The notes beneath the pieces were generated by a model. That model was not told the DNA's origin, searched no databases, and worked only from the letters and a program-made list of their open reading frames with translations. A stretch of DNA of 64,000 nt, taken from assembly GCA_015065455.1 (NCBI GenBank), contig SVQI01000004.1, positions 1-64,000 of the forward strand, written 5' to 3'. This DNA comes from Oscillospiraceae bacterium. Its GTDB lineage: Bacteria > Bacillota > Clostridia > Oscillospirales > CAG-272. A program made the translations under genes and the position numbers. Below are positions 1 to 64,000 of the stretch, in pieces (position 1 is the first letter of the stretch; every line of letters starts with the position of its first letter).

Positions 1-1
1 C

Positions 2-88
2 AAACTAAATGCTGAACTTTATGCAAATACAGATGATGCGGACGCGGATTTGAATGATTTCTTGTCACAACTAAAGTGTTCAAGATAA
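2..88 (+). CDS. C-terminal end of an unidentified protein (partial)
   Basis: An open frame enters from the left edge and ends at a TAA, giving 28 residues rich in Asp, Ala and Asn. No domain can be recognised in so short a tail. It is followed by the same palindromic element that follows the two putative immunity genes further right. By position it is probably the last gene of a preceding Rhs cassette, which is inference. Confidence 0.45.
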   Translation, partial: KLNAELYANTDDADADLNDFLSQLKCSR

Positions 89-112
89 ATTTAAGAAATG
101 TTGATGAACTAT

Positions 113-240
113 CCTAGCAAGCATCGCCTTTTGGGGACAAAAGGCAGTTTGTTGGGATAATCCTAAGCCCTTAAAGGTTTCAGGAATATTCCTGACAAGT
201 CTGTGTTTGGGTGACCAAACGCGATGCTTGCTGGTACATA
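113..240 (+). repeat. Palindromic structured element, copy 1
   Basis: A perfect 12-base inverted repeat (116-127 with 221-232, AGCAAGCATCGC and its complement) encloses three smaller hairpins: about 127-144 (CCTTTTG/CAAAAGG), 180-195 (TCAGGAATATTCCTGA) and 205-220 (GTTTGG/CCAAAC). Together they could fold as a multibranched cruciform or RNA. Related elements lie at 1982-2038 and 3681-3730, each just after a putative immunity gene. Copies 1 and 3 share the right end ATGCTTGNNGGTACATAACA. The function is unknown. Confidence 0.6.
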
Positions 241-287
241 ACAACTCAGTTCCCTTATCGGTAAGTTTTGAACGGCTTTCTAATCTT

Positions 288-830
288 ACGGTTACAAAAT
301 TGCCTTTAAGTGAGGAAACAGTTGGAGGGTGTTTATCCTCTAACTGTTACTCTCACAAAAAATGTGGATATTGTGCGTAAAAACAACCTTTGTCTACCGA
401 CAAGGGTTGTTTCTTTTTAACTTAATTGGTACTTGCGGACGGATTAAGAACAACTAAAACAGTAAACGGTATAACTACCGAATATTATTGGGCAGATGGT
501 ATACTTTACGGACAGAGAACGGGCAGTGAATATATGCTGTTCCTGTATGACGAAAGCGGAAACAAATACGGATTTATACTTAAAAACGGTACAACAGAGG
601 AATACTATTACTACACATTCAATCTGCAAGGCGACGTAATAGGCATAGTTGACAATTTAGGAAATATTGTGGTAGAATATACTTATGGGAGCGTGGGGAG
701 ATTTACTCAGCGTAACAGGAACACACGCAAACACCATAGGTCAAACTAACCCAATAAGATATCGTGGATATTACTACGATAGCGAGACGGGATTCTACTA
801 TGTAACCAGCCGTTATTACGATCCTGAGCT
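288..830 (+). repeat. Long direct repeat, copy A (linker plus Rhs core)
   Basis: This stretch is nearly identical to 2056-2600. It covers a noncoding linker (two hairpins, the second a terminator) and the coding sequence for the last part of the Rhs core, up to the YDPE residues where the two units diverge. Its length and identity make it a substrate for homologous recombination between cassettes. The linker also holds a GTGAG...CTCAC-closed hairpin at about 310-356 with an AACAGTT/AACTGTT arm. Confidence 0.8.
381..418 (+). terminator. Intrinsic terminator in front of Rhs cassette A
   Basis: The stem AAACAACC/GGTTGTTT continues into CTTTGTC/GACAAGG and is followed by a T-rich tail. It lies only a few bases before the truncated Rhs frame, so readthrough from upstream should be blocked. 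Confidence 0.7.
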
Positions 831-1491
831 TGGTAGATTTATTAACGGTGATAATAATTTTAGTAATTATAATTTGTTTATGTACTGTGGCAACAATCCA
901 GTAAACAGAATTGATCCAAATGGGGAACATTGGTATTACTTGTGGATAGATGACTTAATTGAAGCAGTAGATGAACTGATGGCAAGCGCGAGCAACATTG
1001 TTTATGGAAGGGCCGCATACGAACGGAGCTATTATGATCCTAAGGGAGCAAATGATTTGTGGAATACTAGGCCGTTTCAAGATACAAAGCCATCTCAGGA
1101 AATGCAGATTTTTACTGAATTCATGTATGATCACGATTTTGTTGCCGATATTAGCGTTTCAGTAGATACTCCAATAAAAAACACATATGTCAAGGTTGGC
1201 GCAAGCAAGGTGCTTAGTCCAAATAAAAACATTGATGCGTCATATGTGCATGCTGGCATTGGAGCATCTACACCATCGGTATTACCGATTAATATTTCTT
1301 ATAGTGTTGGAATTGTGAATGGAGTCAAAGCAAAAGAAAACTATGCTAAACATTTTTTGGATATTGGAGCAGGAGCAATATATGGCTTTGACTACTGCTG
1401 GTGGCCTAACGGTGCAAGTGCGTATAGTTTTACGATAGGTACTTCATATGGAGTATATGGTAGATATGATTATTATTGGTGTTTAGATTAG
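426..1491 (+). pseudogene. Frameshifted orphan Rhs tip with unknown C-terminal domain
   Basis: The frame opens at a TTG without a visible ribosome binding site and encodes only the end of an Rhs/YD-repeat core (repeated Tyr-rich motifs, RYRGYYYDSETG, SRYYDPELGRF, then NNPVNRIDPNG). Compared with the intact copy at 2199, one extra G in the GGG run at 687-689 shifts the frame, so the reading continues in the next frame from about 685 to 1491. The roughly 180-residue C-terminal domain after the core is Tyr/Gly-rich and beta-strand-like and was not recognised. It is probably a silent, decaying polymorphic toxin tip. The full-length Rhs shell is absent. Confidence 0.75.
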
Positions 1492-1510
1492 GTTTGGGAG
1501 GAAGGGTACA

Positions 1511-1972
1511 GTGTATGAATTAATAAAAAGTAGTTTTCAAGCCTATGCTTCTGCGGCAGCATTTTCAGGACTTTGGATTTTGTTGGCTGTCTATGGTACA
1601 TTTAAAAACACAAAAAATATTGAAAATAAAAAAATGAAAACAGTTTTACGCTTTAGTATAGGTAGTGTACTTATTTGTTTTTGGATATGGTTTTTTGTTT
1701 GTGTGAATCTATACCCGATTTCTTTGGCCTATTATGAATATAATCATGATTTTGCAGAGGAAAAGATCGGTGTTATTGATGGCATAGAGCAAGATGGCAA
1801 AGATCGTATATATTTAAATATAGACAACGCAGAATATACAATGGTTGATAGCAGTGTCAGCCCTGCTTTTATTATTGGAAAAGATATTGATGAGGGTGAT
1901 ACTGTGAAAATTAAGTTCGGAGTAAGATCAAAGTATATTTTTGACATTTACGAATTAAATACAAGACCCTGA
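1511..1972 (+). CDS. Small membrane protein, candidate immunity protein of cassette A
   Basis: The 153-residue protein starts at a GTG with GGGAGGAAGGG just upstream; the overlapping ATG runs straight into a stop. Two hydrophobic segments (about residues 13-30 and 47-70) precede a soluble C-terminal part of about 75 residues with a beta-rich pattern (VIDGIEQ...IYLNID...GDTVKIKFG) that resembles an OB-like fold. Its place directly after an Rhs tip is the usual place of an immunity gene. No family was recognised, so the immunity role is inference from position. Confidence 0.55.
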   Translation: MYELIKSSFQAYASAAAFSGLWILLAVYGTFKNTKNIENKKMKTVLRFSIGSVLICFWIWFFVCVNLYPISLAYYEYNHDFAEEKIGVIDGIEQDGKDRIYLNIDNAEYTMVDSSVSPAFIIGKDIDEGDTVKIKFGVRSKYIFDIYELNTRP

Positions 1973-1981
1973 CAAACCATA

Positions 1982-2038
1982 CCAGCAAGCATCGCGTTTG
2001 TTTACTCAAACGCAGACTTGTTGGGATAGTCCCAAACC
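1982..2038 (+). repeat. Palindromic structured element, copy 2 (shortened)
   Basis: It begins with the same CCAGCAAGCATCGCG as the other copies and contains hairpins GCGTTTG/CAAACGC and TTGGGA/TCCCAA. The closing right arm found in copies 1 and 3 is missing, so this copy looks truncated. Confidence 0.5.
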
Positions 2039-2055
2039 TTTATGGAAAATTTAAG

Positions 2056-2600
2056 CCTTAACGGTTACAAAATTGCCTTTTAGTGAGGAAACAGTTGGAG
2101 GGTATTTATCCTCGAACTGTTACTCTCACAAAAAATGTGGATATTGTGCGTAAAAACAACCTTTGTCTACTGATAAGGGTTGTTTTTGGTTTACTTAATT
2201 GGTTCTTGCGGACGGTTTAAGAACAACTAAAACAGTAAATGGTATAACTACCGAATATTATTGGGCAGATGGTATACTTTACGGACAGAGAACGGGCAGT
2301 GAATATATGCTGTTCCTGTATGACGAAAGCGGAAACAAATACGGATTTATACTTAAAAACGGTACAACAGAGGAATACTATTACTACACATTCAATCTGC
2401 AAGGCGACGTAATAGGAATTGTTGACAATTTGGGAAATATTGTGGTAGAATATACTTATGGAGCGTGGGGAGATTTACTCAGCGTAACAGGAACACGCGC
2501 AAACACCATAGGTCAAGCCAACCCAATAAGATATCGTGGATATTACTACGATAGCGAGACAGGGCTCTACTATGTATCCAGCCGTTATTACGATCCTGAG
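2056..2600 (+). repeat. Long direct repeat, copy B (linker plus Rhs core)
   Basis: Second copy of the 288-830 repeat, without the extra G. Sequence similarity with copy A stops right after the YDPE codons, the point where Rhs tips normally switch from the conserved core to the variable C-terminal domain. Confidence 0.8.
2154..2188 (+). terminator. Intrinsic terminator in front of Rhs cassette B
   Basis: Same AAACAACC/GGTTGTTT stem and T tail as at 381-418, again directly before the TTG of the Rhs tip. Confidence 0.7.
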
Positions 2601-3233
2601 ATCGACCGGTGGATTAATGCGGATAGCGTTGTATCTGGAATTGGCGAAAACTTATTGGGTTACAATATGTTTGCCTACTGTTTAAACAATCCTGTGAATA
2701 TGACAGATAATTCTGGATATTGGCCGCAGTTGATTAAAGATACAGCTAATTGGATAAATAATAACATTATTCAGCCAGTTGCAAGTTTTGTTAAAGATAT
2801 TGCAGAAGATATCAATAATTTTGACTCGCACAATGAAAGTGAAGAAAAAGTTTTAGAATCAAATTATTTTTCTTCATACAAAGGTGTACCAGTCATAAGA
2901 ACAAACGGAGACCGATCGGGATCCTTCGGAGTCATTTTTTTGACAAGAGAGACCAATGATAGAAGTAATCCCGAAGACGTTATTCGTCACGAGTATGGTC
3001 ATACAAAACAATTGGAGCAACTAGGTATTGTAAACTATGCTTTGTGTATTGGATTACCATCGTGGCAACAGTGGGGTACTGGCGAATATTATAGTAAGCC
3101 TTGGGAGATTACTGCAGATATTTATGGCGGTGTGCAATCAAGAAATCATTCTCAAAGTAATATTGATAGAGGCTTTGCATATTTGGAAGGTAGTAAAAAA
3201 ATAGGTCCGCTTATTTTGGTGTTCATTGAATAG
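2199..3233 (+). CDS. Orphan Rhs tip with a zinc-metallopeptidase-like C-terminal domain
   Basis: The 344-residue frame starts at TTG after an in-frame stop, with no Shine-Dalgarno sequence. Residues 1-150 are the end of an Rhs core (YYYDSETGLYYVSSRYYDPE, then NNPVNMTDNSG). The C-terminal domain carries HEYGH (HExxH, about residues 264-268) followed by WEITAD about 35 residues later (Glu303). This fits the gluzincin zinc site of metallopeptidase domains known at the tips of polymorphic toxins. The N-terminal shell is missing, so the gene is probably silent until recombined onto a full rhs gene, which is inference. Confidence 0.75.
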   Translation: MVLADGLRTTKTVNGITTEYYWADGILYGQRTGSEYMLFLYDESGNKYGFILKNGTTEEYYYYTFNLQGDVIGIVDNLGNIVVEYTYGAWGDLLSVTGTRANTIGQANPIRYRGYYYDSETGLYYVSSRYYDPEIDRWINADSVVSGIGENLLGYNMFAYCLNNPVNMTDNSGYWPQLIKDTANWINNNIIQPVASFVKDIAEDINNFDSHNESEEKVLESNYFSSYKGVPVIRTNGDRSGSFGVIFLTRETNDRSNPEDVIRHEYGHTKQLEQLGIVNYALCIGLPSWQQWGTGEYYSKPWEITADIYGGVQSRNHSQSNIDRGFAYLEGSKKIGPLILVFIE

Positions 3234-3242
3234 GGGGTACAT

Positions 3243-3668
3243 ATGAAAAGAAATTCTTTACTAAAATCAATTATGGTAATTACGTCTATATGTATTTTAC
3301 TTTGTTCTTGTAATTTGTCTGGAATGATTGAGTATTATTCGCAAAAAGAAAACTATATAAGTGTGACCGGAACGGTTTCGAGCATAAAGTATAGTGAAGA
3401 TGCCACAGCGTTGTATATTGACTTTTATGAATTGTCTCCTGTTCTCGATGATACGTGTTTTAAAATTGTCGGAGAGAATCTAGAGATAGTCAAAGCCAAC
3501 AGAATTGATGATAAACTTAAAATAGGCGAACAAATAACCTTTATCACTGCACCAAAGTATTTTGGAGATGGATATGTAATGCCTATAGTCGCTATATCAA
3601 TAAGTGGAGAAAATTTGCTAGGTTTCGAAGAAGGATATAAAAATTTGCTAGATTGGTTATATGAATAG
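3243..3668 (+). CDS. Small lipoprotein, candidate immunity protein of cassette B
   Basis: The 141-residue protein has a signal peptide with lipobox LLCSC (Cys at about residue 22), so the mature form should be tethered outside the membrane. The remainder is beta-rich (VTGTVSSIKYS, LYIDFYEL, KIGEQITFI), a layout similar to the soluble part of the protein at 1511-1972. It starts 9 bases after the metallopeptidase tip with a GGGG-type ribosome binding site. Immunity is inferred from position only. Confidence 0.6.
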   Translation: MKRNSLLKSIMVITSICILLCSCNLSGMIEYYSQKENYISVTGTVSSIKYSEDATALYIDFYELSPVLDDTCFKIVGENLEIVKANRIDDKLKIGEQITFITAPKYFGDGYVMPIVAISISGENLLGFEEGYKNLLDWLYE

Positions 3669-3680
3669 AGTCCGACATAC

Positions 3681-3730
3681 CAGCAAGCATCGTGTTTGGC
3701 ATCCCAAACGCCATGCTTGAGGGTACATAA
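3681..3730 (+). repeat. Palindromic structured element, copy 3
   Basis: CAAGCAT and ATGCTTG (3684-3690 with 3713-3719) close a single long hairpin with inner GTTTGG/CCAAAC. The outer sequences match copy 1 on both sides. Confidence 0.55.
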
Positions 3731-3733
3731 CAG

Positions 3734-3762
3734 TTACATTTTCTATGCAATAGAGTTTTAAT
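3734..3762 (+). promoter_or_regulatory. Weak candidate promoter of the stalked lipoprotein
   Basis: TTACAT, a 17-base spacer and TTTAAT lie just before the GAGGAGG ribosome binding site of the next gene. The match to the vegetative consensus is modest. Confidence 0.3.
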
Positions 3763-3790
3763 GTTTTTTACAATTTGAGGAGGTCTAAAA

Positions 3791-5119
3791 ATGAAAAAAT
3801 TATTATGTTTAATGTTGTCGTTTTTTATGTTATTGTTATTTTCTGCTTGTAGTAAAGCGGATGATGATAAGCCCTCGGCAACACCTAAAAAAACAGAAAA
3901 TAATGCTTCTGATACAGTTTCAAAAATAGATAGTAATATCGAAACTACAACAGTTGAGGACGAGCCTCAAAAAGAATCTGAAACAACTGCAATACCCACA
4001 CCGGAAACTACAGTTGTCCCAACCGCAACGCCCACACCTGAGACTACAGTTGTCCCAACTGCAACGCCTACGCCGGAGACTACAGCTGTTCCAACCGCAA
4101 CGCCTACGCCGGAGACTACAGTTGTCCCAACTGCTACACCCACGCCGGAAACACCGGTTGATCCACCTATTCCGTCCACACCGATATATTCCCAAACCGT
4201 TACGAACACCTTTGGAAATTTGCAGTTTACGAGTATGACCACCGCAAAACATGTAGCTATTCAAGGTGATTACATATACTACTCTCGATATCATGATACT
4301 GATCCTTTGGAGAGAGGAATTTTTGAATATAATAAGGCAACAAAAACCAAACGTCAGGTTTCTAAATATCCCGGTACGTTTATAAATGTTGTAGGTGATT
4401 ATCTTTATTATAGAGGAGCATTGGATTATTATGCTGATAATTGGAATGAGCCTTATTCTGTAGGACAGTTATCATATAAAATTATATGTGTTAATCTCAA
4501 GGATGCCACGTATAAACCGGTTATCATTGATGGACAGGGAATCACTTGTTATAATATCGTTATGTATAAGGACTATGTTTTTTATAACGAGATGTCGATT
4601 GAAAAACGGCTTTGCCGAATATCATCTAACGGCACAAACCGAGTCGTTTTAGCGGATAATGTTGATTTTTTTTATGTTACGGATGATGGCAAGCTTTATT
4701 ATATTACAAACTCTGGCAAGTCCGTGTATTCCTGTGACATAGACGGTAGTAATAAATTAGAGATTTTAAAATCTGAAAAACAGATTTATTTGTTTGCTGG
4801 AAATGGAGAAGATCTGTATTTTGCGAATTATGAAAAACCGTCAAGTCGTTATGTTTATAATATTTATAAAGTCAATAAAAATGGTGAATTGATAAATGTT
4901 GCTACATGGGATTTAATACACTATTATGCTGTGGTCAATGATAGACTTTTTATATGTACAGATGACGGTTTGTTTAGTGTGTTACTAACAAACGGTGATA
5001 TCCAAAAGTTTGCAGAAGCTGATTGTAGTTTTACAGTGTATAATAATAAAATATACATCATAAACGCGGAAGAAATATTCGAATGTAATCTTGATGGTAC
5101 AGAAAGAGTAAAACTTTAG
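3791..5119 (+). CDS. Lipoprotein with Thr/Pro stalk and DUF5050-like beta-propeller
   Basis: The 442-residue protein starts at ATG with GAGGAGG upstream. It has a signal peptide ending in lipobox FSAC, then a low-complexity stalk with 12-residue repeats of the form TPTPETTVVPTA (about residues 68-122). The C-terminal 300 residues contain repeated short strands (GDYIYYSR, GDYLYYRG, DDGKLYYIT, GEDLYFANY) typical of the DUF5050 propeller domain. It is probably attached to the outer face of the membrane, with the propeller held away from it. The ligand is unknown. It follows the Rhs array but has its own ribosome binding site, so membership of the array is uncertain. Confidence 0.75.
   Translation: MKKLLCLMLSFFMLLLFSACSKADDDKPSATPKKTENNASDTVSKIDSNIETTTVEDEPQKESETTAIPTPETTVVPTATPTPETTVVPTATPTPETTAVPTATPTPETTVVPTATPTPETPVDPPIPSTPIYSQTVTNTFGNLQFTSMTTAKHVAIQGDYIYYSRYHDTDPLERGIFEYNKATKTKRQVSKYPGTFINVVGDYLYYRGALDYYADNWNEPYSVGQLSYKIICVNLKDATYKPVIIDGQGITCYNIVMYKDYVFYNEMSIEKRLCRISSNGTNRVVLADNVDFFYVTDDGKLYYITNSGKSVYSCDIDGSNKLEILKSEKQIYLFAGNGEDLYFANYEKPSSRYVYNIYKVNKNGELINVATWDLIHYYAVVNDRLFICTDDGLFSVLLTNGDIQKFAEADCSFTVYNNKIYIINAEEIFECNLDGTERVKL
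3994..4155 (+). repeat. 36-base tandem repeat coding the Thr/Pro stalk
   Basis: About four and a half imperfect copies of a 36-base unit encode the 12-residue stalk repeat. Such arrays can change copy number and therefore stalk length. Confidence 0.8.
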
Positions 5120-5170
5120 TCTGTTATGCAGAAGCTTCTGATTTGAATTAAGATTTCTCGACCATAAAAG

Positions 5171-5206
5171 AAACACCTTTTGTCTTAAGACAAAAGGTGT
5201 TTTTGT
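5171..5206. terminator. Bidirectional intrinsic terminator
   Basis: AAACACCTTTTGTC and its perfect complement form a 14-base-pair stem around TTAA. T-rich flanks on both strands serve the lipoprotein gene on the left and the minus-strand Cys/Gly gene on the right. Confidence 0.85.
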
Positions 5207-5213
5207 ATATAGA

Positions 5214-5351
5214 TTAGTTGCAGCCGCAGCCACAACCGCCGCATCCACATCCACAGCCGCCGCCACAGTTGCAAAGGAAGAAGAGCACGAGGCAGATAGC
5301 GATGATAACCCAGATGTTTTCGCAATCAAAAAGATTACACAAGCAGTTCAT
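5214..5351 (-). CDS. Cys/Gly-rich 45-residue membrane-associated protein, likely sporulation-related
   Basis: This short gene has an ideal ribosome binding site (AAAGGAGG, 6 bases before ATG). The product begins MNCLCNLFDCENIW, has one hydrophobic segment (VIIAICLVLFFL), and ends in a dense run of alternating Cys and Gly. Small Cys/Gly-tailed single-span proteins of this kind occur in spore-forming Firmicutes (YjcZ-like), though family membership is not certain. A sigma-K-type promoter lies upstream at 5416-5443, which supports late mother-cell expression and a possible coat role. The terminator at 5171-5206 follows it. Confidence 0.75.
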   Translation of the reverse strand: MNCLCNLFDCENIWVIIAICLVLFFLCNCGGGCGCGCGGCGCGCN

Positions 5352-5415
5352 ACGAAACCTCCTTTCCGGGAAGGTCGTTTTTTTTCAAAACGTGGGATTT
5401 CCTTGACCCTGATAT

Positions 5416-5443
5416 TATTCTATGCAGCAGGTTTCGTTTTGGT
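5416..5443 (-). promoter_or_regulatory. Candidate sigma-K promoter
   Basis: On the minus strand the sequence reads AC, exactly 17 bases, then CATAGAATA. This matches the published sigma-K consensus AC-N17-CATANNNTA known from Bacillus subtilis. It lies about 65 bases before the start of the Cys/Gly-rich gene. Confidence 0.5.
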
Positions 5444-5536
5444 ATGTTTGGTTACATTTGGCATTATTATATTTTTATCGATTTTAGTTTTCGAATTTAA
5501 AAAGCATGAAAAAAATACGGCTATTTTTAAAAGTAT

Positions 5537-6112
5537 TTATTTTAAAAAAATTCCGCAAAAAAGATACATACACATAATCAGAAGAGTAAAGTTATACGAT
5601 GACGAAAGTAACAACCATATAGCCGTGCTTCCAAGCAATAGAATGCATATAAAAGATGTTATACCCAGCATCTTTTCTGCAGCTTGAATATCGTATTTTA
5701 ACAATAAGATTTTTTCAAGAAGCTGACCGCCGTCAAGTGTTTTTATAGGTAATATATTTACAAAAATAAGCAGATAATTACTCATAATAAAAAATTCTGT
5801 ATATATGTTTTTTGGCATAGCAGAGCAGAGAAGTATTAGAAGAATATTTGTAAGAATACCTGCTATACAGACAAAAATGTCAGCTTTATACGAAGTTAAT
5901 GACGGGGCTTTTTTTATATCAATTCCAAACGGTAGTATTTTTACGGCTAATATTTTTTCACCGCAGAGTTTCATTGCAAAAATATGTCCAAACTCGTGTA
6001 ACAGTGCTGCAAAAAACGGTAGAAATGATAATATTTTTACGTTTGACGTCAGCAGTACGGCAAAAAAAATAAAGGTTGGCAAACCTATTTTGATTTTTAG
6101 TTTATTGTCCAT
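5537..6112 (-). CDS. M50 (site-2) intramembrane metalloprotease, SpoIVFB-like
   Basis: The 191-residue polytopic protein carries HEFGH (residues about 39-43) in a membrane segment and the second zinc motif NILPIKTLDGGQL near residue 115, both diagnostic of the M50 family. Family members cleave substrates inside the membrane. SpoIVFB, the closest functional type, activates pro-sigma-K during sporulation. No SpoIVFA-like partner gene is next to it. The downstream gene on the same strand has a sigma-K-like promoter. A general S2P role remains possible. Confidence 0.8.
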   Translation of the reverse strand: MDNKLKIKIGLPTFIFFAVLLTSNVKILSFLPFFAALLHEFGHIFAMKLCGEKILAVKILPFGIDIKKAPSLTSYKADIFVCIAGILTNILLILLCSAMPKNIYTEFFIMSNYLLIFVNILPIKTLDGGQLLEKILLLKYDIQAAEKMLGITSFICILLLGSTAIWLLLSSSYNFTLLIMCMYLFCGIFLK

Positions 6113-6326
6113 ATTTTACTACCGCCATCATCACGATTATAAAAAACAGGTATATAATTATTTTTTTCAAAATATCACTCAATTCAATGTTTTTTTAAGA
6201 ATATATGAGTCGTATCATAAAAGTATGAATGTTTTAAACTAAAGTACAAATGTCTTATATTTATAGGATTTGTTTGGTTTGATTGCTTTTGTAATTGAAA
6301 AAATGGTCAAAATGATGGTTTTTGTG

Positions 6327-6355
6327 TTGACAAAAAATAAAATATAAAATATAAT
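6327..6355 (+). promoter_or_regulatory. Sigma-A promoter of the aspartate kinase gene
   Basis: Perfect TTGACA and TATAAT hexamers are separated by 17 bases. A leader of about 30 bases follows, with GAGGAG before the GTG start. Confidence 0.85.
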
Positions 6356-6391
6356 ATATTGTATATATATAAATAAAGAGGAGAAAAAATT

Positions 6392-7720
6392 GTGAACAGA
6401 GATCACGTAAAAACAGTCAAATTCGGCGGCAGTTCGCTCAGCGATGCTAACCAGTTTAAAAAGGTAGCCGATATTATTTTATCAGATGAAAACAGACGCT
6501 ATGTAGTTCCGTCTGCTCCCGGCAAACGCTATAAAGATGACGTGAAGGTTACCGATATGCTTTATAAGTGTAATGCGCTTGCTGAAAAAGACGAATCTAT
6601 TGACGTATATTTTGATGGAATAAAGAAAAGATATAACGAAATAATCCAAGGGCTTGGCATGACAGATTTTTCTCTTGAAGAAGATTTTGAAATTGTTAAG
6701 AACAATATAAAGAACAAAGCGGGAAGCGACTATGCAGCAAGCCGTGGCGAATATCTTAACGGTAAGATATTGGCTGCTTATCTTGGATTTGAATTTATTG
6801 ATTCTGCTGACGTTATTTTCTTTAAGGAAGACGGCAGATTTGATGAAGATAAGACTAATGCAGTTCTTAAAGGTCTTCTTAAAACACACGAAAAGGCTGT
6901 TATTCCCGGCTTCTATGGTTCTAACCCTGACGGAACAATCAGAACGTTCTCCAGAGGCGGCTCTGATATAACAGGTTCTATCGTTGCAAGAGCTTGTGAT
7001 GCAGATTTGTATGAAAACTGGACTGACGTTTCGGGATTCCTTATGGCTGACCCGAGAATTGTTGATAATCCCAAGCCTATCGAAATTATTACATACAGAG
7101 AACTTCGTGAGCTTTCGTATATGGGCGCTACGGTTTTACATGAAGATGCAATATTCCCCGTAAGAACTGTTGGTATTCCCGTACAGATCAAGAATACAAA
7201 CGAGCCCGATGCTCCGGGAACGCTTATAGTTCCCAAGACAGACGTTGTTGATACAGAACATATTATCACAGGTATTGCAGGCAAGAAGAACTTTTCTGTT
7301 ATTACTCTTGAGCAGGATATGATGAACAGCGCTATCGGTTTTGGTAGAAAAGTACTTGAAGTGTTTGAAAAACACGGTATGGTATTTGAACATTTGCCTT
7401 CCGGTATTGATACAATGAGTGTAGTTCTCGGAACAGGTCAGCTAGAAAGATGCCGTGATGAGCTTGTTAACGAGCTTTGCCGCGCAGTTGAGCCCGATTG
7501 TATCTACATTGAAGACAATCTTGCCCTCTTGGCAGTTGTTGGTCGCGGTATGGTAGGTGAAAGCGGAACTGCTGCAAGAATATTCAATGCTATTGCAAAA
7601 GCGGGAATAAACCTTAGAATGATTGACCAGGGTTCAAGCGAGCTTAACATAATTGTAGGTGTAAACGAAAAAGATCTTGACAATGCTATGAGAGCAATTT
7701 ACGAGGAATTTGTAAAATAA
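6392..7720 (+). CDS. lysC: Aspartate kinase
   Basis: The 442-residue enzyme phosphorylates L-aspartate, the first step toward lysine, threonine, methionine and diaminopimelate. The kinase domain opens with VKFGGSSLSD (residues 9-18). The RGGSD motif (about 188-192) and a YENWTDVSG stretch mark the substrate site. The C-terminal third holds two ACT-type regulatory regions (around 290-360 and 375-440), with SELNIIVGV near the end. The GTG start at 6392 has GAGGAG 9 bases upstream. The length suits a monofunctional enzyme. No lysine riboswitch is seen in the short leader, so allosteric control is likely. Confidence 0.93.
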   Translation: MNRDHVKTVKFGGSSLSDANQFKKVADIILSDENRRYVVPSAPGKRYKDDVKVTDMLYKCNALAEKDESIDVYFDGIKKRYNEIIQGLGMTDFSLEEDFEIVKNNIKNKAGSDYAASRGEYLNGKILAAYLGFEFIDSADVIFFKEDGRFDEDKTNAVLKGLLKTHEKAVIPGFYGSNPDGTIRTFSRGGSDITGSIVARACDADLYENWTDVSGFLMADPRIVDNPKPIEIITYRELRELSYMGATVLHEDAIFPVRTVGIPVQIKNTNEPDAPGTLIVPKTDVVDTEHIITGIAGKKNFSVITLEQDMMNSAIGFGRKVLEVFEKHGMVFEHLPSGIDTMSVVLGTGQLERCRDELVNELCRAVEPDCIYIEDNLALLAVVGRGMVGESGTAARIFNAIAKAGINLRMIDQGSSELNIIVGVNEKDLDNAMRAIYEEFVK

Positions 7721-7748
7721 TAAAAATAAAGAATTATTTATAAATACA

Positions 7749-7770
7749 GCGACATTATAATATATGTCGC
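7749..7770 (+). promoter_or_regulatory. Inverted repeat around a -10-like hexamer
   Basis: GCGACAT and ATGTCGC flank a loop containing TATAAT, 30 bases before the next gene. It may be an operator over a promoter or just a hairpin. No good -35 hexamer was found. Confidence 0.35.
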
Positions 7771-7800
7771 AAGAATAATAAGAAAGGTGGAGTGTTGTAA

Positions 7801-9678
7801 TTGCGTATAACAAAATGGAAGCCTTACATTTTGAGAATTTTTGACGTTTTAATTGCAGTAATCTCATTTGTATTTTCATGTTTGTTGATAAATACAATTC
7901 ACATTTCCCTTGATGAGTTATATGTTGTATTGTTTGGAATTGCTATTCAGGCAATTTCGTATGCGGTAGTTTTATACGTACTTAATATTTATAAGATTAT
8001 GTGGTATTACGCTACCCTTCAGGAGATAATGAAGCTTATGATGGCTTTGTTTTTCTCCCAGATGATATCGTATGTGATTCATATAGCAGTGTGTATTTCC
8101 CTTGGACGTATTTTTAGTATCGGCGATTATTTGAAAATGCATATTTCAGCGGGGTTAATTACCGCTGTGCTCGTTTGTATATCGCGCACTATTATATATT
8201 ATGTTGAACACAGAAATAAAAGAGTGATGGTGTTTTCAAGTGGGCAGGGCAACGATGAAAATAATACTATGATTATCGGTGCCGGAGATGCTTGTGATCT
8301 GCTTATAAGCCATGTTCAGAAGTACAAAGATAATATATATGATTTCAAATGCATTATTGATGACAACCCGTTAAAACACGGTATGTTTTTAAATGGCGTA
8401 CGCATTGTGGGAAATAGATATACTATTGAGGCTAATGCAAAGAAATACAATATAAAAAAGATTATTTTTGCTATTCCGTCATGTCCGCAAAATGAAAAGG
8501 TCAGCATACTTGATATATGTGCCAAGACCGGATGTATTGTAAAAACAATGCCGTCATTGAATCAAATGATGGATAATTCAGCAGATGTTGATGAATACGT
8601 AAGACAGATTCGAGACGTTGAGATAGAAGACCTTTTGGGTAGAGATTCAATAAGGATCGATCTTGATTCTGTGATGAATTACGTTAGCGGAAAGGTTGTT
8701 ATGGTAACCGGCGGCGGAGGCTCTATCGGAAGTGAGCTTTGCCGACAAATTGCCGCGTACAATCCCAAACAGCTTATTATTTTTGATATTTATGAAAACA
8801 ATGCTTATGATATTCAGCTTGAACTGAAGCATAAGTTTCCTATGCTTGACTTGGTTGTTTTGATAGGTTCTGTCAGAGATAACAAGCGAATGGATATGGT
8901 GTTTGAAAAATACAGACCGGAAATAGTGTACCATGCAGCAGCACATAAGCACGTTCCTCTCATGGAGGATAGCCCCAACGAAGCTATAAAGAATAACGTT
9001 TTCGGTACGCTCAACGTGGTTCAGATGTCTGATAAATATCAGGTAAAAAGATTTGTATTGATTTCAACTGACAAGGCTGTAAATCCCACGAATATAATGG
9101 GCGCAAGCAAACGTATTTGTGAGATGCTGGTACAAGCATTCGACAAATATTCAAAAACGGAATTTGTAGCAGTAAGATTTGGTAACGTACTTGGAAGCAA
9201 CGGTTCTGTTATACCGCTATTTAAAAAACAGATAAAATCTGGCGGGCCTATAACAGTAACTCACCCCGATATTATCAGATATTTTATGACTATTCCCGAG
9301 GCTGTTTCTCTTGTGTTGCAAGCAGGAGCATCGGCAAAAGGCGGAGAAATATTTGTTCTTGATATGGGGATGCCGGTAAGAATATTGGAATTGGCAGAAA
9401 ACCTCATACGTTTATCGGGATTTGAACCTTATAAAGATATAGACATCGTATTCACGGGATTACGTCCCGGTGAAAAGTTGTACGAAGAACTATTGATGAG
9501 CGAAGAGGGACTTGAGTCAACGGACAATGAGCTTATTCATATAGGTAAGCCGATTGATATGAATGATGAATTCTTTTTCGGAGTGCTACACGAGATGAGA
9601 CAGTGTATGAAAGATGATACTTTTGATATACGTTCGCTCGTTAAGCAGATAGTACCGACTTATATAATACAAAAATAA
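7801..9678 (+). CDS. Membrane-bound nucleotide-sugar dehydratase/epimerase, CapD/EpsC-like
   Basis: The 625-residue protein starts at TTG with AAAGGTGGAG upstream. Four transmembrane helices fill the first 130 residues, then a CoA-binding-like Rossmann region (MIIGAGDACDLL near 158), then an extended SDR domain with the NAD motif VTGGGGSIGSEL (about 302) and the STDKAVNPTNIMGASKR active-site segment. This is the architecture of UDP-GlcNAc 4,6-dehydratases that start surface glycan or glycosylation-sugar synthesis. No other glycan genes are adjacent. Confidence 0.88.
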   Translation: MRITKWKPYILRIFDVLIAVISFVFSCLLINTIHISLDELYVVLFGIAIQAISYAVVLYVLNIYKIMWYYATLQEIMKLMMALFFSQMISYVIHIAVCISLGRIFSIGDYLKMHISAGLITAVLVCISRTIIYYVEHRNKRVMVFSSGQGNDENNTMIIGAGDACDLLISHVQKYKDNIYDFKCIIDDNPLKHGMFLNGVRIVGNRYTIEANAKKYNIKKIIFAIPSCPQNEKVSILDICAKTGCIVKTMPSLNQMMDNSADVDEYVRQIRDVEIEDLLGRDSIRIDLDSVMNYVSGKVVMVTGGGGSIGSELCRQIAAYNPKQLIIFDIYENNAYDIQLELKHKFPMLDLVVLIGSVRDNKRMDMVFEKYRPEIVYHAAAHKHVPLMEDSPNEAIKNNVFGTLNVVQMSDKYQVKRFVLISTDKAVNPTNIMGASKRICEMLVQAFDKYSKTEFVAVRFGNVLGSNGSVIPLFKKQIKSGGPITVTHPDIIRYFMTIPEAVSLVLQAGASAKGGEIFVLDMGMPVRILELAENLIRLSGFEPYKDIDIVFTGLRPGEKLYEELLMSEEGLESTDNELIHIGKPIDMNDEFFFGVLHEMRQCMKDDTFDIRSLVKQIVPTYIIQK

Positions 9679-9681
9679 ATA

Positions 9682-9718
9682 AAAAACCGAGTGTGGATTA
9701 ATACACTCGGTTTTTTGT
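9682..9718. terminator. Bidirectional intrinsic terminator
   Basis: AAAACCGAGTGT and ACACTCGGTTTT pair around a short loop, with A and T runs on both sides. It separates the convergent dehydratase gene and the phage-like operon. Confidence 0.85.
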
Positions 9719-9721
9719 TTT

Positions 9722-10762
9722 TTACGGATTATATTTAGTAAGATACTTTACGTCAACAGCACCTGTAATAGGTCCTTCGGGGAGAGTAGAAATAACTGCT
9801 CTGTTTCCATTCAATTCTCTTACGTATAGCAGATTTTTATAGACAAAGGAAGCAAATTTGCTATCAGTTCCGTAGACTAAAGCGTCGGTAGACATTTTCG
9901 CAAGGTCTCCTGCTTTAATAGTGTTGTTTTCTGAAGAAACAGTCTTTTTTGTCAGAATATTATCGACAGCAGACTGAATGGTATCGTAATCATACCCTGC
10001 ATCAGTGAGTTTGTTTTTTCTGTCCGTGCCGTTTCCCCATTTTCCCTGAATTACCTCGCGTGCAATTTCTTCAGCAGATTTAATAGGGGGAACAGAAACG
10101 TCAACACCGTCATCGGATTCAGAAACAAAACCGTTTAGTCCTTTTTGTTTTATTATTTTAGGAAAATCAAAGTACATATAGTTCTGGTCGCAAACGACAC
10201 CTGCAACTATATTTGAACGTAACAGATTTGTATCTCCGCCAAACTGCCAAAAGCCCAGTATATCTTTGTTTTTATATGTACATTCATCGGACCACTGAGC
10301 AACCCAATGAATATAAGACTCAAGCTCTTTGTCATTCATATAGGCGGAGAATGCGTGTACGCTTGAGTAAATACCAACAAAAAATCCCTTTTTCTCGAGG
10401 TGATTGCACCAGGCTTTAATTACATCGGTGAGCAATTCTTTTCCAAGATTCAGCATATCGTTATGCTCAACGTCAATAAAGATGGGAAGCTCAAACTCTT
10501 TATTTTTGAGAATGTTTTCAAAAAAGTAATCTGCTTCAACAATAGCTTCGTCAACAGAAAGGGCCTTGCTGAACCAGTATGCACCGACAGGAATGTTATG
10601 CTCCTTGGCTTTTTTATAATTTTTTTCGAACATTACGTCTGTATATAGTCCGTCATCCCCGCCGCCGCCTTTTATAATAGCAAACGATATTCCGTCTTTA
10701 AGTGCTGAATTAAAATTAAAATTTCCTTGCCATCTGGAAATATCTATTCCGAATTGTTTCAT
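9722..10762 (-). CDS. Phage endolysin: GH25 lysozyme with Cpl-7 domain
   Basis: The 346-residue protein has an N-terminal GH25 muramidase domain (residues 1-190). It begins with GIDISRWQG and contains FIDVEHND, the acidic catalytic region, and FWQFGG near its end. A Cpl-7 wall-binding repeat follows at about 220-265 (EVIQGKWGNGTDRKNKL...GYDYD), then an SH3-like tail of 70 residues. It cleaves peptidoglycan between MurNAc and GlcNAc. Its ATG overlaps the holin stop by four bases, the usual holin-lysin coupling. Confidence 0.93.
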   Translation of the reverse strand: MKQFGIDISRWQGNFNFNSALKDGISFAIIKGGGGDDGLYTDVMFEKNYKKAKEHNIPVGAYWFSKALSVDEAIVEADYFFENILKNKEFELPIFIDVEHNDMLNLGKELLTDVIKAWCNHLEKKGFFVGIYSSVHAFSAYMNDKELESYIHWVAQWSDECTYKNKDILGFWQFGGDTNLLRSNIVAGVVCDQNYMYFDFPKIIKQKGLNGFVSESDDGVDVSVPPIKSAEEIAREVIQGKWGNGTDRKNKLTDAGYDYDTIQSAVDNILTKKTVSSENNTIKAGDLAKMSTDALVYGTDSKFASFVYKNLLYVRELNGNRAVISTLPEGPITGAVDVKYLTKYNP

Positions 10763-10998
10763 AAAGAACTCCTTTCGTTTATTATATTATCTATATCTTG
10801 GCTGTTTGAGCGTTCTGCGTCAACCAATCCTTCACCGAGTATGTAAGCGATACAGGAGGCTCCTGCCATAATTATGCTTGCCACCTCGGAAGTTGTATTT
10901 TTTGACACGCCAAAAGAAAGCATAAGAGGTGTGACAAATCCAACAACAGCCATCCAGAATTTTCTGCTTGTAAGTTTTCTTTTCCAATCTATTTTCAT
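10759..10998 (-). CDS. Phage holin
   Basis: The 79-residue protein has a charged N-terminus (WKRKLTSRKFW), two hydrophobic segments (about residues 15-30 and 38-56) and a charged tail. This is the layout of small holins of the phi-LC3/LLH kind, which open the membrane for the lysin. It overlaps the lysin gene by four bases. The ATG has GGAGGATC upstream. Confidence 0.85.
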   Translation of the reverse strand: MKIDWKRKLTSRKFWMAVVGFVTPLMLSFGVSKNTTSEVASIIMAGASCIAYILGEGLVDAERSNSQDIDNIINERSSL

Positions 10999-11018
10999 AA
11001 GGATCCTCCAATAAATAA

Positions 11019-11261
11019 TTATTTATGATAAAGTTCAAGGTCGGACAAACGATGATTTACTACTTTAATATCCTCATCAATAACTGCAGTATGTTTTTCC
11101 AGACTGTACACGCGGTCAATAACCTTGTTGTGTTTGTCAACTTTTTTTTCAAGCTGTTCAATTCTGTAATTCATAAGTTTAGAATTTATCATAATACCTG
11201 CAAGCGTGCCGAGAAAACTTCCCAAAACACCGGTCATGGATATTAAAAAATCAGTCGTCAT
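11019..11261 (-). CDS. XhlA-like haemolysin/holin accessory protein
   Basis: The 80-residue protein has one N-terminal membrane segment (residues about 8-26) and a C-terminal coiled coil with heptad-like Leu/Val/Ile positions (YRIEQLEKKVDKHNKVID). XhlA-type proteins usually lie next to holins and help lysis. GAGG lies 8 bases before the ATG, which overlaps the stop of the small frame upstream. Confidence 0.7.
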   Translation of the reverse strand: MTTDFLISMTGVLGSFLGTLAGIMINSKLMNYRIEQLEKKVDKHNKVIDRVYSLEKHTAVIDEDIKVVNHRLSDLELYHK

Positions 11262-11359
11262 ATAAGAACCTCATTGAGATGCAACCTAAAAAAATGAATT
11301 ATTTTTGTGGAAAGTATCTTGAATGTTAATATATTAAGTTCGTTGAATATGTATGACAT
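11258..11359 (-). CDS. 33-residue hydrophobic peptide before the lysis genes
   Basis: A short frame starts at ATG with AAGGGAG 6 bases upstream and ends in a TGA overlapping the XhlA-like start. A TATAAT sits shortly before it on the same strand. The peptide is hydrophobic and basic with no known match. It may be a small lysis peptide, a translational coupling leader, or nothing. The ribosome binding site is the only positive evidence. Confidence 0.4.
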   Translation of the reverse strand: MSYIFNELNILTFKILSTKIIHFFRLHLNEVLI

Positions 11360-11455
11360 AGTAATCTCCCTTGTATCAATAATTATAGTGTGTTTTTTGA
11401 ATTTTGTTACCAAACTAACAAATGTAACATCACTTTGCCAAATGATATAAACGGG

Positions 11456-11486
11456 AAAAAGCAAAATTGTTATTTTTTGCTTTTCT
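11456..11486 (-). terminator. Weak hairpin over the end of the ejection-like gene
   Basis: AAAGCAAAA and TTTTGCTTT pair around a short loop, with T residues following on the minus strand. The stem is AT-rich and overlaps the stop codon, so the call is tentative. Confidence 0.35.
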
Positions 11487-12495
11487 TAGCTTCGAAATAG
11501 GCATCTATATAGGACTTTTCAATTCCCATAGCAAGAGCTTTGTTTCTGACCATTTCATCGCTGTTATAGTTCATATCAAGCGCAGCCAAAGCGTCGTATT
11601 CGCCCTGCTTTCCAAGTATTACGTAGATTTCGTCTTCACGTAAAGTTTCACGATTTTTTTCATTAAATTCTGCCCAAGATTGAGAATTTTTGCTTGCATC
11701 GTGTAAAAGGTCAAAGAAACGGTAAAAGTTGTCTGTAGCATCTGACTGTTTTTTGTATTCAAGATCCTTGTCAAACATTTCTTTATCCAAGTTAGCAGTA
11801 TAATATTTATATGCAAGCTCAGCATCGGAATTTGCTTTATTCTGTTCTGAGGCATAATATTTATAAGCAAGTTCAGCATCTGACATTGCTTTATCTTGTT
11901 CTGCCATTGCGAGCTTGTATGCAGCTTCCCACTCACTGTCCTGAATATTTATATCGTTTTCATATTCAGACAAATATAGGTCACGGAGAGAATCGACTTC
12001 GTTTGAATATATGTTATATTCATCAAGATATTTGCCGTATTCGTTTTTATCTTTGTTTGCAAGATAACCAAGCTTGTTTTCAAGTCTGTCAAGTTCGGAT
12101 TCATAACGCGAATATGCAGCAGAGTAAAGTTCGGGAATAACGTTGTTTAGTTTATCCATGTATTCGTTATAAGAATTCATTCCGGCGGTTAACGCATATG
12201 AGTTCCCATATCCGCCCGTTAAAAACGATGCGTTGCCCATAAAATCTTCCATGGCTTTTTTCCCGTTTGACTGATATAGCTGTTTATATTGAATATATGC
12301 GGGGTCTTTTGATACGTCGTATGAAAAATCGTCGGCATTAAAATACTTATCTTGTGTTTGTGAAAGCAGATCCGAATCAGAAAAAGCATAATCCTTGGGT
12401 TTTTGTGTGTTTTTGTAGGTGTTGTATTTTTCGAAGGCGTCTTTTACTTTTTGACTTTCATTATATTTTTTCTTAAGATTATAAGTGTATGACAA
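11470..12495 (-). CDS. Coiled-coil phage protein, possible internal or ejection protein
   Basis: A TTG start is chosen at 12495 because GAGGTG lies 5 bases upstream; a longer frame to 12579 would overlap the preceding gene. The 341-residue product is highly charged and largely helical, with two near-identical internal repeats (SDAELAYKYYASEQNKA and SDAELAYKYYTANLDKE, around residues 210-245). The Tyr/Asp/Lys-rich helical character and its place between fibre and lysis genes suggest an internal virion or ejection protein. No family was recognised. Confidence 0.7.
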   Translation of the reverse strand: MSYTYNLKKKYNESQKVKDAFEKYNTYKNTQKPKDYAFSDSDLLSQTQDKYFNADDFSYDVSKDPAYIQYKQLYQSNGKKAMEDFMGNASFLTGGYGNSYALTAGMNSYNEYMDKLNNVIPELYSAAYSRYESELDRLENKLGYLANKDKNEYGKYLDEYNIYSNEVDSLRDLYLSEYENDINIQDSEWEAAYKLAMAEQDKAMSDAELAYKYYASEQNKANSDAELAYKYYTANLDKEMFDKDLEYKKQSDATDNFYRFFDLLHDASKNSQSWAEFNEKNRETLREDEIYVILGKQGEYDALAALDMNYNSDEMVRNKALAMGIEKSYIDAYFEAKKSKK

Positions 12496-12520
12496 AATAT
12501 CACCTCGTTTTTGCTTATGT

Positions 12521-12901
12521 TTATCTGTCGAGCATAAATGAAATACCTTCAATGTGTTTAGGTGTAAATGATATAGCAAATAGTTCTTCGGGGTTTACCT
12601 TCGTTATGTTTATATCAACATCTTTATCATTTAACTCTGTTATTTCTTTAAGATAAAGTTCTTCGTGTCCGTGTTTTATTGATGGAGTAACAGAATCAGA
12701 GATATCCTTATCTGCAGAATTAAATTCAAGATGTTTTTTGTCAATCTCCTCTTTTGATGAAAAGTATCTGATAAGATTTTCATCGAGTAACTGAACGTTA
12801 TCGCTGATAGTAAGAGAAGTAAGAAAAGGGATATTATCTTTTTCATACAGATATTTCACAGAAGCGGCAAATTTCAAAATGTCTTTATTTTTTAATTTCA
12901 T
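12521..12901 (-). CDS. DUF1617-like phage protein
   Basis: The 126-residue protein begins MKLKNKDILKFAASVKYLYE and ends with a DVDINITKVNPEELF...FTPKHIEGISFML segment. This is the pattern of the DUF1617 family found near tail genes of Firmicutes phages. The molecular role is unknown. It lies 17 bases after the fibre gene and 25 before the next. Confidence 0.55.
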   Translation of the reverse strand: MKLKNKDILKFAASVKYLYEKDNIPFLTSLTISDNVQLLDENLIRYFSSKEEIDKKHLEFNSADKDISDSVTPSIKHGHEELYLKEITELNDKDVDINITKVNPEELFAISFTPKHIEGISFMLDR

Positions 12902-12918
12902 TAAATACTCCTATCATT

Positions 12919-13848
12919 TTAACTACTTAGATTTATGGTACCAACAACGTTTCCTGAACCGTTCAGAACGTACAACGTATATGTCGATCCGACTCTGTTT
13001 AGGGCAAATGAAAATGCGCTGTTACCCGTTCCGGTATCAAAGGTAAGAATATCGGAACTGTTTATAAAAAGTCTGCAGTTTATTTCGGGAGAGGACATAT
13101 AAAGTTCTCTACCTATTCTGGTTCCGTTATAGTTGTTTAATAGGTCTAGTCTGCTATTGTTATCAGTCATAATTTTGGAGGCAGTAACCGAACCGTTTGC
13201 AATATAGTCTCCGTTTATATAGCAAGAACCGTCTTTAGAAATAGAAAAAGTAGTATTTCCGGAGGGATTATAAGCTTTGAGCCAACAATCATCGGAAGAA
13301 TTAGCTGAATTAAGGTATATAGAACCCTTTCCGGAAGCGGTACTTGAAATAGAATTTGATGAAATATTCCAACCGCCCACATAAGCCGAAAGCGCTGATA
13401 GGTCACTAACCGATAGCTTGTCCGCGGATATAGAACCCGTTTTGATATTAGCACCGTTAATTATTGTTTCTCCTGAGTTTTCAAGGTCAGAAAACTTGAC
13501 AAAACCGCTGATAGAAACTGATTCGGATATAAGCGATGCAGCATAGCTTGTAAGAGCAAAATCAGTTGAAGAGTTAGAGTCTTTTATAAACCAATTTATT
13601 TTTTCTGCCGTTTGAGTGGTTTTTGAAAGTTTATCGTCAAGTGAAATAATAGTTTCATTGGCAAGCTTAGCGTTATCGTAGGCAGTGTTTATGGTTTGAG
13701 ATAGACTATCGGATAGGTTATCGTCATCAATATTCAGCATAATATATTGGAGTTGGTCGTGTAGAATTGCAAGATAACCTTTTATTTTTTCAAAGTTATG
13801 TCTGTCTGATATTTCGGAAAGAGAGGGAAGAGTAACGTTAAGTTGCAT
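12919..13848 (-). CDS. Phage tail fibre or tail-tip protein
   Basis: The 309-residue protein has a helical N-terminus (residues 1-85, heptad-like around KLANETIISLDDKLSKTTQTAEK). A fibre segment with INGANIKTGSISADKLSV, VGGWNISSNSIS and NGSVTASKI motifs follows, as is common in phage tail tips of Firmicutes. A beta-rich tip lies at the end. It probably contacts the host surface. Its ATG overlaps the stop of the preceding nozzle gene by one base, so the two are translationally coupled. Confidence 0.8.
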   Translation of the reverse strand: MQLNVTLPSLSEISDRHNFEKIKGYLAILHDQLQYIMLNIDDDNLSDSLSQTINTAYDNAKLANETIISLDDKLSKTTQTAEKINWFIKDSNSSTDFALTSYAASLISESVSISGFVKFSDLENSGETIINGANIKTGSISADKLSVSDLSALSAYVGGWNISSNSISSTASGKGSIYLNSANSSDDCWLKAYNPSGNTTFSISKDGSCYINGDYIANGSVTASKIMTDNNSRLDLLNNYNGTRIGRELYMSSPEINCRLFINSSDILTFDTGTGNSAFSFALNRVGSTYTLYVLNGSGNVVGTINLSS

Positions 13849-15644
13849 TATACCACCTCACCTGCTTTTTCAATTACTTTTGTAAGCGAGTAAAGTTTAA
13901 AGTCGCCTTTTCCGGCAAACTTAAGCTTAAAATGGTCGCACCTCGGCGGGAGAATATGCAGTATACGTGTTGTAAGCTTGGAGCTTGTTAGTGTGTCGAA
14001 AAGCTCCCAATTGTTATTTGAATCCGTTTGTATAAATACAGAAACAGAACTGCCTTCGGATATCTCAATTCGGACTTTCAATTTGTTAAGATATTTACAG
14101 TCATCAAAAGAGAGACCAATAAGGCCGCTTTCAGCAAACCAGTCAAAATTATTTTCCGTTTTCAGTGAGTCTGAATAAAGTGTTTGACAAAGCTCGGGTA
14201 TTTCTGAAGAGAATAATAGCTCCAGATTGTAGCCGTCTTGAGTGTGGTTTATGCTGAGAATATTCCCATCGTATTTTGAGAAAAACATATAGTCGGTGCT
14301 ATCGTGACGATGCCAAAGATTTCTTACTATGTCGTATGCATACAGATGCCGCGTTTGATAGCTGTCTGTCAAACAAATAAAGTATGTGTTTTTACCTACT
14401 GCAGCTACGGCGTGAGAAAAAATTTCATTACCAAGCGGTTTTGAAATCAGAATAGGAGCGCTTCCTGAGTATGAATAAATTCCGTCATTGGAGTGATAGA
14501 ACAGAGTGCCGTTATGATTGCAAACGGAGTTTTCGGAATGCTTCTTAATTCCTGGATATTTGTCATTATACACGGTAAAGTTTGAGGGTTTTGTTCCAAA
14601 AAGACGATGTATACTGTTTTCTTTGAAAAAAAGTACGTTGCCCATATGAGATGCAATACCTGTAAATTCTCCTTCGCTTCCGCAAGAAGCTGTATAACTG
14701 TCGGTAGATATACCTTGATATACGTTCCAGTTTGTTGGATCACCATGTTTTGAAGCGTATATTTCGTTGACAAATTCCCCTTTATTATTAAGACCGTAAC
14801 GGCAGCCAAAAAGTCTGTTCTGGTGTTCACAAACGAAATCCATAACAGGAACAGCGCGTTCTATCGTAATTCTATTTTGTCCTTCAAAAAGGCCTCCGTA
14901 TACCTTATCAATATATCCGGGTACGGTTATTTGGTCATATTCCATATCAGCTACGGTATGATATCCGTCCATTCCAAAACCAAGGTTGGAAATTTCTATT
15001 CCATCACCAATCTTCAATCCCATGTGAATATGATCTGCTAATATACATATATGAGTTGACGCGATGCTTGTCCAAGTATTATTAGTGGCAGAGTATATGT
15101 AAAGTTGGTTGGGAAACACAGAACTATCAAGCCACAATGCACCGTCTTCGACTTGCTGAGGTGTTTTTGGTAAAACTATCGGATATGGTCTTCCCGCAAT
15201 GCATGGAGTCAACGAAACGCTTACATAGCTAAGTATGTTTTTAGAGTGCAGAAACCCTTTGCTGACACATATTTTATCCTCGTTCAGCGTCATAGTGTCA
15301 ATATAGTAATTGTCGGGGAAAACAATAATTTTACTGCCCATTGATACTATCTGTTTTTTTGTGTTTTCTTCAAGTTTGTCATATTGGAGAACACCGTTGT
15401 AATACAGTGAAGTTCCGATGACGTACGTAATGCCATTTGTGGTGTGAAGTGCGGAGGGCTTTTCGGGAAGTGATGTAAGAACTGATCTTTTCTCTCTTGT
15501 GGAAAGAATAGGAAAAAGTGAAGAAGTGGTATTTTGTGTGTTAGAAAAGAAGTTTTCTGAAGCAGCAGACGTTCTGTCAATACCGCCAAAAGTTGATATT
15601 GTGTTTTCTGTCAGTTTATAGGGTTTTAATTTTGGGAAAAACAT
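13848..15644 (-). CDS. Large phage tail nozzle/hub protein (beta-propeller-like)
   Basis: The 598-residue protein starts near TISTFGGIDRTSAASENFF and is built of many short beta strands with repeated motifs (GNVLFFKENSIHRLFG, NGTLFYHSNDGIYSYSG, KNTYFICLTD, KYDGNILSIN). This recalls the propeller of podovirus tail tubular B or nozzle proteins. Family assignment is by fold impression only. Its place between head genes and fibre supports a short-tail component, and no tape-measure gene is present. Confidence 0.6.
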   Translation of the reverse strand: MFFPKLKPYKLTENTISTFGGIDRTSAASENFFSNTQNTTSSLFPILSTREKRSVLTSLPEKPSALHTTNGITYVIGTSLYYNGVLQYDKLEENTKKQIVSMGSKIIVFPDNYYIDTMTLNEDKICVSKGFLHSKNILSYVSVSLTPCIAGRPYPIVLPKTPQQVEDGALWLDSSVFPNQLYIYSATNNTWTSIASTHICILADHIHMGLKIGDGIEISNLGFGMDGYHTVADMEYDQITVPGYIDKVYGGLFEGQNRITIERAVPVMDFVCEHQNRLFGCRYGLNNKGEFVNEIYASKHGDPTNWNVYQGISTDSYTASCGSEGEFTGIASHMGNVLFFKENSIHRLFGTKPSNFTVYNDKYPGIKKHSENSVCNHNGTLFYHSNDGIYSYSGSAPILISKPLGNEIFSHAVAAVGKNTYFICLTDSYQTRHLYAYDIVRNLWHRHDSTDYMFFSKYDGNILSINHTQDGYNLELLFSSEIPELCQTLYSDSLKTENNFDWFAESGLIGLSFDDCKYLNKLKVRIEISEGSSVSVFIQTDSNNNWELFDTLTSSKLTTRILHILPPRCDHFKLKFAGKGDFKLYSLTKVIEKAGEVV

Positions 15645-15671
15645 TATGCACCCCCATATTTATTAGAGTGA

Positions 15672-16058
15672 TTAAACGTTAAAATATAGTGTTTTTTTGA
15701 TAGGCATATTATTTCGATTGTAATAATTTTCAAAATCACGGTATGCCGTTGAATAAAGAATGACGTCGTTGTTATATCTCGAAATATCTGAAAGATAAAG
15801 GTCTTTTTTTATTGTGAGAAAACGCAGATAAATATCAGAAAACGGTTCGGGCACGAGAAGTCTCGTATTGTCGTCAGTGTCTGTGGTATAACCGTTAAAC
15901 GAAATATGCTCAGGGTTTTCATGTGTAAGGATAATATCTGTATATATTGCAGAATCAAGCAACGAAAGCCAGTCTATCTTTATTTCCGAGGGAATATTAT
16001 TTTTGACTTCTCTGTCGAATTTTTCAATAGCTTCTTTTAGTGTCATAGTATTCCTCAT
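15672..16058 (-). CDS. Putative head-tail connector or adaptor protein
   Basis: The 128-residue protein is helical (TLKEAIEKFDREVKNNIPSE...LLDSAIYTDIILTHENPEH) with a DIYLRFLTIKKDLYLSDI segment. Size and position between capsid and tail genes fit a head-completion adaptor. No family was firmly recognised. Its start overlaps the preceding stop by four bases. Confidence 0.55.
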   Translation of the reverse strand: MRNTMTLKEAIEKFDREVKNNIPSEIKIDWLSLLDSAIYTDIILTHENPEHISFNGYTTDTDDNTRLLVPEPFSDIYLRFLTIKKDLYLSDISRYNNDVILYSTAYRDFENYYNRNNMPIKKTLYFNV

Positions 16059-16282
16059 TTGCTGATGGATTTTTTGTATTTTTCGGCTGCTTCATCAGCG
16101 TATATAGAATTTTGAATTACTTCTGCAAAGCAGCGTTCAACGTAAAACTGCTTGCCGGTGGGGATAGTTTTGTATCTTCCGTTAATTGAAACGGTGCGGA
16201 CCTCATCATCTTTAGAGCGTTTGGGAATAAAAATAGGAACCAATTCGTTTTGTGTGTTCTGTGTATCTTTTGTGTTTTTCAT
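16055..16282 (-). CDS. Small phage head-region protein of unknown function
   Basis: A start at 16282 is chosen because AAAAGGAG lies 7 bases upstream; a longer frame to 16318 lacks this. The 75-residue product has a Thr/Gln-rich front, then VPIFIPKRSKDDEVRTVSING and a helical tail. The order recalls small capsid-associated proteins that carry a short beta stretch before a helix. The role is not known. Confidence 0.55.
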   Translation of the reverse strand: MKNTKDTQNTQNELVPIFIPKRSKDDEVRTVSINGRYKTIPTGKQFYVERCFAEVIQNSIYADEAAEKYKKSISK

Positions 16283-16337
16283 AATAATACTCCTTTTATC
16301 TAATAATAATTCAAGCAAAACAGTTGTCTTTTTAAAA

Positions 16338-16375
16338 ATCAGGGGACTTTTCTGATAAGAAAAAGTCCCCTTTTT
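16338..16375 (-). terminator. Strong hairpin after the capsid gene
   Basis: AAAAGGGGACTTTT and AAAAGTCCCC pair in a long stem followed by a T run on the minus strand. It would cut most transcripts after the capsid gene and so lower expression of downstream genes. Confidence 0.75.
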
Positions 16376-16383
16376 ATCAAATA

Positions 16384-17718
16384 TCAGTTGCCTTCGCTAA
16401 TGCTGTCAGCGAAAGAAGAAGAGGATTCAACGCGGAGAATATATTCATCTGCGAGAATGGCGGCTGTCATAAACGCTTTCCAACCGATAGAACTTCTCTG
16501 ATTAAGAGGGTCATTTCCATAACCTCTCTGCTTAACGATATGTTCAATAGTTCCTGAGCCATTTATGTCAATGATGCCGTAAGCATCGCGGCCGAGAAAC
16601 AATGTTGAATATGTAGCGCAGCCAAGACTACCGCCTTCGCCTGCAAAAAGTGATGCGCTATCAGCGTTGGAAGTTCCACAGTCACTATCCAAGAATATAA
16701 ATTTGTTTTCAACGTTAACGCCTGTTATTTTGTGTACGGATGCTTTGTTTGTTGAAGATTTAAATACCTGAACCAATCTGCCAACAATATCGGGAGAAAA
16801 TTCATCCTTAACTGTAAACTGGAATGGTGTGGCGGTTCCGCAACCGGCAGATACAGTGCCTGTTCCTTCATTTGTGTATGCCTGTGCAGAAATGTGTTTC
16901 TTGGTTGAAGAAAAGGGCTTACCGTAGTTAATCTTTGCTTCTGACGATTCAACAAATCTGACACCGCCGAGAGTACCGAGTTCACCGTTAAGAATGTTAT
17001 CAGGATCGGCATATTTCTTGATATCAATCCAGGCATCTCCAGACTGCTGCATTAAGTCAAAGGCTACGTGAGGGTGAATGATGGCAACGTATTTGCCATC
17101 GATTGTCGGAACGTTAAGGGCTTTAAGCTGGGCAGCAGCTTTAAAAACGTCAACAACACGAAGTCTGGAGGAGGGTTCAAGATATGCGCGTGAAGAAACG
17201 TCTGTTAAATACCCCTCATCATCATTGGGACAGTAATATACGTTGGTACCCGTCTGAAGAACGTCACGAATGACAGTATCAAGTGTTCTGCCCGCCTGGT
17301 CAGCAAGAAGCTTTGTAGCTTCGATAACTGTGTTGTCAATCGATGTCATTTCAATAAGGTCGGTCTGTTCGATGTAGTCACCGTACTGGTTGAGAGTGGC
17401 AGTAAGCGGAACTACCGTCATCTTTGAGCCTGAAGGAGTGATACCTTCTGTAATAGCGTTTGTGTTTTTTGCCAAGGGCTTCATTCTGCGAAACTCAATA
17501 GTTTTTCCGCCGTGAGCGGGAATAGAGCGTTTCTGACCAAACTGTGCGTGTACGAGATTGGGTGTTGCAAGCTCGATAAGTGTTTTATCGTAGAATGTTT
17601 TCATTTCGGCAGAAAGACCGCCGCCGTTGTAGTTTTCAACAGTGCCCGCGTTTGAATTTACAAATCCTTCAGTACTATGAACTGTGCTGTTTGCGCCGTA
17701 TGTGTTAGTGTTTTCCAT
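16384..17718 (-). CDS. Major capsid protein, N4-gp56 family
   Basis: The 444-residue protein contains the family-typical front MKTFYDKTLIELATPNLVH (about residues 39-57), then GQKRSIPAHGGKTIEFRR, a YGDYIEQTDLIEMT segment, and an AGRTLDTVIRDVL helix. These match the N4-gp56 capsid family that I know from phages of Clostridia. It would form the phage shell (HK97-type fold). A scaffold gene precedes it and no protease gene is seen. Its ribosome binding site can pair with an upstream segment (17726-17760). Confidence 0.88.
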   Translation of the reverse strand: MENTNTYGANSTVHSTEGFVNSNAGTVENYNGGGLSAEMKTFYDKTLIELATPNLVHAQFGQKRSIPAHGGKTIEFRRMKPLAKNTNAITEGITPSGSKMTVVPLTATLNQYGDYIEQTDLIEMTSIDNTVIEATKLLADQAGRTLDTVIRDVLQTGTNVYYCPNDDEGYLTDVSSRAYLEPSSRLRVVDVFKAAAQLKALNVPTIDGKYVAIIHPHVAFDLMQQSGDAWIDIKKYADPDNILNGELGTLGGVRFVESSEAKINYGKPFSSTKKHISAQAYTNEGTGTVSAGCGTATPFQFTVKDEFSPDIVGRLVQVFKSSTNKASVHKITGVNVENKFIFLDSDCGTSNADSASLFAGEGGSLGCATYSTLFLGRDAYGIIDINGSGTIEHIVKQRGYGNDPLNQRSSIGWKAFMTAAILADEYILRVESSSSFADSISEGN

Positions 17719-17725
17719 AAGTTGT

Positions 17726-17760
17726 AATCTCCTTTTTTAATAGTTTTTGCGCAGGAGATT
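17726..17760 (-). promoter_or_regulatory. Hairpin that covers the capsid ribosome binding site
   Basis: AATCTCCT (minus strand, first) and AGGAGATT (second, the Shine-Dalgarno of the capsid gene) are perfectly complementary over 8 bases with a loop of about 19. Pairing would hide the ribosome binding site. Confidence 0.5.
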
Positions 17761-17778
17761 TTATTTAAGACAGATGGA

Positions 17779-18597
17779 TTAAAATCTTATTTTAGAGCCG
17801 TTTTCCACCTGCTTAAGAATAGAACGTATTTCTTCACCGGTGAGTGAAGATACGTCGGTTTTTCGGACAACTCCCGCGCCGTTGTGAAGTCCATTTTCGG
17901 CTACGCGACTGCCTTGAGCACGAATGCTTTTGAGAGTCTGTTCGGCAACTTTTTTTGCAGTTCCGGAGACTGCGTTTTTTAAAAGCTCGTCCGAGTGTGC
18001 TGCTGTAAATGCTTTTTTTACGGGCATACCGTTTTTCAAAAGGGAAGCAAATACGGGATTTTTCAGTTCTGTTTTAAAATCAAAATTCGGAAAAATCTTT
18101 TTTAAAGCTTCACCTTCGGCAGCCCAACGGTTAGAAAGCATTTTTGCTTTGTTTGCAATATAGCGTTCTCTCATTTGCATTTCGTTTTTTTCAGCGTTAC
18201 CCGTTTCAGATTTCTTTTCATCAGGAGCATCATTCTGCATTTTTTCAAGAAGCAGCGCGGTGTCAGAAGAATCAATTCCATATTTTTTGGAGAGAAAATC
18301 GAGTACAGGCTGCTGTTTTGCCTGAGCTTCCTCGAGAGTTTTCAAGGTCTTAAAACGCTTATCAATAATGCCCTGTGTGCGTTTTTTGAAAGCGTTTTCA
18401 TACTTTCCACCCTTGATTAGCTTTTCGAATTCTTCTTCAAGCTGATTGCCGTCCAAAATGTTGTCGGCAGAAGCTGTGTCAGATACTGCTTCAGTTTCGG
18501 GAAATGCGTCGCCCGTATTGGAGGAGATATCGTTGGCAATTTCCTCTGATGCAAAAAACTGAAGAGAAATTTTAATGGGTAAATAAATATTTTTCAT
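17779..18597 (-). CDS. Phage capsid scaffolding protein
   Basis: The 272-residue protein is acidic in front, then strongly helical and rich in Lys, Glu, Ala and Gln (EEFEKLIKGGKYENAFKKRTQGIIDKR, repeated coiled-coil-like stretches). A basic, Gly-containing tail includes LTGEEIRSILKQVENGSKI. Size, composition and place between portal and major capsid gene are those of assembly scaffolds. The sequence itself is not conserved enough for more. Confidence 0.75.
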   Translation of the reverse strand: MKNIYLPIKISLQFFASEEIANDISSNTGDAFPETEAVSDTASADNILDGNQLEEEFEKLIKGGKYENAFKKRTQGIIDKRFKTLKTLEEAQAKQQPVLDFLSKKYGIDSSDTALLLEKMQNDAPDEKKSETGNAEKNEMQMRERYIANKAKMLSNRWAAEGEALKKIFPNFDFKTELKNPVFASLLKNGMPVKKAFTAAHSDELLKNAVSGTAKKVAEQTLKSIRAQGSRVAENGLHNGAGVVRKTDVSSLTGEEIRSILKQVENGSKIRF

Positions 18598-18670
18598 AAC
18601 ATCGTTCCTTTCCGAAGTGTCAGAGCTTTTTTGATAGCTCGTGTGATATTATACTATAAAATGATTTTAA

Positions 18671-18724
18671 TCTCTCCCTAAAAGCAATATTATATATGAT
18701 TAAAAGAATAGAATTAGGAGAGAG
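18671..18724 (-). promoter_or_regulatory. Long-range inverted repeat between portal and scaffold genes
   Basis: CTCTCCCTAA (18672-18681) can pair with TTAGGAGAGAG (18714-18724) with one bulge. On the minus strand a TATAAT lies beyond it toward the scaffold gene. It could be a processing site or attenuator; the evidence is structural only. Confidence 0.35.
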
Positions 18725-18742
18725 TGAACAGATACAAATTGC

Positions 18743-20662
18743 TTATCGTGGAGCGCTTAAGTTAGCAGCTCTCTGGCGTGCTTTGTCAATTCTTGAAATA
18801 CTTTTTTTGGTATATGTGTATTTTTTTGATGGTTGAGCTGTTTTCTGCAATGTAAGATCTGAGTATTTTTTTACATAACCTTCATATAAACCTGCCAGCT
18901 CAGGATGGTCTTTTTCGACAATGGAAGCAAGTTCAAGAAGCTTTGATCGTATTTCCGTATAGTTTGTGGAAAGCATACTTTTTTCGCTTATTTTTTCTGC
19001 AATGATCTGTTTGCCGTCAAACTCCATCATATCAAGACAAGCCAATGCTTGTTCTGCCTGTGCTGGATTAAAGAAGCCAAGTCGGTAAAATTCTTTTGCA
19101 AGCTCGTTTTGTGAAAGCTTGGTAAATGCAGACTGTTTTTGAGCTTTTACTTTAATGTCGAAGATAGGCAAGCGCAAACCGAGATCAAATCCAAAAGAAC
19201 TTCCCATAGAACGTGGTAAAAGATTTTCATTGTTGTATGTAACAAAATCGTATTCTCCGTTTTCGCCCGTTATTCTGAAACAGCGGGGCAGATCGTAAAA
19301 TTGTCTGATAAGTTCAATTATAAGATTGTTGAGTCTAACAAAGATTCTGTATGAGCCTTTGATCATATCTCTTGACAGCTTACTTCCAGCTTCCTGTAAG
19401 GCGGCTATGGCAGATGCCGCGGTGACACCCGAGGCGGTATTTCCTCTTGTGAAGTCAGAGTTACCGGTAGTTTCTTTAAGTTCGTTAATTTTGTTGTCTA
19501 TAAAAGATACGTAAAGAGGTGATATATCGGAAACACGGATGGGAGTCATACTGTCATTGGGGTTGCCGGAACCTGTGTAGTGGACAATAGGGTTACTCCA
19601 GTCAGCAAATTCTTTTTCGTTGATTGATCCGTCTCCTCTGGCAAAATAACGAACGGTTGACGCCATTCTGATGTTTTCACAAACAGATGCGCTCATAAGA
19701 TCTATCTGCGTCTGTGTATCCTTCATAATATCGATGAAACCAAACCCGCAAGGCGTACCTTGTTCGGTAAACAGCTTATCAAAAACAAAGGGATAAAGAC
19801 CGTGATCGTAATATCCTTTATTATAGAGTGTGATATCGTTTTCGGAAGCGTAGAGTATTTGATCTGCGCAAAATTTACAAAGGTGAAGAATGGTTTTTCC
19901 GTTGTTATTTACTTTGTAATACCAGTCGATAACGGGAGTTTTATTGCTTGTGTCAACAGCGTCGTCGTATTGATATTTTGTTACGTCAATTCCGTATGAA
20001 CCAAGTTTACCGTGCAGAAAGGGGTATTTTGCTTCAAGTTCATCGTTGTTAAAAAGCTCAACGTGAAAAATATTGGGGGATTTCTGTATATCCGATACAC
20101 CGGGCTCCCAGAAAAGATTTAAAATGTCGCATCTTTTTATAGCGATATCGCCCGTGCCGTTATTGAGTGAGGGGTCCCAAAAGATTCCGTAGACACCTGT
20201 TCCGCCTTTCAGCTTGTCATACCAAACGTCTGAATACGTGTCTTCAAATGAGTTTTGTTCGAGAATGACAGGAAGTATTTCAGTAAGCTGTTTTGCAGCG
20301 TCTGAGTCGCTTTGTTCTCTGGGAAGAACGATTGCTTCGGGGCAGTTATCCATAACGTCAGCGTGCTTGTTTGCGATAGCATTGAAAAGCCAGGCGGATG
20401 CAGGATTGTGTTTTCGGCTTCTGTCGCGAATCTGTTCCCAATGGCGCATTTTCCACCACTGTTCGTTTTCTGTAACTCTTTTTTCAAGGTTGGTTTTACC
20501 CGCTTTATAGTTTTTTAAGAGTGAATAGGCGCGGTCGAGGGATTTTTGATTGATTTTGTCAGGAGAATAATCGGGCGGGAGAAGCGCATCCGGATTGTTC
20601 TTGATGTAAATGGATGAAACAAGGTTTTTATCGGGGATTTTTTTGTTTTGTTTTTTCTTCAT
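18743..20662 (-). CDS. Phage portal protein
   Basis: The 639-residue protein starts with a basic stretch and contains ENEQWWKMRHWEQI near residue 65, NAIANKHADVMDN at about 96, a beta-rich wing region, and a helical segment with ETTGNSDFTRGNTASGVTAASAIAALQEAG (residues about 395-425). This last segment is the conserved helix typical of P22-like and podovirus portals. It would form the DNA entry ring between terminase and head. Its place directly after the large terminase supports this. Confidence 0.85.
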   Translation of the reverse strand: MKKKQNKKIPDKNLVSSIYIKNNPDALLPPDYSPDKINQKSLDRAYSLLKNYKAGKTNLEKRVTENEQWWKMRHWEQIRDRSRKHNPASAWLFNAIANKHADVMDNCPEAIVLPREQSDSDAAKQLTEILPVILEQNSFEDTYSDVWYDKLKGGTGVYGIFWDPSLNNGTGDIAIKRCDILNLFWEPGVSDIQKSPNIFHVELFNNDELEAKYPFLHGKLGSYGIDVTKYQYDDAVDTSNKTPVIDWYYKVNNNGKTILHLCKFCADQILYASENDITLYNKGYYDHGLYPFVFDKLFTEQGTPCGFGFIDIMKDTQTQIDLMSASVCENIRMASTVRYFARGDGSINEKEFADWSNPIVHYTGSGNPNDSMTPIRVSDISPLYVSFIDNKINELKETTGNSDFTRGNTASGVTAASAIAALQEAGSKLSRDMIKGSYRIFVRLNNLIIELIRQFYDLPRCFRITGENGEYDFVTYNNENLLPRSMGSSFGFDLGLRLPIFDIKVKAQKQSAFTKLSQNELAKEFYRLGFFNPAQAEQALACLDMMEFDGKQIIAEKISEKSMLSTNYTEIRSKLLELASIVEKDHPELAGLYEGYVKKYSDLTLQKTAQPSKKYTYTKKSISRIDKARQRAANLSAPR

Positions 20663-20701
20663 ATACAGTCTCCATTTCTGAATAGATTAAAAAAGTTTGT
20701 G

Positions 20702-22084
20702 TTAAACGTAGCTGTACTTTCTGTATCTTTCATCTCTCAATAGGTCAAGAGGGTCAGATGAAGGATATTTTGCAAGAATTTGTTTTTGAGGCTTTATGGG
20801 TCTTGACATACAGAAATAACGGAATGAGTCAGCGAAGTGGTCTTCCTGTGAAGTATCAAGATCCTCGGGGTTGGTTTTGCTGAACTGCAAAAGGGGAAGA
20901 GTTCTTATGGCATGCTTGCAGGTGTTAAAGAAATAGACCATAGGCTTTCCATCACTGTCGAAAGCAAGTCTGTAGTGAACTTGCATCCAGCCGGGAATTC
21001 TGCAATTATCTGCTTTTTGAAAATATACCTGATGTCTGTCAGCGGCGGCAATTATTGGCTCTCCGCCGTCCTCGCTCCAGATGGATGGATCGGCAATTCC
21101 GATAATTGATTTTCCTTTTAACCACCGATGCTCTGATTCTATTCTGTGAATTTCGGCAAATACTTTCTCAGCGTGCCATTTTAAGCCTTCGTTGGGGACG
21201 CCGTTGCTGCCGTAAAAGTGAAGAATGAGGTAGGCTCGTCCGTCGTAATCTATTGCCCACCAAGAGCAATCAAATGGTTTTGCAAATCCCCAGTCAAAGC
21301 TGCGTACGATATGCCAATCCGGTGGGATTTCAAAGGGCTCGATAACGTTTGTGAAGAGCCTGTCAGAATAATGTTCGGGCGCATCAATAAAATCTTCAAA
21401 AAACTGTCCTTCAAATATGTTCCAATCACCGTCAAGCCAAGCCTTTTTTAGCTTTGGAGGCAAAGATGAAAGCTGCTTTGCATAATCGGGATTTGTATCC
21501 ATAAGCGCTTTATTGTCTGTAACAAGAGAACGTATAAAGCTGTAATCATTAGGATCTTCACCCTCTTTGTATACTCTATCAATGAATAAACGCTTTACCC
21601 ACGAATGACCAACTCCGCCGGGATTGCAGGTGAGATATACTCTTTTTGGAAAGTTATTTACACCTCGTACCGTAACTTTAAGCTCGTCAAACCATTCTTC
21701 TTTAAGCTGGGTTGCTTCGTCAATGAAAATAATATCCCATTCCGATCCCTGATACTGAGTCAGGTCAGCTTGACATGAGCAGTAACCAAAACGAATTGCC
21801 GAGCCGTTTTTAAAAGCGAGTTCTTTTTTTGAATCGTTATAACTTGTAAGGTTTTTTGTTATATCGATAAGAGGGTTAATGTGATTGTTTCGGAGCTCGG
21901 CAAGTGTTTTTCTGATAATGAGTATTTTTATTCCCGAGTGCTTCAAAGCAAGTAATACCGCTTTTACTCTGACAGCCCAGGATTTACCTCCACCTCTTGC
22001 TCCGCCAAAAGCAACGAATCTGTGCGTATCAAGCAGAAATTCTGACTGCTTTGGATTTGGAACTCCTAAAGAAATATGCTTCAA
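20702..22084 (-). CDS. terL: Terminase large subunit
   Basis: The 460-residue protein has a packaging ATPase domain with Walker A GGARGGGKS (residues about 32-40), Walker B IIFIDEA (about 138) and a coupling TCNPGG motif near 172. A nuclease domain begins with SFDWGF near residue 265. It cuts and pumps phage DNA into the capsid. The length is normal, so the enzyme looks intact. Confidence 0.95.
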   Translation of the reverse strand: MKHISLGVPNPKQSEFLLDTHRFVAFGGARGGGKSWAVRVKAVLLALKHSGIKILIIRKTLAELRNNHINPLIDITKNLTSYNDSKKELAFKNGSAIRFGYCSCQADLTQYQGSEWDIIFIDEATQLKEEWFDELKVTVRGVNNFPKRVYLTCNPGGVGHSWVKRLFIDRVYKEGEDPNDYSFIRSLVTDNKALMDTNPDYAKQLSSLPPKLKKAWLDGDWNIFEGQFFEDFIDAPEHYSDRLFTNVIEPFEIPPDWHIVRSFDWGFAKPFDCSWWAIDYDGRAYLILHFYGSNGVPNEGLKWHAEKVFAEIHRIESEHRWLKGKSIIGIADPSIWSEDGGEPIIAAADRHQVYFQKADNCRIPGWMQVHYRLAFDSDGKPMVYFFNTCKHAIRTLPLLQFSKTNPEDLDTSQEDHFADSFRYFCMSRPIKPQKQILAKYPSSDPLDLLRDERYRKYSYV

Positions 22085-22093
22085 GCTATCACC

Positions 22094-22570
22094 TCACATA
22101 CAGTATTTCTCCATATCATTTTCGAGGATGACCCGAATTTCATTTTCTGTTGAAACGGCTTCAGGATGTTTTCTTTGCTCGTATTCAATCTGTTTTTGTT
22201 CAGTAAGGAGGGGAAGAAGAAATATGTTTTGCTTGATGTTTATAGCCTCTTTAAGTGTAGATGTAAGCTCTTTTAAAGTTTTAGTGTCAACGTCCCCCTT
22301 TTTTGAAGAAGCCTCTGAGGCAGAAATGAAGGCGTTTTCTATAAGGGATTCCAAAGCATCCGAGGAACGCGCTAATCTTGAAACGTCAAGCGGTGGCATA
22401 TCGGGAGAAGAATTATATTGCTTCCTTTTTTGAACCCAGTTGTTGTCCTTTGCATACTTTGCCAAAAGTCTTAATGGAATAGAATATTTGCTTGCCAGTG
22501 CGGCGTATGAGAGATTGGAGGATATATATTCATCTTCCGCTTTTTCGTAATCTAAAATTATGTTAATCAC
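22094..22570 (-). CDS. terS: Terminase small subunit
   Basis: The 158-residue protein begins with a helix-turn-helix-like region (YISSNLSYAALASKYSIPLRLLAKYAKDNNW), as in DNA-recognising small terminases, followed by helical oligomerisation segments and an acidic end. The GTG start at 22570 is itself part of an AGAGAGGTGAT purine stretch, so the exact start is uncertain; no ATG lies close by. It ends 10 bases before the large subunit. Confidence 0.8.
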   Translation of the reverse strand: MINIILDYEKAEDEYISSNLSYAALASKYSIPLRLLAKYAKDNNWVQKRKQYNSSPDMPPLDVSRLARSSDALESLIENAFISASEASSKKGDVDTKTLKELTSTLKEAINIKQNIFLLPLLTEQKQIEYEQRKHPEAVSTENEIRVILENDMEKYCM

Positions 22571-22632
22571 CTCTCTTAAATAAAAAATTAAATTGAAAAA
22601 TAAAGGGTGTATAACTGTTTTGCTTGAAGAGT

Positions 22633-22641
22633 ATTATATCA
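22633..22641 (-). promoter_or_regulatory. Extended -10 promoter of the phage-like operon
   Basis: The minus strand reads TGATATAAT, an extended -10 element, about 60 bases before the small terminase start. No good -35 hexamer is present, which may mean weak or activator-dependent transcription. Confidence 0.5.
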
Positions 22642-22674
22642 AATAATATATGTTTTCTCTCCCCACGAGACGTA

Positions 22675-22703
22675 TTGACACTAAGTCGAAAATGTGCTAA
22701 AAT
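22675..22703 (+). promoter_or_regulatory. Sigma-A promoter of gpsA
   Basis: TTGACA and TAAAAT are separated by 17 bases, with a leader of about 40 bases before GGAGG and ATG. It is divergent from the phage-like operon promoter. Confidence 0.8.
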
Positions 22704-22750
22704 AGAGGATATAAAAGACAGAAAATATTCTCTTGTTTTTGGAGGAAAAT

Positions 22751-23704
22751 ATGGATATAACAGTAATCGGATGTGGCAGATGGGGTTCTTGTATCGCGTG
22801 GTATCTTGACAAAATTGGCCATAACGTAACACTTTACGGAAACGATCTAAAACAGATCAGAGGAATAATGGAAACACGCACGAACGGAGTTGTGCAGTTT
22901 GGTGACAGAATAAATATTACCGATGAGATAGAGGTTGCCGCGAAGAATAAGACTACGGTAATTTCAATACCTTCACAGGCGGTAAGAGGATTGATGAAGG
23001 AGCTTCAGGCGTACGGAGCTTCAGAAAAAGAATACATACTTTGCATGAAGGGTATAGAGATCTCGACGGGAATGCGTTTGAGTGAAGTGGTAAGAGAGGC
23101 TACTACTCCTGAAACAAAGATAGCGGTTTGGATAGGTCCGGGACACGTAGAGGAATTCACAAAGGGAATACCCAACTGTATGGTAATTGACAGTGATAAT
23201 AATGAATATAAAGAATATCTCGTATCACAGTTTTCAAGTGAGCTTATCCGTTTTTATTACGGTAAGGATCTTGTTGGAAATGAGATAGGAGCTGCTGCAA
23301 AGAACGTAATTGGTATTGCGGCAGGATTGCTTGACGGCAAGGGTTTATCATCGCTTAAGGGCGCTCTTATGGCAAGAGGTACGAGAGAAGTTGCGAGACT
23401 CATAACCGCTCTTGGAGGAAATGAGTTGTCTGCATACGGGCTTTGTCATTTGGGCGATTATGAAGCGACTTTGTTCTCCAAGTTCAGTCACAACAGAATG
23501 TATGGAGAGATGTTTGCAAAGGGTGAACAGTACGGAAGTCTGGCAGAAGGTTATTATACAGTAAAGGCAATATTGAAATTGGCTGAAAAATATAATGTTG
23601 ACCTGCCTATTTGCGCGGCTGTATATGAAGTGTTATACAACGGAGCAGAGCCGGAAGCAGCGCTGAAGGCTTTGTTTACAAGATCTTTAAAGGGAGAATT
23701 TTAA
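22751..23704 (+). CDS. gpsA: NAD(P)-dependent glycerol-3-phosphate dehydrogenase
   Basis: The ATG at 22751 follows GGAGG, giving 317 residues. The N-terminus has the dinucleotide fold ITVIGCGRWGSCIA (GxGxxG), followed by IGPGHVEEF and NEIGAAAKNVIGIAAG, where the Lys is the family's catalytic residue, and a LMARGTREV segment. It reduces dihydroxyacetone phosphate to glycerol-3-phosphate for phospholipid synthesis. Length is normal. Confidence 0.93.
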   Translation: MDITVIGCGRWGSCIAWYLDKIGHNVTLYGNDLKQIRGIMETRTNGVVQFGDRINITDEIEVAAKNKTTVISIPSQAVRGLMKELQAYGASEKEYILCMKGIEISTGMRLSEVVREATTPETKIAVWIGPGHVEEFTKGIPNCMVIDSDNNEYKEYLVSQFSSELIRFYYGKDLVGNEIGAAAKNVIGIAAGLLDGKGLSSLKGALMARGTREVARLITALGGNELSAYGLCHLGDYEATLFSKFSHNRMYGEMFAKGEQYGSLAEGYYTVKAILKLAEKYNVDLPICAAVYEVLYNGAEPEAALKALFTRSLKGEF

Positions 23705-23737
23705 CGTTATTTTCCGATTTTACCAAAAAGTTTGCAG

Positions 23738-23766
23738 TTACATTTTTAGTATTCATTGATTATAAT
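23738..23766 (+). promoter_or_regulatory. Candidate sigma-A promoter of mecA
   Basis: TTACAT, 17 bases and TATAAT lie about 50 bases before the mecA-like start. Confidence 0.6.
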
Positions 23767-23816
23767 ATTAGTAACTATAATAGAGTTAGAGATATTATAA
23801 AAGGGTGAGTGAGAAA

Positions 23817-24434
23817 ATGGAGCTGATTCTCATTAGCGAATCAAAACTGAAGATAATGCTGACAGCGGATGATATGGAGAATTACGACATATCAAACGAG
23901 CAGATGACTTACGAGAAGAAGGAAACCAGGCGGGTTTTTGAAAAGCTTCTTGATGAGGCGAGAGAAAAGACGGGATTTGACAGTAGTTCGGAGCGTATTT
24001 TTATACAGGTATATCCGTCCAAGAACGGTGGGTGTGAAGTGTACGTAACGCTGAACACAGAGGGAAAGCAGGAAAGGAAACAAAGAGAGAAGAGTACTGC
24101 ACCGAAAAACAAAAAGGAGTATTGTGTATATTTGTTTGAGAATATAGACGATGCTTTATCAGCTTGTTGCGTTTTGCGGAAAATCGGATACAAGAATGAA
24201 AGTTCGCTTTATTCAGAGCAAAAAGGGAAGGCACAGGTCAAATATTACCTTGTTTTGCAGGAAGATGTTATACAAAATACACAGGGCAGAAAAAGAAGAA
24301 ACGTAAGCAAAAGCGATCTTGCGAACGAGTATGGGAAAAAACTTGCAAGCAAGGAGTGGATGCTTTACATAAGAGAGCACGGAAAAGCTATTGTTGAGAA
24401 AAATGCAGTTCAGACTATGAGTGTGCTCAGATAA
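23817..24434 (+). CDS. mecA: Adaptor protein MecA
   Basis: The ATG at 23817 is preferred over a GTG at 23805 because MecA proteins start with a MELILISESKLKIMLT-like strand. The product has 205 residues. It has the N-terminal substrate-binding domain (DDMENYDI), a charged linker (EGKQERKQREKS), and a C-terminal domain (YCVYLFENIDDALSACCVL, YYLVLQ) that in Bacillus binds ClpC. It probably delivers proteins to the ClpC-ClpP protease. Confidence 0.85.
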   Translation: MELILISESKLKIMLTADDMENYDISNEQMTYEKKETRRVFEKLLDEAREKTGFDSSSERIFIQVYPSKNGGCEVYVTLNTEGKQERKQREKSTAPKNKKEYCVYLFENIDDALSACCVLRKIGYKNESSLYSEQKGKAQVKYYLVLQEDVIQNTQGRKRRNVSKSDLANEYGKKLASKEWMLYIREHGKAIVEKNAVQTMSVLR

Positions 24435-24453
24435 GTAAAGAGGGACAGAAAAT

Positions 24454-25029
24454 ATGCCGAATACTGAAACAAGCAAGAAGTGGGAAGAACTCGAAAAAAG
24501 ATGTAAAAATTGCACAAGGTGTTCTTTGTCGGAGACGAGAACGAACGTTGTTTTTGGCACAGGAAGCAGAGATGCTGAAATAATGTTTATAGGAGAAGCT
24601 CCGGGAGAGAAAGAGGATCTGAGCGGAGTTCCGTTTGTGGGAGCTGCGGGAAAGATGCTCGATAAGTATCTTTATGCTGTTGATATAGACAGAGATAAGG
24701 TGTACATAGCTAATATGTTGAAATGCCGCCCGCCGAAGAACAGAGACCCTAAGGAAGACGAACAAGATCTGTGTATAGAATATCTTCGTGAACAGGTAAG
24801 ACTGATAAATCCGAGAATTATAGTGTGTCTTGGCAGGATATCAGCTAAAAGACTGATAAAGCAGGATTTTATGATAACAAAAGAACATGGAGAGTTTTAC
24901 GAAAAGAACGGGTTCACTATATGTGCGGTATATCACCCCTCGGCTTTGTTGCACGATCCTAGAAAAAAGGAAGATATGCTTATTGACATGCAGAAGATAA
25001 AGAAGAAACTTGATGAAGTTCAGAGATAA
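24454..25029 (+). CDS. Uracil-DNA glycosylase, family 4 (iron-sulfur)
   Basis: The 191-residue enzyme has the iron-sulfur front with CKNCTRC (Cys 17, 20, 23), the family motif GEAPGEKED (about 48-56), further cysteines in KCRPP and VCLG, and the C-terminal VYHPSALLHD motif that holds the active His. It removes uracil from DNA. It lies 19 bases after mecA and likely shares its transcript. Confidence 0.92.
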   Translation: MPNTETSKKWEELEKRCKNCTRCSLSETRTNVVFGTGSRDAEIMFIGEAPGEKEDLSGVPFVGAAGKMLDKYLYAVDIDRDKVYIANMLKCRPPKNRDPKEDEQDLCIEYLREQVRLINPRIIVCLGRISAKRLIKQDFMITKEHGEFYEKNGFTICAVYHPSALLHDPRKKEDMLIDMQKIKKKLDEVQR

Positions 25030-25070
25030 AATGTTTTGAATAATACATAGTGAAATTGAACTAAAATCGG

Positions 25071-25106
25071 ATGCACCCCAAAAGTTTGGGGTGCATTAAT
25101 TTTTAT
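25071..25106 (+). terminator. Intrinsic terminator
   Basis: ATGCACCCCA and TGGGGTGCAT form a strong GC-containing stem, followed by TAATTTTTAT. Confidence 0.85.
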
Positions 25107-25148
25107 AGGAAAATGTGTGCATTATAATATAATAATTAACAGAAAAAC

Positions 25149-25177
25149 TTGACAATATAAGCTATATAATGTACAAT
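25149..25177 (+). promoter_or_regulatory. Sigma-A promoter of the first large secreted protein
   Basis: TTGACA and TACAAT are separated by 17 bases, 40 bases before GGAGGA and the ATG. Confidence 0.75.
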
Positions 25178-25216
25178 AGATATGTATATAATTTGAACTT
25201 CCAACGGAGGACGTTT

Positions 25217-28200
25217 ATGAAAAGATTTTATATATTTATGTCAATGGCGTTGATTGCAGTAATTGTTGCAGCACTGTCAGTTATGAATTTTTCTGCATCG
25301 GCAGCAACGCTCGAAGTATACAGTGATGTTGTTTTTGTTTCCGACAACGCTACCGAAGGCGGAGATGGAAAGACAGCGAATACTCCACTCTATCCATCCA
25401 ATTTAAAGGAAACGGTTGCTGGCAACAACACCTATCAACTTTCTAATCTTTACCAAGCTGCAGAAAAATTGCTTGACAAAGGTGGAACAATAGTTGTGTG
25501 CGGACCTGTTGTTATTGACGGTGATGATTGCCAGATAAGTTCTAGTACTACGTTTAGAGATTTCTATTTCCCCGGTGGGACCAAGCCTATTGTTATAACA
25601 AGTGTATATGACGGTGTTGATTACAGCAAACCGGAAAACGGCGGTGCTTACCTCGCCATTAAACAACCTGCAGAAATCAGACTTGGAACTGATACTGAAT
25701 TCAATAATATTTCCATAAATGTTGAAGGAAATATGAGATGTATCTTTGCAAACGGAAATAAGCTTGTTATGGGTGATAATGTTACTACATCAGTCAATAA
25801 CACAGATGCTTATAAGTCTAACTTGTCTATTTGCGGTGGTATAAGATTTGGTGATTTTACAGGAAATACTGATATTACAATTATGTCGGGAACGTACAGT
25901 AATATTTGCGGTGCAGGATATTCAAGCGTAGAGGGGCCGTCTCATTATGTCGGTGATACAAAGATTACAATTAAGGGTGGTACTATAAAAGGTAATATCT
26001 GTGGAGGTAACCCTTTTGACTTTATAGCAGATAATAATAAGGTGCCTTGGACACAGGAAGGTGACGTTCAAATTGATGTTTACGGCGGTGTTATAGAAAG
26101 GCCGATATTATTAACCGGACAGGGCGGTTTTTCTACAAATGATAACAATGTAAAGATCAATATATATGGCGGAACCGGAACGTTTACTACTGCATCCGCA
26201 AAAATTGAAAACGCTCCTAATTCAGCATCTGTATCAAACTATTTACCGTCAAATGTGTACTTGAATCTTTCAAATACAGGTTTGACAGACAGTTTGATTA
26301 ACAACTTTATCAACAACGCCACCGCGGCGATGTTTGATATTACATATCCTGCGTCATGGATCACAAGCGGAAGCTGGACGGTTAAGCCTAAGACACCTTC
26401 GGTTGTTTTAAATAACGAAACCCTTACAGCAGAAGGCGCTGTTTTATCTGTAACATATAAAAACGGTAAGACGAAGACGATTACCTATAACCCTGAAGAT
26501 AAGGCTTTTGAAACAACGTGTAATACAGGGGTAATTGGAACACAAACAGTAACGTATAAGTACGGAACACTTTCTTGTTCAGATACAGTTAAAGTGGTTA
26601 AAACTCCCAGCCTTGTGGTAGAGGGGGCAAAAATAAGAGTTGACAGAACAGATTATACCCAGGGACTTCGTTTTGTTGTAAACCAAACGGGTGATTTGCA
26701 ATCCGGCATGGTAATAGCTGAACGCGGTGTGATTGCAGTTCCGTTTGATATAATCAATGATGAAACAAAACTTAATTTTGAAACAATGGCGGGAATGAAT
26801 GTTCTTACCCCCAATGTTTCAAGAGGAGATTACGACGAAGAAACCGGTTACACTTGTACAATATACGATATTCCGCTTAACCGTTTTAATATTGATTATA
26901 TTGTGAAAGCTTATATGAAGCTTTCGTATGAAGGTGAGACATACTACGTTTATTCAGATGCAGTGAGAAGAAACCCATATAAGATCGCGCAGCAGGCAGC
27001 GGCTCAGAATTCTGTTGAAACGGCTGAAATAAAGGATTATCTTCAGACTAATGTTATAAATGCTTATGAAAGTTACAAAGTGCCGGAACGTGTAACGTCA
27101 GGCACATTAACCACTGTTGGATATGCAGATTCGACTGCTCTCAGACAGAAGGTTGTCGATTATATGGAAGCTCAAATGAATATTAAGTGGACCCCTAAGG
27201 AAACGTTCAGAATATATAACACGGGTTCAGAGGGCGTAGGCATTAATATGATATTTGAGAAAGGGAAGACCTATTACGGATTACCCTATACCAACTTTAA
27301 ATCTTCGCAGAACGAATCATTTATCAAGTTTATGAACGGTGTAGACAGCAACGGTAACATGATATTGGATTTTGATTTAATGAAACAAAGCGGATATGAT
27401 GTTAACCCCTGTTCTACAACTGATACAGTCACATCAAAAACAAACTATAATAACTTTCCGGGTTCGGACTGTTCAACAGCGGTTATTACGTCTTGGAATT
27501 CGGTTATAAACAACAGACTTAGCATGCAAGAAGTTAACGGAACCGCCAACTTGATTCCCGGAAAGGTTCCTAATATAATTCCCGTTGGTAACTACAAATA
27601 TCTGGATGATAGCGGACGTGCTTATGATAACACAAACAGAATAATAAGCGCTAATAGTGCTGATGAGATCTATGCATCTTATGATTTGTTACAGCCCGGA
27701 GATGCAGTTATCGAATACAGAGGTAGCGGACACGTAAGAATGGTTGTTGAAGTTGATAAAGTAAACAAAACGGTCACAACTATAGAGTGTGCAAGCTGGG
27801 GTATTCCTAATGCTACTGTATCAAGCATAAGCGGATCTCAATATTATACAGACAATAATACTTGTTGGAGAAGACTTACGTACAGCTATTCAAGTTTAAG
27901 ATCAAGCAACTATATTCCGATAACTATTCCTGAGCTTGTAACGGGACACAGTGACAAAGAAATGACGGTTGTAACAGATTTGTCGCTGGATAAAGATCTT
28001 CCTGAAATGAAGCTTAATGGTACTGTTATATCAAATAAACAGATTGTATATCTGGAAGCAGAAGTAACAGACGGAAGTAACACACAGAAGGTGTACTATA
28101 AATTAAACAAATCAACAAAATTTGGAACAGTATACGCGTTCTATACTGATTTGGATAAGATGGACTTCTCTGAAGTACAGCTCAATAGTGGTACAGAATA

Positions 28201-28279
28201 CGGATTTACATTAAAAGTCTGTGTTCCCGGAAAAGAACCATATAATTTAATTGATAATTATAGATTTACAGCAAAATAA
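25217..28279 (+). CDS. Large secreted protein: beta-helix-like front, NlpC/CHAP-like end (paralog 1)
   Basis: The ATG at 25217 follows GGAGGA, giving 1,020 residues with a signal peptide (MKRFYIFMSMALIAVIVAA...SASA). Residues about 35-390 have repeated rungs (ITIMSGTYSNICG, ITIKGGTIKGNICGG, IDVYGGVIERPI) typical of a beta-helix. A bacterial Ig-like part and a beta-rich middle follow. A C-terminal domain has GSDCSTAV (Cys752) and GHVRMVVEV (His839) with a later ECASW. The Cys-His spacing and order resemble NlpC/P60 or CHAP amidases, an inference by pattern. The paralog at 28494 has the same order. It may act on the cell wall or matrix. Confidence 0.75.
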   Translation: MKRFYIFMSMALIAVIVAALSVMNFSASAATLEVYSDVVFVSDNATEGGDGKTANTPLYPSNLKETVAGNNTYQLSNLYQAAEKLLDKGGTIVVCGPVVIDGDDCQISSSTTFRDFYFPGGTKPIVITSVYDGVDYSKPENGGAYLAIKQPAEIRLGTDTEFNNISINVEGNMRCIFANGNKLVMGDNVTTSVNNTDAYKSNLSICGGIRFGDFTGNTDITIMSGTYSNICGAGYSSVEGPSHYVGDTKITIKGGTIKGNICGGNPFDFIADNNKVPWTQEGDVQIDVYGGVIERPILLTGQGGFSTNDNNVKINIYGGTGTFTTASAKIENAPNSASVSNYLPSNVYLNLSNTGLTDSLINNFINNATAAMFDITYPASWITSGSWTVKPKTPSVVLNNETLTAEGAVLSVTYKNGKTKTITYNPEDKAFETTCNTGVIGTQTVTYKYGTLSCSDTVKVVKTPSLVVEGAKIRVDRTDYTQGLRFVVNQTGDLQSGMVIAERGVIAVPFDIINDETKLNFETMAGMNVLTPNVSRGDYDEETGYTCTIYDIPLNRFNIDYIVKAYMKLSYEGETYYVYSDAVRRNPYKIAQQAAAQNSVETAEIKDYLQTNVINAYESYKVPERVTSGTLTTVGYADSTALRQKVVDYMEAQMNIKWTPKETFRIYNTGSEGVGINMIFEKGKTYYGLPYTNFKSSQNESFIKFMNGVDSNGNMILDFDLMKQSGYDVNPCSTTDTVTSKTNYNNFPGSDCSTAVITSWNSVINNRLSMQEVNGTANLIPGKVPNIIPVGNYKYLDDSGRAYDNTNRIISANSADEIYASYDLLQPGDAVIEYRGSGHVRMVVEVDKVNKTVTTIECASWGIPNATVSSISGSQYYTDNNTCWRRLTYSYSSLRSSNYIPITIPELVTGHSDKEMTVVTDLSLDKDLPEMKLNGTVISNKQIVYLEAEVTDGSNTQKVYYKLNKSTKFGTVYAFYTDLDKMDFSEVQLNSGTEYGFTLKVCVPGKEPYNLIDNYRFTAK

Positions 28280-28292
28280 GTAAAAATAAAAC

Positions 28293-28327
28293 GACTCTCA
28301 TCTAGTATGATGGGAGTCTTTTTTTTG
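28293..28327 (+). terminator. Intrinsic terminator
   Basis: GACTCTCATC and GATGGGAGTC pair around TAGTAT, followed by nine T residues. Confidence 0.85.
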
Positions 28328-28425
28328 TGGAAATACAGTTTTGTTTCTAAATAACAAATGTTGTGACTTGAATTTGTTAATAATAACAAAAAATATAAAA
28401 TATGGAAAAAAATAACAAAAAAGTA

Positions 28426-28454
28426 TTGACTAACCAATTGAGTTTGTGTAAAAT
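28426..28454 (+). promoter_or_regulatory. Sigma-A promoter of the second large secreted protein
   Basis: TTGACT and TAAAAT are separated by 17 bases, so the paralogs are independently transcribed. Confidence 0.75.
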
Positions 28455-28493
28455 AATATCGAGCTCACAAATAAATACAAATGGAGGATGTTT

Positions 28494-31400
28494 ATGAAAA
28501 GGTTTTATGCATTTATGTCAACGGCGATGATTGTTGTCCTTATTGCAGCGATCTCGGCCATGACATTTCCCACAGCAGCAACGGTTGAAGTTTCCGATAA
28601 CGTTGTTTTTATTTCAGACAACGCTACCCAGGGCGGAGATGGAAAGACAGCAAATACTCCTCTTTATCCATCAACCGAAAGACAAGCCATGGTTAACGAT
28701 TCAACCAATTCACAGTATTACAACAAAAAATACTATCTGACAGCGCTCTATCAGGCAGCAGAAAAACTTGTTAATACAGGAGGAACGATTGTAATATGCG
28801 GTCCTGTTGTTATTGACGGTAATGACAGCTACGGTTCAAGCAGTTCAAACAGAGACTTTATAATGCCTGAGTCAGATAAACCCATTGTAATTACTAGTCT
28901 TTATAATGGTGTAAACTATAGGACAAACGGTTCGGGAGCATATTTAGGCATTTCTGAACCTGCGCAAATTACACTTGGCGCTCCTACTGAATTTAACAAT
29001 CTTGCTATTAAGACAACGGGTACACTCAGAGCTATTTGTGCAAACGGAAACAAAATTGTAATGGGACAGGGTATTGATTCTTCCAACACAAGCGGTACAA
29101 ATAATTCAAGTACTCTCGTATCAATTGTAGGCGGTACAAGATACAATAATTTTACCGGTGATACTGACATAACAATCAAGTCAGGAAAATTTGCTAACAT
29201 TTGCGGATCAATGTGGACAAACGGTGCTTCCGGTGTTGTATATAAACACACTGGTAACGTAAAAATAAGCATCGAGGGCGGAATTATTAACGGTTATGTG
29301 TGCGGTGGCTCAAACAGAGCTATTGATGCAACACTGGACGGTGACGTACAGATCGATCTTTATGCGGGCGCTACATTCGGTCAGCAGATATATGCAACAG
29401 GAAAGGGACGTTTTGCGACTGAAGGACATACAGTAGAAATAAACGTATACGGCGGATCATTCTACAATTCATCGGCAAAGGTTTCCCGTTGGTATTCAAC
29501 AGTATCTAACTATGCTGCAGGCGAATATCGCTTGAATATATCTAATGCATCATTGACTGCAAAATCAAGCGGAAGCTCAGCTAATTTGTTGCTTGACACA
29601 TTTATAACAAGCGCAACAGGTTTTGATATTACATATCCTGCAGCTTGGATTACAAGTTTAAATATGACCAATTCTCCCGTAACTCCCGATTCTGTATTGA
29701 GAAAAGAAAGCCTTACAGCAGAGGGCGCAGAATTGTTGGTTAGCTATCTTAACAACTACAACAACACAACTGCTTATACGGATAAAGTGGTAAAATACAA
29801 TTCCGCAGACAAAGCATTCGTGACAACTTGCGATACAACAACTGCAGGAACCAAGACAGTTACTTATAAATACGGAACGACTACTTACCATACTGATACG
29901 GTAAACGTAATAGATATTCCTGATTTGACACTTGACAGCACGGCAAAAATTGTAACTGACGGAAGTTCGCAGGGAATACGTTTTACAGCAAATTATACCA
30001 ATGCTTTACAGAATGGAATGACAATAGAGGAATACGGTATAATTTCTGTCGGATCTGATATATTGAATGACGAAACAAAGCTTAATTTTGAAAAGACAAC
30101 AGGTATGACTGTTCTGACACCTCAGGCTGATGACATTAATGAAGCAACGTCTAACGGTTTCAGATACTCTTGCACAGTAGAAAATATTCCTTTAAACAGA
30201 GCGAAAGTAGATTATATCGCAAAAGCGTATATGAAATTATCGTATAATGGAGAAATATATTATATTTATTCCAACGCTGTAAGAAATAACGTATACGAGC
30301 TCGCAAAGGCTGCTATAGCAGGGACAGAGGTAACACAGGAGATTAAGACATATCTTCAGAATAGTGTTGTAAGCGCATTCGATAGCTATGACGTAACACA
30401 AAATTATGTAAATTCATCAGCTCTCAGAGCTCAGGTTGTGGCATATATGAGAGAACAGATGAATATAGAGTGGACTCCCAGTGAAGATTTTTGGATATAC
30501 AACGGAACAGGGCAGAGCGTAAGCACAAATCTGTTCTTCGAAGCAGGAAAGACGTACAAGGGACTTCCTTATACAAACTATAAATCTGCGCAGGCAGAAT
30601 CGTTCTCAAAGTTTATAGTAAACGGCGTGCTTGACTTATCCAAGATAGACGGTGTTAACGGATGTACAAAGTCCGATAATACAACAGGAACTGCAAACTA
30701 CAATAATTTTCCCGGTTCAGACTGTTCGACATCAGTTATAACGTCGTGGAACACGGTTATAAATAACAGATCGAGCATGGAATTGGTCAACGGTACAAAG
30801 AATATGCTTCCCGGAAATAATATGGATATCATTCCTATAGGTGATTATGAATACGATTATGCAACGTATCAGGATAATACTTATAGTATGACACAGGATT
30901 CCGTAAACGGAGCAAAGGTGCTTCAGGCATACGATATGTTACAGCCCGGTGATGCGATAGTTCATTATAAGGATTCGTGGGGACACGTAAGATTGGTTGT
31001 TGAAGTTGATACCGAAAACAGAACGGTGACCACAATAGAGTGCGCGAACTGGTCAATTCCGAATTGTACTGTAACGTCAGGAAACGGAACAACACAGAGT
31101 TATACAGATAACAATACTTGTTGGAGAGAGCTTGAATACGGTTATGATTATCTGATACAGACAGGTTATATTCCGATAACAATTCCCGAGCTTGTAACAG
31201 GATATAGTGACGAAGAAACCACAGTTGTAACAGATTTGTCATTGGATGCAGATCTTCCCGAAAAAGCGCTTAACGGCACTGTTATTTCAAACAGACAGAT
31301 AATATATATGGAGGCAGAAATATCAGACGGAGCATCTGTTCAGACAGTTTATTACAAGGTAAAGAAGCCTACAAAATTTGGAACAGTATATGCATCAAAC

Positions 31401-31535
31401 GTAGACTTGTCACAGGTTGACTTGTCGGGAATTACACTGAATGCAGGAACAGAATATACGTTTACTTTGAAAGTGTGCGTATCGGGTTCTGGGGTGTTAA
31501 GTCCTATTTCAAATTATGAGTTTATAGCAAACTAA
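28494..31535 (+). CDS. Large secreted protein: beta-helix-like front, NlpC/CHAP-like end (paralog 2)
   Basis: The ATG at 28494 is chosen because GGAGG is 6 bases upstream, giving 1,013 residues. It shares the signal peptide start (MKRFYAFMST), the block NATQGGDGKTANTPLYPS, the rung region, and the C-terminal GSDCSTSV (Cys744) and GHVRLVVEV (His831) with the gene before it. Cys-to-His spacing is 87 residues in both copies. The pair is a clear tandem duplication with divergence spread along its length. A wall- or glycan-directed function is inferred. Confidence 0.75.
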   Translation: MKRFYAFMSTAMIVVLIAAISAMTFPTAATVEVSDNVVFISDNATQGGDGKTANTPLYPSTERQAMVNDSTNSQYYNKKYYLTALYQAAEKLVNTGGTIVICGPVVIDGNDSYGSSSSNRDFIMPESDKPIVITSLYNGVNYRTNGSGAYLGISEPAQITLGAPTEFNNLAIKTTGTLRAICANGNKIVMGQGIDSSNTSGTNNSSTLVSIVGGTRYNNFTGDTDITIKSGKFANICGSMWTNGASGVVYKHTGNVKISIEGGIINGYVCGGSNRAIDATLDGDVQIDLYAGATFGQQIYATGKGRFATEGHTVEINVYGGSFYNSSAKVSRWYSTVSNYAAGEYRLNISNASLTAKSSGSSANLLLDTFITSATGFDITYPAAWITSLNMTNSPVTPDSVLRKESLTAEGAELLVSYLNNYNNTTAYTDKVVKYNSADKAFVTTCDTTTAGTKTVTYKYGTTTYHTDTVNVIDIPDLTLDSTAKIVTDGSSQGIRFTANYTNALQNGMTIEEYGIISVGSDILNDETKLNFEKTTGMTVLTPQADDINEATSNGFRYSCTVENIPLNRAKVDYIAKAYMKLSYNGEIYYIYSNAVRNNVYELAKAAIAGTEVTQEIKTYLQNSVVSAFDSYDVTQNYVNSSALRAQVVAYMREQMNIEWTPSEDFWIYNGTGQSVSTNLFFEAGKTYKGLPYTNYKSAQAESFSKFIVNGVLDLSKIDGVNGCTKSDNTTGTANYNNFPGSDCSTSVITSWNTVINNRSSMELVNGTKNMLPGNNMDIIPIGDYEYDYATYQDNTYSMTQDSVNGAKVLQAYDMLQPGDAIVHYKDSWGHVRLVVEVDTENRTVTTIECANWSIPNCTVTSGNGTTQSYTDNNTCWRELEYGYDYLIQTGYIPITIPELVTGYSDEETTVVTDLSLDADLPEKALNGTVISNRQIIYMEAEISDGASVQTVYYKVKKPTKFGTVYASNVDLSQVDLSGITLNAGTEYTFTLKVCVSGSGVLSPISNYEFIAN

Positions 31536-31543
31536 ATATAAAA

Positions 31544-31578
31544 AACAACGCTTAATAACAGTTAAGCGTTGTTTTTTT
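31544..31578 (+). terminator. Intrinsic terminator
   Basis: AACAACGCTTAA and TTAAGCGTTGTT form a perfect 12-base-pair stem, followed by T residues. Confidence 0.85.
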
Positions 31579-31587
31579 GCTTACAAA

Positions 31588-31624
31588 AAAATCCTATGCA
31601 TAGTTATCTATGCATAGGATTTTA
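31588..31624 (-). terminator. Intrinsic terminator of the Ldh_2 gene
   Basis: AAAATCCTATGCATAG and its complement form a 16-base-pair stem around a TTAT loop, with T residues on the minus strand. Confidence 0.85.
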
Positions 31625-31636
31625 AAAATACAGTAA

Positions 31637-32737
31637 TTAGATGTTGTCAGCAATATTGCCGAAATAGTCGGAGAAGTTCATGCCGAAGCCTTCTGCGCAA
31701 CCCTTCATTTCTTTAACAGTGTTAATGTTAATAGCGATACCGTTAGCCAATCTGTCTTCCATAGCGATAATTTCTTTTTCGCCATGTGTATAGATTCTGT
31801 CACATCCGTCAGCCTTGGGAGCGTTACGCAAATCCTGAAGGAATGAAGAGAAGTGAGCTTTAATAGCATCGGGATCACCGAAGAGGTTGGGATTTATAGC
31901 AATGAAACCGTGGCAGATAAGTGCTTTTCCATCACTGTAGGTTTTGTCACTTGTGAGACCCTGAGAAAGAATAGAACTAAAAATTTCACAAAGCATACCG
32001 TAACCGTAACCCTTGTGGCTGCCTGTTTTTTCGTAAGCGCCGCCGAGGGGAAGAATACCGCCGCCCTTGTGAGCTGCAATGCAGTCAAGAACGTGGGGAG
32101 CATTTGTATTAACCTTACCGTCAGCATCGAGACCCCAACAGTCGGGCATTTCTTTTTCGAGCTTTTTGTAAAGTTCGAGCTTACCTCTTGTAACAACAGA
32201 AGTTGAAGCATCAAAGAAGAAGGGGTACGGATCAGCAGGCATAGCAACTGCAATAGGGTTGCTTCCGAGCATAGCTTTACGAGCGAATGTAGGAACCATT
32301 ATAGCTTCTGTGTTTGTAACAGAAATACCGATAAGACCCTTGTCGCAAGCCATTTTTGCATAGTAACCTGCAATGCCGTAGTGGTTAGAGTTTTTAACAG
32401 TAACCATACCGATACCGGATTTTTCAGCTTTTTCGATAGCAAGGTTCATAGCGTCGTAGCTAACGAGTTGGCCCATGCCTTCTTTTGCATCGATTACAGC
32501 GGAAATGGGAGTTTCAAAAACTGTTTCAGCTTTTGCGTCAGCCTTGATAAGACCTGTCTGGAGGTGCTTATAGTAGCGGAGAAGACGCTGTGTGCCGTGT
32601 GAATCTATACCGTAGAGGTCGGAGAGAAGAAGAACGTCTGTGATGATTTCACTTTGTTTTTCTTCAAAACCGAATTTACAGAAGATGTCTACACAAAATT
32701 TTTTAAGATTTTCATAGGAAAATTTCAAATCTGCCAT
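31637..32737 (-). CDS. Malate/L-lactate dehydrogenase family (Ldh_2) oxidoreductase
   Basis: The start at 32737 is supported by AAAGGA upstream; a further in-frame start at 32755 overlaps that site. The 366-residue product shows family motifs: DSHGTQRLLRY near residue 48, VKNSNHYGIAGYYA near 115, and SHKGYGYGMLCEIFS near 235. The family uses NAD(P) to oxidise or reduce 2-hydroxy acids. The true substrate (malate, lactate, ureidoglycolate or other) cannot be read from sequence alone. Confidence 0.88.
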   Translation of the reverse strand: MADLKFSYENLKKFCVDIFCKFGFEEKQSEIITDVLLLSDLYGIDSHGTQRLLRYYKHLQTGLIKADAKAETVFETPISAVIDAKEGMGQLVSYDAMNLAIEKAEKSGIGMVTVKNSNHYGIAGYYAKMACDKGLIGISVTNTEAIMVPTFARKAMLGSNPIAVAMPADPYPFFFDASTSVVTRGKLELYKKLEKEMPDCWGLDADGKVNTNAPHVLDCIAAHKGGGILPLGGAYEKTGSHKGYGYGMLCEIFSSILSQGLTSDKTYSDGKALICHGFIAINPNLFGDPDAIKAHFSSFLQDLRNAPKADGCDRIYTHGEKEIIAMEDRLANGIAININTVKEMKGCAEGFGMNFSDYFGNIADNI

Positions 32738-32771
32738 TGTTAAAATTCCTTTCAAAATTGAGAATAGAATT

Positions 32772-32817
32772 ATTGGTAAAAAGAAACAAGTTCAATTGGT
32801 AAAAAGAAACAAGTTCA
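32772..32817 (+). repeat. 23-base tandem duplication
   Basis: Two exact head-to-tail copies of a 23-base unit (TTGGTAAAAAGAAACAAGTTCAA) lie upstream of the minus-strand Ldh_2 gene. It could be a binding site or replication slippage. Confidence 0.8.
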
Positions 32818-32936
32818 ATTTAAACCACTTAATATTATATCATAGAGAAAATGATAATTCAATATATAAATAGTATTTTTAGAAAATAATGTAAAAATAT
32901 ATACAAATAAACGTAAAAAAAAGAGGCAATATCTTG

Positions 32937-32966
32937 TTGACAGAGGAGTGATGAATAAAGTATAAT
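32937..32966 (+). promoter_or_regulatory. Sigma-A promoter of pepT
   Basis: TTGACA and TATAAT are separated by 18 bases, just upstream of the pepT-HAD-mntP cluster. Confidence 0.8.
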
Positions 32967-32996
32967 TAAAAAAGTAAGTTAAACGGGGGTAAAAAG

Positions 32997-34205
32997 ATGA
33001 GAGCGTACGAAAGACTTATAAAATATACGGAGTTTGAAACGGGTTCTGATGAAAACAATTTAAATTGCCCATCATCTCCTGAACAGTTGAAGCTTGCCGA
33101 ATACCTTGTATCCGAGTTAAAGGGGATGGGTATAGATAATGCGACCGTTGACGAAAATTCGTATGTATATGCGAAGATACCTGCAAATTCAGAAACGATT
33201 ACGGGAAAAACAATAGGTTTTATAGCTCATCTTGATACAATAAGTGACGTTGAATTCAGAAACGTTAGACCTAAAGTTATTGAAAATTACGACGGAAATG
33301 AAATAGTACTTAATGAAGAAAATAAAGTTATAATGCCGCCTCTTGAAAAATACAAGGGATGCAGTCTTGTTGTAACTGACGGAATGACAATCCTCGGAGC
33401 AGACAATAAGGCGGGAATTGCCGAGATAATGACTATGGCAGAACGATTGATGAACGATCCGACGATTCTTCACGGAGAGGTGTGTATAGGTTTTACGCCT
33501 GACGAAGAAATAAACAGAGGGGCAGAGCGTTTTGATATAGTAAAGTTTGGCGCTGACTATGCTTATACTCTTGACGGAGGAGATTTTGGTCAGGTAGAAT
33601 ATGAGACTTTTAACGCTGTAAATGCGAAAGTGACAATAAAAGGAAAATCTGTGCATACGGGAACGGCAAAGCAGGGCGGAATGAAAAATGCAAATAATAT
33701 AGCTATGGAGTTTGATTCAATGCTGCCTGAAAACGAGCGCCCGGAATACACAGAAGGCCACGAAGGATTTTATCATTTGATGGACGTAACGTCGGATGTT
33801 GAGAAGGCAGAAATGAGATATCTTCTCCGTGATTTTGACAGTACAAAAATTAAGATAAAGAGAGCTATGCTTGAGAAGGTTGCCGAATTTCTCAATACGA
33901 AGTACGGCAACGGTACAGTAAAAGTAGAATTATTTGACAGATATCAGAATATGGCAGAGATGATACTTCCTCACATGCATTTGATAGAAAACGCAAAGGA
34001 AGCAGTAAAAAATGCGGGTGGAGAGGTTGAAGTTTGCGCTATAAGAGGCGGAACCGACGGAGCGCAGCTGTCTTTTATGGGACTTCCTTGTCCCAATTTG
34101 GGAACAGGTTCGGGAAACCACCACGGAAGACACGAGTATGCGGTTGTTGAAGATATGGATAAGGCTGTAGAAATGATTATAAATATTGTAAAGGCATACC
34201 GATAA
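32997..34205 (+). CDS. pepT: Peptidase T (tripeptide aminopeptidase)
   Basis: The 402-residue M20B zinc peptidase has metal-binding motifs in order: FIAHLDT (about residue 77), ADNKAG (about 139), PDEEINRGAE (about 174), LDGGDFG (about 196), and SGNHHGRHE near residue 378. It trims N-terminal residues from tripeptides. GGGGTAAAAAG precedes the ATG. Its stop is 3 bases before the next gene. Confidence 0.93.
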   Translation: MRAYERLIKYTEFETGSDENNLNCPSSPEQLKLAEYLVSELKGMGIDNATVDENSYVYAKIPANSETITGKTIGFIAHLDTISDVEFRNVRPKVIENYDGNEIVLNEENKVIMPPLEKYKGCSLVVTDGMTILGADNKAGIAEIMTMAERLMNDPTILHGEVCIGFTPDEEINRGAERFDIVKFGADYAYTLDGGDFGQVEYETFNAVNAKVTIKGKSVHTGTAKQGGMKNANNIAMEFDSMLPENERPEYTEGHEGFYHLMDVTSDVEKAEMRYLLRDFDSTKIKIKRAMLEKVAEFLNTKYGNGTVKVELFDRYQNMAEMILPHMHLIENAKEAVKNAGGEVEVCAIRGGTDGAQLSFMGLPCPNLGTGSGNHHGRHEYAVVEDMDKAVEMIINIVKAYR

Positions 34206-34208
34206 GAT

Positions 34209-34844
34209 ATGAGATATAAATATATTTTATGGGATTGGAACGGCACTTTGCTGGATGACCTTGACGCGTCGCTTTGCGCTGTCAACGATATGCTTAAAAT
34301 GTATGATAAACCGATTATTGATCTTGAGACGTATTATTCTTATATAGATACACCGATTTACAAGTTTTATGAAAGGTTGTTTGACTTTAACGTTGTATCT
34401 ATGGAGGTAATAAAACCGCTTTTTAGTGAGTTGTACATAAATCATAATGACAAGATTAATCTTGCCGACGGAGCTGTAAGAGCCATTGATTTATTAAGGG
34501 AGAAGGGCGCTAGACAGTATATTTTATCGGCGGCGCATATTAATGATATAATGAGATATGCAAGAGAATTTGGGGTTGCTGAGTGCTTTGAAAAGATAGA
34601 GGCAGCAAACGATTATGAAGCAGGAAGCAAGACAGAACGTGCTGTCAGACTTTTGGCAGAAGAAAAAATTGACCCTGCAGAGTGTGTTGTTATAGGCGAT
34701 ACTCTGCACGATTATGATACGGCAAGAGTGCTTGGCGTTGACTGTATTTTATATTCAAGAGGGCACACCGATATAGAAACATTGAAGAATACAGGAAACG
34801 TTGTGTGCACGTCTTTTGATGAAATTATAGAGATGATAAGTTAG
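34209..34844 (+). CDS. HAD-family phosphatase, phosphoglycolate phosphatase-like
   Basis: The 211-residue protein starts with LWDWNGTLLDD, motif I with the nucleophile Asp9. The usual second Asp is Asn11, as in the DWNGT subgroup. Motif II-like LSAAHIND and motif IV CVVIGDTLHDYDTA are present. It probably removes phosphate from a small metabolite; the substrate is unknown. It lies between pepT and mntP in a tight row. Confidence 0.85.
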   Translation: MRYKYILWDWNGTLLDDLDASLCAVNDMLKMYDKPIIDLETYYSYIDTPIYKFYERLFDFNVVSMEVIKPLFSELYINHNDKINLADGAVRAIDLLREKGARQYILSAAHINDIMRYAREFGVAECFEKIEAANDYEAGSKTERAVRLLAEEKIDPAECVVIGDTLHDYDTARVLGVDCILYSRGHTDIETLKNTGNVVCTSFDEIIEMIS

Positions 34845-34859
34845 AATCAAGAGGTAATT

Positions 34860-35423
34860 ATGGACGTTATAGCAATTTTAGGAACAGCGATAGGGCTGTC
34901 GATGGACGCATTTGCAGTCGCGATTTGTAAGGGTCTTTCGCTCGAAAAGGGATTTAAGGTAAGACATGCGGTAAAAATAGGCATTTATTTCGGTTTGTTT
35001 CAGGCATTGATGCCTCTTATCGGATTTTTTCTTGGAAGTATGTTCAGGCAATATATAGAAGCGGTAGACCATTGGGTTGCGTTTATTCTTTTGTGTTTGA
35101 TTGGCGCTAATATGCTTAAGGAAGCATTTGGTAAAGAGGAAGAGTGCGTTGACGCAGCACTTGATTTTAAGACGATGATAGTTCTTGCGATAGCGACGAG
35201 TATTGACGCTATGGCTGCAGGCGTGGCTTTTTCTATGGAGAACGTAGAGATCTTTTCGACAGTTGCGGTAATTGGCGTAACGACGTTTTTGTTTTCATTT
35301 GTGGGAGCCAAGATAGGAAATGTGTTCGGTACTAAATATAAGTCGAAAGCAGAAATGGCGGGCGGAATAATTCTGATAGTTATGGCTTTTAAATTTTTGC
35401 TCGAAGGGTTAAATATACTATAA
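34860..35423 (+). CDS. mntP: Manganese efflux pump MntP
   Basis: The 187-residue protein has six predicted transmembrane helices and two related halves. The family signature acidic residues lie in GLSMDAFAVAICKGL (residues about 13-27) and ATSIDAMAAGVAFS (about 112-125). MntP exports Mn(II). No yybP-ykoY manganese riboswitch is seen; the gene follows the HAD gene after only 15 bases. Confidence 0.93.
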   Translation: MDVIAILGTAIGLSMDAFAVAICKGLSLEKGFKVRHAVKIGIYFGLFQALMPLIGFFLGSMFRQYIEAVDHWVAFILLCLIGANMLKEAFGKEEECVDAALDFKTMIVLAIATSIDAMAAGVAFSMENVEIFSTVAVIGVTTFLFSFVGAKIGNVFGTKYKSKAEMAGGIILIVMAFKFLLEGLNIL

Positions 35424-35433
35424 AAATGATTAG

Positions 35434-35470
35434 CGGATATTGTTGTGAATTGAAGACAATATCCGTTTTT
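35434..35470 (+). terminator. Intrinsic terminator
   Basis: CGGATATTGT and ACAATATCCG form a perfect stem, followed by T residues, ending the pepT-HAD-mntP unit. Confidence 0.8.
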
Positions 35471-35486
35471 ATTTGCGGTTGTTTTA

Positions 35487-35515
35487 TTGACTTTTGGATT
35501 AATGTGTTGTAAAAT
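35487..35515 (+). promoter_or_regulatory. Sigma-A promoter of purD
   Basis: TTGACT and TAAAAT are separated by 17 bases. No purine riboswitch or PurR box was noticed in the 40-base leader. Confidence 0.75.
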
Positions 35516-35558
35516 GATTATAACTATATATATTTTTAAAAGGCAATGGAGGAATAAT

Positions 35559-36824
35559 ATGAGAATACTTGTTGTAGGGGGCGGCGGAAGAGAACACGCC
35601 ATAGTAAAAAAATTATCTGAAAGTAAGTATGCGCCTGAATTGTTCTGTGCTCCGGGTAATGGAGGAATTGCTTCTATAGCTACATGTTTGCCCGTTAAGG
35701 CGACAGATGTTCAGGGTATTGTAAATATTGCAGAAGAATATAATATTGATTTGGTATTTGTTGCACCTGACGATCCGCTTATGTTGGGCACTGTTGACGC
35801 ACTTGAAGCAAAGGGGATAAGAGCGTTTGGTCCTCATCAGTGTGCGGCAATAATAGAGGGAAGTAAGGTTTTCTCCAAGGAATTGATGAAAAAATACGGA
35901 ATTCCGACAGCGGCTTACGAAGTATTCTACGAAGCTGACAAGGCTCTTGAATATATAGAGGCTCAGAATGATTATCCGACGGTAATTAAGGCTGACGGAC
36001 TTGCTCTCGGAAAGGGCGTAATTATAGCGGAAAACTATGCAGAAGCTGAGGATGCTGTAAAGAGCATTATGTGCGACAAGGTTTTCGGTGAATCGGGAAG
36101 CAGAGTTGTAATTGAAGAATTTTTGACAGGTCCCGAGGTATCCGTACTTGCATTTACAGACGGAAAGACAGTTGTTCCGATGGTGTCGGCTCAGGACCAC
36201 AAGAGAGCGCTTGACAACGACAAGGGACTTAATACGGGCGGTATGGGTGCATTTTCTCCCAGCAGAAATTATACGGAAGAAGTGGCAGAAGAATGCTACA
36301 GAACGATATTCAAGCCTACGATTGAAGCTATGAACAAAGAGGGAAGGACGTTTAAGGGCGTTATATATTTCGGTCTTATGCTGACTCCCAAGGGGCCTAA
36401 GGTTATTGAATACAATGCAAGATTCGGAGACCCCGAAACACAGGCGGTACTCCCCAGACTTAAGACAGACTTTGTTGATATAATTAACGCTGTAATAGAT
36501 GAAAAGCTTGACGAGATAAATATTGAATGGTCAAACGAGGCTGCAGTGTGCATCGTTTTGGCATCGGGCGGATATCCTTCAAAGTACGAGCCGGGCAAGG
36601 AGATATTCGGTCTTGACAGTGAAGTATTCAAGAACGGTGAGGCTTTTGTATACCATGCAGGAACAAAATGCGAAGACGGTAAGATATATACTGCAGGCGG
36701 CAGAGTTTTAGGTGTTACGTCAACTGGTAAGACTCTTGATGATGCTATTTCAAAGTCTTACAGTGCGCTTGAAAATATCAAGTTTGAAAAGATGCATTAC
36801 AGACACGATATCGGTATAAAATGA
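35559..36824 (+). CDS. purD: Phosphoribosylamine-glycine ligase
   Basis: The ATG at 35559 follows GGAGG, giving 421 residues. It begins MRILVVGGGGREHA, has the ATP-grasp segment TVIKADGLALGKGVIIA (about residue 142), GFGxxN-type residues in NTGGMGAFSP (about 225) and the metal-binding YNARFGDPETQ (about 285). It joins glycine to phosphoribosylamine in purine synthesis. Other pur genes are not adjacent, although purL lies 16 kb right. Confidence 0.95.
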   Translation: MRILVVGGGGREHAIVKKLSESKYAPELFCAPGNGGIASIATCLPVKATDVQGIVNIAEEYNIDLVFVAPDDPLMLGTVDALEAKGIRAFGPHQCAAIIEGSKVFSKELMKKYGIPTAAYEVFYEADKALEYIEAQNDYPTVIKADGLALGKGVIIAENYAEAEDAVKSIMCDKVFGESGSRVVIEEFLTGPEVSVLAFTDGKTVVPMVSAQDHKRALDNDKGLNTGGMGAFSPSRNYTEEVAEECYRTIFKPTIEAMNKEGRTFKGVIYFGLMLTPKGPKVIEYNARFGDPETQAVLPRLKTDFVDIINAVIDEKLDEINIEWSNEAAVCIVLASGGYPSKYEPGKEIFGLDSEVFKNGEAFVYHAGTKCEDGKIYTAGGRVLGVTSTGKTLDDAISKSYSALENIKFEKMHYRHDIGIK

Positions 36825-38062
36825 GCTTTGACAAGACAAAGGTGTGTGTGATCGGTGGCGGTGCGGCAGGGCTTATGTGTGCCGGAAAGGCGGCAGAGCT
36901 TGGCTGCGAAGTTACCCTTTACGAAAAGAAGAATGCGGTTGGCAGAAAGCTTGCCATTACAGGCAAGGGAAGATGCAACGTAACTAACAACTGCGACAGA
37001 AATACTTTTATAGAAAACGTGCCGACCAACCCACGTTTTCTTTATGCCGCTTATTCAAATTTCACTTCAGAAGATACGATGGAGTTTTTTAAAAATCTTG
37101 GTGTAAAGCTCAAGACGGAAAGGGGAAACAGAGTTTTTCCCGTAAGCGACAGAGCTTTTGACATAGTTGACGCTTTACGCGATTTTTGCAAGAATAACGG
37201 CGTTAGGATCGTATATGAAAAGGTCGATGGACTGATAGTTGAAAATGAATGCATAAAGGGCGTTACAGTAAACGGAAGACCTGTGTATTACGATAAGGTT
37301 GCAGTGTGTACGGGAGGGGTGTCGTATCCCCAAACGGGCTCTGATGGAGATGGATTTTTGTTTGCTGAGAAGTTGGGAATAAAGGTTATAGAACCGAAGC
37401 CCTCGCTCGTGCCGTTGGAAACTAAAGAAAAGTGGCCGAGAGAGCTTATGGGATTATCTTTAAAGAACGTCAGAATGACTGTGTTTGATAAGATAAAACA
37501 GACCGATGTGTTTTCTGATTTTGGGGAAATGATGTTTACGCATTTTGGAATATCGGGGCCCATGGTTCTCAGTGCATCGTGTCATATGAAGCCGATGCAA
37601 AAGGACAGATATGCTGTAAAAATAGATCTGAAGCCTGCGCTGGATGAAAAGACTCTCGACAACAGACTTTTATCCGATTTTGAGAAGAATAAGAATAAGA
37701 ATTATGCTAATTCACTTTCAGCGCTTTTGCCTCAGAAACTTATACCCGTGTTTGTGAAAATGACGGGAGTTGCCGAGGATAAAAAGGTTAACACCATAAC
37801 CCGTTTGGAAAGACAGAATATACTCAAGACTTTAAAAAGTCTTGAATGTACGGTGAGTGGTTTCAGACCTGTAGAAGAGGCAATAATTACTTCGGGCGGG
37901 ATTGATGTTAAGGAGATCGACCCGAAGACGATGATGTCTAAAAAAATCAGTAATCTGTACTTTGCAGGTGAGGTTATAGACGTTGACGCTTATACCGGCG
38001 GATTTAATTTGCAGATAGCTTTTTCGACTGCAAATCTTGCTGCTATTGATATGGCATACTGA
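36821..38062 (+). CDS. HI0933-family FAD-dependent oxidoreductase
   Basis: The 413-residue flavoprotein has the dinucleotide motif VIGGGAAGLMCAGKAAE (residues about 9-25) and the family signature GRKLAITGKGRCNVTN (about 44-59). A C-terminal VIDVDAYTGGFNLQIAFSTANLAA segment closes the FAD site. Relatives include YhiN. The substrate is unknown; a redox role on a small molecule or tRNA is possible. The start overlaps the purD stop by four bases. Confidence 0.88.
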   Translation: MSFDKTKVCVIGGGAAGLMCAGKAAELGCEVTLYEKKNAVGRKLAITGKGRCNVTNNCDRNTFIENVPTNPRFLYAAYSNFTSEDTMEFFKNLGVKLKTERGNRVFPVSDRAFDIVDALRDFCKNNGVRIVYEKVDGLIVENECIKGVTVNGRPVYYDKVAVCTGGVSYPQTGSDGDGFLFAEKLGIKVIEPKPSLVPLETKEKWPRELMGLSLKNVRMTVFDKIKQTDVFSDFGEMMFTHFGISGPMVLSASCHMKPMQKDRYAVKIDLKPALDEKTLDNRLLSDFEKNKNKNYANSLSALLPQKLIPVFVKMTGVAEDKKVNTITRLERQNILKTLKSLECTVSGFRPVEEAIITSGGIDVKEIDPKTMMSKKISNLYFAGEVIDVDAYTGGFNLQIAFSTANLAAIDMAY

Positions 38063-38118
38063 TATTTACAGAAAATATTGTGTAAAAATAATAATACGGG
38101 GAGAAAAAACAGAAGAAA

Positions 38119-38784
38119 ATGTTTAAAATAGCGTTAGACGGGCCGTCAGGGTCGGGAAAAAGCGTAATGGCGCGCGCGGTTGCCGAAAGGCTTGATTTTT
38201 TGTACGTTGATACCGGAGCTCTTTACAGAGCGATTGGGTTATATATGTTCCGTAACGGAATAGATATAAACGACGCTGAAGCGGTTTCGTCAAATTTAAG
38301 TAATATAAAGCTTGAACTCAGCCATTCTGAAGAAGGTCAGGTGGTTTTGCTCAACGGTGAGAACGTAAATAAGGATATAAGACTTCCCGAGATATCTATG
38401 TACGCATCAAAGGTATCTGCAATTCCTTCAGTAAGAGATTTTTTGCTTAACATACAAAGGGAGACAGCGAAAAAAAATAACGTTATTATGGATGGCAGAG
38501 ATATAGGTACGGTTATATTTCCCGATGCTCAGGTTAAGATCTTTTTGTTTGCAAAAGACGAAGTCAGAGCTATGAGAAGATATAAAGAGCTTGTTGCAAA
38601 AGGAATAGAGACGACGTACGAAGAGGTTTTGTCCGATATGCAAAAGAGGGATGAAAACGACAGAACAAGGGCTATAGCCCCTGCAGTTCCTGCCGAGGAT
38701 GCTATTATGTTGGATAGTTCTGATTTGAATATCGAAGAAACTATTTCTACGATAATCGGAATTATAGACAAGAAATTAAAATAA
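38119..38784 (+). CDS. cmk: Cytidylate kinase
   Basis: The 221-residue enzyme has a P-loop ALDGPSGSGKS (residues 4-14), the CMP-binding DTGALYRAIG (about 31) and the RDIGTVIFPDA segment (about 128-138). It phosphorylates CMP and dCMP. It heads the conserved Clostridia group cmk-plsC-ispH/rpsA. Confidence 0.95.
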   Translation: MFKIALDGPSGSGKSVMARAVAERLDFLYVDTGALYRAIGLYMFRNGIDINDAEAVSSNLSNIKLELSHSEEGQVVLLNGENVNKDIRLPEISMYASKVSAIPSVRDFLLNIQRETAKKNNVIMDGRDIGTVIFPDAQVKIFLFAKDEVRAMRRYKELVAKGIETTYEEVLSDMQKRDENDRTRAIAPAVPAEDAIMLDSSDLNIEETISTIIGIIDKKLK

Positions 38785-38809
38785 AATTTATTGAGAGAGA
38801 AATACAAGA

Positions 38810-39433
38810 ATGAAATTGTATGCATTTTTAAAAAAATTGGTACAAGGGTTTATTAAATTTCTTTTCAGAATAGAAGTGCAAGGCGAAGAGAATATTCCAA
38901 AAGAGGGCGCAGTGCTTGTGTGCCCGAACCATATATCCAACTGGGACCCGATAGTTCTTGGCGTTGTGTTTGACAGACAGATAAGATTTATGGCAAAGGC
39001 ATCGCTTTTTAAAATACCCTTGCTCAATGCTTTGATAAGAACGTTGGGTGCGTTTCCCGTAAAAAGAGGGGCGGCAGATCCTTCTGCAATAAAGACAGCA
39101 ATAAAGCTGTTGGGAGAAGGGGACGCTGTTGGTATGTTTCCTCAGGGAACTCGTTATATCGGAACAGAACCCGGTAATACCGAGGTGAAATCGGGCGTCG
39201 GAATGGTAGCGCATCGAGCAAATGTGGATGTTTTACCTGTACAGATAAAAACTAAGAATTATAGGATTTTACCGTTTCGCAAGGTGTATATAAAAATCGG
39301 TGATTGCATACCTAATTCTGAATTGGGAATTGAAAACGGCACCCGTGATGAGTACACGAATGCGTCACGTTATATTTTCGGCAAGATTCTTGACTTGGCA
39401 ACAGAGAATAGTGAAGAGGAAACTTTAAAATGA
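38810..39433 (+). CDS. plsC: 1-acyl-sn-glycerol-3-phosphate acyltransferase
   Basis: The 207-residue membrane-associated enzyme shows the acyltransferase motifs NHISNWD (HX4D, about residue 41) and FPQGTR (about 109), with a VKRGA segment between. It adds the second acyl chain to give phosphatidic acid. Its stop overlaps the start of the next gene by four bases, so the two are co-translated. Confidence 0.93.
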   Translation: MKLYAFLKKLVQGFIKFLFRIEVQGEENIPKEGAVLVCPNHISNWDPIVLGVVFDRQIRFMAKASLFKIPLLNALIRTLGAFPVKRGAADPSAIKTAIKLLGEGDAVGMFPQGTRYIGTEPGNTEVKSGVGMVAHRANVDVLPVQIKTKNYRILPFRKVYIKIGDCIPNSELGIENGTRDEYTNASRYIFGKILDLATENSEEETLK

Positions 39434-41499
39434 TTATAGAGGTTGCGAAAAATGCGGGATTTTGCTTTGGTGTAGACAGAGCGGTGGATTCCGTGTACAG
39501 ACTTATAGATGAAAATCCTAAAAGAAATATATATACTTTAGGGAATTTGATTCATAATCCGACGATATGTGAGGATCTTGAAGAAAAGAACGTAAGGGTT
39601 ATTTCTGAAGACGATTTAGATAAAGTTTTTGCTGAATGTAACGAGGATAATCCTTGCACGGTGGTAGTAAGAGCGCACGGCGTTACGAAAGATGTATACG
39701 AAAAATTAGAAGATTTTTCGAATAGAAACAGTAATTTTAATATGCTTGACTGCGCTTGTCCTTATGTGAAGAAGATACATAAGATAGTAAAGGATAATGC
39801 CGGGGAAGATACGTTGCTTTACGTGTACGGAGATCCAAATCATCCCGAGGTAAAAGGGATAGTAAGCTTTGCTAAGGGAGAAGTAGTTGTATTTTCAAAC
39901 GTAGCCGAGCTCGAAAAACAGCTTGCAAGTGATAAAAATGCACAAAAAAAGGTAATTGTAGTGTCTCAGACAACACAAAATCTAACAGAATGGAAAAAAA
40001 CACAAAAAATTCTTGAAAAAGTATATACAAATTCATATATTTTTGATACAATATGTTCTGTTACCGAAAATCGACAGATTGAAACTGAATTATTGGCGCA
40101 AAAAGTTGATTTTATGGTGATAATAGGGGGCAGAAACAGCTCCAATACAAACAAGCTTTTTGATACTGCGAGAAAATATCAACCAAATACTGTATTGGTT
40201 GAAAATGCGACGGAGCTTCGACTTGACTTGTTTAGAAATAATATGAAAGTGGGTATATCTGCAGGGGCATCGACTCCGGGCAGTATCATAGAGGAGGTAA
40301 AAAACAAAATGAGCGAAAACACAATGAACAACATCGAAAAGGATTTGACTCAGCAGTCCTTTGAAATAAACGATGAAAACAGCTTTGCTGCAATGCTTGA
40401 GGAATCTTTCAAAACTTTAAATACAGGTGAGATAGTAAAGGGTACCGTACTTGCGGTAAACTCTAACGAGGTTCAGGTAGACCTTGGTGCAAAGGTTACC
40501 GGTATCGTTCCTTACAGCGAGGTTTCCGAAAACCCGTCTGTTAAGCTTGAAGAAGAATTCAAGGTTGGCGATGAAATTGAAGTAATGGTTACAAGAGTAA
40601 GTGACATTGACGGTGTTGCATCACTTTCAAAGAAGAGAGTAGACGCTATTACAAACTGGAAGAATGTTGTTGAAAGCTTTAACGAAGGCAAGATTCTTAC
40701 AGGTAAGGTTACTGAGATTGTAAGAGGCGGAGTTATCGTAGTTGCAGAAGGACAGAAGCTTTTTGTTCCCGCATCACATTCCGGACTTGCAAAGGACGCT
40801 GATCTTTCAGTACTTAAGGGTACAGAACAGAGAGTAAAAATTATCGATATTAACGAACAGAGAAGAAGAGCTGTTGCATCTATCCGTATAGTTGCAAGAG
40901 AAGAAAAGAAAGCTGCAGAAGAAGCATTCTGGGCAAGTATTGAAAAAGACAAGAAATATGACGGTGTTGTTAAGTCAATTACAAATTACGGCGTATTTGT
41001 TGACCTCGGCGGTGTAGACGGAATGATCCACAGCACAGAACTTGCATGGACACATTTCAAGCATCCTTCCGAGATCGTATCCATCGGCGAAAAGCTTACA
41101 GTATACGTTAAGGATTTTGATGCTGAAGCAAAGAGAATTTCTCTCGGATACAAGACAGAGGAGAACAATCCTTGGAATATATTTGTTGAAAAGTACGCAG
41201 TTGGCGACGTTGCTACAGTTAAGGTAGTAAATATGATGCCTTTCGGTGCATTTGCAGAAGTTATTCCCGGAGTAGACGGACTTATCCACATTTCTCAGAT
41301 TGCAGACAAGAAGATCAATAAGCCTGCTGACATTCTCGAGCTTGGACAGGAAGTTGATGCAAAGATTACTGATATTGATACAGAAAACCACAAGATCAGC
41401 CTTTCCATCAGAGCTCTCATCGAAGAAGCAAAGGCAGCTGAAGAGGCTATGCCTGAAGATTACATACCCGATGAAGAGAAGGAAGAAGCAGCTGAATAA
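39430..41499 (+). CDS. ispH: Fusion of HMBPP reductase (IspH) and ribosomal protein S1
   Basis: The 689-residue fusion has IspH at residues 1-285 (Fe-S cysteines in AGFCFGV, DCACPYV and TICSVTENRQ; His in VVRAHGV and DPNHPE), which makes isopentenyl diphosphate. Four S1 RNA-binding domains follow from residue 330 (VLAVNSNEVQVDLGAKVTG, then VRGGVIVV, NYGVFVDLGGVDGMIHSTEL, PFGAFAEVIPGVDGLIHIS). This fusion is typical of Clostridia. A perfect GAGGAGG sits 11 bases before an in-frame ATG at 40309, the junction, so S1 could also be made alone. Confidence 0.93.
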   Translation: MIIEVAKNAGFCFGVDRAVDSVYRLIDENPKRNIYTLGNLIHNPTICEDLEEKNVRVISEDDLDKVFAECNEDNPCTVVVRAHGVTKDVYEKLEDFSNRNSNFNMLDCACPYVKKIHKIVKDNAGEDTLLYVYGDPNHPEVKGIVSFAKGEVVVFSNVAELEKQLASDKNAQKKVIVVSQTTQNLTEWKKTQKILEKVYTNSYIFDTICSVTENRQIETELLAQKVDFMVIIGGRNSSNTNKLFDTARKYQPNTVLVENATELRLDLFRNNMKVGISAGASTPGSIIEEVKNKMSENTMNNIEKDLTQQSFEINDENSFAAMLEESFKTLNTGEIVKGTVLAVNSNEVQVDLGAKVTGIVPYSEVSENPSVKLEEEFKVGDEIEVMVTRVSDIDGVASLSKKRVDAITNWKNVVESFNEGKILTGKVTEIVRGGVIVVAEGQKLFVPASHSGLAKDADLSVLKGTEQRVKIIDINEQRRRAVASIRIVAREEKKAAEEAFWASIEKDKKYDGVVKSITNYGVFVDLGGVDGMIHSTELAWTHFKHPSEIVSIGEKLTVYVKDFDAEAKRISLGYKTEENNPWNIFVEKYAVGDVATVKVVNMMPFGAFAEVIPGVDGLIHISQIADKKINKPADILELGQEVDAKITDIDTENHKISLSIRALIEEAKAAEEAMPEDYIPDEEKEEAAE
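40291..40311 (+). promoter_or_regulatory. Internal ribosome binding site at the IspH-S1 junction
   Basis: GAGGAGG at 40291-40297 is followed by ATG at 40309, in frame with the S1 part. It overlaps codons for a conserved Glu-Glu-Val at the end of IspH, so coincidence is possible. Confidence 0.4.
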
Positions 41500-41558
41500 T
41501 CCGGATTGGATTTGAGTGAATTTTAGTTGACCCCCTAAAAAAAGAGAGGCCGACGTAC

Positions 41559-41587
41559 AAAAGAGGGGTAAATACCCCTCTTTTTTT
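41559..41587 (+). terminator. Intrinsic terminator
   Basis: AAAAGAGGGGTA and TACCCCTCTTTT form a perfect stem with an AA loop and a T tail after ispH-rpsA. Confidence 0.85.
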
Positions 41588-41610
41588 AAAATACTAACGA
41601 AAGACGGTAA

Positions 41611-43137
41611 ATGATGAATCCTAAGCTTAAAGAAAAAACCAAAGAATCGCTGACCGCCGTTCTTCCGATAACAGCAATAGTGCTACTGATAAGCGTGTTT
41701 CTTGTTCCTATGGAGCTTGGACATATAGTACTGTTTTTGTCGGGTGCTGTAATGCTTATATTCGGAATGGGACTGTTTCAGTTAGGAGCTGAGATGGCGA
41801 TGAGTCCCTTAGGAGAAGGAATAGGCGTTCAGATTTCAAAATCGAAGAAAGTGTTGATAATACTTTTTATCGGTTTTATTATGGGTTTTATAATTACTAT
41901 ATCCGAGCCCGACTTGCAGGTGTTGGCTGAGCAGGTTCCCGGCGTGCCGAACAGTGTGTTGATTTTGGCAGTAGCGGTGGGTGTAGGTGTATTTCTTGCA
42001 TTGTCAATCGCAAGAATAAGAGACCAGATAAGCTTATCGGCTATGTTAATTGTTTTTTATGTAGCGATGATTGGTTTATCCTTTTTGGTTCCAAAAAATT
42101 TCATAGCGGTTGCGTTTGACTCGGGCGGTGTAACAACAGGTCCTATGACAGTACCGTTTATTATGGCTATGGGTATTGGTCTTGCATCTGTTCGTGGTGA
42201 TAAGAATGCAGACAGCGATAGCTTCGGTCTTGTAGCTTTATCGAGTATTGGTCCGATATTGGCTGTAATGGTACTCGGTTGCTTTTTTAAACCGGGAGGC
42301 GCACAGTACAGCTTGACTGATATTCAAAGTGTTTCGACTACGAGGGATGTTGCAAACGTTTTTTTGCACGGTTTACCTGAATATGCTAAGGAAGTGTTAA
42401 TATCTCTTCTTCCGGTGTTGGCTGTATTTGTTGTTTTTCAGATTGTATGCAGAAGATATCACGGAAAGCAGATACTGAAGATAGTTATCGGTTTAGGCTA
42501 TACTTACACAGGACTTGTGCTGTTTTTGTGCGGTGTAAATTTAGGATTTGCGCCGGTTGGAGCCTTTCTTGGAGAAGAGCTTGCGTTGCTTGAATATAAA
42601 TGGATTTTGGTTCCCATAGGCATGCTGATAGGTTACTATATAGTAAAGGCAGAGCCTGCAATACAGATTTTGAACCATCAGGTTCAGAGTGTTACGGATG
42701 GAGCTATATCCGTAAAGGCGATGAATTCATGTATGTCAATAGGTGTGTCGGTGAGTGTAGGACTTGCGATGTTGAGAGTGCTTACGGGAATTCCGATACA
42801 ATATATAGTAATTCCGGGGTATATTCTTGCTCTTGTGATGTCCAAGTTCGTCCCCAAGATTTTTGTAGGTATTGCATTTGACTCGGGCGGCGTTGCCAGC
42901 GGACCGATGACCTCAACGTTTTTGATACCGCTAAGTATCGGCGTATGTCTTGCTGTTGGCGGAGATATAATGACAGATGCATTTGGCGTTGTTGCGTTGG
43001 TTGCTTTAACCCCGCTGATAGCTATACAGATTATGGGACTTGTATACAAATTCAAGACACAGAAGATCAATAAACAGGCAGACACTGTTGTTGTTCCTGA
43101 GGACAGTGATGAAATTATCGACTGGGAGGATGACTAA
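41611..43137 (+). CDS. DUF1538 family membrane protein
   Basis: The 508-residue protein has about 13 hydrophobic segments in two related halves. Each half holds GMGLFQLGAEMAM- or GVNLGFAPVGAFLG-type loops and a VAFDSGGVTTGPMT or IAFDSGGVASGPMT motif (around residues 165 and 425). The repeated DSGGVxxGPMT suggests paired re-entrant loops of a transporter or channel. The substrate is unknown. The next gene is a PII-like regulator, an association known for DUF1538. Confidence 0.85.
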   Translation: MMNPKLKEKTKESLTAVLPITAIVLLISVFLVPMELGHIVLFLSGAVMLIFGMGLFQLGAEMAMSPLGEGIGVQISKSKKVLIILFIGFIMGFIITISEPDLQVLAEQVPGVPNSVLILAVAVGVGVFLALSIARIRDQISLSAMLIVFYVAMIGLSFLVPKNFIAVAFDSGGVTTGPMTVPFIMAMGIGLASVRGDKNADSDSFGLVALSSIGPILAVMVLGCFFKPGGAQYSLTDIQSVSTTRDVANVFLHGLPEYAKEVLISLLPVLAVFVVFQIVCRRYHGKQILKIVIGLGYTYTGLVLFLCGVNLGFAPVGAFLGEELALLEYKWILVPIGMLIGYYIVKAEPAIQILNHQVQSVTDGAISVKAMNSCMSIGVSVSVGLAMLRVLTGIPIQYIVIPGYILALVMSKFVPKIFVGIAFDSGGVASGPMTSTFLIPLSIGVCLAVGGDIMTDAFGVVALVALTPLIAIQIMGLVYKFKTQKINKQADTVVVPEDSDEIIDWEDD

Positions 43138-43140
43138 GAT

Positions 43141-43845
43141 ATGGTATGTGAAAAGAATCCGTCGGTTAGAGTATTGGTATTGATTACCACAGATAAATTG
43201 GCAAAAAAAGCAGCAGATATATTTGATAACGCGCATATTCCGATACAATACGGCGCTATTGCGGAAGGTACGGCATCAAGCGAGATTTTGGATATGCTTG
43301 GACTTGGAAGTACAGAGAAAAGATTGTTTATAAGTATGCTTCCGAAGATGGTTGCCGACAATATGCTGAGAAAACTTCACAATGAGCTTGGAATGAATAA
43401 CGTAAACAGCGGTATAGCGTTTACTATAGCGATGACGGGGGCTAATAACCTGTTGTTGCGTTTAATAACCAAGATTTCTGAGAATGAAGAGGGAGAAGCA
43501 GAAATAGAAAATATCGGAAAGGGAGATGACGTAGAGATGGAAGAAAAAAAGAGCGTTCTTATTGCAGCTGTAATGAACAGAGGCTTTAGCAGTGATGTTA
43601 TGATTGCTGCGAGAGAAGCGGGCGCAAGAGGCGGAACGGTAGTTCATGCAAGACAGCTTATTAACGAGGAAACAGCAGGTTTCTGGGGTGTAAATATTAA
43701 CGAGGAGAAGGAAATACTCCTTATCATATCTGATATCGAAAACAAGGTTAATATAATGAAAGCCATCAGCGACCGTTTTGGTATGCAGAGTGAAGCTAAA
43801 GGAAATGTAATATCTCTGCCCATTGATTGCGTAATGGGATTATAA
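43141..43845 (+). CDS. Tandem PII-like regulatory protein linked to DUF1538
   Basis: The 234-residue protein appears to hold two PII-like domains, residues 8-110 and 135-230, joined by an acidic linker. The second half contains AREAGARGGTVVHARQL, close to the PII signature where the T-loop begins, and LIISDIENKVNIMKAI. PII proteins sense metabolites and bind transporters. It starts 3 bases after the DUF1538 gene, so it likely gates that protein. Confidence 0.8.
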   Translation: MVCEKNPSVRVLVLITTDKLAKKAADIFDNAHIPIQYGAIAEGTASSEILDMLGLGSTEKRLFISMLPKMVADNMLRKLHNELGMNNVNSGIAFTIAMTGANNLLLRLITKISENEEGEAEIENIGKGDDVEMEEKKSVLIAAVMNRGFSSDVMIAAREAGARGGTVVHARQLINEETAGFWGVNINEEKEILLIISDIENKVNIMKAISDRFGMQSEAKGNVISLPIDCVMGL

Positions 43846-43856
43846 AATACAGACAA

Positions 43857-43897
43857 ATAAACCGTCCTAAAATTTAGGGCGGTTTATTATATTTTTA
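43857..43897 (+). terminator. Intrinsic terminator
   Basis: AATAAACCGTCC and GGGCGGTTTATT form a stem with a T-rich tail after the PII-like gene. Confidence 0.8.
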
Positions 43898-44037
43898 AAA
43901 AGCTGTATGAAAAAAGTTTTTTGTTAAAAAAGGTTTGAAAAAACGCACATATGTGCTGCAAATAGTATCAGTGAAATAATGTATCATACACGAGTGGATA
44001 TTTGTTGTGTATTAGGGCACAAAAATAGGAAAAACTA

Positions 44038-44066
44038 TTGACGGATTGCTGTAATATGTATATAAT
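44038..44066 (+). promoter_or_regulatory. Upstream promoter of the pot operon (P1)
   Basis: TTGACG and TATAAT are separated by 17 bases. Use of it would give a leader of about 350 bases before potA. Confidence 0.65.
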
Positions 44067-44123
44067 AATATATTGTACACGAATAATAAAATATATAAAC
44101 GATTTTTGCATCTGTGCCAACAT

Positions 44124-44151
44124 TTTTGTCAAAAGCAAAGGTTTGACAAAA
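44124..44151 (+). promoter_or_regulatory. Perfect inverted repeat over the P2 -35 box
   Basis: TTTTGTCAAA and TTTGACAAAA are 10-base arms 8 bases apart. The right arm contains the TTGACA of promoter P2, as expected for a repressor operator. Confidence 0.5.
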
Positions 44152-44170
44152 TATATCATCGCCTTATAAA
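44143..44170 (+). promoter_or_regulatory. Downstream promoter of the pot operon (P2)
   Basis: TTGACA and TATAAA are separated by 16 bases, giving a leader of about 245 bases. Confidence 0.6.
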
Positions 44171-44176
44171 TGATGG

Positions 44177-44326
44177 GTAAATTTTATATTTACTTGAGGG
44201 TCAGATGTACATATCAGGGCAGTTCTTAACAAGAGCCGTGACTGACAAATGTGTCAGTTTGAGAAACCGAGTGCTGCAATTATGTTTAAGCTAAAATTGT
44301 TTTAGCGTATATATAGTTGTAACAAA
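44177..44326 (+). other. Structured upstream part of the pot leader
   Basis: No reading frame is convincing here. Hairpins are visible at 44222-44236 (GTTCTT/AAGAGC), 44241-44258 (ACTGACA/TGTCAGT) and 44290-44306 (GCTAAAA/TTTTAGC). The last lacks a T run, so it is not an ordinary terminator. Confidence 0.45.
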
Positions 44327-44411
44327 CTCTTTGCGGGGGCATCGGTTAGCCCGATATGGGGTTCGCGCAGAGCTTAACAGAAGCTGTACGCGGTCTTTAC
44401 CGCAAAGGGGG
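44327..44411 (+). ncRNA. Three-way-junction RNA covering the potA ribosome binding site
   Basis: A 10-base-pair closing stem (44327-44336 with 44400-44409) encloses two hairpins: 44341-44355 (ATCGG/CCGAT) and 44364-44392 (CGCG/CGCG with inner AGCTT/AAGCT). The 3' strand of the closing stem contains the Shine-Dalgarno AAAGGGGG of potA. Folding would block translation, so a ligand-, protein- or temperature-controlled switch is plausible. It did not match any riboswitch class I can recall. Confidence 0.55.
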
Positions 44412-44420
44412 ATGCAAAAA

Positions 44421-45542
44421 ATGAATTCTAAAAACATTATTGAACTTAAGAACATCACCGTAGAGTTTGATGGAGAAAAAGTGCTTGACGATTTGAACTT
44501 GTCAATAAAGGACAAGGAATTTGTTACGCTTTTGGGGCAGTCCGGTTGTGGAAAAACCACTACACTCAGGATAATTGCCGGATTTATCCAACCTCAGACG
44601 GGCGATGTTTTTTTTGACGGAAAGTCAGTAAAGGGAATACCGCCTTATCAGAGACCCGTCAACACCGTATTCCAGAGATACGCATTGTTTCCAAACTACA
44701 ACGTATATGACAATATTGCATTCGGATTGCGCGTAAGCAAGGTTCCCGAAAAGGAAATTGAACAGAGAGTAAAGGAAATGCTTGCACTTGTAAATCTTCA
44801 AGGGTTTGAAAAGAGAAGTGTAGCGAAATTATCAGGTGGACAGCAGCAGAGAGTTGCTATTGCAAGAGCTGTTGTAAATCAGCCGAAGGTGTTGTTGCTT
44901 GACGAACCGTTGGCAGCACTTGACTTAAAGCTTCGTAAGGATATGCAGAACGAACTTAAGAACATTCAGAGAAAGCTCGGCATAACCTTTATATATGTAA
45001 CACACGATCAGGAAGAAGCATTGTCTTTGTCCGATACTGTTGTTGTTATGCACGAGGGAAAAATACAGCAGATAGGAACACCTATTGATATATATAACGA
45101 ACCCGAAAATGCATTTGTTGCCGACTTTATAGGCGAGTCAAATATTATTGACGGCAATATGATAAGCGATTATAAGGTTTCGTTAGTTGGAAAGACTTTT
45201 GACTGCCTTGATAAAGGCTTTGAAGCGAACGAGCCTGTTGACGTTGTAATCAGACCAGAGGACGTGGATATTGTACCCGTTGAAAAGGGAATGCTTGTAG
45301 GAGAGGTTACGTCTGTACTTTTCCGCGGTGTTCATTTTGAGATAATTATTGACGTTGCAGGATTCAAGTGGATGATTCAGACGACTGACGAAAGTAAGGT
45401 CGGAGATACTGTTGGTCTCTATATTGAGCCCGACGCTATTCACGTAATGAAGAAGTCAAAATATTCCGGTAAATACGGAGATTACAGCTCATACAGTGAC
45501 GAAATGGATAAGATGAGTGAAATCGAAGAGGTAGACGAATGA
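44421..45542 (+). CDS. potA: Spermidine/putrescine ABC transporter ATP-binding protein
   Basis: The ATG at 44421 is chosen, with AAAGGGGG 9 bases upstream, giving 373 residues. Walker A is GQSGCGKTT (about residues 37-45), the signature LSGGQQQR (about 135) and Walker [12 protein letters not shown] (about 155), followed by the H-loop YVTHD and a C-terminal TOBE-like domain ([11 protein letters not shown]). It energises polyamine uptake with potB, potC and potD. Confidence 0.93.
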
Positions 45543-46360
45543 ACAAGAAAAGACTTGGTTCAATTGCTTTGAATTCACCGTATACAGTGTGGTCGGTAAT
45601 ATTTATCGTTGTTCCGCTTTTTATAGTTGCATACTATGCCTTTACCGATAAGAGCGGCGCTTTTACTATTGATAATATAGTACAGCTGAAAGAGTATAAA
45701 GAGATATTCGGAATATCTATTTTGTATTCGGTGATAGCAACTTTGATTACGTTATTGATAAGCTATCCTTTTGCTTATTTTTTGAGCAGACAGAGTGAAA
45801 TGTCAAGAAGACTTCAGATGATGCTTGTAATGCTTCCTATGTGGATGAATCTTCTTATAAGAACGTATTCGTGGATGAATATTCTTGAAAGAAACGGACT
45901 TATAAATAATTTCCTTGGGATGTTTGGCATAGAACCCATAAAGATGATAGGTACTCCGGGAGCCGTAATCTTCGGTATGGTGTATAATTATCTTCCATAT
46001 ATGATATTGCCGATATATACGGTAATGTCAAAGATAGAGCCCTCGTTGCTTGAAGCGGCAGAGGACCTGGGTTGCAACGGATTCAATAAGCTCAGAAGAG
46101 TTATAATGCCTCTCAGCTTACCCGGTGTTGTATCGGGAATAACAATGGTGTTCGTTCCGTCGGTCAGTACGTTTTACATCAGTCAGAAGCTCGGTGACGG
46201 AAAGATAACTCTTGTGGGTGATGCAATAGAAAGACAGATGCAGACGTCATATAACTATAACCTCGGCGCATCTATATCACTCGTTTTGATGGTGATGATT
46301 TTGATCAGTGTTGCTGTGATGAACAGATTTTCTGATGAAGATGGAGGTATGGTTGTATGA
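45539..46360 (+). CDS. potB: Spermidine/putrescine ABC transporter permease
   Basis: The 273-residue protein has six transmembrane segments. The inner-membrane permease loop [27 protein letters not shown] (EAA motif, around residues 163-189) contacts Pot[13 protein letters not shown] with ILERNG resembles PotB and PotH proteins. It overlaps potA and potC by four bases on each side, so the operon is translationally coupled. Confidence 0.92.
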
Positions 46361-47166
46361 AAACGTTTGGAAAGATATTCAATTTCTGCGTTTATTTTCT
46401 GCTGTACGCGCCTCTGTTGATAATGGTGTTTTTTAGTTTTAACGAATCTAAGAGCACGTCTGTGTTTACAGGTTTTTCGTTAAAATGGTATAACGAGCTT
46501 TTTTCAAAGAGCGACATAATGGAAGCTTTGAGGAATACTATCGTGTTAGCGGTAGCATCAGCTTTTATAGCTACGATACTCGGTACCGTTGCGGCAGTTG
46601 GATTATACAAGATGAGGAATAAGTATTTGTATAATACAATGAATACCGTAACCAATATACCTATGATGAATCCCGATATCGTAACGGGCGTATCTTTAAT
46701 GCTTTTGTTCGTATTTGCGGGCAAACTGCTCGGATTAAGCGAGTATCTGAACTTTTTTACACTTTTGATATCACATATAACGTTTAATATACCGTACGTT
46801 ATATTGAACGTATTACCCAAACTTCGTCAGACCGACGAGCATTTGTACGAGGCTGCGATGGATTTGGGATGTACTCCTATAAGAGCGTTCTTTAAGGTTG
46901 TAATGCCTGCGATAATGCCGGGTGTTATTTCGGGAGCGCTTATGTCGTTTACGTTGTCGCTTGACGATTTCGTAATAAGCTATTATACGACGGGAGCTGA
47001 TTTTCAGACGTTGCCGCTCAAGATTTTTGCGATGACAAAGAAAACGGTAAAACCCGATATGTACGCGCTTTCCACACTTATATTTGTTACTATTCTTGTA
47101 TTGCTTATAGTAATAAATATTGTTCAGGAGAGATCGGAGAGAAAGTTAAAAGGTGATAATAAATGA
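46357..47166 (+). CDS. potC: Spermidine/putrescine ABC transporter permease
   Basis: The 269-residue protein has six transmembrane segments and the EAA motif YEAAMDLGCTPIRAFFKVVMPAIMPG (about residues 165-190). An N-terminal FFSFNESKSTSVFTGFSLKWY block and a SLDDFVISYYTTG loop are typical of PotC and PotI. Four-base overlaps link it to potB and potD. Confidence 0.92.
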   Translation: MKTFGKIFNFCVYFLLYAPLLIMVFFSFNESKSTSVFTGFSLKWYNELFSKSDIMEALRNTIVLAVASAFIATILGTVAAVGLYKMRNKYLYNTMNTVTNIPMMNPDIVTGVSLMLLFVFAGKLLGLSEYLNFFTLLISHITFNIPYVILNVLPKLRQTDEHLYEAAMDLGCTPIRAFFKVVMPAIMPGVISGALMSFTLSLDDFVISYYTTGADFQTLPLKIFAMTKKTVKPDMYALSTLIFVTILVLLIVINIVQERSERKLKGDNK

Positions 47167-48275
47167 AGAAAATTACAGCACTGCTTCTTGCGGTTGTTAT
47201 GATGGTTTCTATGTCTTGTCTTGCTTCATGCGGAAAGACCAACGATACAGTAAAGAACCTTGAGGGAACGTATAGCCGTGAATATGAGGGCACGACTCTT
47301 AACGTGTTCAACTGGGGTGAATATATATCAGACGGAAGCGAAGGCTCGCTTGACGTTAATAAGGCTTTTGAAAAGATTACGGGAATAAAGGTTAATTACA
47401 GTCTTTATGAAAGCAACGAGGCAATGTATGCCAAGATGAAGAGCGAAGCCGTTTCATACGATATAGTTATTCCTTCGGATTATATGATCGAAAGACTTAA
47501 GAACGAAGATATGCTTCAGAAGATTGATAACACAAAGCTTTCAAACTACAAGTATATCGACGAAGAATATAAGGGCTTATATTTTGACGAAAATAATGAA
47601 TATTCCGTTCCTTACAGCGTAGGTATGGTAGGTCTTATTTATAATACGACTATGGTAAAAGAAGCGCCTACAAGCTGGAACGTAATGTGGGATAAGAAAT
47701 ATAAAGAAAATATTCTTACTTTCAACAATCCCAGAGATGCTTTTGCGATATCTCAGTTTTTATTAGGAATTGATTTGAATACTACCGACAAGGCTGAATG
47801 GGATAAGGCTGCTGCAAAGCTGAAAGAACAGAATTCTGTTTTGCAGGGAAGAGTAATGGACCAGGTGTTTAATAAGATGGAAGGCGGAAATGCCGCTATC
47901 GCACCTTATTATGCAGGTGACTTTTTAACGATGCAGAGCAACAATGAAGATCTTGCATTTGTATATCCCAAAGAGGGAACGAATATTTTCGTAGATTCTA
48001 TTTGTATTCCGAAAAATGCCAAGAATTATGAAGCAGCTATGATGTATATAAACTTTATGCTTGAGCCTGAGGTAGCGCTTGCAAATGCTGAGTATATTTG
48101 CTATGCATCGCCTAATACAGCTGTTGTTAATAACGAAGATTATTCTTTAAAGGATAATGAGATTCTTTATCCGGCTGAAGATAAGAAACCCAAGACACAG
48201 TATTTCCACGATCTTCCCTCTGAAATCCGCGGCTATTATGAAAAGCTTTGGGAAGAAATATTGATTGAATCATAA
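47163..48275 (+). CDS. potD: Spermidine/putrescine-binding lipoprotein
   Basis: The 370-residue lipoprotein has lipobox LASC (Cys23), then the mature binding protein with LNVFNWGEYISDGS (about residue 43), YDIVIPSDYMIERL (about 99) and VPYSVGMVGLIYNT (about 140), the PotD/PotF pattern. It binds polyamine outside the membrane. It is last in the operon, as is usual in Firmicutes, and a terminator follows. Confidence 0.93.
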   Translation: MKKITALLLAVVMMVSMSCLASCGKTNDTVKNLEGTYSREYEGTTLNVFNWGEYISDGSEGSLDVNKAFEKITGIKVNYSLYESNEAMYAKMKSEAVSYDIVIPSDYMIERLKNEDMLQKIDNTKLSNYKYIDEEYKGLYFDENNEYSVPYSVGMVGLIYNTTMVKEAPTSWNVMWDKKYKENILTFNNPRDAFAISQFLLGIDLNTTDKAEWDKAAAKLKEQNSVLQGRVMDQVFNKMEGGNAAIAPYYAGDFLTMQSNNEDLAFVYPKEGTNIFVDSICIPKNAKNYEAAMMYINFMLEPEVALANAEYICYASPNTAVVNNEDYSLKDNEILYPAEDKKPKTQYFHDLPSEIRGYYEKLWEEILIES

Positions 48276-48284
48276 TTATAAGAT

Positions 48285-48316
48285 AAAAAAGAACTTCTGT
48301 AAGGAAGTTCTTTTTT
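48285..48316 (+). terminator. Intrinsic terminator of the pot operon
   Basis: AAAAAAGAACTTC and GAAGTTCTTTTTT pair around a short loop, with a T tail. Confidence 0.85.
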
Positions 48317-48348
48317 AGTGCAATTGTCCCCTGTTTTGCTGAGGTCTG

Positions 48349-48377
48349 TCATATTTGATAAGCCTATAGCATAGATA
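48349..48377 (+). promoter_or_regulatory. Candidate sigma-E promoter of spoIVA
   Basis: TCATATT, 14 bases, then CATAGATA fits the sigma-E consensus. spoIVA is sigma-E dependent in Bacillus subtilis, which supports the call. Confidence 0.55.
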
Positions 48378-48413
48378 TTACCAAAAGAAAAAATCTGAAA
48401 GTGGGACAAAAAT

Positions 48414-49892
48414 ATGACAGATACGAGTATTTACAATGATATTGCGACTAGAACGGGCGGCGATATATATATAGGTGTGGTAGGACCTGTCAGAACGGGG
48501 AAATCCACATTTATAAGAAGATTTATGGAAACGGCAGTTTTGCCAAATATAAAAGAAGAATATGAAGCCGAGAGGGCGAGAGACGAGATGCCTCAAAGCG
48601 CGGCGGGCAAGACAGTTATGACGACAGAACCCAAATTTGTACCCGACGAGGCTGTATTAGTCAACGTAGGTAACAATGCAACTATGAAGGTTAAGATGGT
48701 TGATTGTGTTGGATATATAGTCCCCGAGGCGTTGGGGCATATAGAAAACGGAAGTCCCAGAATGGTGATGACCCCTTGGAGTGAAGAGCCTATGCCATTT
48801 GGTGAGGCGGCAGAGATAGGTACAAGAAAGGTAATTAACGACCATTCGACAATCGGTGTGTTGGTAACGACAGACGGCACGGTTGGAGAAATCGGGCGTA
48901 ATTCGTATATTGAAGCAGAGGAAAGGGTCGCAGAGGAACTGCACAGAATAAATAAGCCGTTTGTGATTGTATTAAACTCTGCAAATCCCGATTCAGCCGA
49001 GAGTGAGGCTTTGGCTTATGAGCTTGAGGAAAAGTATAAAGCTCCCGTTGCTTTGGTGAATTGTCTTGAGTTAAATAAAGCTGATATTGAAGGTATACTT
49101 GAGATGGTATTGCTTGAGTTTCCCGTAAGAGAAATTAACGTAAAACTGCCAACGTGGGTATATGCGCTTGATGATGACCACAGAATACGAAAGAGTCTGA
49201 CGGACAGCGTTCTCGAATGTGCAAACGGAATATATAAGGCGGGAGATATACAAACCGCTTTTGAACCGTTAAAAGAAAATGAATATATAGCGTCTGTTAA
49301 TCTGAGTGGAGTCGATTTGGGAAAGGGAAGCGCTTCTGTGATATCCGAGCTTAAGGATGACCTTTTCTACAAGACGGTAGGGGAGATGACTGAACTTGAG
49401 ATAGAAAATGAAGAACAGTTGATTTCACAGATGATAGAATTGTCGAGGGTTAAGAAAGAGTATGAAAAGGTAGAACAGGCACTGATCGACGTTGAGGAAA
49501 AGGGGTACGGAATTGTAACTCCAAGACTTGAAGACCTGAAGCTTGAAGAACCCGAAATGACAAAACATCAAGGCTCGTACGGAGTTAAACTCAAGGCATC
49601 AGCTCCGTCGGTGCATATGATAAAGGCTACTATACAAACTGAATTGAACCCAATAGTAGGAACAGAACAGCAATCAGAAGAACTTGTAAAATTTATGCTC
49701 CGTGAGTTTGAGGAAGACCCAAAGAAAATTTGGGAGTCAAATATGTTCGGAACAAGTTTATATGAATTGATAAATGAGGGACTTAACAGTAAACTTGCAC
49801 AGATACCGCACGAGGCAAGACTAAAGTTTGGCGATACTTTGCAGAAGCTTATAAACGAAGGCTCGGGTGGTTTAATCTGTATAATTCTGTAA
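48414..49892 (+). CDS. spoIVA: Stage IV sporulation protein A
   Basis: The 492-residue protein is the ATPase that polymerises around the forespore to form the coat base. The P-loop GPVRTGKSTF lies at residues 25-34, followed by SAAGKTVMTTEPKFVPDEA, a DCVGY Walker B-like motif and the NDHSTIGVLVTTDGT segment. The C-terminal helical part ends GSGGLICIIL, similar to the membrane-anchoring tail known for SpoIVA. The gene identifies the host as a spore former. Confidence 0.95.
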   Translation: MTDTSIYNDIATRTGGDIYIGVVGPVRTGKSTFIRRFMETAVLPNIKEEYEAERARDEMPQSAAGKTVMTTEPKFVPDEAVLVNVGNNATMKVKMVDCVGYIVPEALGHIENGSPRMVMTPWSEEPMPFGEAAEIGTRKVINDHSTIGVLVTTDGTVGEIGRNSYIEAEERVAEELHRINKPFVIVLNSANPDSAESEALAYELEEKYKAPVALVNCLELNKADIEGILEMVLLEFPVREINVKLPTWVYALDDDHRIRKSLTDSVLECANGIYKAGDIQTAFEPLKENEYIASVNLSGVDLGKGSASVISELKDDLFYKTVGEMTELEIENEEQLISQMIELSRVKKEYEKVEQALIDVEEKGYGIVTPRLEDLKLEEPEMTKHQGSYGVKLKASAPSVHMIKATIQTELNPIVGTEQQSEELVKFMLREFEEDPKKIWESNMFGTSLYELINEGLNSKLAQIPHEARLKFGDTLQKLINEGSGGLICIIL

Positions 49893-49919
49893 ATATAAAG
49901 GGTATATCTCGGAGGGGTT

Positions 49920-50216
49920 ATGTTTGAACGCTGTTGTATTGCTGATTTAAGAAATAAAGAAGTGATAAACATATGCGACGGCAGACGGCTTGGTTGTGTT
50001 ATAGACGTTGAATTTAACGTTTGTGACGGAAAGATATTGTCACTTATTGTTCCCGGCGATAACAAGGTAAGCTTATTCGGCAAGAGCGACGGAATGAACA
50101 TTCCTTGGTGTAAGATAGATAAGATAGGTGACGATATAATATTGGTTAACGTTGGTGAACTTCCGTTTGGCGACGCCAATTGCTGTGATAACAACAAAAA
50201 GAAAAAGTATTATTAA
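49920..50216 (+). CDS. YlmC/YmxH-family PRC-barrel protein
   Basis: The 98-residue protein begins CCIADLRNKEVINICDGRRLGCVIDVEF, the pattern of the PRC-barrel YlmC/YmxH family associated with sporulation in Firmicutes. It ends with a Cys-Cys and Lys-rich tail (NCCDNNKKKKYY). GGAGGGG lies before the ATG. The function of the family is poorly known. Position just after spoIVA supports a sporulation link. Confidence 0.85.
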   Translation: MFERCCIADLRNKEVINICDGRRLGCVIDVEFNVCDGKILSLIVPGDNKVSLFGKSDGMNIPWCKIDKIGDDIILVNVGELPFGDANCCDNNKKKKYY

Positions 50217-50325
50217 AAAAAGTGGTATACAACATAGGTTATTAATGTTAATACTTTTTTGACGATTCAATATTTTTAGATTTATATACTTGTCTGCCCG
50301 TTGTTATTAGAAGTTTTGAGGGAGT

Positions 50326-50382
50326 CAAGAGGGTGTCTTTTTCAAAAACGCCCTCTTGTCGTGGGTTCGGGAGTGAAACTCC
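50326..50382 (+). other. Two hairpins between ylmC-like and rluA-like genes
   Basis: CAAGAGGG (50326-50333) pairs with CCCTCTTG (50351-50358), and GGAGT with ACTCC at 50370-50382. No gene is seen here. It could be a terminator region or a small RNA; a TTATTTTT-type tail is lacking. Confidence 0.35.
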
Positions 50383-50400
50383 TGACATAATGTGCTTCAT

Positions 50401-50442
50401 TCAACTAAAAAAGAGCTGTTTTAACAGCTCTTTTTTAGTTGA
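50401..50442 (-). terminator. Intrinsic terminator of the rluA-like gene
   Basis: A perfect 20-base-pair palindrome with a TT centre and AAAAAA/TTTTTT inside its arms spans the stop codon of the minus-strand gene. Confidence 0.8.
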
Positions 50443-51391
50443 ATTCTTTGAGAAAATATATATTATTCTTTTTTACTTCAAACGATTTGCCTTTGAGATA
50501 GGAAAGAATTCCCGATTCCGTTGTGAAATCAAAAGCAATTTTATAAGAATAGAGTGCTTGGGATTTATATCCCGATTTTCTGTCGTCTTTGTTGATTCCG
50601 TACTTGCCGTCTCCAAGAAGAGGGTGGCCGATGTAAGAAAATTGCGCTCTGATTTGATGTGTACGACCTGTCATAAGTTCGGCTTCTACAAGGGATAAAT
50701 TGTTTTTTTCTTCAATAACCCTGTATTTTGTTTCAGCGGTTTTAGATCCTTTTACTTGTTTTTCGTATACTTTTACAGTGTTTGTATTTTCGTCTTTAAG
50801 AATAAAGTTTTTTAAGATACCCGTAGGTTTGCTAAGTCTTCCGTGGACAGCGAGAAGATATTTTTTGGTAATTTCTCTGTCTTTGATTTTTTGATTTAAA
50901 ATACGTAAAGTTTCCGCATTCTTTGCCGCAATAACGATTCCACCGGTATTTCTGTCTATTCTGTTACACAGAGCAGGTGCAAAGGAGTATTCGTTTTCGG
51001 GATCGTACTCTCCTTTGTGGTAAAGATATGATTTTATATGATTTATAAGCGTATTCGTATCTTCTTTTGAGTCGGAATGAACGATAAGTCCCGAGCGCTT
51101 ATCTGCAAGCAGTATGTTTTTATCCTCATAGACTACGTCAAGGTTTGCTTTTAGCTGTGTAAACGGTTCTTTGACAGAGGCTTTTTCAAAAAATTCTTCG
51201 GCAATAAAAAGTTCAACTGTATCGCCGTTTTGCAATATATATTTAGGCTCGGTTCTCTTGCGGTTAACTTTTATTTTTTTAGTTCTTATCTGCTTATACA
51301 TAAGGGACGTGGGGAGAGTTTTAAGCGTTTTATTTAAAAATTTATCCAGTCTCTGTCCCGCGTCGTTTTCTTTTATTATAAGTGTCCGCAT
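50435..51391 (-). CDS. RluA-family pseudouridine synthase
   Basis: The 318-residue enzyme has an N-terminal S4 RNA-binding domain (QRLDKFLNKTLKTLP...GDTVELF) and a catalytic domain with NRIDRNTGGIVIAAK (about residue 167), where the Asp is the nucleophile of the family, and RTHQIRAQFSYIGHPLLGD near residue 246. It changes uridine to pseudouridine in rRNA or tRNA. The target position is not clear. Confidence 0.9.
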   Translation of the reverse strand: MRTLIIKENDAGQRLDKFLNKTLKTLPTSLMYKQIRTKKIKVNRKRTEPKYILQNGDTVELFIAEEFFEKASVKEPFTQLKANLDVVYEDKNILLADKRSGLIVHSDSKEDTNTLINHIKSYLYHKGEYDPENEYSFAPALCNRIDRNTGGIVIAAKNAETLRILNQKIKDREITKKYLLAVHGRLSKPTGILKNFILKDENTNTVKVYEKQVKGSKTAETKYRVIEEKNNLSLVEAELMTGRTHQIRAQFSYIGHPLLGDGKYGINKDDRKSGYKSQALYSYKIAFDFTTESGILSYLKGKSFEVKKNNIYFLKEFN

Positions 51392-51499
51392 TTTTCGGTT
51401 TCCTTCTTTGTTTTTTTATGAGAATATCAAGTTAATTATACATATTATGAGGAAAAATTGCAAGAAAAAAATAAATATAAAAAAATTTGCAGATATCTG

Positions 51500-51528
51500 T
51501 TTACAGAAGCAAGAAAAAATGTTAAAAT
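51500..51528 (+). promoter_or_regulatory. Sigma-A promoter of mtaB-purL
   Basis: TTTACA and TAAAAT are separated by 17 bases, 30 bases before the mtaB start. Confidence 0.65.
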
Positions 51529-51557
51529 ATATTGATTAAGTATATGCGGAGATAATA

Positions 51558-52871
51558 ATGGTCAAAAAATACAAGGCTTCAATATACACGTTAGGCTGTC
51601 GCGTGAATTTATACGAGAGCGAAGCGATAGCAGACGGGCTTTCGGAAAACGGATTTGAGATATGCGATTTTTCAGAAGTGTGCGACGTATATATAATAAA
51701 CACCTGTACCGTTACTGCCGAAAGTGACCGTAAATCAAGACAGATTATAAGACGGGCAATAAAAACTAACCCTGATGCAAGAATACTTGTGTGCGGGTGT
51801 TATTCACAGATGTTTCCGTCTGACGTAAGCATTATTGAAAACGTTGATTATATCGGCGGAACGACGGATAAGATGCAGATCGTATCAAAGGCAAAAGAGG
51901 TTGCCGAAAAAGGAAAAAACAAGTATCCGTATATGAACGTGGGAGATCCATTTGAATCGGATTTTGAATCAATGGAAGCTACGTTGCAGGATAGGACAAG
52001 GGCTTTCCTAAAAATCGAGGACGGGTGCAATAATAAGTGCTCGTATTGTATAATACCTAAGGCAAGGGGAACTGTGCGCTCAAAGCCTATCGATGACGTG
52101 ATATGCGAGGTTGAGAAGATAGTATCAAATGGATATCGCGAAATTGTATTGGTAGGAATTGAAACTGCGGCATACGGAAGCGGAAAAGGGTATAGCCTTA
52201 TAGATCTTCTTGAAAGACTTGAAGATATAGAGGGACTTGATCGAATAAGACTTGGTTCGATAGAGCCGGCGTACTTAAAGGATAACGTGATTGAGAGATT
52301 ATCGAAATTAAAAAAGACGATGCCTCATTATCACTTGTCATTGCAAAGCGGTAAAGATAAAACACTTAACGCGATGCGAAGACGTTATAATACAAAGATG
52401 ATAGACAGATGCGTTTCTTATATGAGAGAGATGATACCGAACGTTACGTTTGGCTCGGATTTCATAGTGGGATTTCCCGGAGAAACGGAAGAAGATTTTG
52501 AAGATACGATAGAGTTTATAGATTCTCTTGATATACTTAACAGCCATATTTTTTCATATTCGATAAGGCCGGGAACAGAGGCGGCAGAAATGATAGAGCA
52601 GGTTATGCCCGATATTAAAGAAAAGAGGCATAAATCTATGCAGACGATGGCTGATTGTTCGGAAAAAAGATGTATTGAGCGATTTATCGATAACAAGACT
52701 ATTCTTGAAGTTTTGTTTGAAAAAGAGAGCGACGGATATTTTTACGGATACACCAATAATTTTATTTATGTAAAGGTTAAAAGCGGCAGGAATTTATGCG
52801 GAAGCATAGAGAAAGTCGTTTTGAGCAAATATAACGAAATAGACAGAATAACTGAGGGAGATTTAATATGA
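51558..52871 (+). CDS. mtaB: tRNA t6A37 methylthiotransferase MtaB
   Basis: The 437-residue radical SAM enzyme has an N-terminal MTTase domain (TLGCRVNLYESEAIADGL; cysteines in INTCTVT and VCGCYS), then the radical SAM cluster motif CNNKCSYC (about residues 157-164), and a C-terminal TRAM-like part. It converts t6A to ms2t6A at tRNA position 37. Its stop overlaps the purL start by four bases. Confidence 0.92.
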   Translation: MVKKYKASIYTLGCRVNLYESEAIADGLSENGFEICDFSEVCDVYIINTCTVTAESDRKSRQIIRRAIKTNPDARILVCGCYSQMFPSDVSIIENVDYIGGTTDKMQIVSKAKEVAEKGKNKYPYMNVGDPFESDFESMEATLQDRTRAFLKIEDGCNNKCSYCIIPKARGTVRSKPIDDVICEVEKIVSNGYREIVLVGIETAAYGSGKGYSLIDLLERLEDIEGLDRIRLGSIEPAYLKDNVIERLSKLKKTMPHYHLSLQSGKDKTLNAMRRRYNTKMIDRCVSYMREMIPNVTFGSDFIVGFPGETEEDFEDTIEFIDSLDILNSHIFSYSIRPGTEAAEMIEQVMPDIKEKRHKSMQTMADCSEKRCIERFIDNKTILEVLFEKESDGYFYGYTNNFIYVKVKSGRNLCGSIEKVVLSKYNEIDRITEGDLI

Positions 52872-55800
52872 GCGTTTTCAGAGTTTTTGTTGAAAGAAAG
52901 CAGAACAACCGTATTGAAGCGGACAGCGTAAAGAGGGACCTCCGCGAAAATCTGATGATAGGAGGACTTGAGAACGTCAGACTTATTAACAGATATTACG
53001 TTGAGGGAATCAGCGAGGAGATTTTTGAAAAGGCAAAATATACTATTTTTTCCGAGCCGCAGACTGACGTTGCGACCGAGGATTTTGAATACAAAGAAGG
53101 CGACAGACTTTTTGCGGTAGAATATTTGCCGGGACAGTTTGACCAGAGAGCAGACTCATGTTCCCAGTGTATCCAGATTCTTACACAGGGCGACAGACCT
53201 ATTGTAAAGACAGCAAAGATTTATATTTTATCGGGTAATATTTCCGATGATGAATTCGAAAGCATAAAGAAATATGTTATCAACCCCGTTGAGAGCCGCG
53301 AGGCGTCGTTTGAAATGCCCGCATCTCTTGAGGACAAGCACGAAATGCCCGATATGGTTCCCACTATTGACGGCTTTATAAAGATGACAAGACCTGATTT
53401 TAAGGGCTTTATAGGCAAATATGCGCTTGCTATGGATGAAGATGACGTAGAGTTCTGTGTTTCATATTTCAGAGATGAGGAAAAGAGAGATCCTACTTTG
53501 TCAGAGCTTCGTCTTATTGACTCATATTGGTCAGACCATTGCCGTCATACAACGTTCTTGACACAGATTGACGGTGTAAAGATAGAGGATTCATTTATTG
53601 CAGATACATATAAGGATTATCTTGCAAAGAGAGAAGAGGTTTATGCAGGCAGAAAGAATAAACCTATGACTCTTATGGATATCGGCACTTTGGCTGCTAA
53701 ATATCTCAAGAAGAAGGGGGTTTTGAAGAACCTCGATGAATCTGAAGAGATCAATGCTTGTTCGGTAAGAATAAAGGCAGAGATAGACGGAGAAGAGCAG
53801 GATTGGCTTTTGATGTTCAAGAACGAAACACATAACCATCCGACAGAAATCGAGCCTTTCGGTGGTGCGGCAACTTGTCTTGGCGGAGCTATCCGAGATC
53901 CCCTTTCCGGTAGATCTTACGTATATCAGGCAATGCGTGTAACGGGTGCAGCTGACCCGAGAAAGAAAGTAAGCGAAACTATTCCCGGAAAGCTTCCTCA
54001 GTCAAAGATTACGACAGGTGCAGCTAACGGATACAGCTCATACGGTAACCAGATAGGTCTTGCTACGGGTTGTGTAAATGAGATTTATCATCCCAACTAT
54101 GTTGCAAAGAGACTTGAGATAGGCGCAGTAGTTGCTGCAGCTCCCGCAGAAAACGTTATAAGAGAAGTTCCCGAAGACGGCGACGTTGTTATCTTGCTCG
54201 GCGGAAGAACAGGAAGAGACGGTTGCGGCGGTGCTACAGGTTCATCAAAATCACATACGATAGAATCACTTGTAAAATGCGGAGCAGAAGTTCAGAAGGG
54301 TAACCCCCCCGAAGAAAGAAAGCTTCAGAGACTTTTCCGTTCAAAAGAAGCTACAACGCTTATTCGTCGTTGTAACGACTTTGGTGCGGGCGGTATATCC
54401 GTTGCTATCGGTGAACTTGCGGACGGTCTTGATATAGATTTGTCAAAGGTTCCGAAGAAATACGAAGGTCTTGACGGTACAGAACTTGCGATTTCCGAAT
54501 CTCAGGAAAGAATGGCGGTTGTTGTAAGAGCAAAGGATGCAGAGAAGTTTATGCAGCTTGCATTGGCTGAAAACCTTGAATCAACAATTGTTGCAAGAAT
54601 AACAGAAGAAAAGCGTCTCAGAATGCATTGGAACGGAAAGACAACGGTTGACCTTTCCAGAGAGTTCCTCAATTCAAACGGCGCTGAAAAGCATACACAG
54701 ATTGAAGTTAAGAAGGCAGAAGTTGAAGAGATTTTTGCAACTTCAGTTAGCGAACACGTAAAGGAAACAGCTAAAGAAAGCTTTATGTCACTTGTTTCCG
54801 ATCTCAACGTATGCTCGCAGAGAGGTTTGGTAAGCAGATTCGACTCATCTATCGGTGCAGGAAGCGTTGTAATGCCTTACGGCGGTAAGACACAGTCCAC
54901 AGCTCCTCAGTATATGGCGGCTAAGCTTCCCGTACTTAAGGGTGAAACAAACACGGTATCTGTTATGGCGTACGGTTATAACCCGATGATAGCAGATAAG
55001 AGCCCCTACCACAGTGCATTGTATGCAGTAGCTGAAAGCGTTGCAAGAATGGTTGCTGCTGGTGTACCTTATGAAAATTGTTATTTGACGTTCCAGGAAT
55101 ATTTTGAAAGAACAAACAACAAGCCTGAAAGATGGGGCAAGCCCTTTGCGGCACTCCTCGGCGCATTCAGAGCTCAGACGGAGCTTGGTCTTGCTGCTAT
55201 TGGCGGTAAGGATAGTATGAGCGGAACATTTGAACAGATAGACGTTCCCCCCACACTTGTTTCATTTGCTTGTGCGGCTACAAAGCTTCAGAATATTACA
55301 ACTCCCGAATTTAAATCAGCAGGCAGCAAAGTATACTATATAGCTCCCGAATATGATGAAAACGGAATTGTATGTTTTGAATCCTTGAAGAAGGTATTTA
55401 CTTACATTCACGCACTTATTACAGAAAAGAAGGCTAAGGCTGTATACACACTCGGTTACGGCGGTATTGCAGAAGCTGTTATAAAGATGAGCTTTGGTAA
55501 CGAAATTGGTTTTGAATTTGCCGATGTTAAGGATATCAAAGAATTGTTTGAAACAAAATACGGTTCGTTTGTTGTAGAGACCGATGCGGAAATCGAAGGA
55601 AAGCTGATCGGTAAGACAACGGAAAAGGCAGCAATCGTTGTAAACGGTGAAGAAATTTGTATAAAGGCTCTTAAAGAAGCGTGGGAAGCTCCCTTGCAGA
55701 AGGTATTCCCCACAGAAGCAAAGGGTATAGGCAAGGATACGACAGAAACGTTTGCATATGCAGAGAGAAATGTATCAAGACCTGCAATAAAGGTTGCAAA

Positions 55801-56599
55801 GCCCCGTGTTATTATTCCCGTATTCCCCGGTACCAACTGTGAATACGATACTGCAAGAGCGTTTGAAAGAGCAGGAGCTGAAGCAGAAATATTCGTGCTT
55901 CGCAATATTAACTCCGACGTTCTTACACAGTCGATAAGAGAATTTGCTGAAAAGATTGATAACAGCCAGATACTTATGATCCCCGGAGGATTCTCAGGTG
56001 GTGACGAGCCCGACGGTTCAGGTAAGTTTATAACAGCAGTACTCCGTAACCCCAGAGTTAAGGAAGCTGTGACAAATCTTCTTGAAAACCGCGACGGACT
56101 TATGCTCGGTATCTGTAACGGTTTCCAGGCGCTCGTAAAATCCGGACTTCTTCCTTACGGTAAGATTATGGACACAATGGAAACAGACAGTCCTACGCTT
56201 ACTTTCAACGCCATTGGCAGACACCAGTCACAGATGGTACAGACAAGAATTTCGTCTGTTAAGTCTCCTTGGTTTGCAAATGTAAATACAGGGGATATTC
56301 ATACTGTTCCGATCAGCCACGGCGAAGGTAGATTTACAGCTCCGGAAGCGCTTATCAGACAGATGGCGGCAAACGGACAGATTGCAACGCAGTACGTTGA
56401 TGAAAAGGGAAATCCGACTATGGATATTACGTTTAACCCCAACGCATCAGATTTTGCTATTGAAGGTATTACAAGCCCTGACGGCAGAATTCTCGGTAAG
56501 ATGGCACACAGCGAACGTATAGGCAACGGAGTTGCAATAAACGTTCCCGGTGAACAGGACCAGAAGATATTCCTTTCGGGTGTAGAATACTTTAAATAA
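52868..56599 (+). CDS. purL: Phosphoribosylformylglycinamidine synthase, single-chain
   Basis: The 1,243-residue enzyme holds all activities in one chain. The N-terminal linker and AIR-synthase domains have DSYWSDHCRHTTF (about residue 218) and FKNETHNHPTEIEPFGGAATCLGG (about 318). A second AIR-synthase half follows. The C-terminal glutamine amidotransferase begins with PVFPGTNCEYDTARAF (about 980) and has the Cys in LGICNGFQAL (about 1080) and ISHGEGRF. It makes FGAM in purine synthesis. It is the long type. Confidence 0.95.
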   Translation: MSVFRVFVERKQNNRIEADSVKRDLRENLMIGGLENVRLINRYYVEGISEEIFEKAKYTIFSEPQTDVATEDFEYKEGDRLFAVEYLPGQFDQRADSCSQCIQILTQGDRPIVKTAKIYILSGNISDDEFESIKKYVINPVESREASFEMPASLEDKHEMPDMVPTIDGFIKMTRPDFKGFIGKYALAMDEDDVEFCVSYFRDEEKRDPTLSELRLIDSYWSDHCRHTTFLTQIDGVKIEDSFIADTYKDYLAKREEVYAGRKNKPMTLMDIGTLAAKYLKKKGVLKNLDESEEINACSVRIKAEIDGEEQDWLLMFKNETHNHPTEIEPFGGAATCLGGAIRDPLSGRSYVYQAMRVTGAADPRKKVSETIPGKLPQSKITTGAANGYSSYGNQIGLATGCVNEIYHPNYVAKRLEIGAVVAAAPAENVIREVPEDGDVVILLGGRTGRDGCGGATGSSKSHTIESLVKCGAEVQKGNPPEERKLQRLFRSKEATTLIRRCNDFGAGGISVAIGELADGLDIDLSKVPKKYEGLDGTELAISESQERMAVVVRAKDAEKFMQLALAENLESTIVARITEEKRLRMHWNGKTTVDLSREFLNSNGAEKHTQIEVKKAEVEEIFATSVSEHVKETAKESFMSLVSDLNVCSQRGLVSRFDSSIGAGSVVMPYGGKTQSTAPQYMAAKLPVLKGETNTVSVMAYGYNPMIADKSPYHSALYAVAESVARMVAAGVPYENCYLTFQEYFERTNNKPERWGKPFAALLGAFRAQTELGLAAIGGKDSMSGTFEQIDVPPTLVSFACAATKLQNITTPEFKSAGSKVYYIAPEYDENGIVCFESLKKVFTYIHALITEKKAKAVYTLGYGGIAEAVIKMSFGNEIGFEFADVKDIKELFETKYGSFVVETDAEIEGKLIGKTTEKAAIVVNGEEICIKALKEAWEAPLQKVFPTEAKGIGKDTTETFAYAERNVSRPAIKVAKPRVIIPVFPGTNCEYDTARAFERAGAEAEIFVLRNINSDVLTQSIREFAEKIDNSQILMIPGGFSGGDEPDGSGKFITAVLRNPRVKEAVTNLLENRDGLMLGICNGFQALVKSGLLPYGKIMDTMETDSPTLTFNAIGRHQSQMVQTRISSVKSPWFANVNTGDIHTVPISHGEGRFTAPEALIRQMAANGQIATQYVDEKGNPTMDITFNPNASDFAIEGITSPDGRILGKMAHSERIGNGVAINVPGEQDQKIFLSGVEYFK

Positions 56600-56612
56600 T
56601 TTCTAACAAAAA

Positions 56613-56653
56613 AGACGCTTATGATTTTTAAGATCATAGGCGTCTGTTTTTTT
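56613..56653 (+). terminator. Intrinsic terminator after purL
   Basis: AGACGCTTATGAT and ATCATAGGCGTCT pair around a short loop, followed by seven T residues. Confidence 0.85.
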
Positions 56654-56723
56654 ATTATTTTAACAAATACAAGCAGTTTTGCATAGAATACTCTTGAAAA
56701 AGTAATTGAGAGGGAGATAATAA

Positions 56724-57764
56724 ATGCAGAACGAAAAGAAATATTTTGCATCAGCAAATACAGAAAAAGGTTTTGTATCTTATTTTGATGAAATATACGG
56801 AAATCTTAATATGGTATATATTATAAAGGGCGGTCCCGGAACAGGCAAATCGCATTTTATGAGAAATATAGCGGATGAAGCCGAGGAGAAAGGTTATTCG
56901 GTGGAGTATTTTTACTGCTCATCAGATCCTTTATCTCTTGATGGAGTAATAATAGAGGAACTTGGCGTTGCTGTTATAGACGGCACAGCGCCGCATACGT
57001 ACGACCCGCGTGTACCGGGAGTAAGGGAGAAAATTATAAATCTTGGCGAGAACTGGGATTGCAAAAAGTTAGAAGAAAATAAAGACGAAATATGCAGAAT
57101 AGTTCAGGAGAAGAATTTGGTATACAATAACATATATAATTATTTGTCAGCCTCGGGTAGAGTAGAGGCGGAGATAAAGATGTTTAACAGAAAGGCGATA
57201 AAGTTTGAAAAAATGCAGGCGGCGGTAAACAGGTTGGCAAAGGGATGGAAGACAGGAAATGGATTTGTCAAAAAACTGCGAGTAATTGACGGAATATCTC
57301 ATGCAGGGCATATTGTATATGATACATACCATAATTTATCTGATAATAAGTATGTGATCCACGATAGATACGGCGTCGGGACAGTTTTTATTGATATGAT
57401 AATGAAGTGCGCAGAGTGTAAGGGATTGAAGGCGGTTTACAGTCCGGGGTGCATCGATGTTTCAAGTGTTGTAGGAGTTTATTTACCGGAGGTTTCAAGC
57501 TCTTTTGTGATATGCGACGATGACGGTGTTGACAAAAAGCAGATAAATATGGACAGATTTGTTGACGTCGATATAATCAGAAAAAACAAGCAAAAAAACC
57601 GATTTGCAAGGCGCTGTCTCAGTTCGTTGTATGAAGGGGTTCAAAAAGGGTTTGACGAGGTGTATGAACTTCATTCCGAGCTTGAAAGTTATTATATAAA
57701 AGCTATGGATTTTTCAAAAAATGTAAGTCTTTTGAAGTCGGTAAAGAGAGAAATATTTATATAA
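56724..57764 (+). CDS. Two-lobed P-loop ATPase with a degenerate second lobe (PRK06851-like)
   Basis: The 346-residue protein has Walker A KGGPGTGKSHFM (Lys42, residues about 35-46). Residues about 205-275 repeat the layout of residues 30-95: VYIIKGGPGTGKS lines up with KYVIHDRYGVGTVF, and YFYCSSDPLSLDGV with AVYSPGCIDVSSVV. The second P-loop has lost its Lys-Ser. A helical insert lies between. The family occurs in spore-forming Firmicutes, but its role is unknown to me. GAGGGAG precedes the ATG. Confidence 0.75.
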   Translation: MQNEKKYFASANTEKGFVSYFDEIYGNLNMVYIIKGGPGTGKSHFMRNIADEAEEKGYSVEYFYCSSDPLSLDGVIIEELGVAVIDGTAPHTYDPRVPGVREKIINLGENWDCKKLEENKDEICRIVQEKNLVYNNIYNYLSASGRVEAEIKMFNRKAIKFEKMQAAVNRLAKGWKTGNGFVKKLRVIDGISHAGHIVYDTYHNLSDNKYVIHDRYGVGTVFIDMIMKCAECKGLKAVYSPGCIDVSSVVGVYLPEVSSSFVICDDDGVDKKQINMDRFVDVDIIRKNKQKNRFARRCLSSLYEGVQKGFDEVYELHSELESYYIKAMDFSKNVSLLKSVKREIFI

Positions 57765-57765
57765 T

Positions 57766-57808
57766 AACAAAATAATGCTCACTGAAAAAAAGTGAGCATT
57801 ATTTTGTT
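57766..57808. terminator. Bidirectional intrinsic terminator
   Basis: An 18-base-pair perfect stem (AACAAAATAATGCTCACT and complement) serves the ATPase gene and the convergent lipoprotein gene. Confidence 0.9.
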
Positions 57809-58098
57809 ACAGGGTAGTATATGAGTCCGTTCATAGTTAAAGTGCCGTTAGAATTGATGGCATATTCAATTACCATGGCTTCTCCTTTGTTATCAATTGT
57901 AACTTTGTCTTCGGTAACTGAAAATTTATATTTTTCTTTTCCTTTTTTGAAAGTGCCGTCAGTACAGAACTCTATAACGTTTCCTTCGTGTTCCCATACA
58001 CCAACAATTTGATGTCCTGCAACCTTTGAAGCGCAGGAGGATAGAAAGAGACAAATTAATATTGCGTACAAAATATATTTTATATTATTTCTTATCAT
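57799..58098 (-). CDS. Small lipoprotein, lipocalin-like
   Basis: The 99-residue protein has a signal peptide ending in lipobox LSSC (Cys22), then VGVWEHEGNVIEFCTDGTFKKGK and further short strands, a pattern seen in small lipocalin-like or DUF5640-like lipoproteins. It is probably surface tethered. Function is unknown. AAAAGGAAA lies before the ATG. Confidence 0.7.
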   Translation of the reverse strand: MIRNNIKYILYAILICLFLSSCASKVAGHQIVGVWEHEGNVIEFCTDGTFKKGKEKYKFSVTEDKVTIDNKGEAMVIEYAINSNGTLTMNGLIYYPVTK

Positions 58099-58198
58099 AG
58101 GTTTCCTTTTAAAATGTAGATTTTAAAATAGTATTTGCTTAACGTGATAAATAATAAGCATATTGTAATAAAATGAATAATGGAAAAATGAGGCAAAC

Positions 58199-58227
58199 TT
58201 GACACATAAAAGCAAAAATGATATAAT
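58199..58227 (+). promoter_or_regulatory. Sigma-A promoter of the SASA-like gene
   Basis: TTGACA and TATAAT are separated by 17 bases, 53 bases before the chosen start. Confidence 0.8.
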
Positions 58228-58279
58228 TAACGTGAAAAAATAAGCAAATATATACAAACGAATGAGAGATGTATTATTT

Positions 58280-60490
58280 ATGAATATGAGAAAGAAAATA
58301 GCTATAGGCGGTATAATATTTTTTGCGCTTTCCGTTATTCTGACTGTAATATTGGCTTTCGTTGTTACAAGGCTGAACAAACCGGAGTATGAGCCGGCAC
58401 CACCGGAAGCTCCGCGTTTAACGAAGTTAAGTGTAGCGGGAGAATCAATTGCTTTTTCTCCCGAGTTAAGATATTATGAAGTAAAGCTTCCTTTGGGTAA
58501 TCCTATTGTACCAAAGATTTCTGCAAGTGCAAAAGAAGGAATAAAAGTGGAAGTCTTTCAGGCGTTTATTGCAGACGGTAAGAACGAAGGAAAAGCTCAG
58601 ATTTTTTTAGATGACGGAAAATACACAAACAGTTATGAGGTTAAATTTAAAAAGGATAAATCTGAAGGGCTTGTACTCCAGTATGACGACAGATATAAGT
58701 TTACTCCCGATTATAAGTTAAAGGAAGGAGAAAAATTTACTTATTCTGTTGAAGGTGAAGGTAATAATATTAAAATTGACTCTAACGGCGTAATTAAGGT
58801 AATCTCGGTTTACGATGGGACATCTACAGTAAAAGCGTATGTCGGAGATAAACACGTTGACAGTTTAAAGGTTAACAAGACCGTTAAAGCAGTAATTGAT
58901 ATGTTTATAGTTACAGGACAGGGAAATGCCGCAGGAGAGGGCGGAAATGCCGAAGAAAGTAACAAAACAAAAGAGGGAACTGCATATACTGTTGAGCTTG
59001 AAGACAGAAAAAATGAGTTAAAGGATTTATCCCAAGGCAGACGTGGCTTTGCACCCGCTTTGGCGGAAAAATGGTATTCTGTTACAGGAAGAAAGGTTAT
59101 ATTTATACAGACTGCAGTTTCTGACGTATCAGTTACGCAGTGGACTCCTGAGGGCGAAGCATATAATATGGCTGTCAGCCGAATACAATATTTTTTGGAT
59201 AAGCTTTCTGCCGACGACTCAAACTATATAATAGATAAAAAAATATGCTTGTGGCTTCAGGGGGAATGGGATATTTCACAGAGAATGGCCCCTGAGGAAT
59301 ATATAAAGCATTTTACAGCATTTAAGAATGGAATTAAAGAAACAATAAATACGGAAATGACAGCAATCATTCCGGTTCGTTCTTCGGAGATTGTTGATAG
59401 CAATAAGACTGTTTTTGATGCGATAACTGCGGCTCAGTATAAGCTCAGCAATATGTATTCTGATGTAAGAGTAATAACTGTTCTTCCGGAGCAGGCAAGT
59501 ATGGAAAACGGGTACATCAGCGCAGGAAATCTTTACTATACACAGTTGGGATATAATTTAATAGGCGAGGACGTAGCCCAGAATTTATATAATTATTACA
59601 ACGTAAGAGCCGACCGTAGCGTAAAGAAGATTGAGTTATACGGTAGTCTGAAAAATGATATGTATGAACAGGGAAAGATTCTCAGACTTAAAAAGGGTGA
59701 GACTATTCGTACAATCGCTCTTATAACTCCTTTATATGCCAAAGACACTAAAGTAAACGTTGTGTTTGATGAAAGCCGAATAAAGTATTCGGAAGCAGGC
59801 TTTATTTCGATAGCAGAGGGTAATACGGAATACGGAATGTATGAAGTAGTATTTGAGTGCGGCGGAGTTGAGCTTAAGCTTCTTATAGAGTATTACGATG
59901 ACGCCGCTGAATTGGTGGGGAAAAATATATTGTACACATGGGATTTTAATGATCTTAATGAAAAGAGCAACAGTAATACCCTTGCCTTGTCGGACAAATC
60001 TGTTGCTGATAAATACGCAATTCAGGATGGAATGATTGTATCGGGCGAAAGAGCCGTTGATTTTGTGTTTGAGAAAAAGATTGAACTTGCCTCTGACGTT
60101 GGTTGGAATATTGAATGGAAGGGTAGTCTAAACGATAACGGAATAATTCTTGGAAACAGTTTTAGTACAAAGGGTTATATATACCTTGCTCCGTTTGCAG
60201 AGAATATGGGGTATTCAATCAGAATGGTTGACGATGACGGCAAGACTTTTTATTTGCCGTACGGCGAACATGCAAACGACAATAAGAGCTTAAACGTATG
60301 GAGGATCAACTATACGAAGGAGAGTAGAACGCTCACTCTTTACGTAAACGGTCTTGTCGTTTCGAGTGTGGACGTAGAAAAAGACTTTAAATTTACTCTG
60401 ACCAATCTTTTTGGCAGATATGGAAACGAAAACGTAAATTACTGTTATACGGGATGTGTTGATTATCTCAGCATTTCAGTAGGAAAATAA
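58280..60490 (+). CDS. Secreted or membrane-anchored protein with degenerate SGNH (SASA-like) domain
   Basis: An ATG at 58280 is used; one at 58262 in the same frame is also possible. The 736-residue protein has an N-terminal membrane segment, then two beta-rich domains. The next domain opens MFIVTGQGNAAGEG (about residue 210) and has WLQGEWD (about 325), which line up with the GQSNMAG and WxQGExD motifs of sialate O-acetylesterase-type esterases, except that the catalytic Ser is Gly215. The last 180 residues look like a LamG/concanavalin fold (YTWDFNDLN, TLYVNGLVVSSVD). A glycan-binding rather than catalytic role is likely. Confidence 0.65.
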   Translation: MNMRKKIAIGGIIFFALSVILTVILAFVVTRLNKPEYEPAPPEAPRLTKLSVAGESIAFSPELRYYEVKLPLGNPIVPKISASAKEGIKVEVFQAFIADGKNEGKAQIFLDDGKYTNSYEVKFKKDKSEGLVLQYDDRYKFTPDYKLKEGEKFTYSVEGEGNNIKIDSNGVIKVISVYDGTSTVKAYVGDKHVDSLKVNKTVKAVIDMFIVTGQGNAAGEGGNAEESNKTKEGTAYTVELEDRKNELKDLSQGRRGFAPALAEKWYSVTGRKVIFIQTAVSDVSVTQWTPEGEAYNMAVSRIQYFLDKLSADDSNYIIDKKICLWLQGEWDISQRMAPEEYIKHFTAFKNGIKETINTEMTAIIPVRSSEIVDSNKTVFDAITAAQYKLSNMYSDVRVITVLPEQASMENGYISAGNLYYTQLGYNLIGEDVAQNLYNYYNVRADRSVKKIELYGSLKNDMYEQGKILRLKKGETIRTIALITPLYAKDTKVNVVFDESRIKYSEAGFISIAEGNTEYGMYEVVFECGGVELKLLIEYYDDAAELVGKNILYTWDFNDLNEKSNSNTLALSDKSVADKYAIQDGMIVSGERAVDFVFEKKIELASDVGWNIEWKGSLNDNGIILGNSFSTKGYIYLAPFAENMGYSIRMVDDDGKTFYLPYGEHANDNKSLNVWRINYTKESRTLTLYVNGLVVSSVDVEKDFKFTLTNLFGRYGNENVNYCYTGCVDYLSISVGK

Positions 60491-60511
60491 TAAAAGAAAG
60501 AGGGTATTGAT

Positions 60512-61834
60512 GTGAGCGCTAAAAAAGTTGTAAAATATGCGATTATTATTTTATGTACAGTTCTTATGTTTATATCCTCGTTTGTTGTGACAGGTGGCGT
60601 TACGGAAAAAACTGTATATTTACGTGACGGCGGAAACGGAGACGGTTCGTCTTATGAAAATGCAATAGGAGATTTTAAATCAGCAGTCAGGCTTCTTGCA
60701 GACAGCGGAGGCAGAATTGTTATATGCGGAAAATATACTTTTAATAAGCTTATAGCTTTATCCGAACAGAGCGGAACTGCGAATAATAACAGAACTATCA
60801 CAGTAACAAGCGTTGACGGAGAAAAGGATTACAGAATAACCGATAACGCTGCATTGTGTATGGGTGATGATGAAAGCAGTGCCAATATGGTTCTGGCGGG
60901 GGACTTTGTTTTTGAAAAAATGAATATTATAACAAACGGAAGCGAAATCCCCAGAGCAATAATATGCGGAGGAAATAAAACTGTATTTGGCGAAGGTATT
61001 ATATGTAAAAAAATTGGAAAAGCGCCTTATGTTTCTGTCGTCGGAGTGTCGTTTGATGAGAATGTAATAAAAAACGGTAAGATATCAATCGAAAGCGGTA
61101 CTTACAATTACGTTTGCGCAGGAAACAGGAACGGTATTCATAAGGGGGATACTTCTCTGACGATAAACGGCGGAACCTTTGAAGGAATGGTTTCCGTGTC
61201 AGGTATAGAAGGTGAGAGCAACGTACAGGACGGTGATGCTTCAATAACGATAAACGGCGGAAACTTTTTAGGCCCCGTAGGTGCAATAACAAAGGTTTCG
61301 GGGGAGTTGCAGCTGGTTATTAACGGTGGTACTTTCCGAACTAATATTACGGCAATGGGAAAGACAAATAATATTGAAATAAACGGTGGAGGTCTTCAGA
61401 ACGTTGATGCAATAAGGGTAGGATATTCAGATGCTCCGGCTGAAAGCGGAAACGATAAACCTAATGAGACAAAGGAATCTTCCATTATAAATATAAACAC
61501 ATATAACGGTGACGTTAATAAGCTTGTTTCAAAGATACAAGGTGACGGAATAAAGATAAATATTAAGACAGAGGGCGGAAGTGATATAGAAACAGGGCAA
61601 TCACCCGTTGTAACTACACCGATCATACCAAATACCTCAGAGAATACAACACCTGAGCAAACAGAAAAGGATGATGAAAATAACGTTCAGAACAGTGAGA
61701 AAAACTACCTGTTGGGAAGTAGGGAAAACACTGTGATAGTTTGTATAGCACTTGTTGGTGTTGTGTTTTTGTCTATTGTTGCTTTAGTGTACAGAGCAAT
61801 ACATGGAAATGACAATAATCAGCCGAAAGAGTAA
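60512..61834 (+). CDS. Cell-surface beta-helix protein with C-terminal membrane anchor
   Basis: The 440-residue protein starts at GTG with AGAGGG upstream and has a signal peptide. The front GGNGDGSSYENAIGDFKSAV and rungs ISIESGTYNYVCAGN, LTINGGTFEGMVS and ITINGGNFLGPVG closely resemble the front of the twin proteins at 25 and 28 kb. A Pro/Thr-rich linker leads to a membrane helix (NTVIVCIALVGVVFLSIVALVY) and a short basic tail. It has no NlpC-like end. It lies 21 bases after the SASA-like gene, so the two are likely co-expressed. Confidence 0.75.
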   Translation: MSAKKVVKYAIIILCTVLMFISSFVVTGGVTEKTVYLRDGGNGDGSSYENAIGDFKSAVRLLADSGGRIVICGKYTFNKLIALSEQSGTANNNRTITVTSVDGEKDYRITDNAALCMGDDESSANMVLAGDFVFEKMNIITNGSEIPRAIICGGNKTVFGEGIICKKIGKAPYVSVVGVSFDENVIKNGKISIESGTYNYVCAGNRNGIHKGDTSLTINGGTFEGMVSVSGIEGESNVQDGDASITINGGNFLGPVGAITKVSGELQLVINGGTFRTNITAMGKTNNIEINGGGLQNVDAIRVGYSDAPAESGNDKPNETKESSIININTYNGDVNKLVSKIQGDGIKINIKTEGGSDIETGQSPVVTTPIIPNTSENTTPEQTEKDDENNVQNSEKNYLLGSRENTVIVCIALVGVVFLSIVALVYRAIHGNDNNQPKE

Positions 61835-61836
61835 TA

Positions 61837-61878
61837 AAAAACCGATAAATTTCGTGATAGAAATTTATCGGTTTTTTT
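61837..61878. terminator. Bidirectional intrinsic terminator
   Basis: ACCGATAAATTTC and GAAATTTATCGGT form a perfect stem with A and T runs on either side, between the convergent beta-helix and gdhA genes. Confidence 0.85.
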
Positions 61879-61893
61879 ATATCAATGTATAAA

Positions 61894-63240
61894 TCAGGAA
61901 ATACCTTGAGCAATCATTGCTTCTGCTACCTTGATAAAGCCTGCGATATTAGCGCCGGCAACAAGGTCGTAGCCAAGTCCGTATTTTTCAGCAGTTCTTG
62001 CTGACTCATCATGGATGTTCTTCATAATTCTATGAAGCTTTTCGTCTACTTCTTCTTTTGTCCAGCTGTATCTCATGCTGTTCTGGCTCATTTCGAGAGC
62101 AGAAACTGCAACACCGCCCGCATTTACGGCCTTTGAAGGAGCAACAGCCAATACGTTGCACTTGAGGAATTTTAATGCTTCGTTTGTTGTAGGCATATTG
62201 GAAACTTCAATGTAGTATTTAACTTTGTTTGCAACTATTTTGAGAGCTTCATCCATATTAACTTCGTTCTGAGTAGCGCAGGGCATAATGATGTCAGCTT
62301 TTACGCCCCAAGGCTTTTCACCCTTAAAAAATTTAGCGGAAGGATACTTGATAGCGTAATCTTCAGCCTTATCGCGGCCGGATGCTCTCATTTCGAGAAT
62401 ATAGTTTAATTTTTCGCCTGTAATACCGTCTTCGTCGTATATGTAACCGTCAGGACCTGAGATTGTAACAACCTTTGCACCAAGTTCGTCTGCTTTTTTA
62501 CATACACCCCATGCAACGTTACCAAAGCCGGAAACGGCAATTGTTTTTCCTTCAATAGATTCGCCGAAGTGCTTCAATACTTCGCAAGCGTAGTAAACTG
62601 CGCCAAAACCTGTAGCTTCAGGACGGATAAGAGAACCGCCGTAGCTGAGGCCCTTACCGGTGATAACACCGTTTTCAAAACCGCCTCTGATTCTCTTGTA
62701 CTGACCGAAGAGATAACCAATCTCTCTCGCGCCAACACCGATATCTCCTGCGGGAACGTCAACGTCAGGACCGATGTATCTGTAAAGCTCAGTCATAAAG
62801 CTTTGGCAGAATCTCATAATTTCAGCGTCACTCTTACCTCTGGGGTCAAAGTCGCTTCCGCCCTTTGCACCGCCGATAGGAAGACCTGTCAAGCTGTTTT
62901 TGAATGTTTGTTCAAAGCCGAGGAATTTCATAATGCCCATGTAAACGGAGGGATGGAAACGGAGTCCGCCCTTGTAGGGACCGATAGCCGAATTGAACTG
63001 TACTCTATATCCGCGGTTTACGTTTACGTTACCGTTATCATCTATCCAAGAAACTCTGAATGAAACCTGTCTGTCAGGCTCAGCCATTCTTTCAAGTATG
63101 CCGTATTTTTCGTATTCGGGGTGCTTATTTACAACAGCTTCAAGGCTTTCGTATACTTCTTCAACAGTCTGAATAAATTCAGGCTCGTTCTGGTTACGCG
63201 CTTTGAGCTGTTCAATTGTTTTCTGAATGTAAGAATTCAT
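61894..63240 (-). CDS. gdhA: NADP-type glutamate dehydrogenase
   Basis: The 448-residue enzyme has the substrate motif GPYKGGLRFHPSV (about residue 87) and the catalytic Lys segment LPIGGAKGGSDFDPRGK (about 120-136). The dinucleotide fold is IAVSGFGNVAWG (about 232). It links 2-oxoglutarate and ammonium to glutamate. Length and motifs fit the hexameric small type. AGGAGG lies 5 bases before the ATG. Confidence 0.95.
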   Translation of the reverse strand: MNSYIQKTIEQLKARNQNEPEFIQTVEEVYESLEAVVNKHPEYEKYGILERMAEPDRQVSFRVSWIDDNGNVNVNRGYRVQFNSAIGPYKGGLRFHPSVYMGIMKFLGFEQTFKNSLTGLPIGGAKGGSDFDPRGKSDAEIMRFCQSFMTELYRYIGPDVDVPAGDIGVGAREIGYLFGQYKRIRGGFENGVITGKGLSYGGSLIRPEATGFGAVYYACEVLKHFGESIEGKTIAVSGFGNVAWGVCKKADELGAKVVTISGPDGYIYDEDGITGEKLNYILEMRASGRDKAEDYAIKYPSAKFFKGEKPWGVKADIIMPCATQNEVNMDEALKIVANKVKYYIEVSNMPTTNEALKFLKCNVLAVAPSKAVNAGGVAVSALEMSQNSMRYSWTKEEVDEKLHRIMKNIHDESARTAEKYGLGYDLVAGANIAGFIKVAEAMIAQGIS

Positions 63241-63294
63241 AAAAACCTCCTGTGATTTCTCTACTATTATATATAACTAAAAATGCTTGTTAAT

Positions 63295-63324
63295 ATTATA
63301 CTGTATTTTGCTGAAAAGTGTCAA
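63295..63324 (-). promoter_or_regulatory. Sigma-A promoter of gdhA
   Basis: Perfect TTGACA and TATAAT hexamers on the minus strand are separated by 18 bases, about 55 bases before the start. Confidence 0.85.
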
Positions 63325-63329
63325 TGTAA

Positions 63330-63740
63330 AACATTAACGAAATTCTGCTCTATAAAGGGCGTGATTTGTATAATTATCACAAAAAAACGTTGTATTTAGA
63401 TTAATAAAATTAAAAATACAAGAAAACAACTTAATAAAATTAAGTGAGCGTGATAAAACGTAAAAGCAAATCTGTGTTTTGTTAGTTAAATTAGCAAGTT
63501 ATTTCTATGTTAAAAAAAGAAGGCTCGATGATACAAGGAAAATGGGCGTATTTGTTGAATATATATAAAAGAGTGCCAAATGAGATCACATTAGTTTAAA
63601 ATTGGTGCAATTAGGGTTTTTTGGGTGATGTGTGTGAAAAAAACAAAGAATTATTGACCGATTTGCACAGTTTGTGGAATAAAAAAATAAAAAAAGTTAA
63701 AAAAAGTGATAAAAATTAGAAAATGATATTTTAATTTTTG
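63330..63740. other. AT-rich intergenic stretch without a gene
   Basis: Between the divergent gdhA and PRPP synthetase promoters I see no open frame with a ribosome binding site, no RNA gene and no clear repeat, only A/T-rich sequence with many short A and T runs. Confidence 0.6.
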
Positions 63741-63751
63741 ATAATATATGT

Positions 63752-63757
63752 TATAAT
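63752..63757 (+). promoter_or_regulatory. Extended -10 promoter of the PRPP synthetase gene
   Basis: TGTTATAAT is an extended -10 element about 60 bases before the start. The -35 region is poor. Confidence 0.5.
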
Positions 63758-63819
63758 GGTAGCAATGATATTTTGTATTTTCAATAATGTATTTGAAAAC
63801 GATATTTGTGGGGGGAAAT

Positions 63820-64000
63820 ATGAACGAGAATATTTTTGGTGAGCTCAGTGTAATCAGTATGAGAGGTGGCGAAAAATTCGCCGGTAATGTTGATTATTAT
63901 TTGAAACAATGGCGTAATACAGATGAATCTTTTGTAATCAACGCAGACTGTCCCAGATTTGGTACAGGAGAAGCTAAGTGTTTGCTCAAGCACTCGCTCA
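63820..64000 (+). CDS. prs: Ribose-phosphate pyrophosphokinase, N-terminal part (cut by window edge)
   Basis: The ATG follows a GGGGGG purine run. The 60 visible residues (LSVISMRGGEKFAGNVDYYL, then NADCPRFGTGEAKC) match the front of the longer Clostridia type of PRPP synthetase, with an active-site-type FGTGEAK segment. The catalytic and flexible loops lie outside the window, so the call rests on the N-terminus only. Confidence 0.7.
   Translation, partial: MNENIFGELSVISMRGGEKFAGNVDYYLKQWRNTDESFVINADCPRFGTGEAKCLLKHSL

What the first reader, a model, noticed from the sequence alone, without database searches (positions are those of the whole stretch)
44327..44420. Candidate riboswitch: three-way junction covering the potA ribosome binding site
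A 10-base-pair stem including AAAGGGGG closes a junction with two clear hairpins, directly before a polyamine uptake operon. It does not match the riboswitch classes I can recall, including SAM-III, which has a similar SD-blocking logic. Feedback by spermidine or putrescine is the obvious hypothesis.
Basis: partly seen in the sequence, partly recalled or inferred. Interest (0 to 1): 0.65.

Follow-up and report, generated by a model that had tools for sequence, protein, structure and literature searches.

The report
Unlisted pseudoknotted RNA controlling polyamine uptake
The stretch in front of the polyamine-uptake genes of this gut bacterium encodes a large folded RNA, kept by evolution in many related gut Clostridia and absent from the RNA-family catalogue, that hides the ribosome-binding site and start codon and so probably works as a switch for polyamine import.

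Summary
The leader has no Rfam match. Homologues were found in well over 100 genomes: mostly the window's order (the public records name Gemmiger, Faecalibacterium, Fournierella, Pygmaiobacter, Caproiciproducens, Acetanaerobacterium and others), plus a few other Clostridia orders. Every convincing copy sits directly before potA. The same bases pair instead with 44265-44270 (95%; two-sided changes at all 7 pairs), beneath a second long-range helix, 44210-44215/44353-44358. Pairing beats all 500 shuffles and every slid control. Most likely it is a translation-OFF switch; a polyamine ligand is inferred from gene context alone. It is not the known spermidine riboswitch (a SAM-I variant), not SAM-III, and has no conserved leader peptide. 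This is a strong orphan riboswitch candidate; ligand and switching are untested.

The parts
44038..44066 (+). promoter TTGACG-17-TATAAT; transcript start expected near 44073
   Evidence: 11 of 12 matches; promoter blocks also visible upstream of the homologous leaders
44103..44112 (+). H1 5' strand UUUUUGCAUC (5' end of transcript)
   Evidence: invariant core in 33 aligned leaders; GCATC within 60 nt of a recognisable -10 box in 78 of 111 leaders, median 15 nt; forms in the MFE of the window leader
44411..44420 (+). H1 3' strand GAUGCAAAAA, the spacer between SD and start codon
44210..44215 (+). H2 5' strand (CAUAUC)
   Evidence: two-sided changes in 5 of 6 pairs, 91% paired; among the strongest covarying column pairs
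44353..44358 (+). H2 3' strand (GAUAUG)
44222..44236 (+). H3 hairpin GUUC/GAGC
   Evidence: 99% paired, covarying
44241..44258 (+). H4 hairpin ACUGAC/GUCAGU
   Evidence: 6 of 6 pairs with two-sided changes
44265..44270 (+).
   Evidence: with the next column, 7 of 7 pairs with two-sided changes, 93% paired; top-ranked in unbiased column-pair scan; equivalent helix in group B
44342..44347 (+).
44275..44321 (+). H6 hairpin (UGCAAUUAU ... AUAGUUGUA), inner pairs variable
   Evidence: 70% paired overall, base of stem well kept; equivalent 92% paired in group B
44327..44336 (+).
   Evidence: compensatory GCGG:CCGC to GUCA:UGAC in L035 and L168
44400..44409 (+). H7 3' strand CCGCAAAGGG, holds the SD
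44364..44392 (+).
   Evidence: 99% and 81% paired
44390..44403 (+). possible ON-state hairpin GCGGU(CUUU)ACCGC, exclusive with H7
   Evidence: 98% paired in 33 leaders of the window's group, little variation; mostly absent in the other groups
44404..44411 (+). Shine-Dalgarno AAAGGGGG
   Evidence: sequence
44421..45542 (+). potA, polyamine ABC transporter ATPase
   Evidence: NCBIfam NF043075 556.3 bits (cut-off 550), TIGR01187 above cut-off
45539..46360 (+). potB permease
   Evidence: best match PotB model, below its cut-off
46357..47166 (+). potC permease
   Evidence: best match PotC model, below its cut-off
47163..48275 (+). potD-like substrate-binding protein
   Evidence: best match PotD model E=2.8e-60, below its cut-off

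Best explanation
The potA leader (about 44100-44423) is a cis-regulatory RNA, most likely a riboswitch of a class not in Rfam, that turns polyamine import off. In the OFF state its 5' end pairs with the SD-start spacer (H1), two long-range helices (H2, H5) build a core, and a sequence in the H5 loop (CUUUGCGG) pairs with CCGCAAAG next to the start (H7), making a pseudoknot that buries the Shine-Dalgarno sequence. When the signal is scarce H7 and H1 open (in the window's group perhaps through the competing hairpin GCGGU:ACCGC) and potABCD is translated. The signal is probably a polyamine (spermidine or putrescine) bound directly. Shown: conservation, covariation, position, gene association, SD and spacer within conserved helices. 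Inferred: coexistence of H7 with H2/H5, the switching, the direction of control and the ligand.
For: A DNA pattern carrying no gene information retrieved 116 public stretches; of 140 matches to a relaxed pattern in all loci held, 128 lie directly upstream of potA and the other 12 look like chance matches. R1 and R2 hits of good score are all before potA. Unbiased covariation scan puts H4, H5, H3 and H2 at or near the top of 34968 column pairs. Structure count: 90.8% paired vs 40-51% when slid, 192 two-sided changes vs 61.5 shuffled, 0/500; group B alone: 83.4% paired vs 38-49% slid, 51 vs 27.0, 0/500. SD and spacer >90% paired at most positions in the predicted ensemble. Operon is a polyamine importer. 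Genome lacks speE and agmatinase and has only a sub-cut-off nspC match, so import should matter. No intrinsic terminator was found within the leader, which fits translational control.
Against: No ligand or switching data. H1 and H7 hardly vary, and H7 and the GATG of H1 are partly fixed by the search pattern, so their support rests on complementarity, the independent conservation of GCATC at the 5' end, and the GUCA:UGAC variant. Only one kind of downstream gene, so the ligand cannot be triangulated. Most family-mates examined carry potA with other leaders. H7 and H2/H5 could be alternatives rather than one pseudoknot.
Confidence: 0.6

Rival explanations
1. The leader is a riboswitch but for another signal linked to uptake need (an ion such as Mg2+ or K+, a nucleotide, a SAM-related compound or an uncommon amine), not spermidine or putrescine.
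For: Size (up to ~400 nt) and many conserved unpaired blocks suggest an elaborate pocket or two inputs.
Against: Every convincing copy is on a polyamine importer and none on ion, nucleotide or methionine genes.
Confidence: 0.2
2. The leader is read by a protein or small RNA (a repressor or RNA chaperone that binds the fold), so it is a structured regulatory leader but not a riboswitch.
For: Structured leaders bound by proteins are common; nothing here demonstrates a small-molecule pocket.
Against: No regulator gene is linked to the operon in the window; the conservation spreads over ~300 nt, more than a typical protein site (general knowledge).
Confidence: 0.13
3. One reading: an isolated three-way junction at 44327-44420 with P1, local P2 and P3.
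For: It is the MFE-like fold of the segment in the window genus (P2 5/5 pairs in L001, L003, L005, L064).
Against: P2 keeps 53% of pairs across 33 leaders while the distal pairing keeps 95% with two-sided changes.
Confidence: 0.04
4. A leader peptide (uORF beginning AUGUAC just before H2) controls potA by ribosome stalling.
For: AUGUAC is conserved in many group C leaders, and the window frame encodes 29 aa.
Against: The frame, length (4 to 108 aa) and sequence are not conserved even within the genus; the bases are explained by H2 and its flank.
Confidence: 0.03

Closest known systems
Spermidine riboswitch, variant of SAM-I (Salvail et al. 2023, PMC10853860)
   Same: Proposed ligand and logic: polyamine-responsive OFF switch on polyamine genes in bacteria.
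   Different: That class is a SAM-I aptamer acting by transcription termination on polyamine biosynthesis genes; here no SAM-I match up to E=10 in the window leader, different helices and pseudoknot, SD masking, and an uptake operon.
SD-masking pseudoknot riboswitches (preQ1-II/III, SAM-II; general knowledge)
   Same: An H-type pseudoknot whose 3' strand holds the Shine-Dalgarno sequence.
   Different: No Rfam match; ~320 nt with extra long-range helices and a 5'-end/start-codon closing stem.
SAM-III
   Same: SD sequestered in an outer stem of a junction.
   Different: No Rfam match; the local junction is not the conserved structure.
potE and odc1 motifs (PMC8632094)
   Same: Structured RNA candidates near polyamine genes.
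   Different: potE motif lies some 200 nt from potE, a different transporter, with weak covariation; odc1 is on ornithine decarboxylase genes. Neither is described on potA.

Membership tests
Riboswitch (general kind) | Conserved structured RNA in the 5' UTR of a metabolically coherent gene | tested here: met
Riboswitch (general kind) | Expression platform (SD or terminator inside the fold) | tested here: met
   SD in H7 and spacer in H1, computed and conserved; switching itself not tested
Riboswitch (general kind) | Direct, selective small-molecule binding that changes expression | not testable with these tools
   needs in-line probing and reporters
SAM-I-variant spermidine riboswitch | SAM-I aptamer architecture | tested here: not met
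   No SAM-I family match in the window leader up to E=10, nor in the loci L006-L010 (E up to 10) or 16 further loci (E up to 1)
SAM-I-variant spermidine riboswitch | Control by premature transcription termination | tested here: not met
   no terminator-like site between promoter and potA; the only one found is at 43856-43888, upstream of the promoter
SAM-III (S-MK box) | Match to the family's covariance model | tested here: not met
preQ1-II/III or other Rfam pseudoknot riboswitch | Match to the family's covariance model | tested here: not met
T-box leader | Match to the T-box covariance model | tested here: not met
   no T-box match in Rfam scans of the leaders
Leader-peptide attenuator | Conserved short ORF | tested here: not met

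The most novel reading that the evidence does not exclude
A new, structurally independent class of polyamine-sensing riboswitch: a large pseudoknotted aptamer that shuts translation of the potABCD importer, unrelated to the SAM-I-derived spermidine riboswitch, present in many human- and ruminant-gut Clostridia including Faecalibacterium and Gemmiger.
Probability: 0.5. Interest if true: 0.85.

Novelty: new member of a known kind. Interest (0 to 1): 0.7.

Why it matters
Polyamine riboswitches were long sought, and the study read here says earlier evidence was not convincing; it describes one rare class, a SAM-I variant with 13 examples (PMC10853860). A separate, widespread class on an importer would show RNA evolved polyamine sensing more than once and explain how gut Clostridia tune polyamine uptake. 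Even without the ligand, this is a large orphan regulatory RNA with strong covariation, ready for direct testing.

Tried and rejected
Rfam scans at gathering and permissive thresholds on the window, on divergent leaders and on the alternative leaders gave nothing that explains the element. The local P2 hairpin was tested and rejected as conserved. A uORF was tested and rejected. A first statistic (best helix of the inner strand against the species' own upstream region versus other species') was only mildly informative, because relatives share sequence; it was replaced by the column-pair scan and the counting tool. Group A leaders aligned too poorly for a clean scan, though H5 is visible by eye. 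R2 hits in class and phylum weaker than about E=1e-5 are not before potA. Literature searches found no description of a potA leader RNA; the library lacks most subscription papers and preprints, so absence there is not proof.

Full report
Observation. The segment is more stable than all 200 shuffles (z -3.24). Rfam gives nothing, at gathering level for the whole window or, beyond one chance microRNA match, at E up to 10 for the leader.

Homologues. A DNA search of 59 relatives found the element in all four same-genus genomes and in five other genera of the family, before potA wherever the contig continues. Aligning the upstream DNA showed that conservation does not stop at 44327: it comes in blocks back to ACGATTTTTGCATCTGTG at about 44099-44116, downstream of the promoter 44038-44066. 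A covariance model of the 3' part (R1) found the element in 23 of 394 genomes of the order, in four families, all before potA; two weak matches were false. One scan of public genomes with a pattern holding only the P1 halves and GATG returned 116 stretches. Counting all loci held, 128 of 140 matches to a relaxed pattern are directly upstream of potA; the other 12 are elsewhere, those named being in unrelated organisms, roughly the number expected by chance. After de-duplication there are 116 leaders. R2 (100 sequences) added potA leaders in three families of other orders of Clostridia and four more in the order, and nothing convincing elsewhere in the phylum.

Structure. On 33 non-redundant leaders of the window's group, an unbiased scan of 34968 column pairs (G statistic with average-product correction) put hairpin H4, the long-range helix H5 and hairpin H3 at the top, with helix H2 close behind. 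The local P2 keeps 53% of its pairs across these leaders, the distal pairing 95%. On a sequence-only alignment the full model has 90.8% of cells paired against 40-51% when partners are slid, and 192 two-sided changes against 61.5 in shuffles, with 0/500 reaching the observed values; H5 has two-sided changes in all 7 pairs, H4 in 6 of 6, H2 in 5 of 6. The more compact group B (17 sequences) independently supports the H5 equivalent (85% paired, two-sided changes in 6 of 9 pairs) and, less cleanly, H2.

Pseudoknot and start masking. Only a few bases separate the H7 5' strand from the H5 3' strand, as expected of stacked helices (inference). H7 is nearly invariant, partly because the public scan required it, but two genomes found by the models (L035, L168) replace GCGG:CCGC by GUCA:UGAC, keeping all pairs. 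H1 joins UUUUUGCAUC at the 5' end to GAUGCAAAAA between SD and start codon. GAUG was in the search pattern but GCATC was not; GCATC nevertheless lies within 60 nt of a recognisable -10 box in 78 of 111 leaders. Thermodynamic folding of the whole window leader, which cannot include pseudoknots, already forms H1 and H7 and leaves the SD and spacer almost fully paired.

Function. The operon encodes PotA, two permeases and a PotD-like binding protein. The genome (97% complete) has no spermidine synthase or agmatinase hit and only a sub-cut-off match for carboxynorspermidine decarboxylase, probably a related decarboxylase; it has one ornithine/lysine/arginine-decarboxylase-type gene. Import therefore probably matters. 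With SD and spacer inside conserved helices and no terminator in the leader, translation control is the best reading. In the window's group a competing hairpin GCGGU:ACCGC (44390-44403; 98% paired) could free the SD; it is mostly absent from groups A and B, so it cannot be the general ON state.

Comparison. The known bacterial spermidine riboswitch is a SAM-I variant that terminates transcription of polyamine-synthesis genes (PMC10853860). Ours fails both its architecture and its mechanism, so it may work like it but is not a member. SAM-III, preQ1 classes and T-box are excluded by the Rfam scans. The potE and odc1 candidates of PMC8632094 are on other genes. No paper in the searched library describes a potA leader RNA, but that library is incomplete.

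Limits. The ligand, the switch and the simultaneous presence of H7 with H2/H5 are not shown. Conservation of H7 is inflated by the search pattern. The shuffles ignore phylogeny; the slid controls and the independent group B answer this only in part. Most family-mates examined have potA with different leaders, so the element is patchy within its own family.

Noticed in passing
L182, L186, L188, L190, L193, L194, L195, L196, L197 (potA leaders of family-mates without this element): Their potA leaders end in related sequences, in most of them close to AAGGAGUAUUUAUGCGGAAUG; a different recurrent start region on the same operon.
   Followed up: partly
L187, L192; and L181, L189, L200: Other potA leaders carry terminator-like hairpins followed by U-runs (CGGAAAAAG..UUUUCCG-UUUUUU; and ..GGGUGUUUUUUUCUUG), suggesting independent transcription attenuators on the same operon. 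No convincing Rfam match.
   Followed up: partly
41611-43137: DUF1538 protein with two repeats matching both subunits of the UmpAB Na/Li/K antiporter, apparently a natural fusion, upstream of the pot operon.
   Followed up: no
39430-41499: One ORF looks like an IspH (HMBPP reductase) domain followed by S1 RNA-binding repeats (recognised by eye).
   Followed up: no
44412-44423: Two in-frame ATGs (AUGCAAAAAAUG); the first abuts the SD, so the second is the likely start.
   Followed up: no
L035, L168: Leaders in which the otherwise invariant GCGG:CCGC of H7 is GUCA:UGAC, fully compensated.
   Followed up: yes
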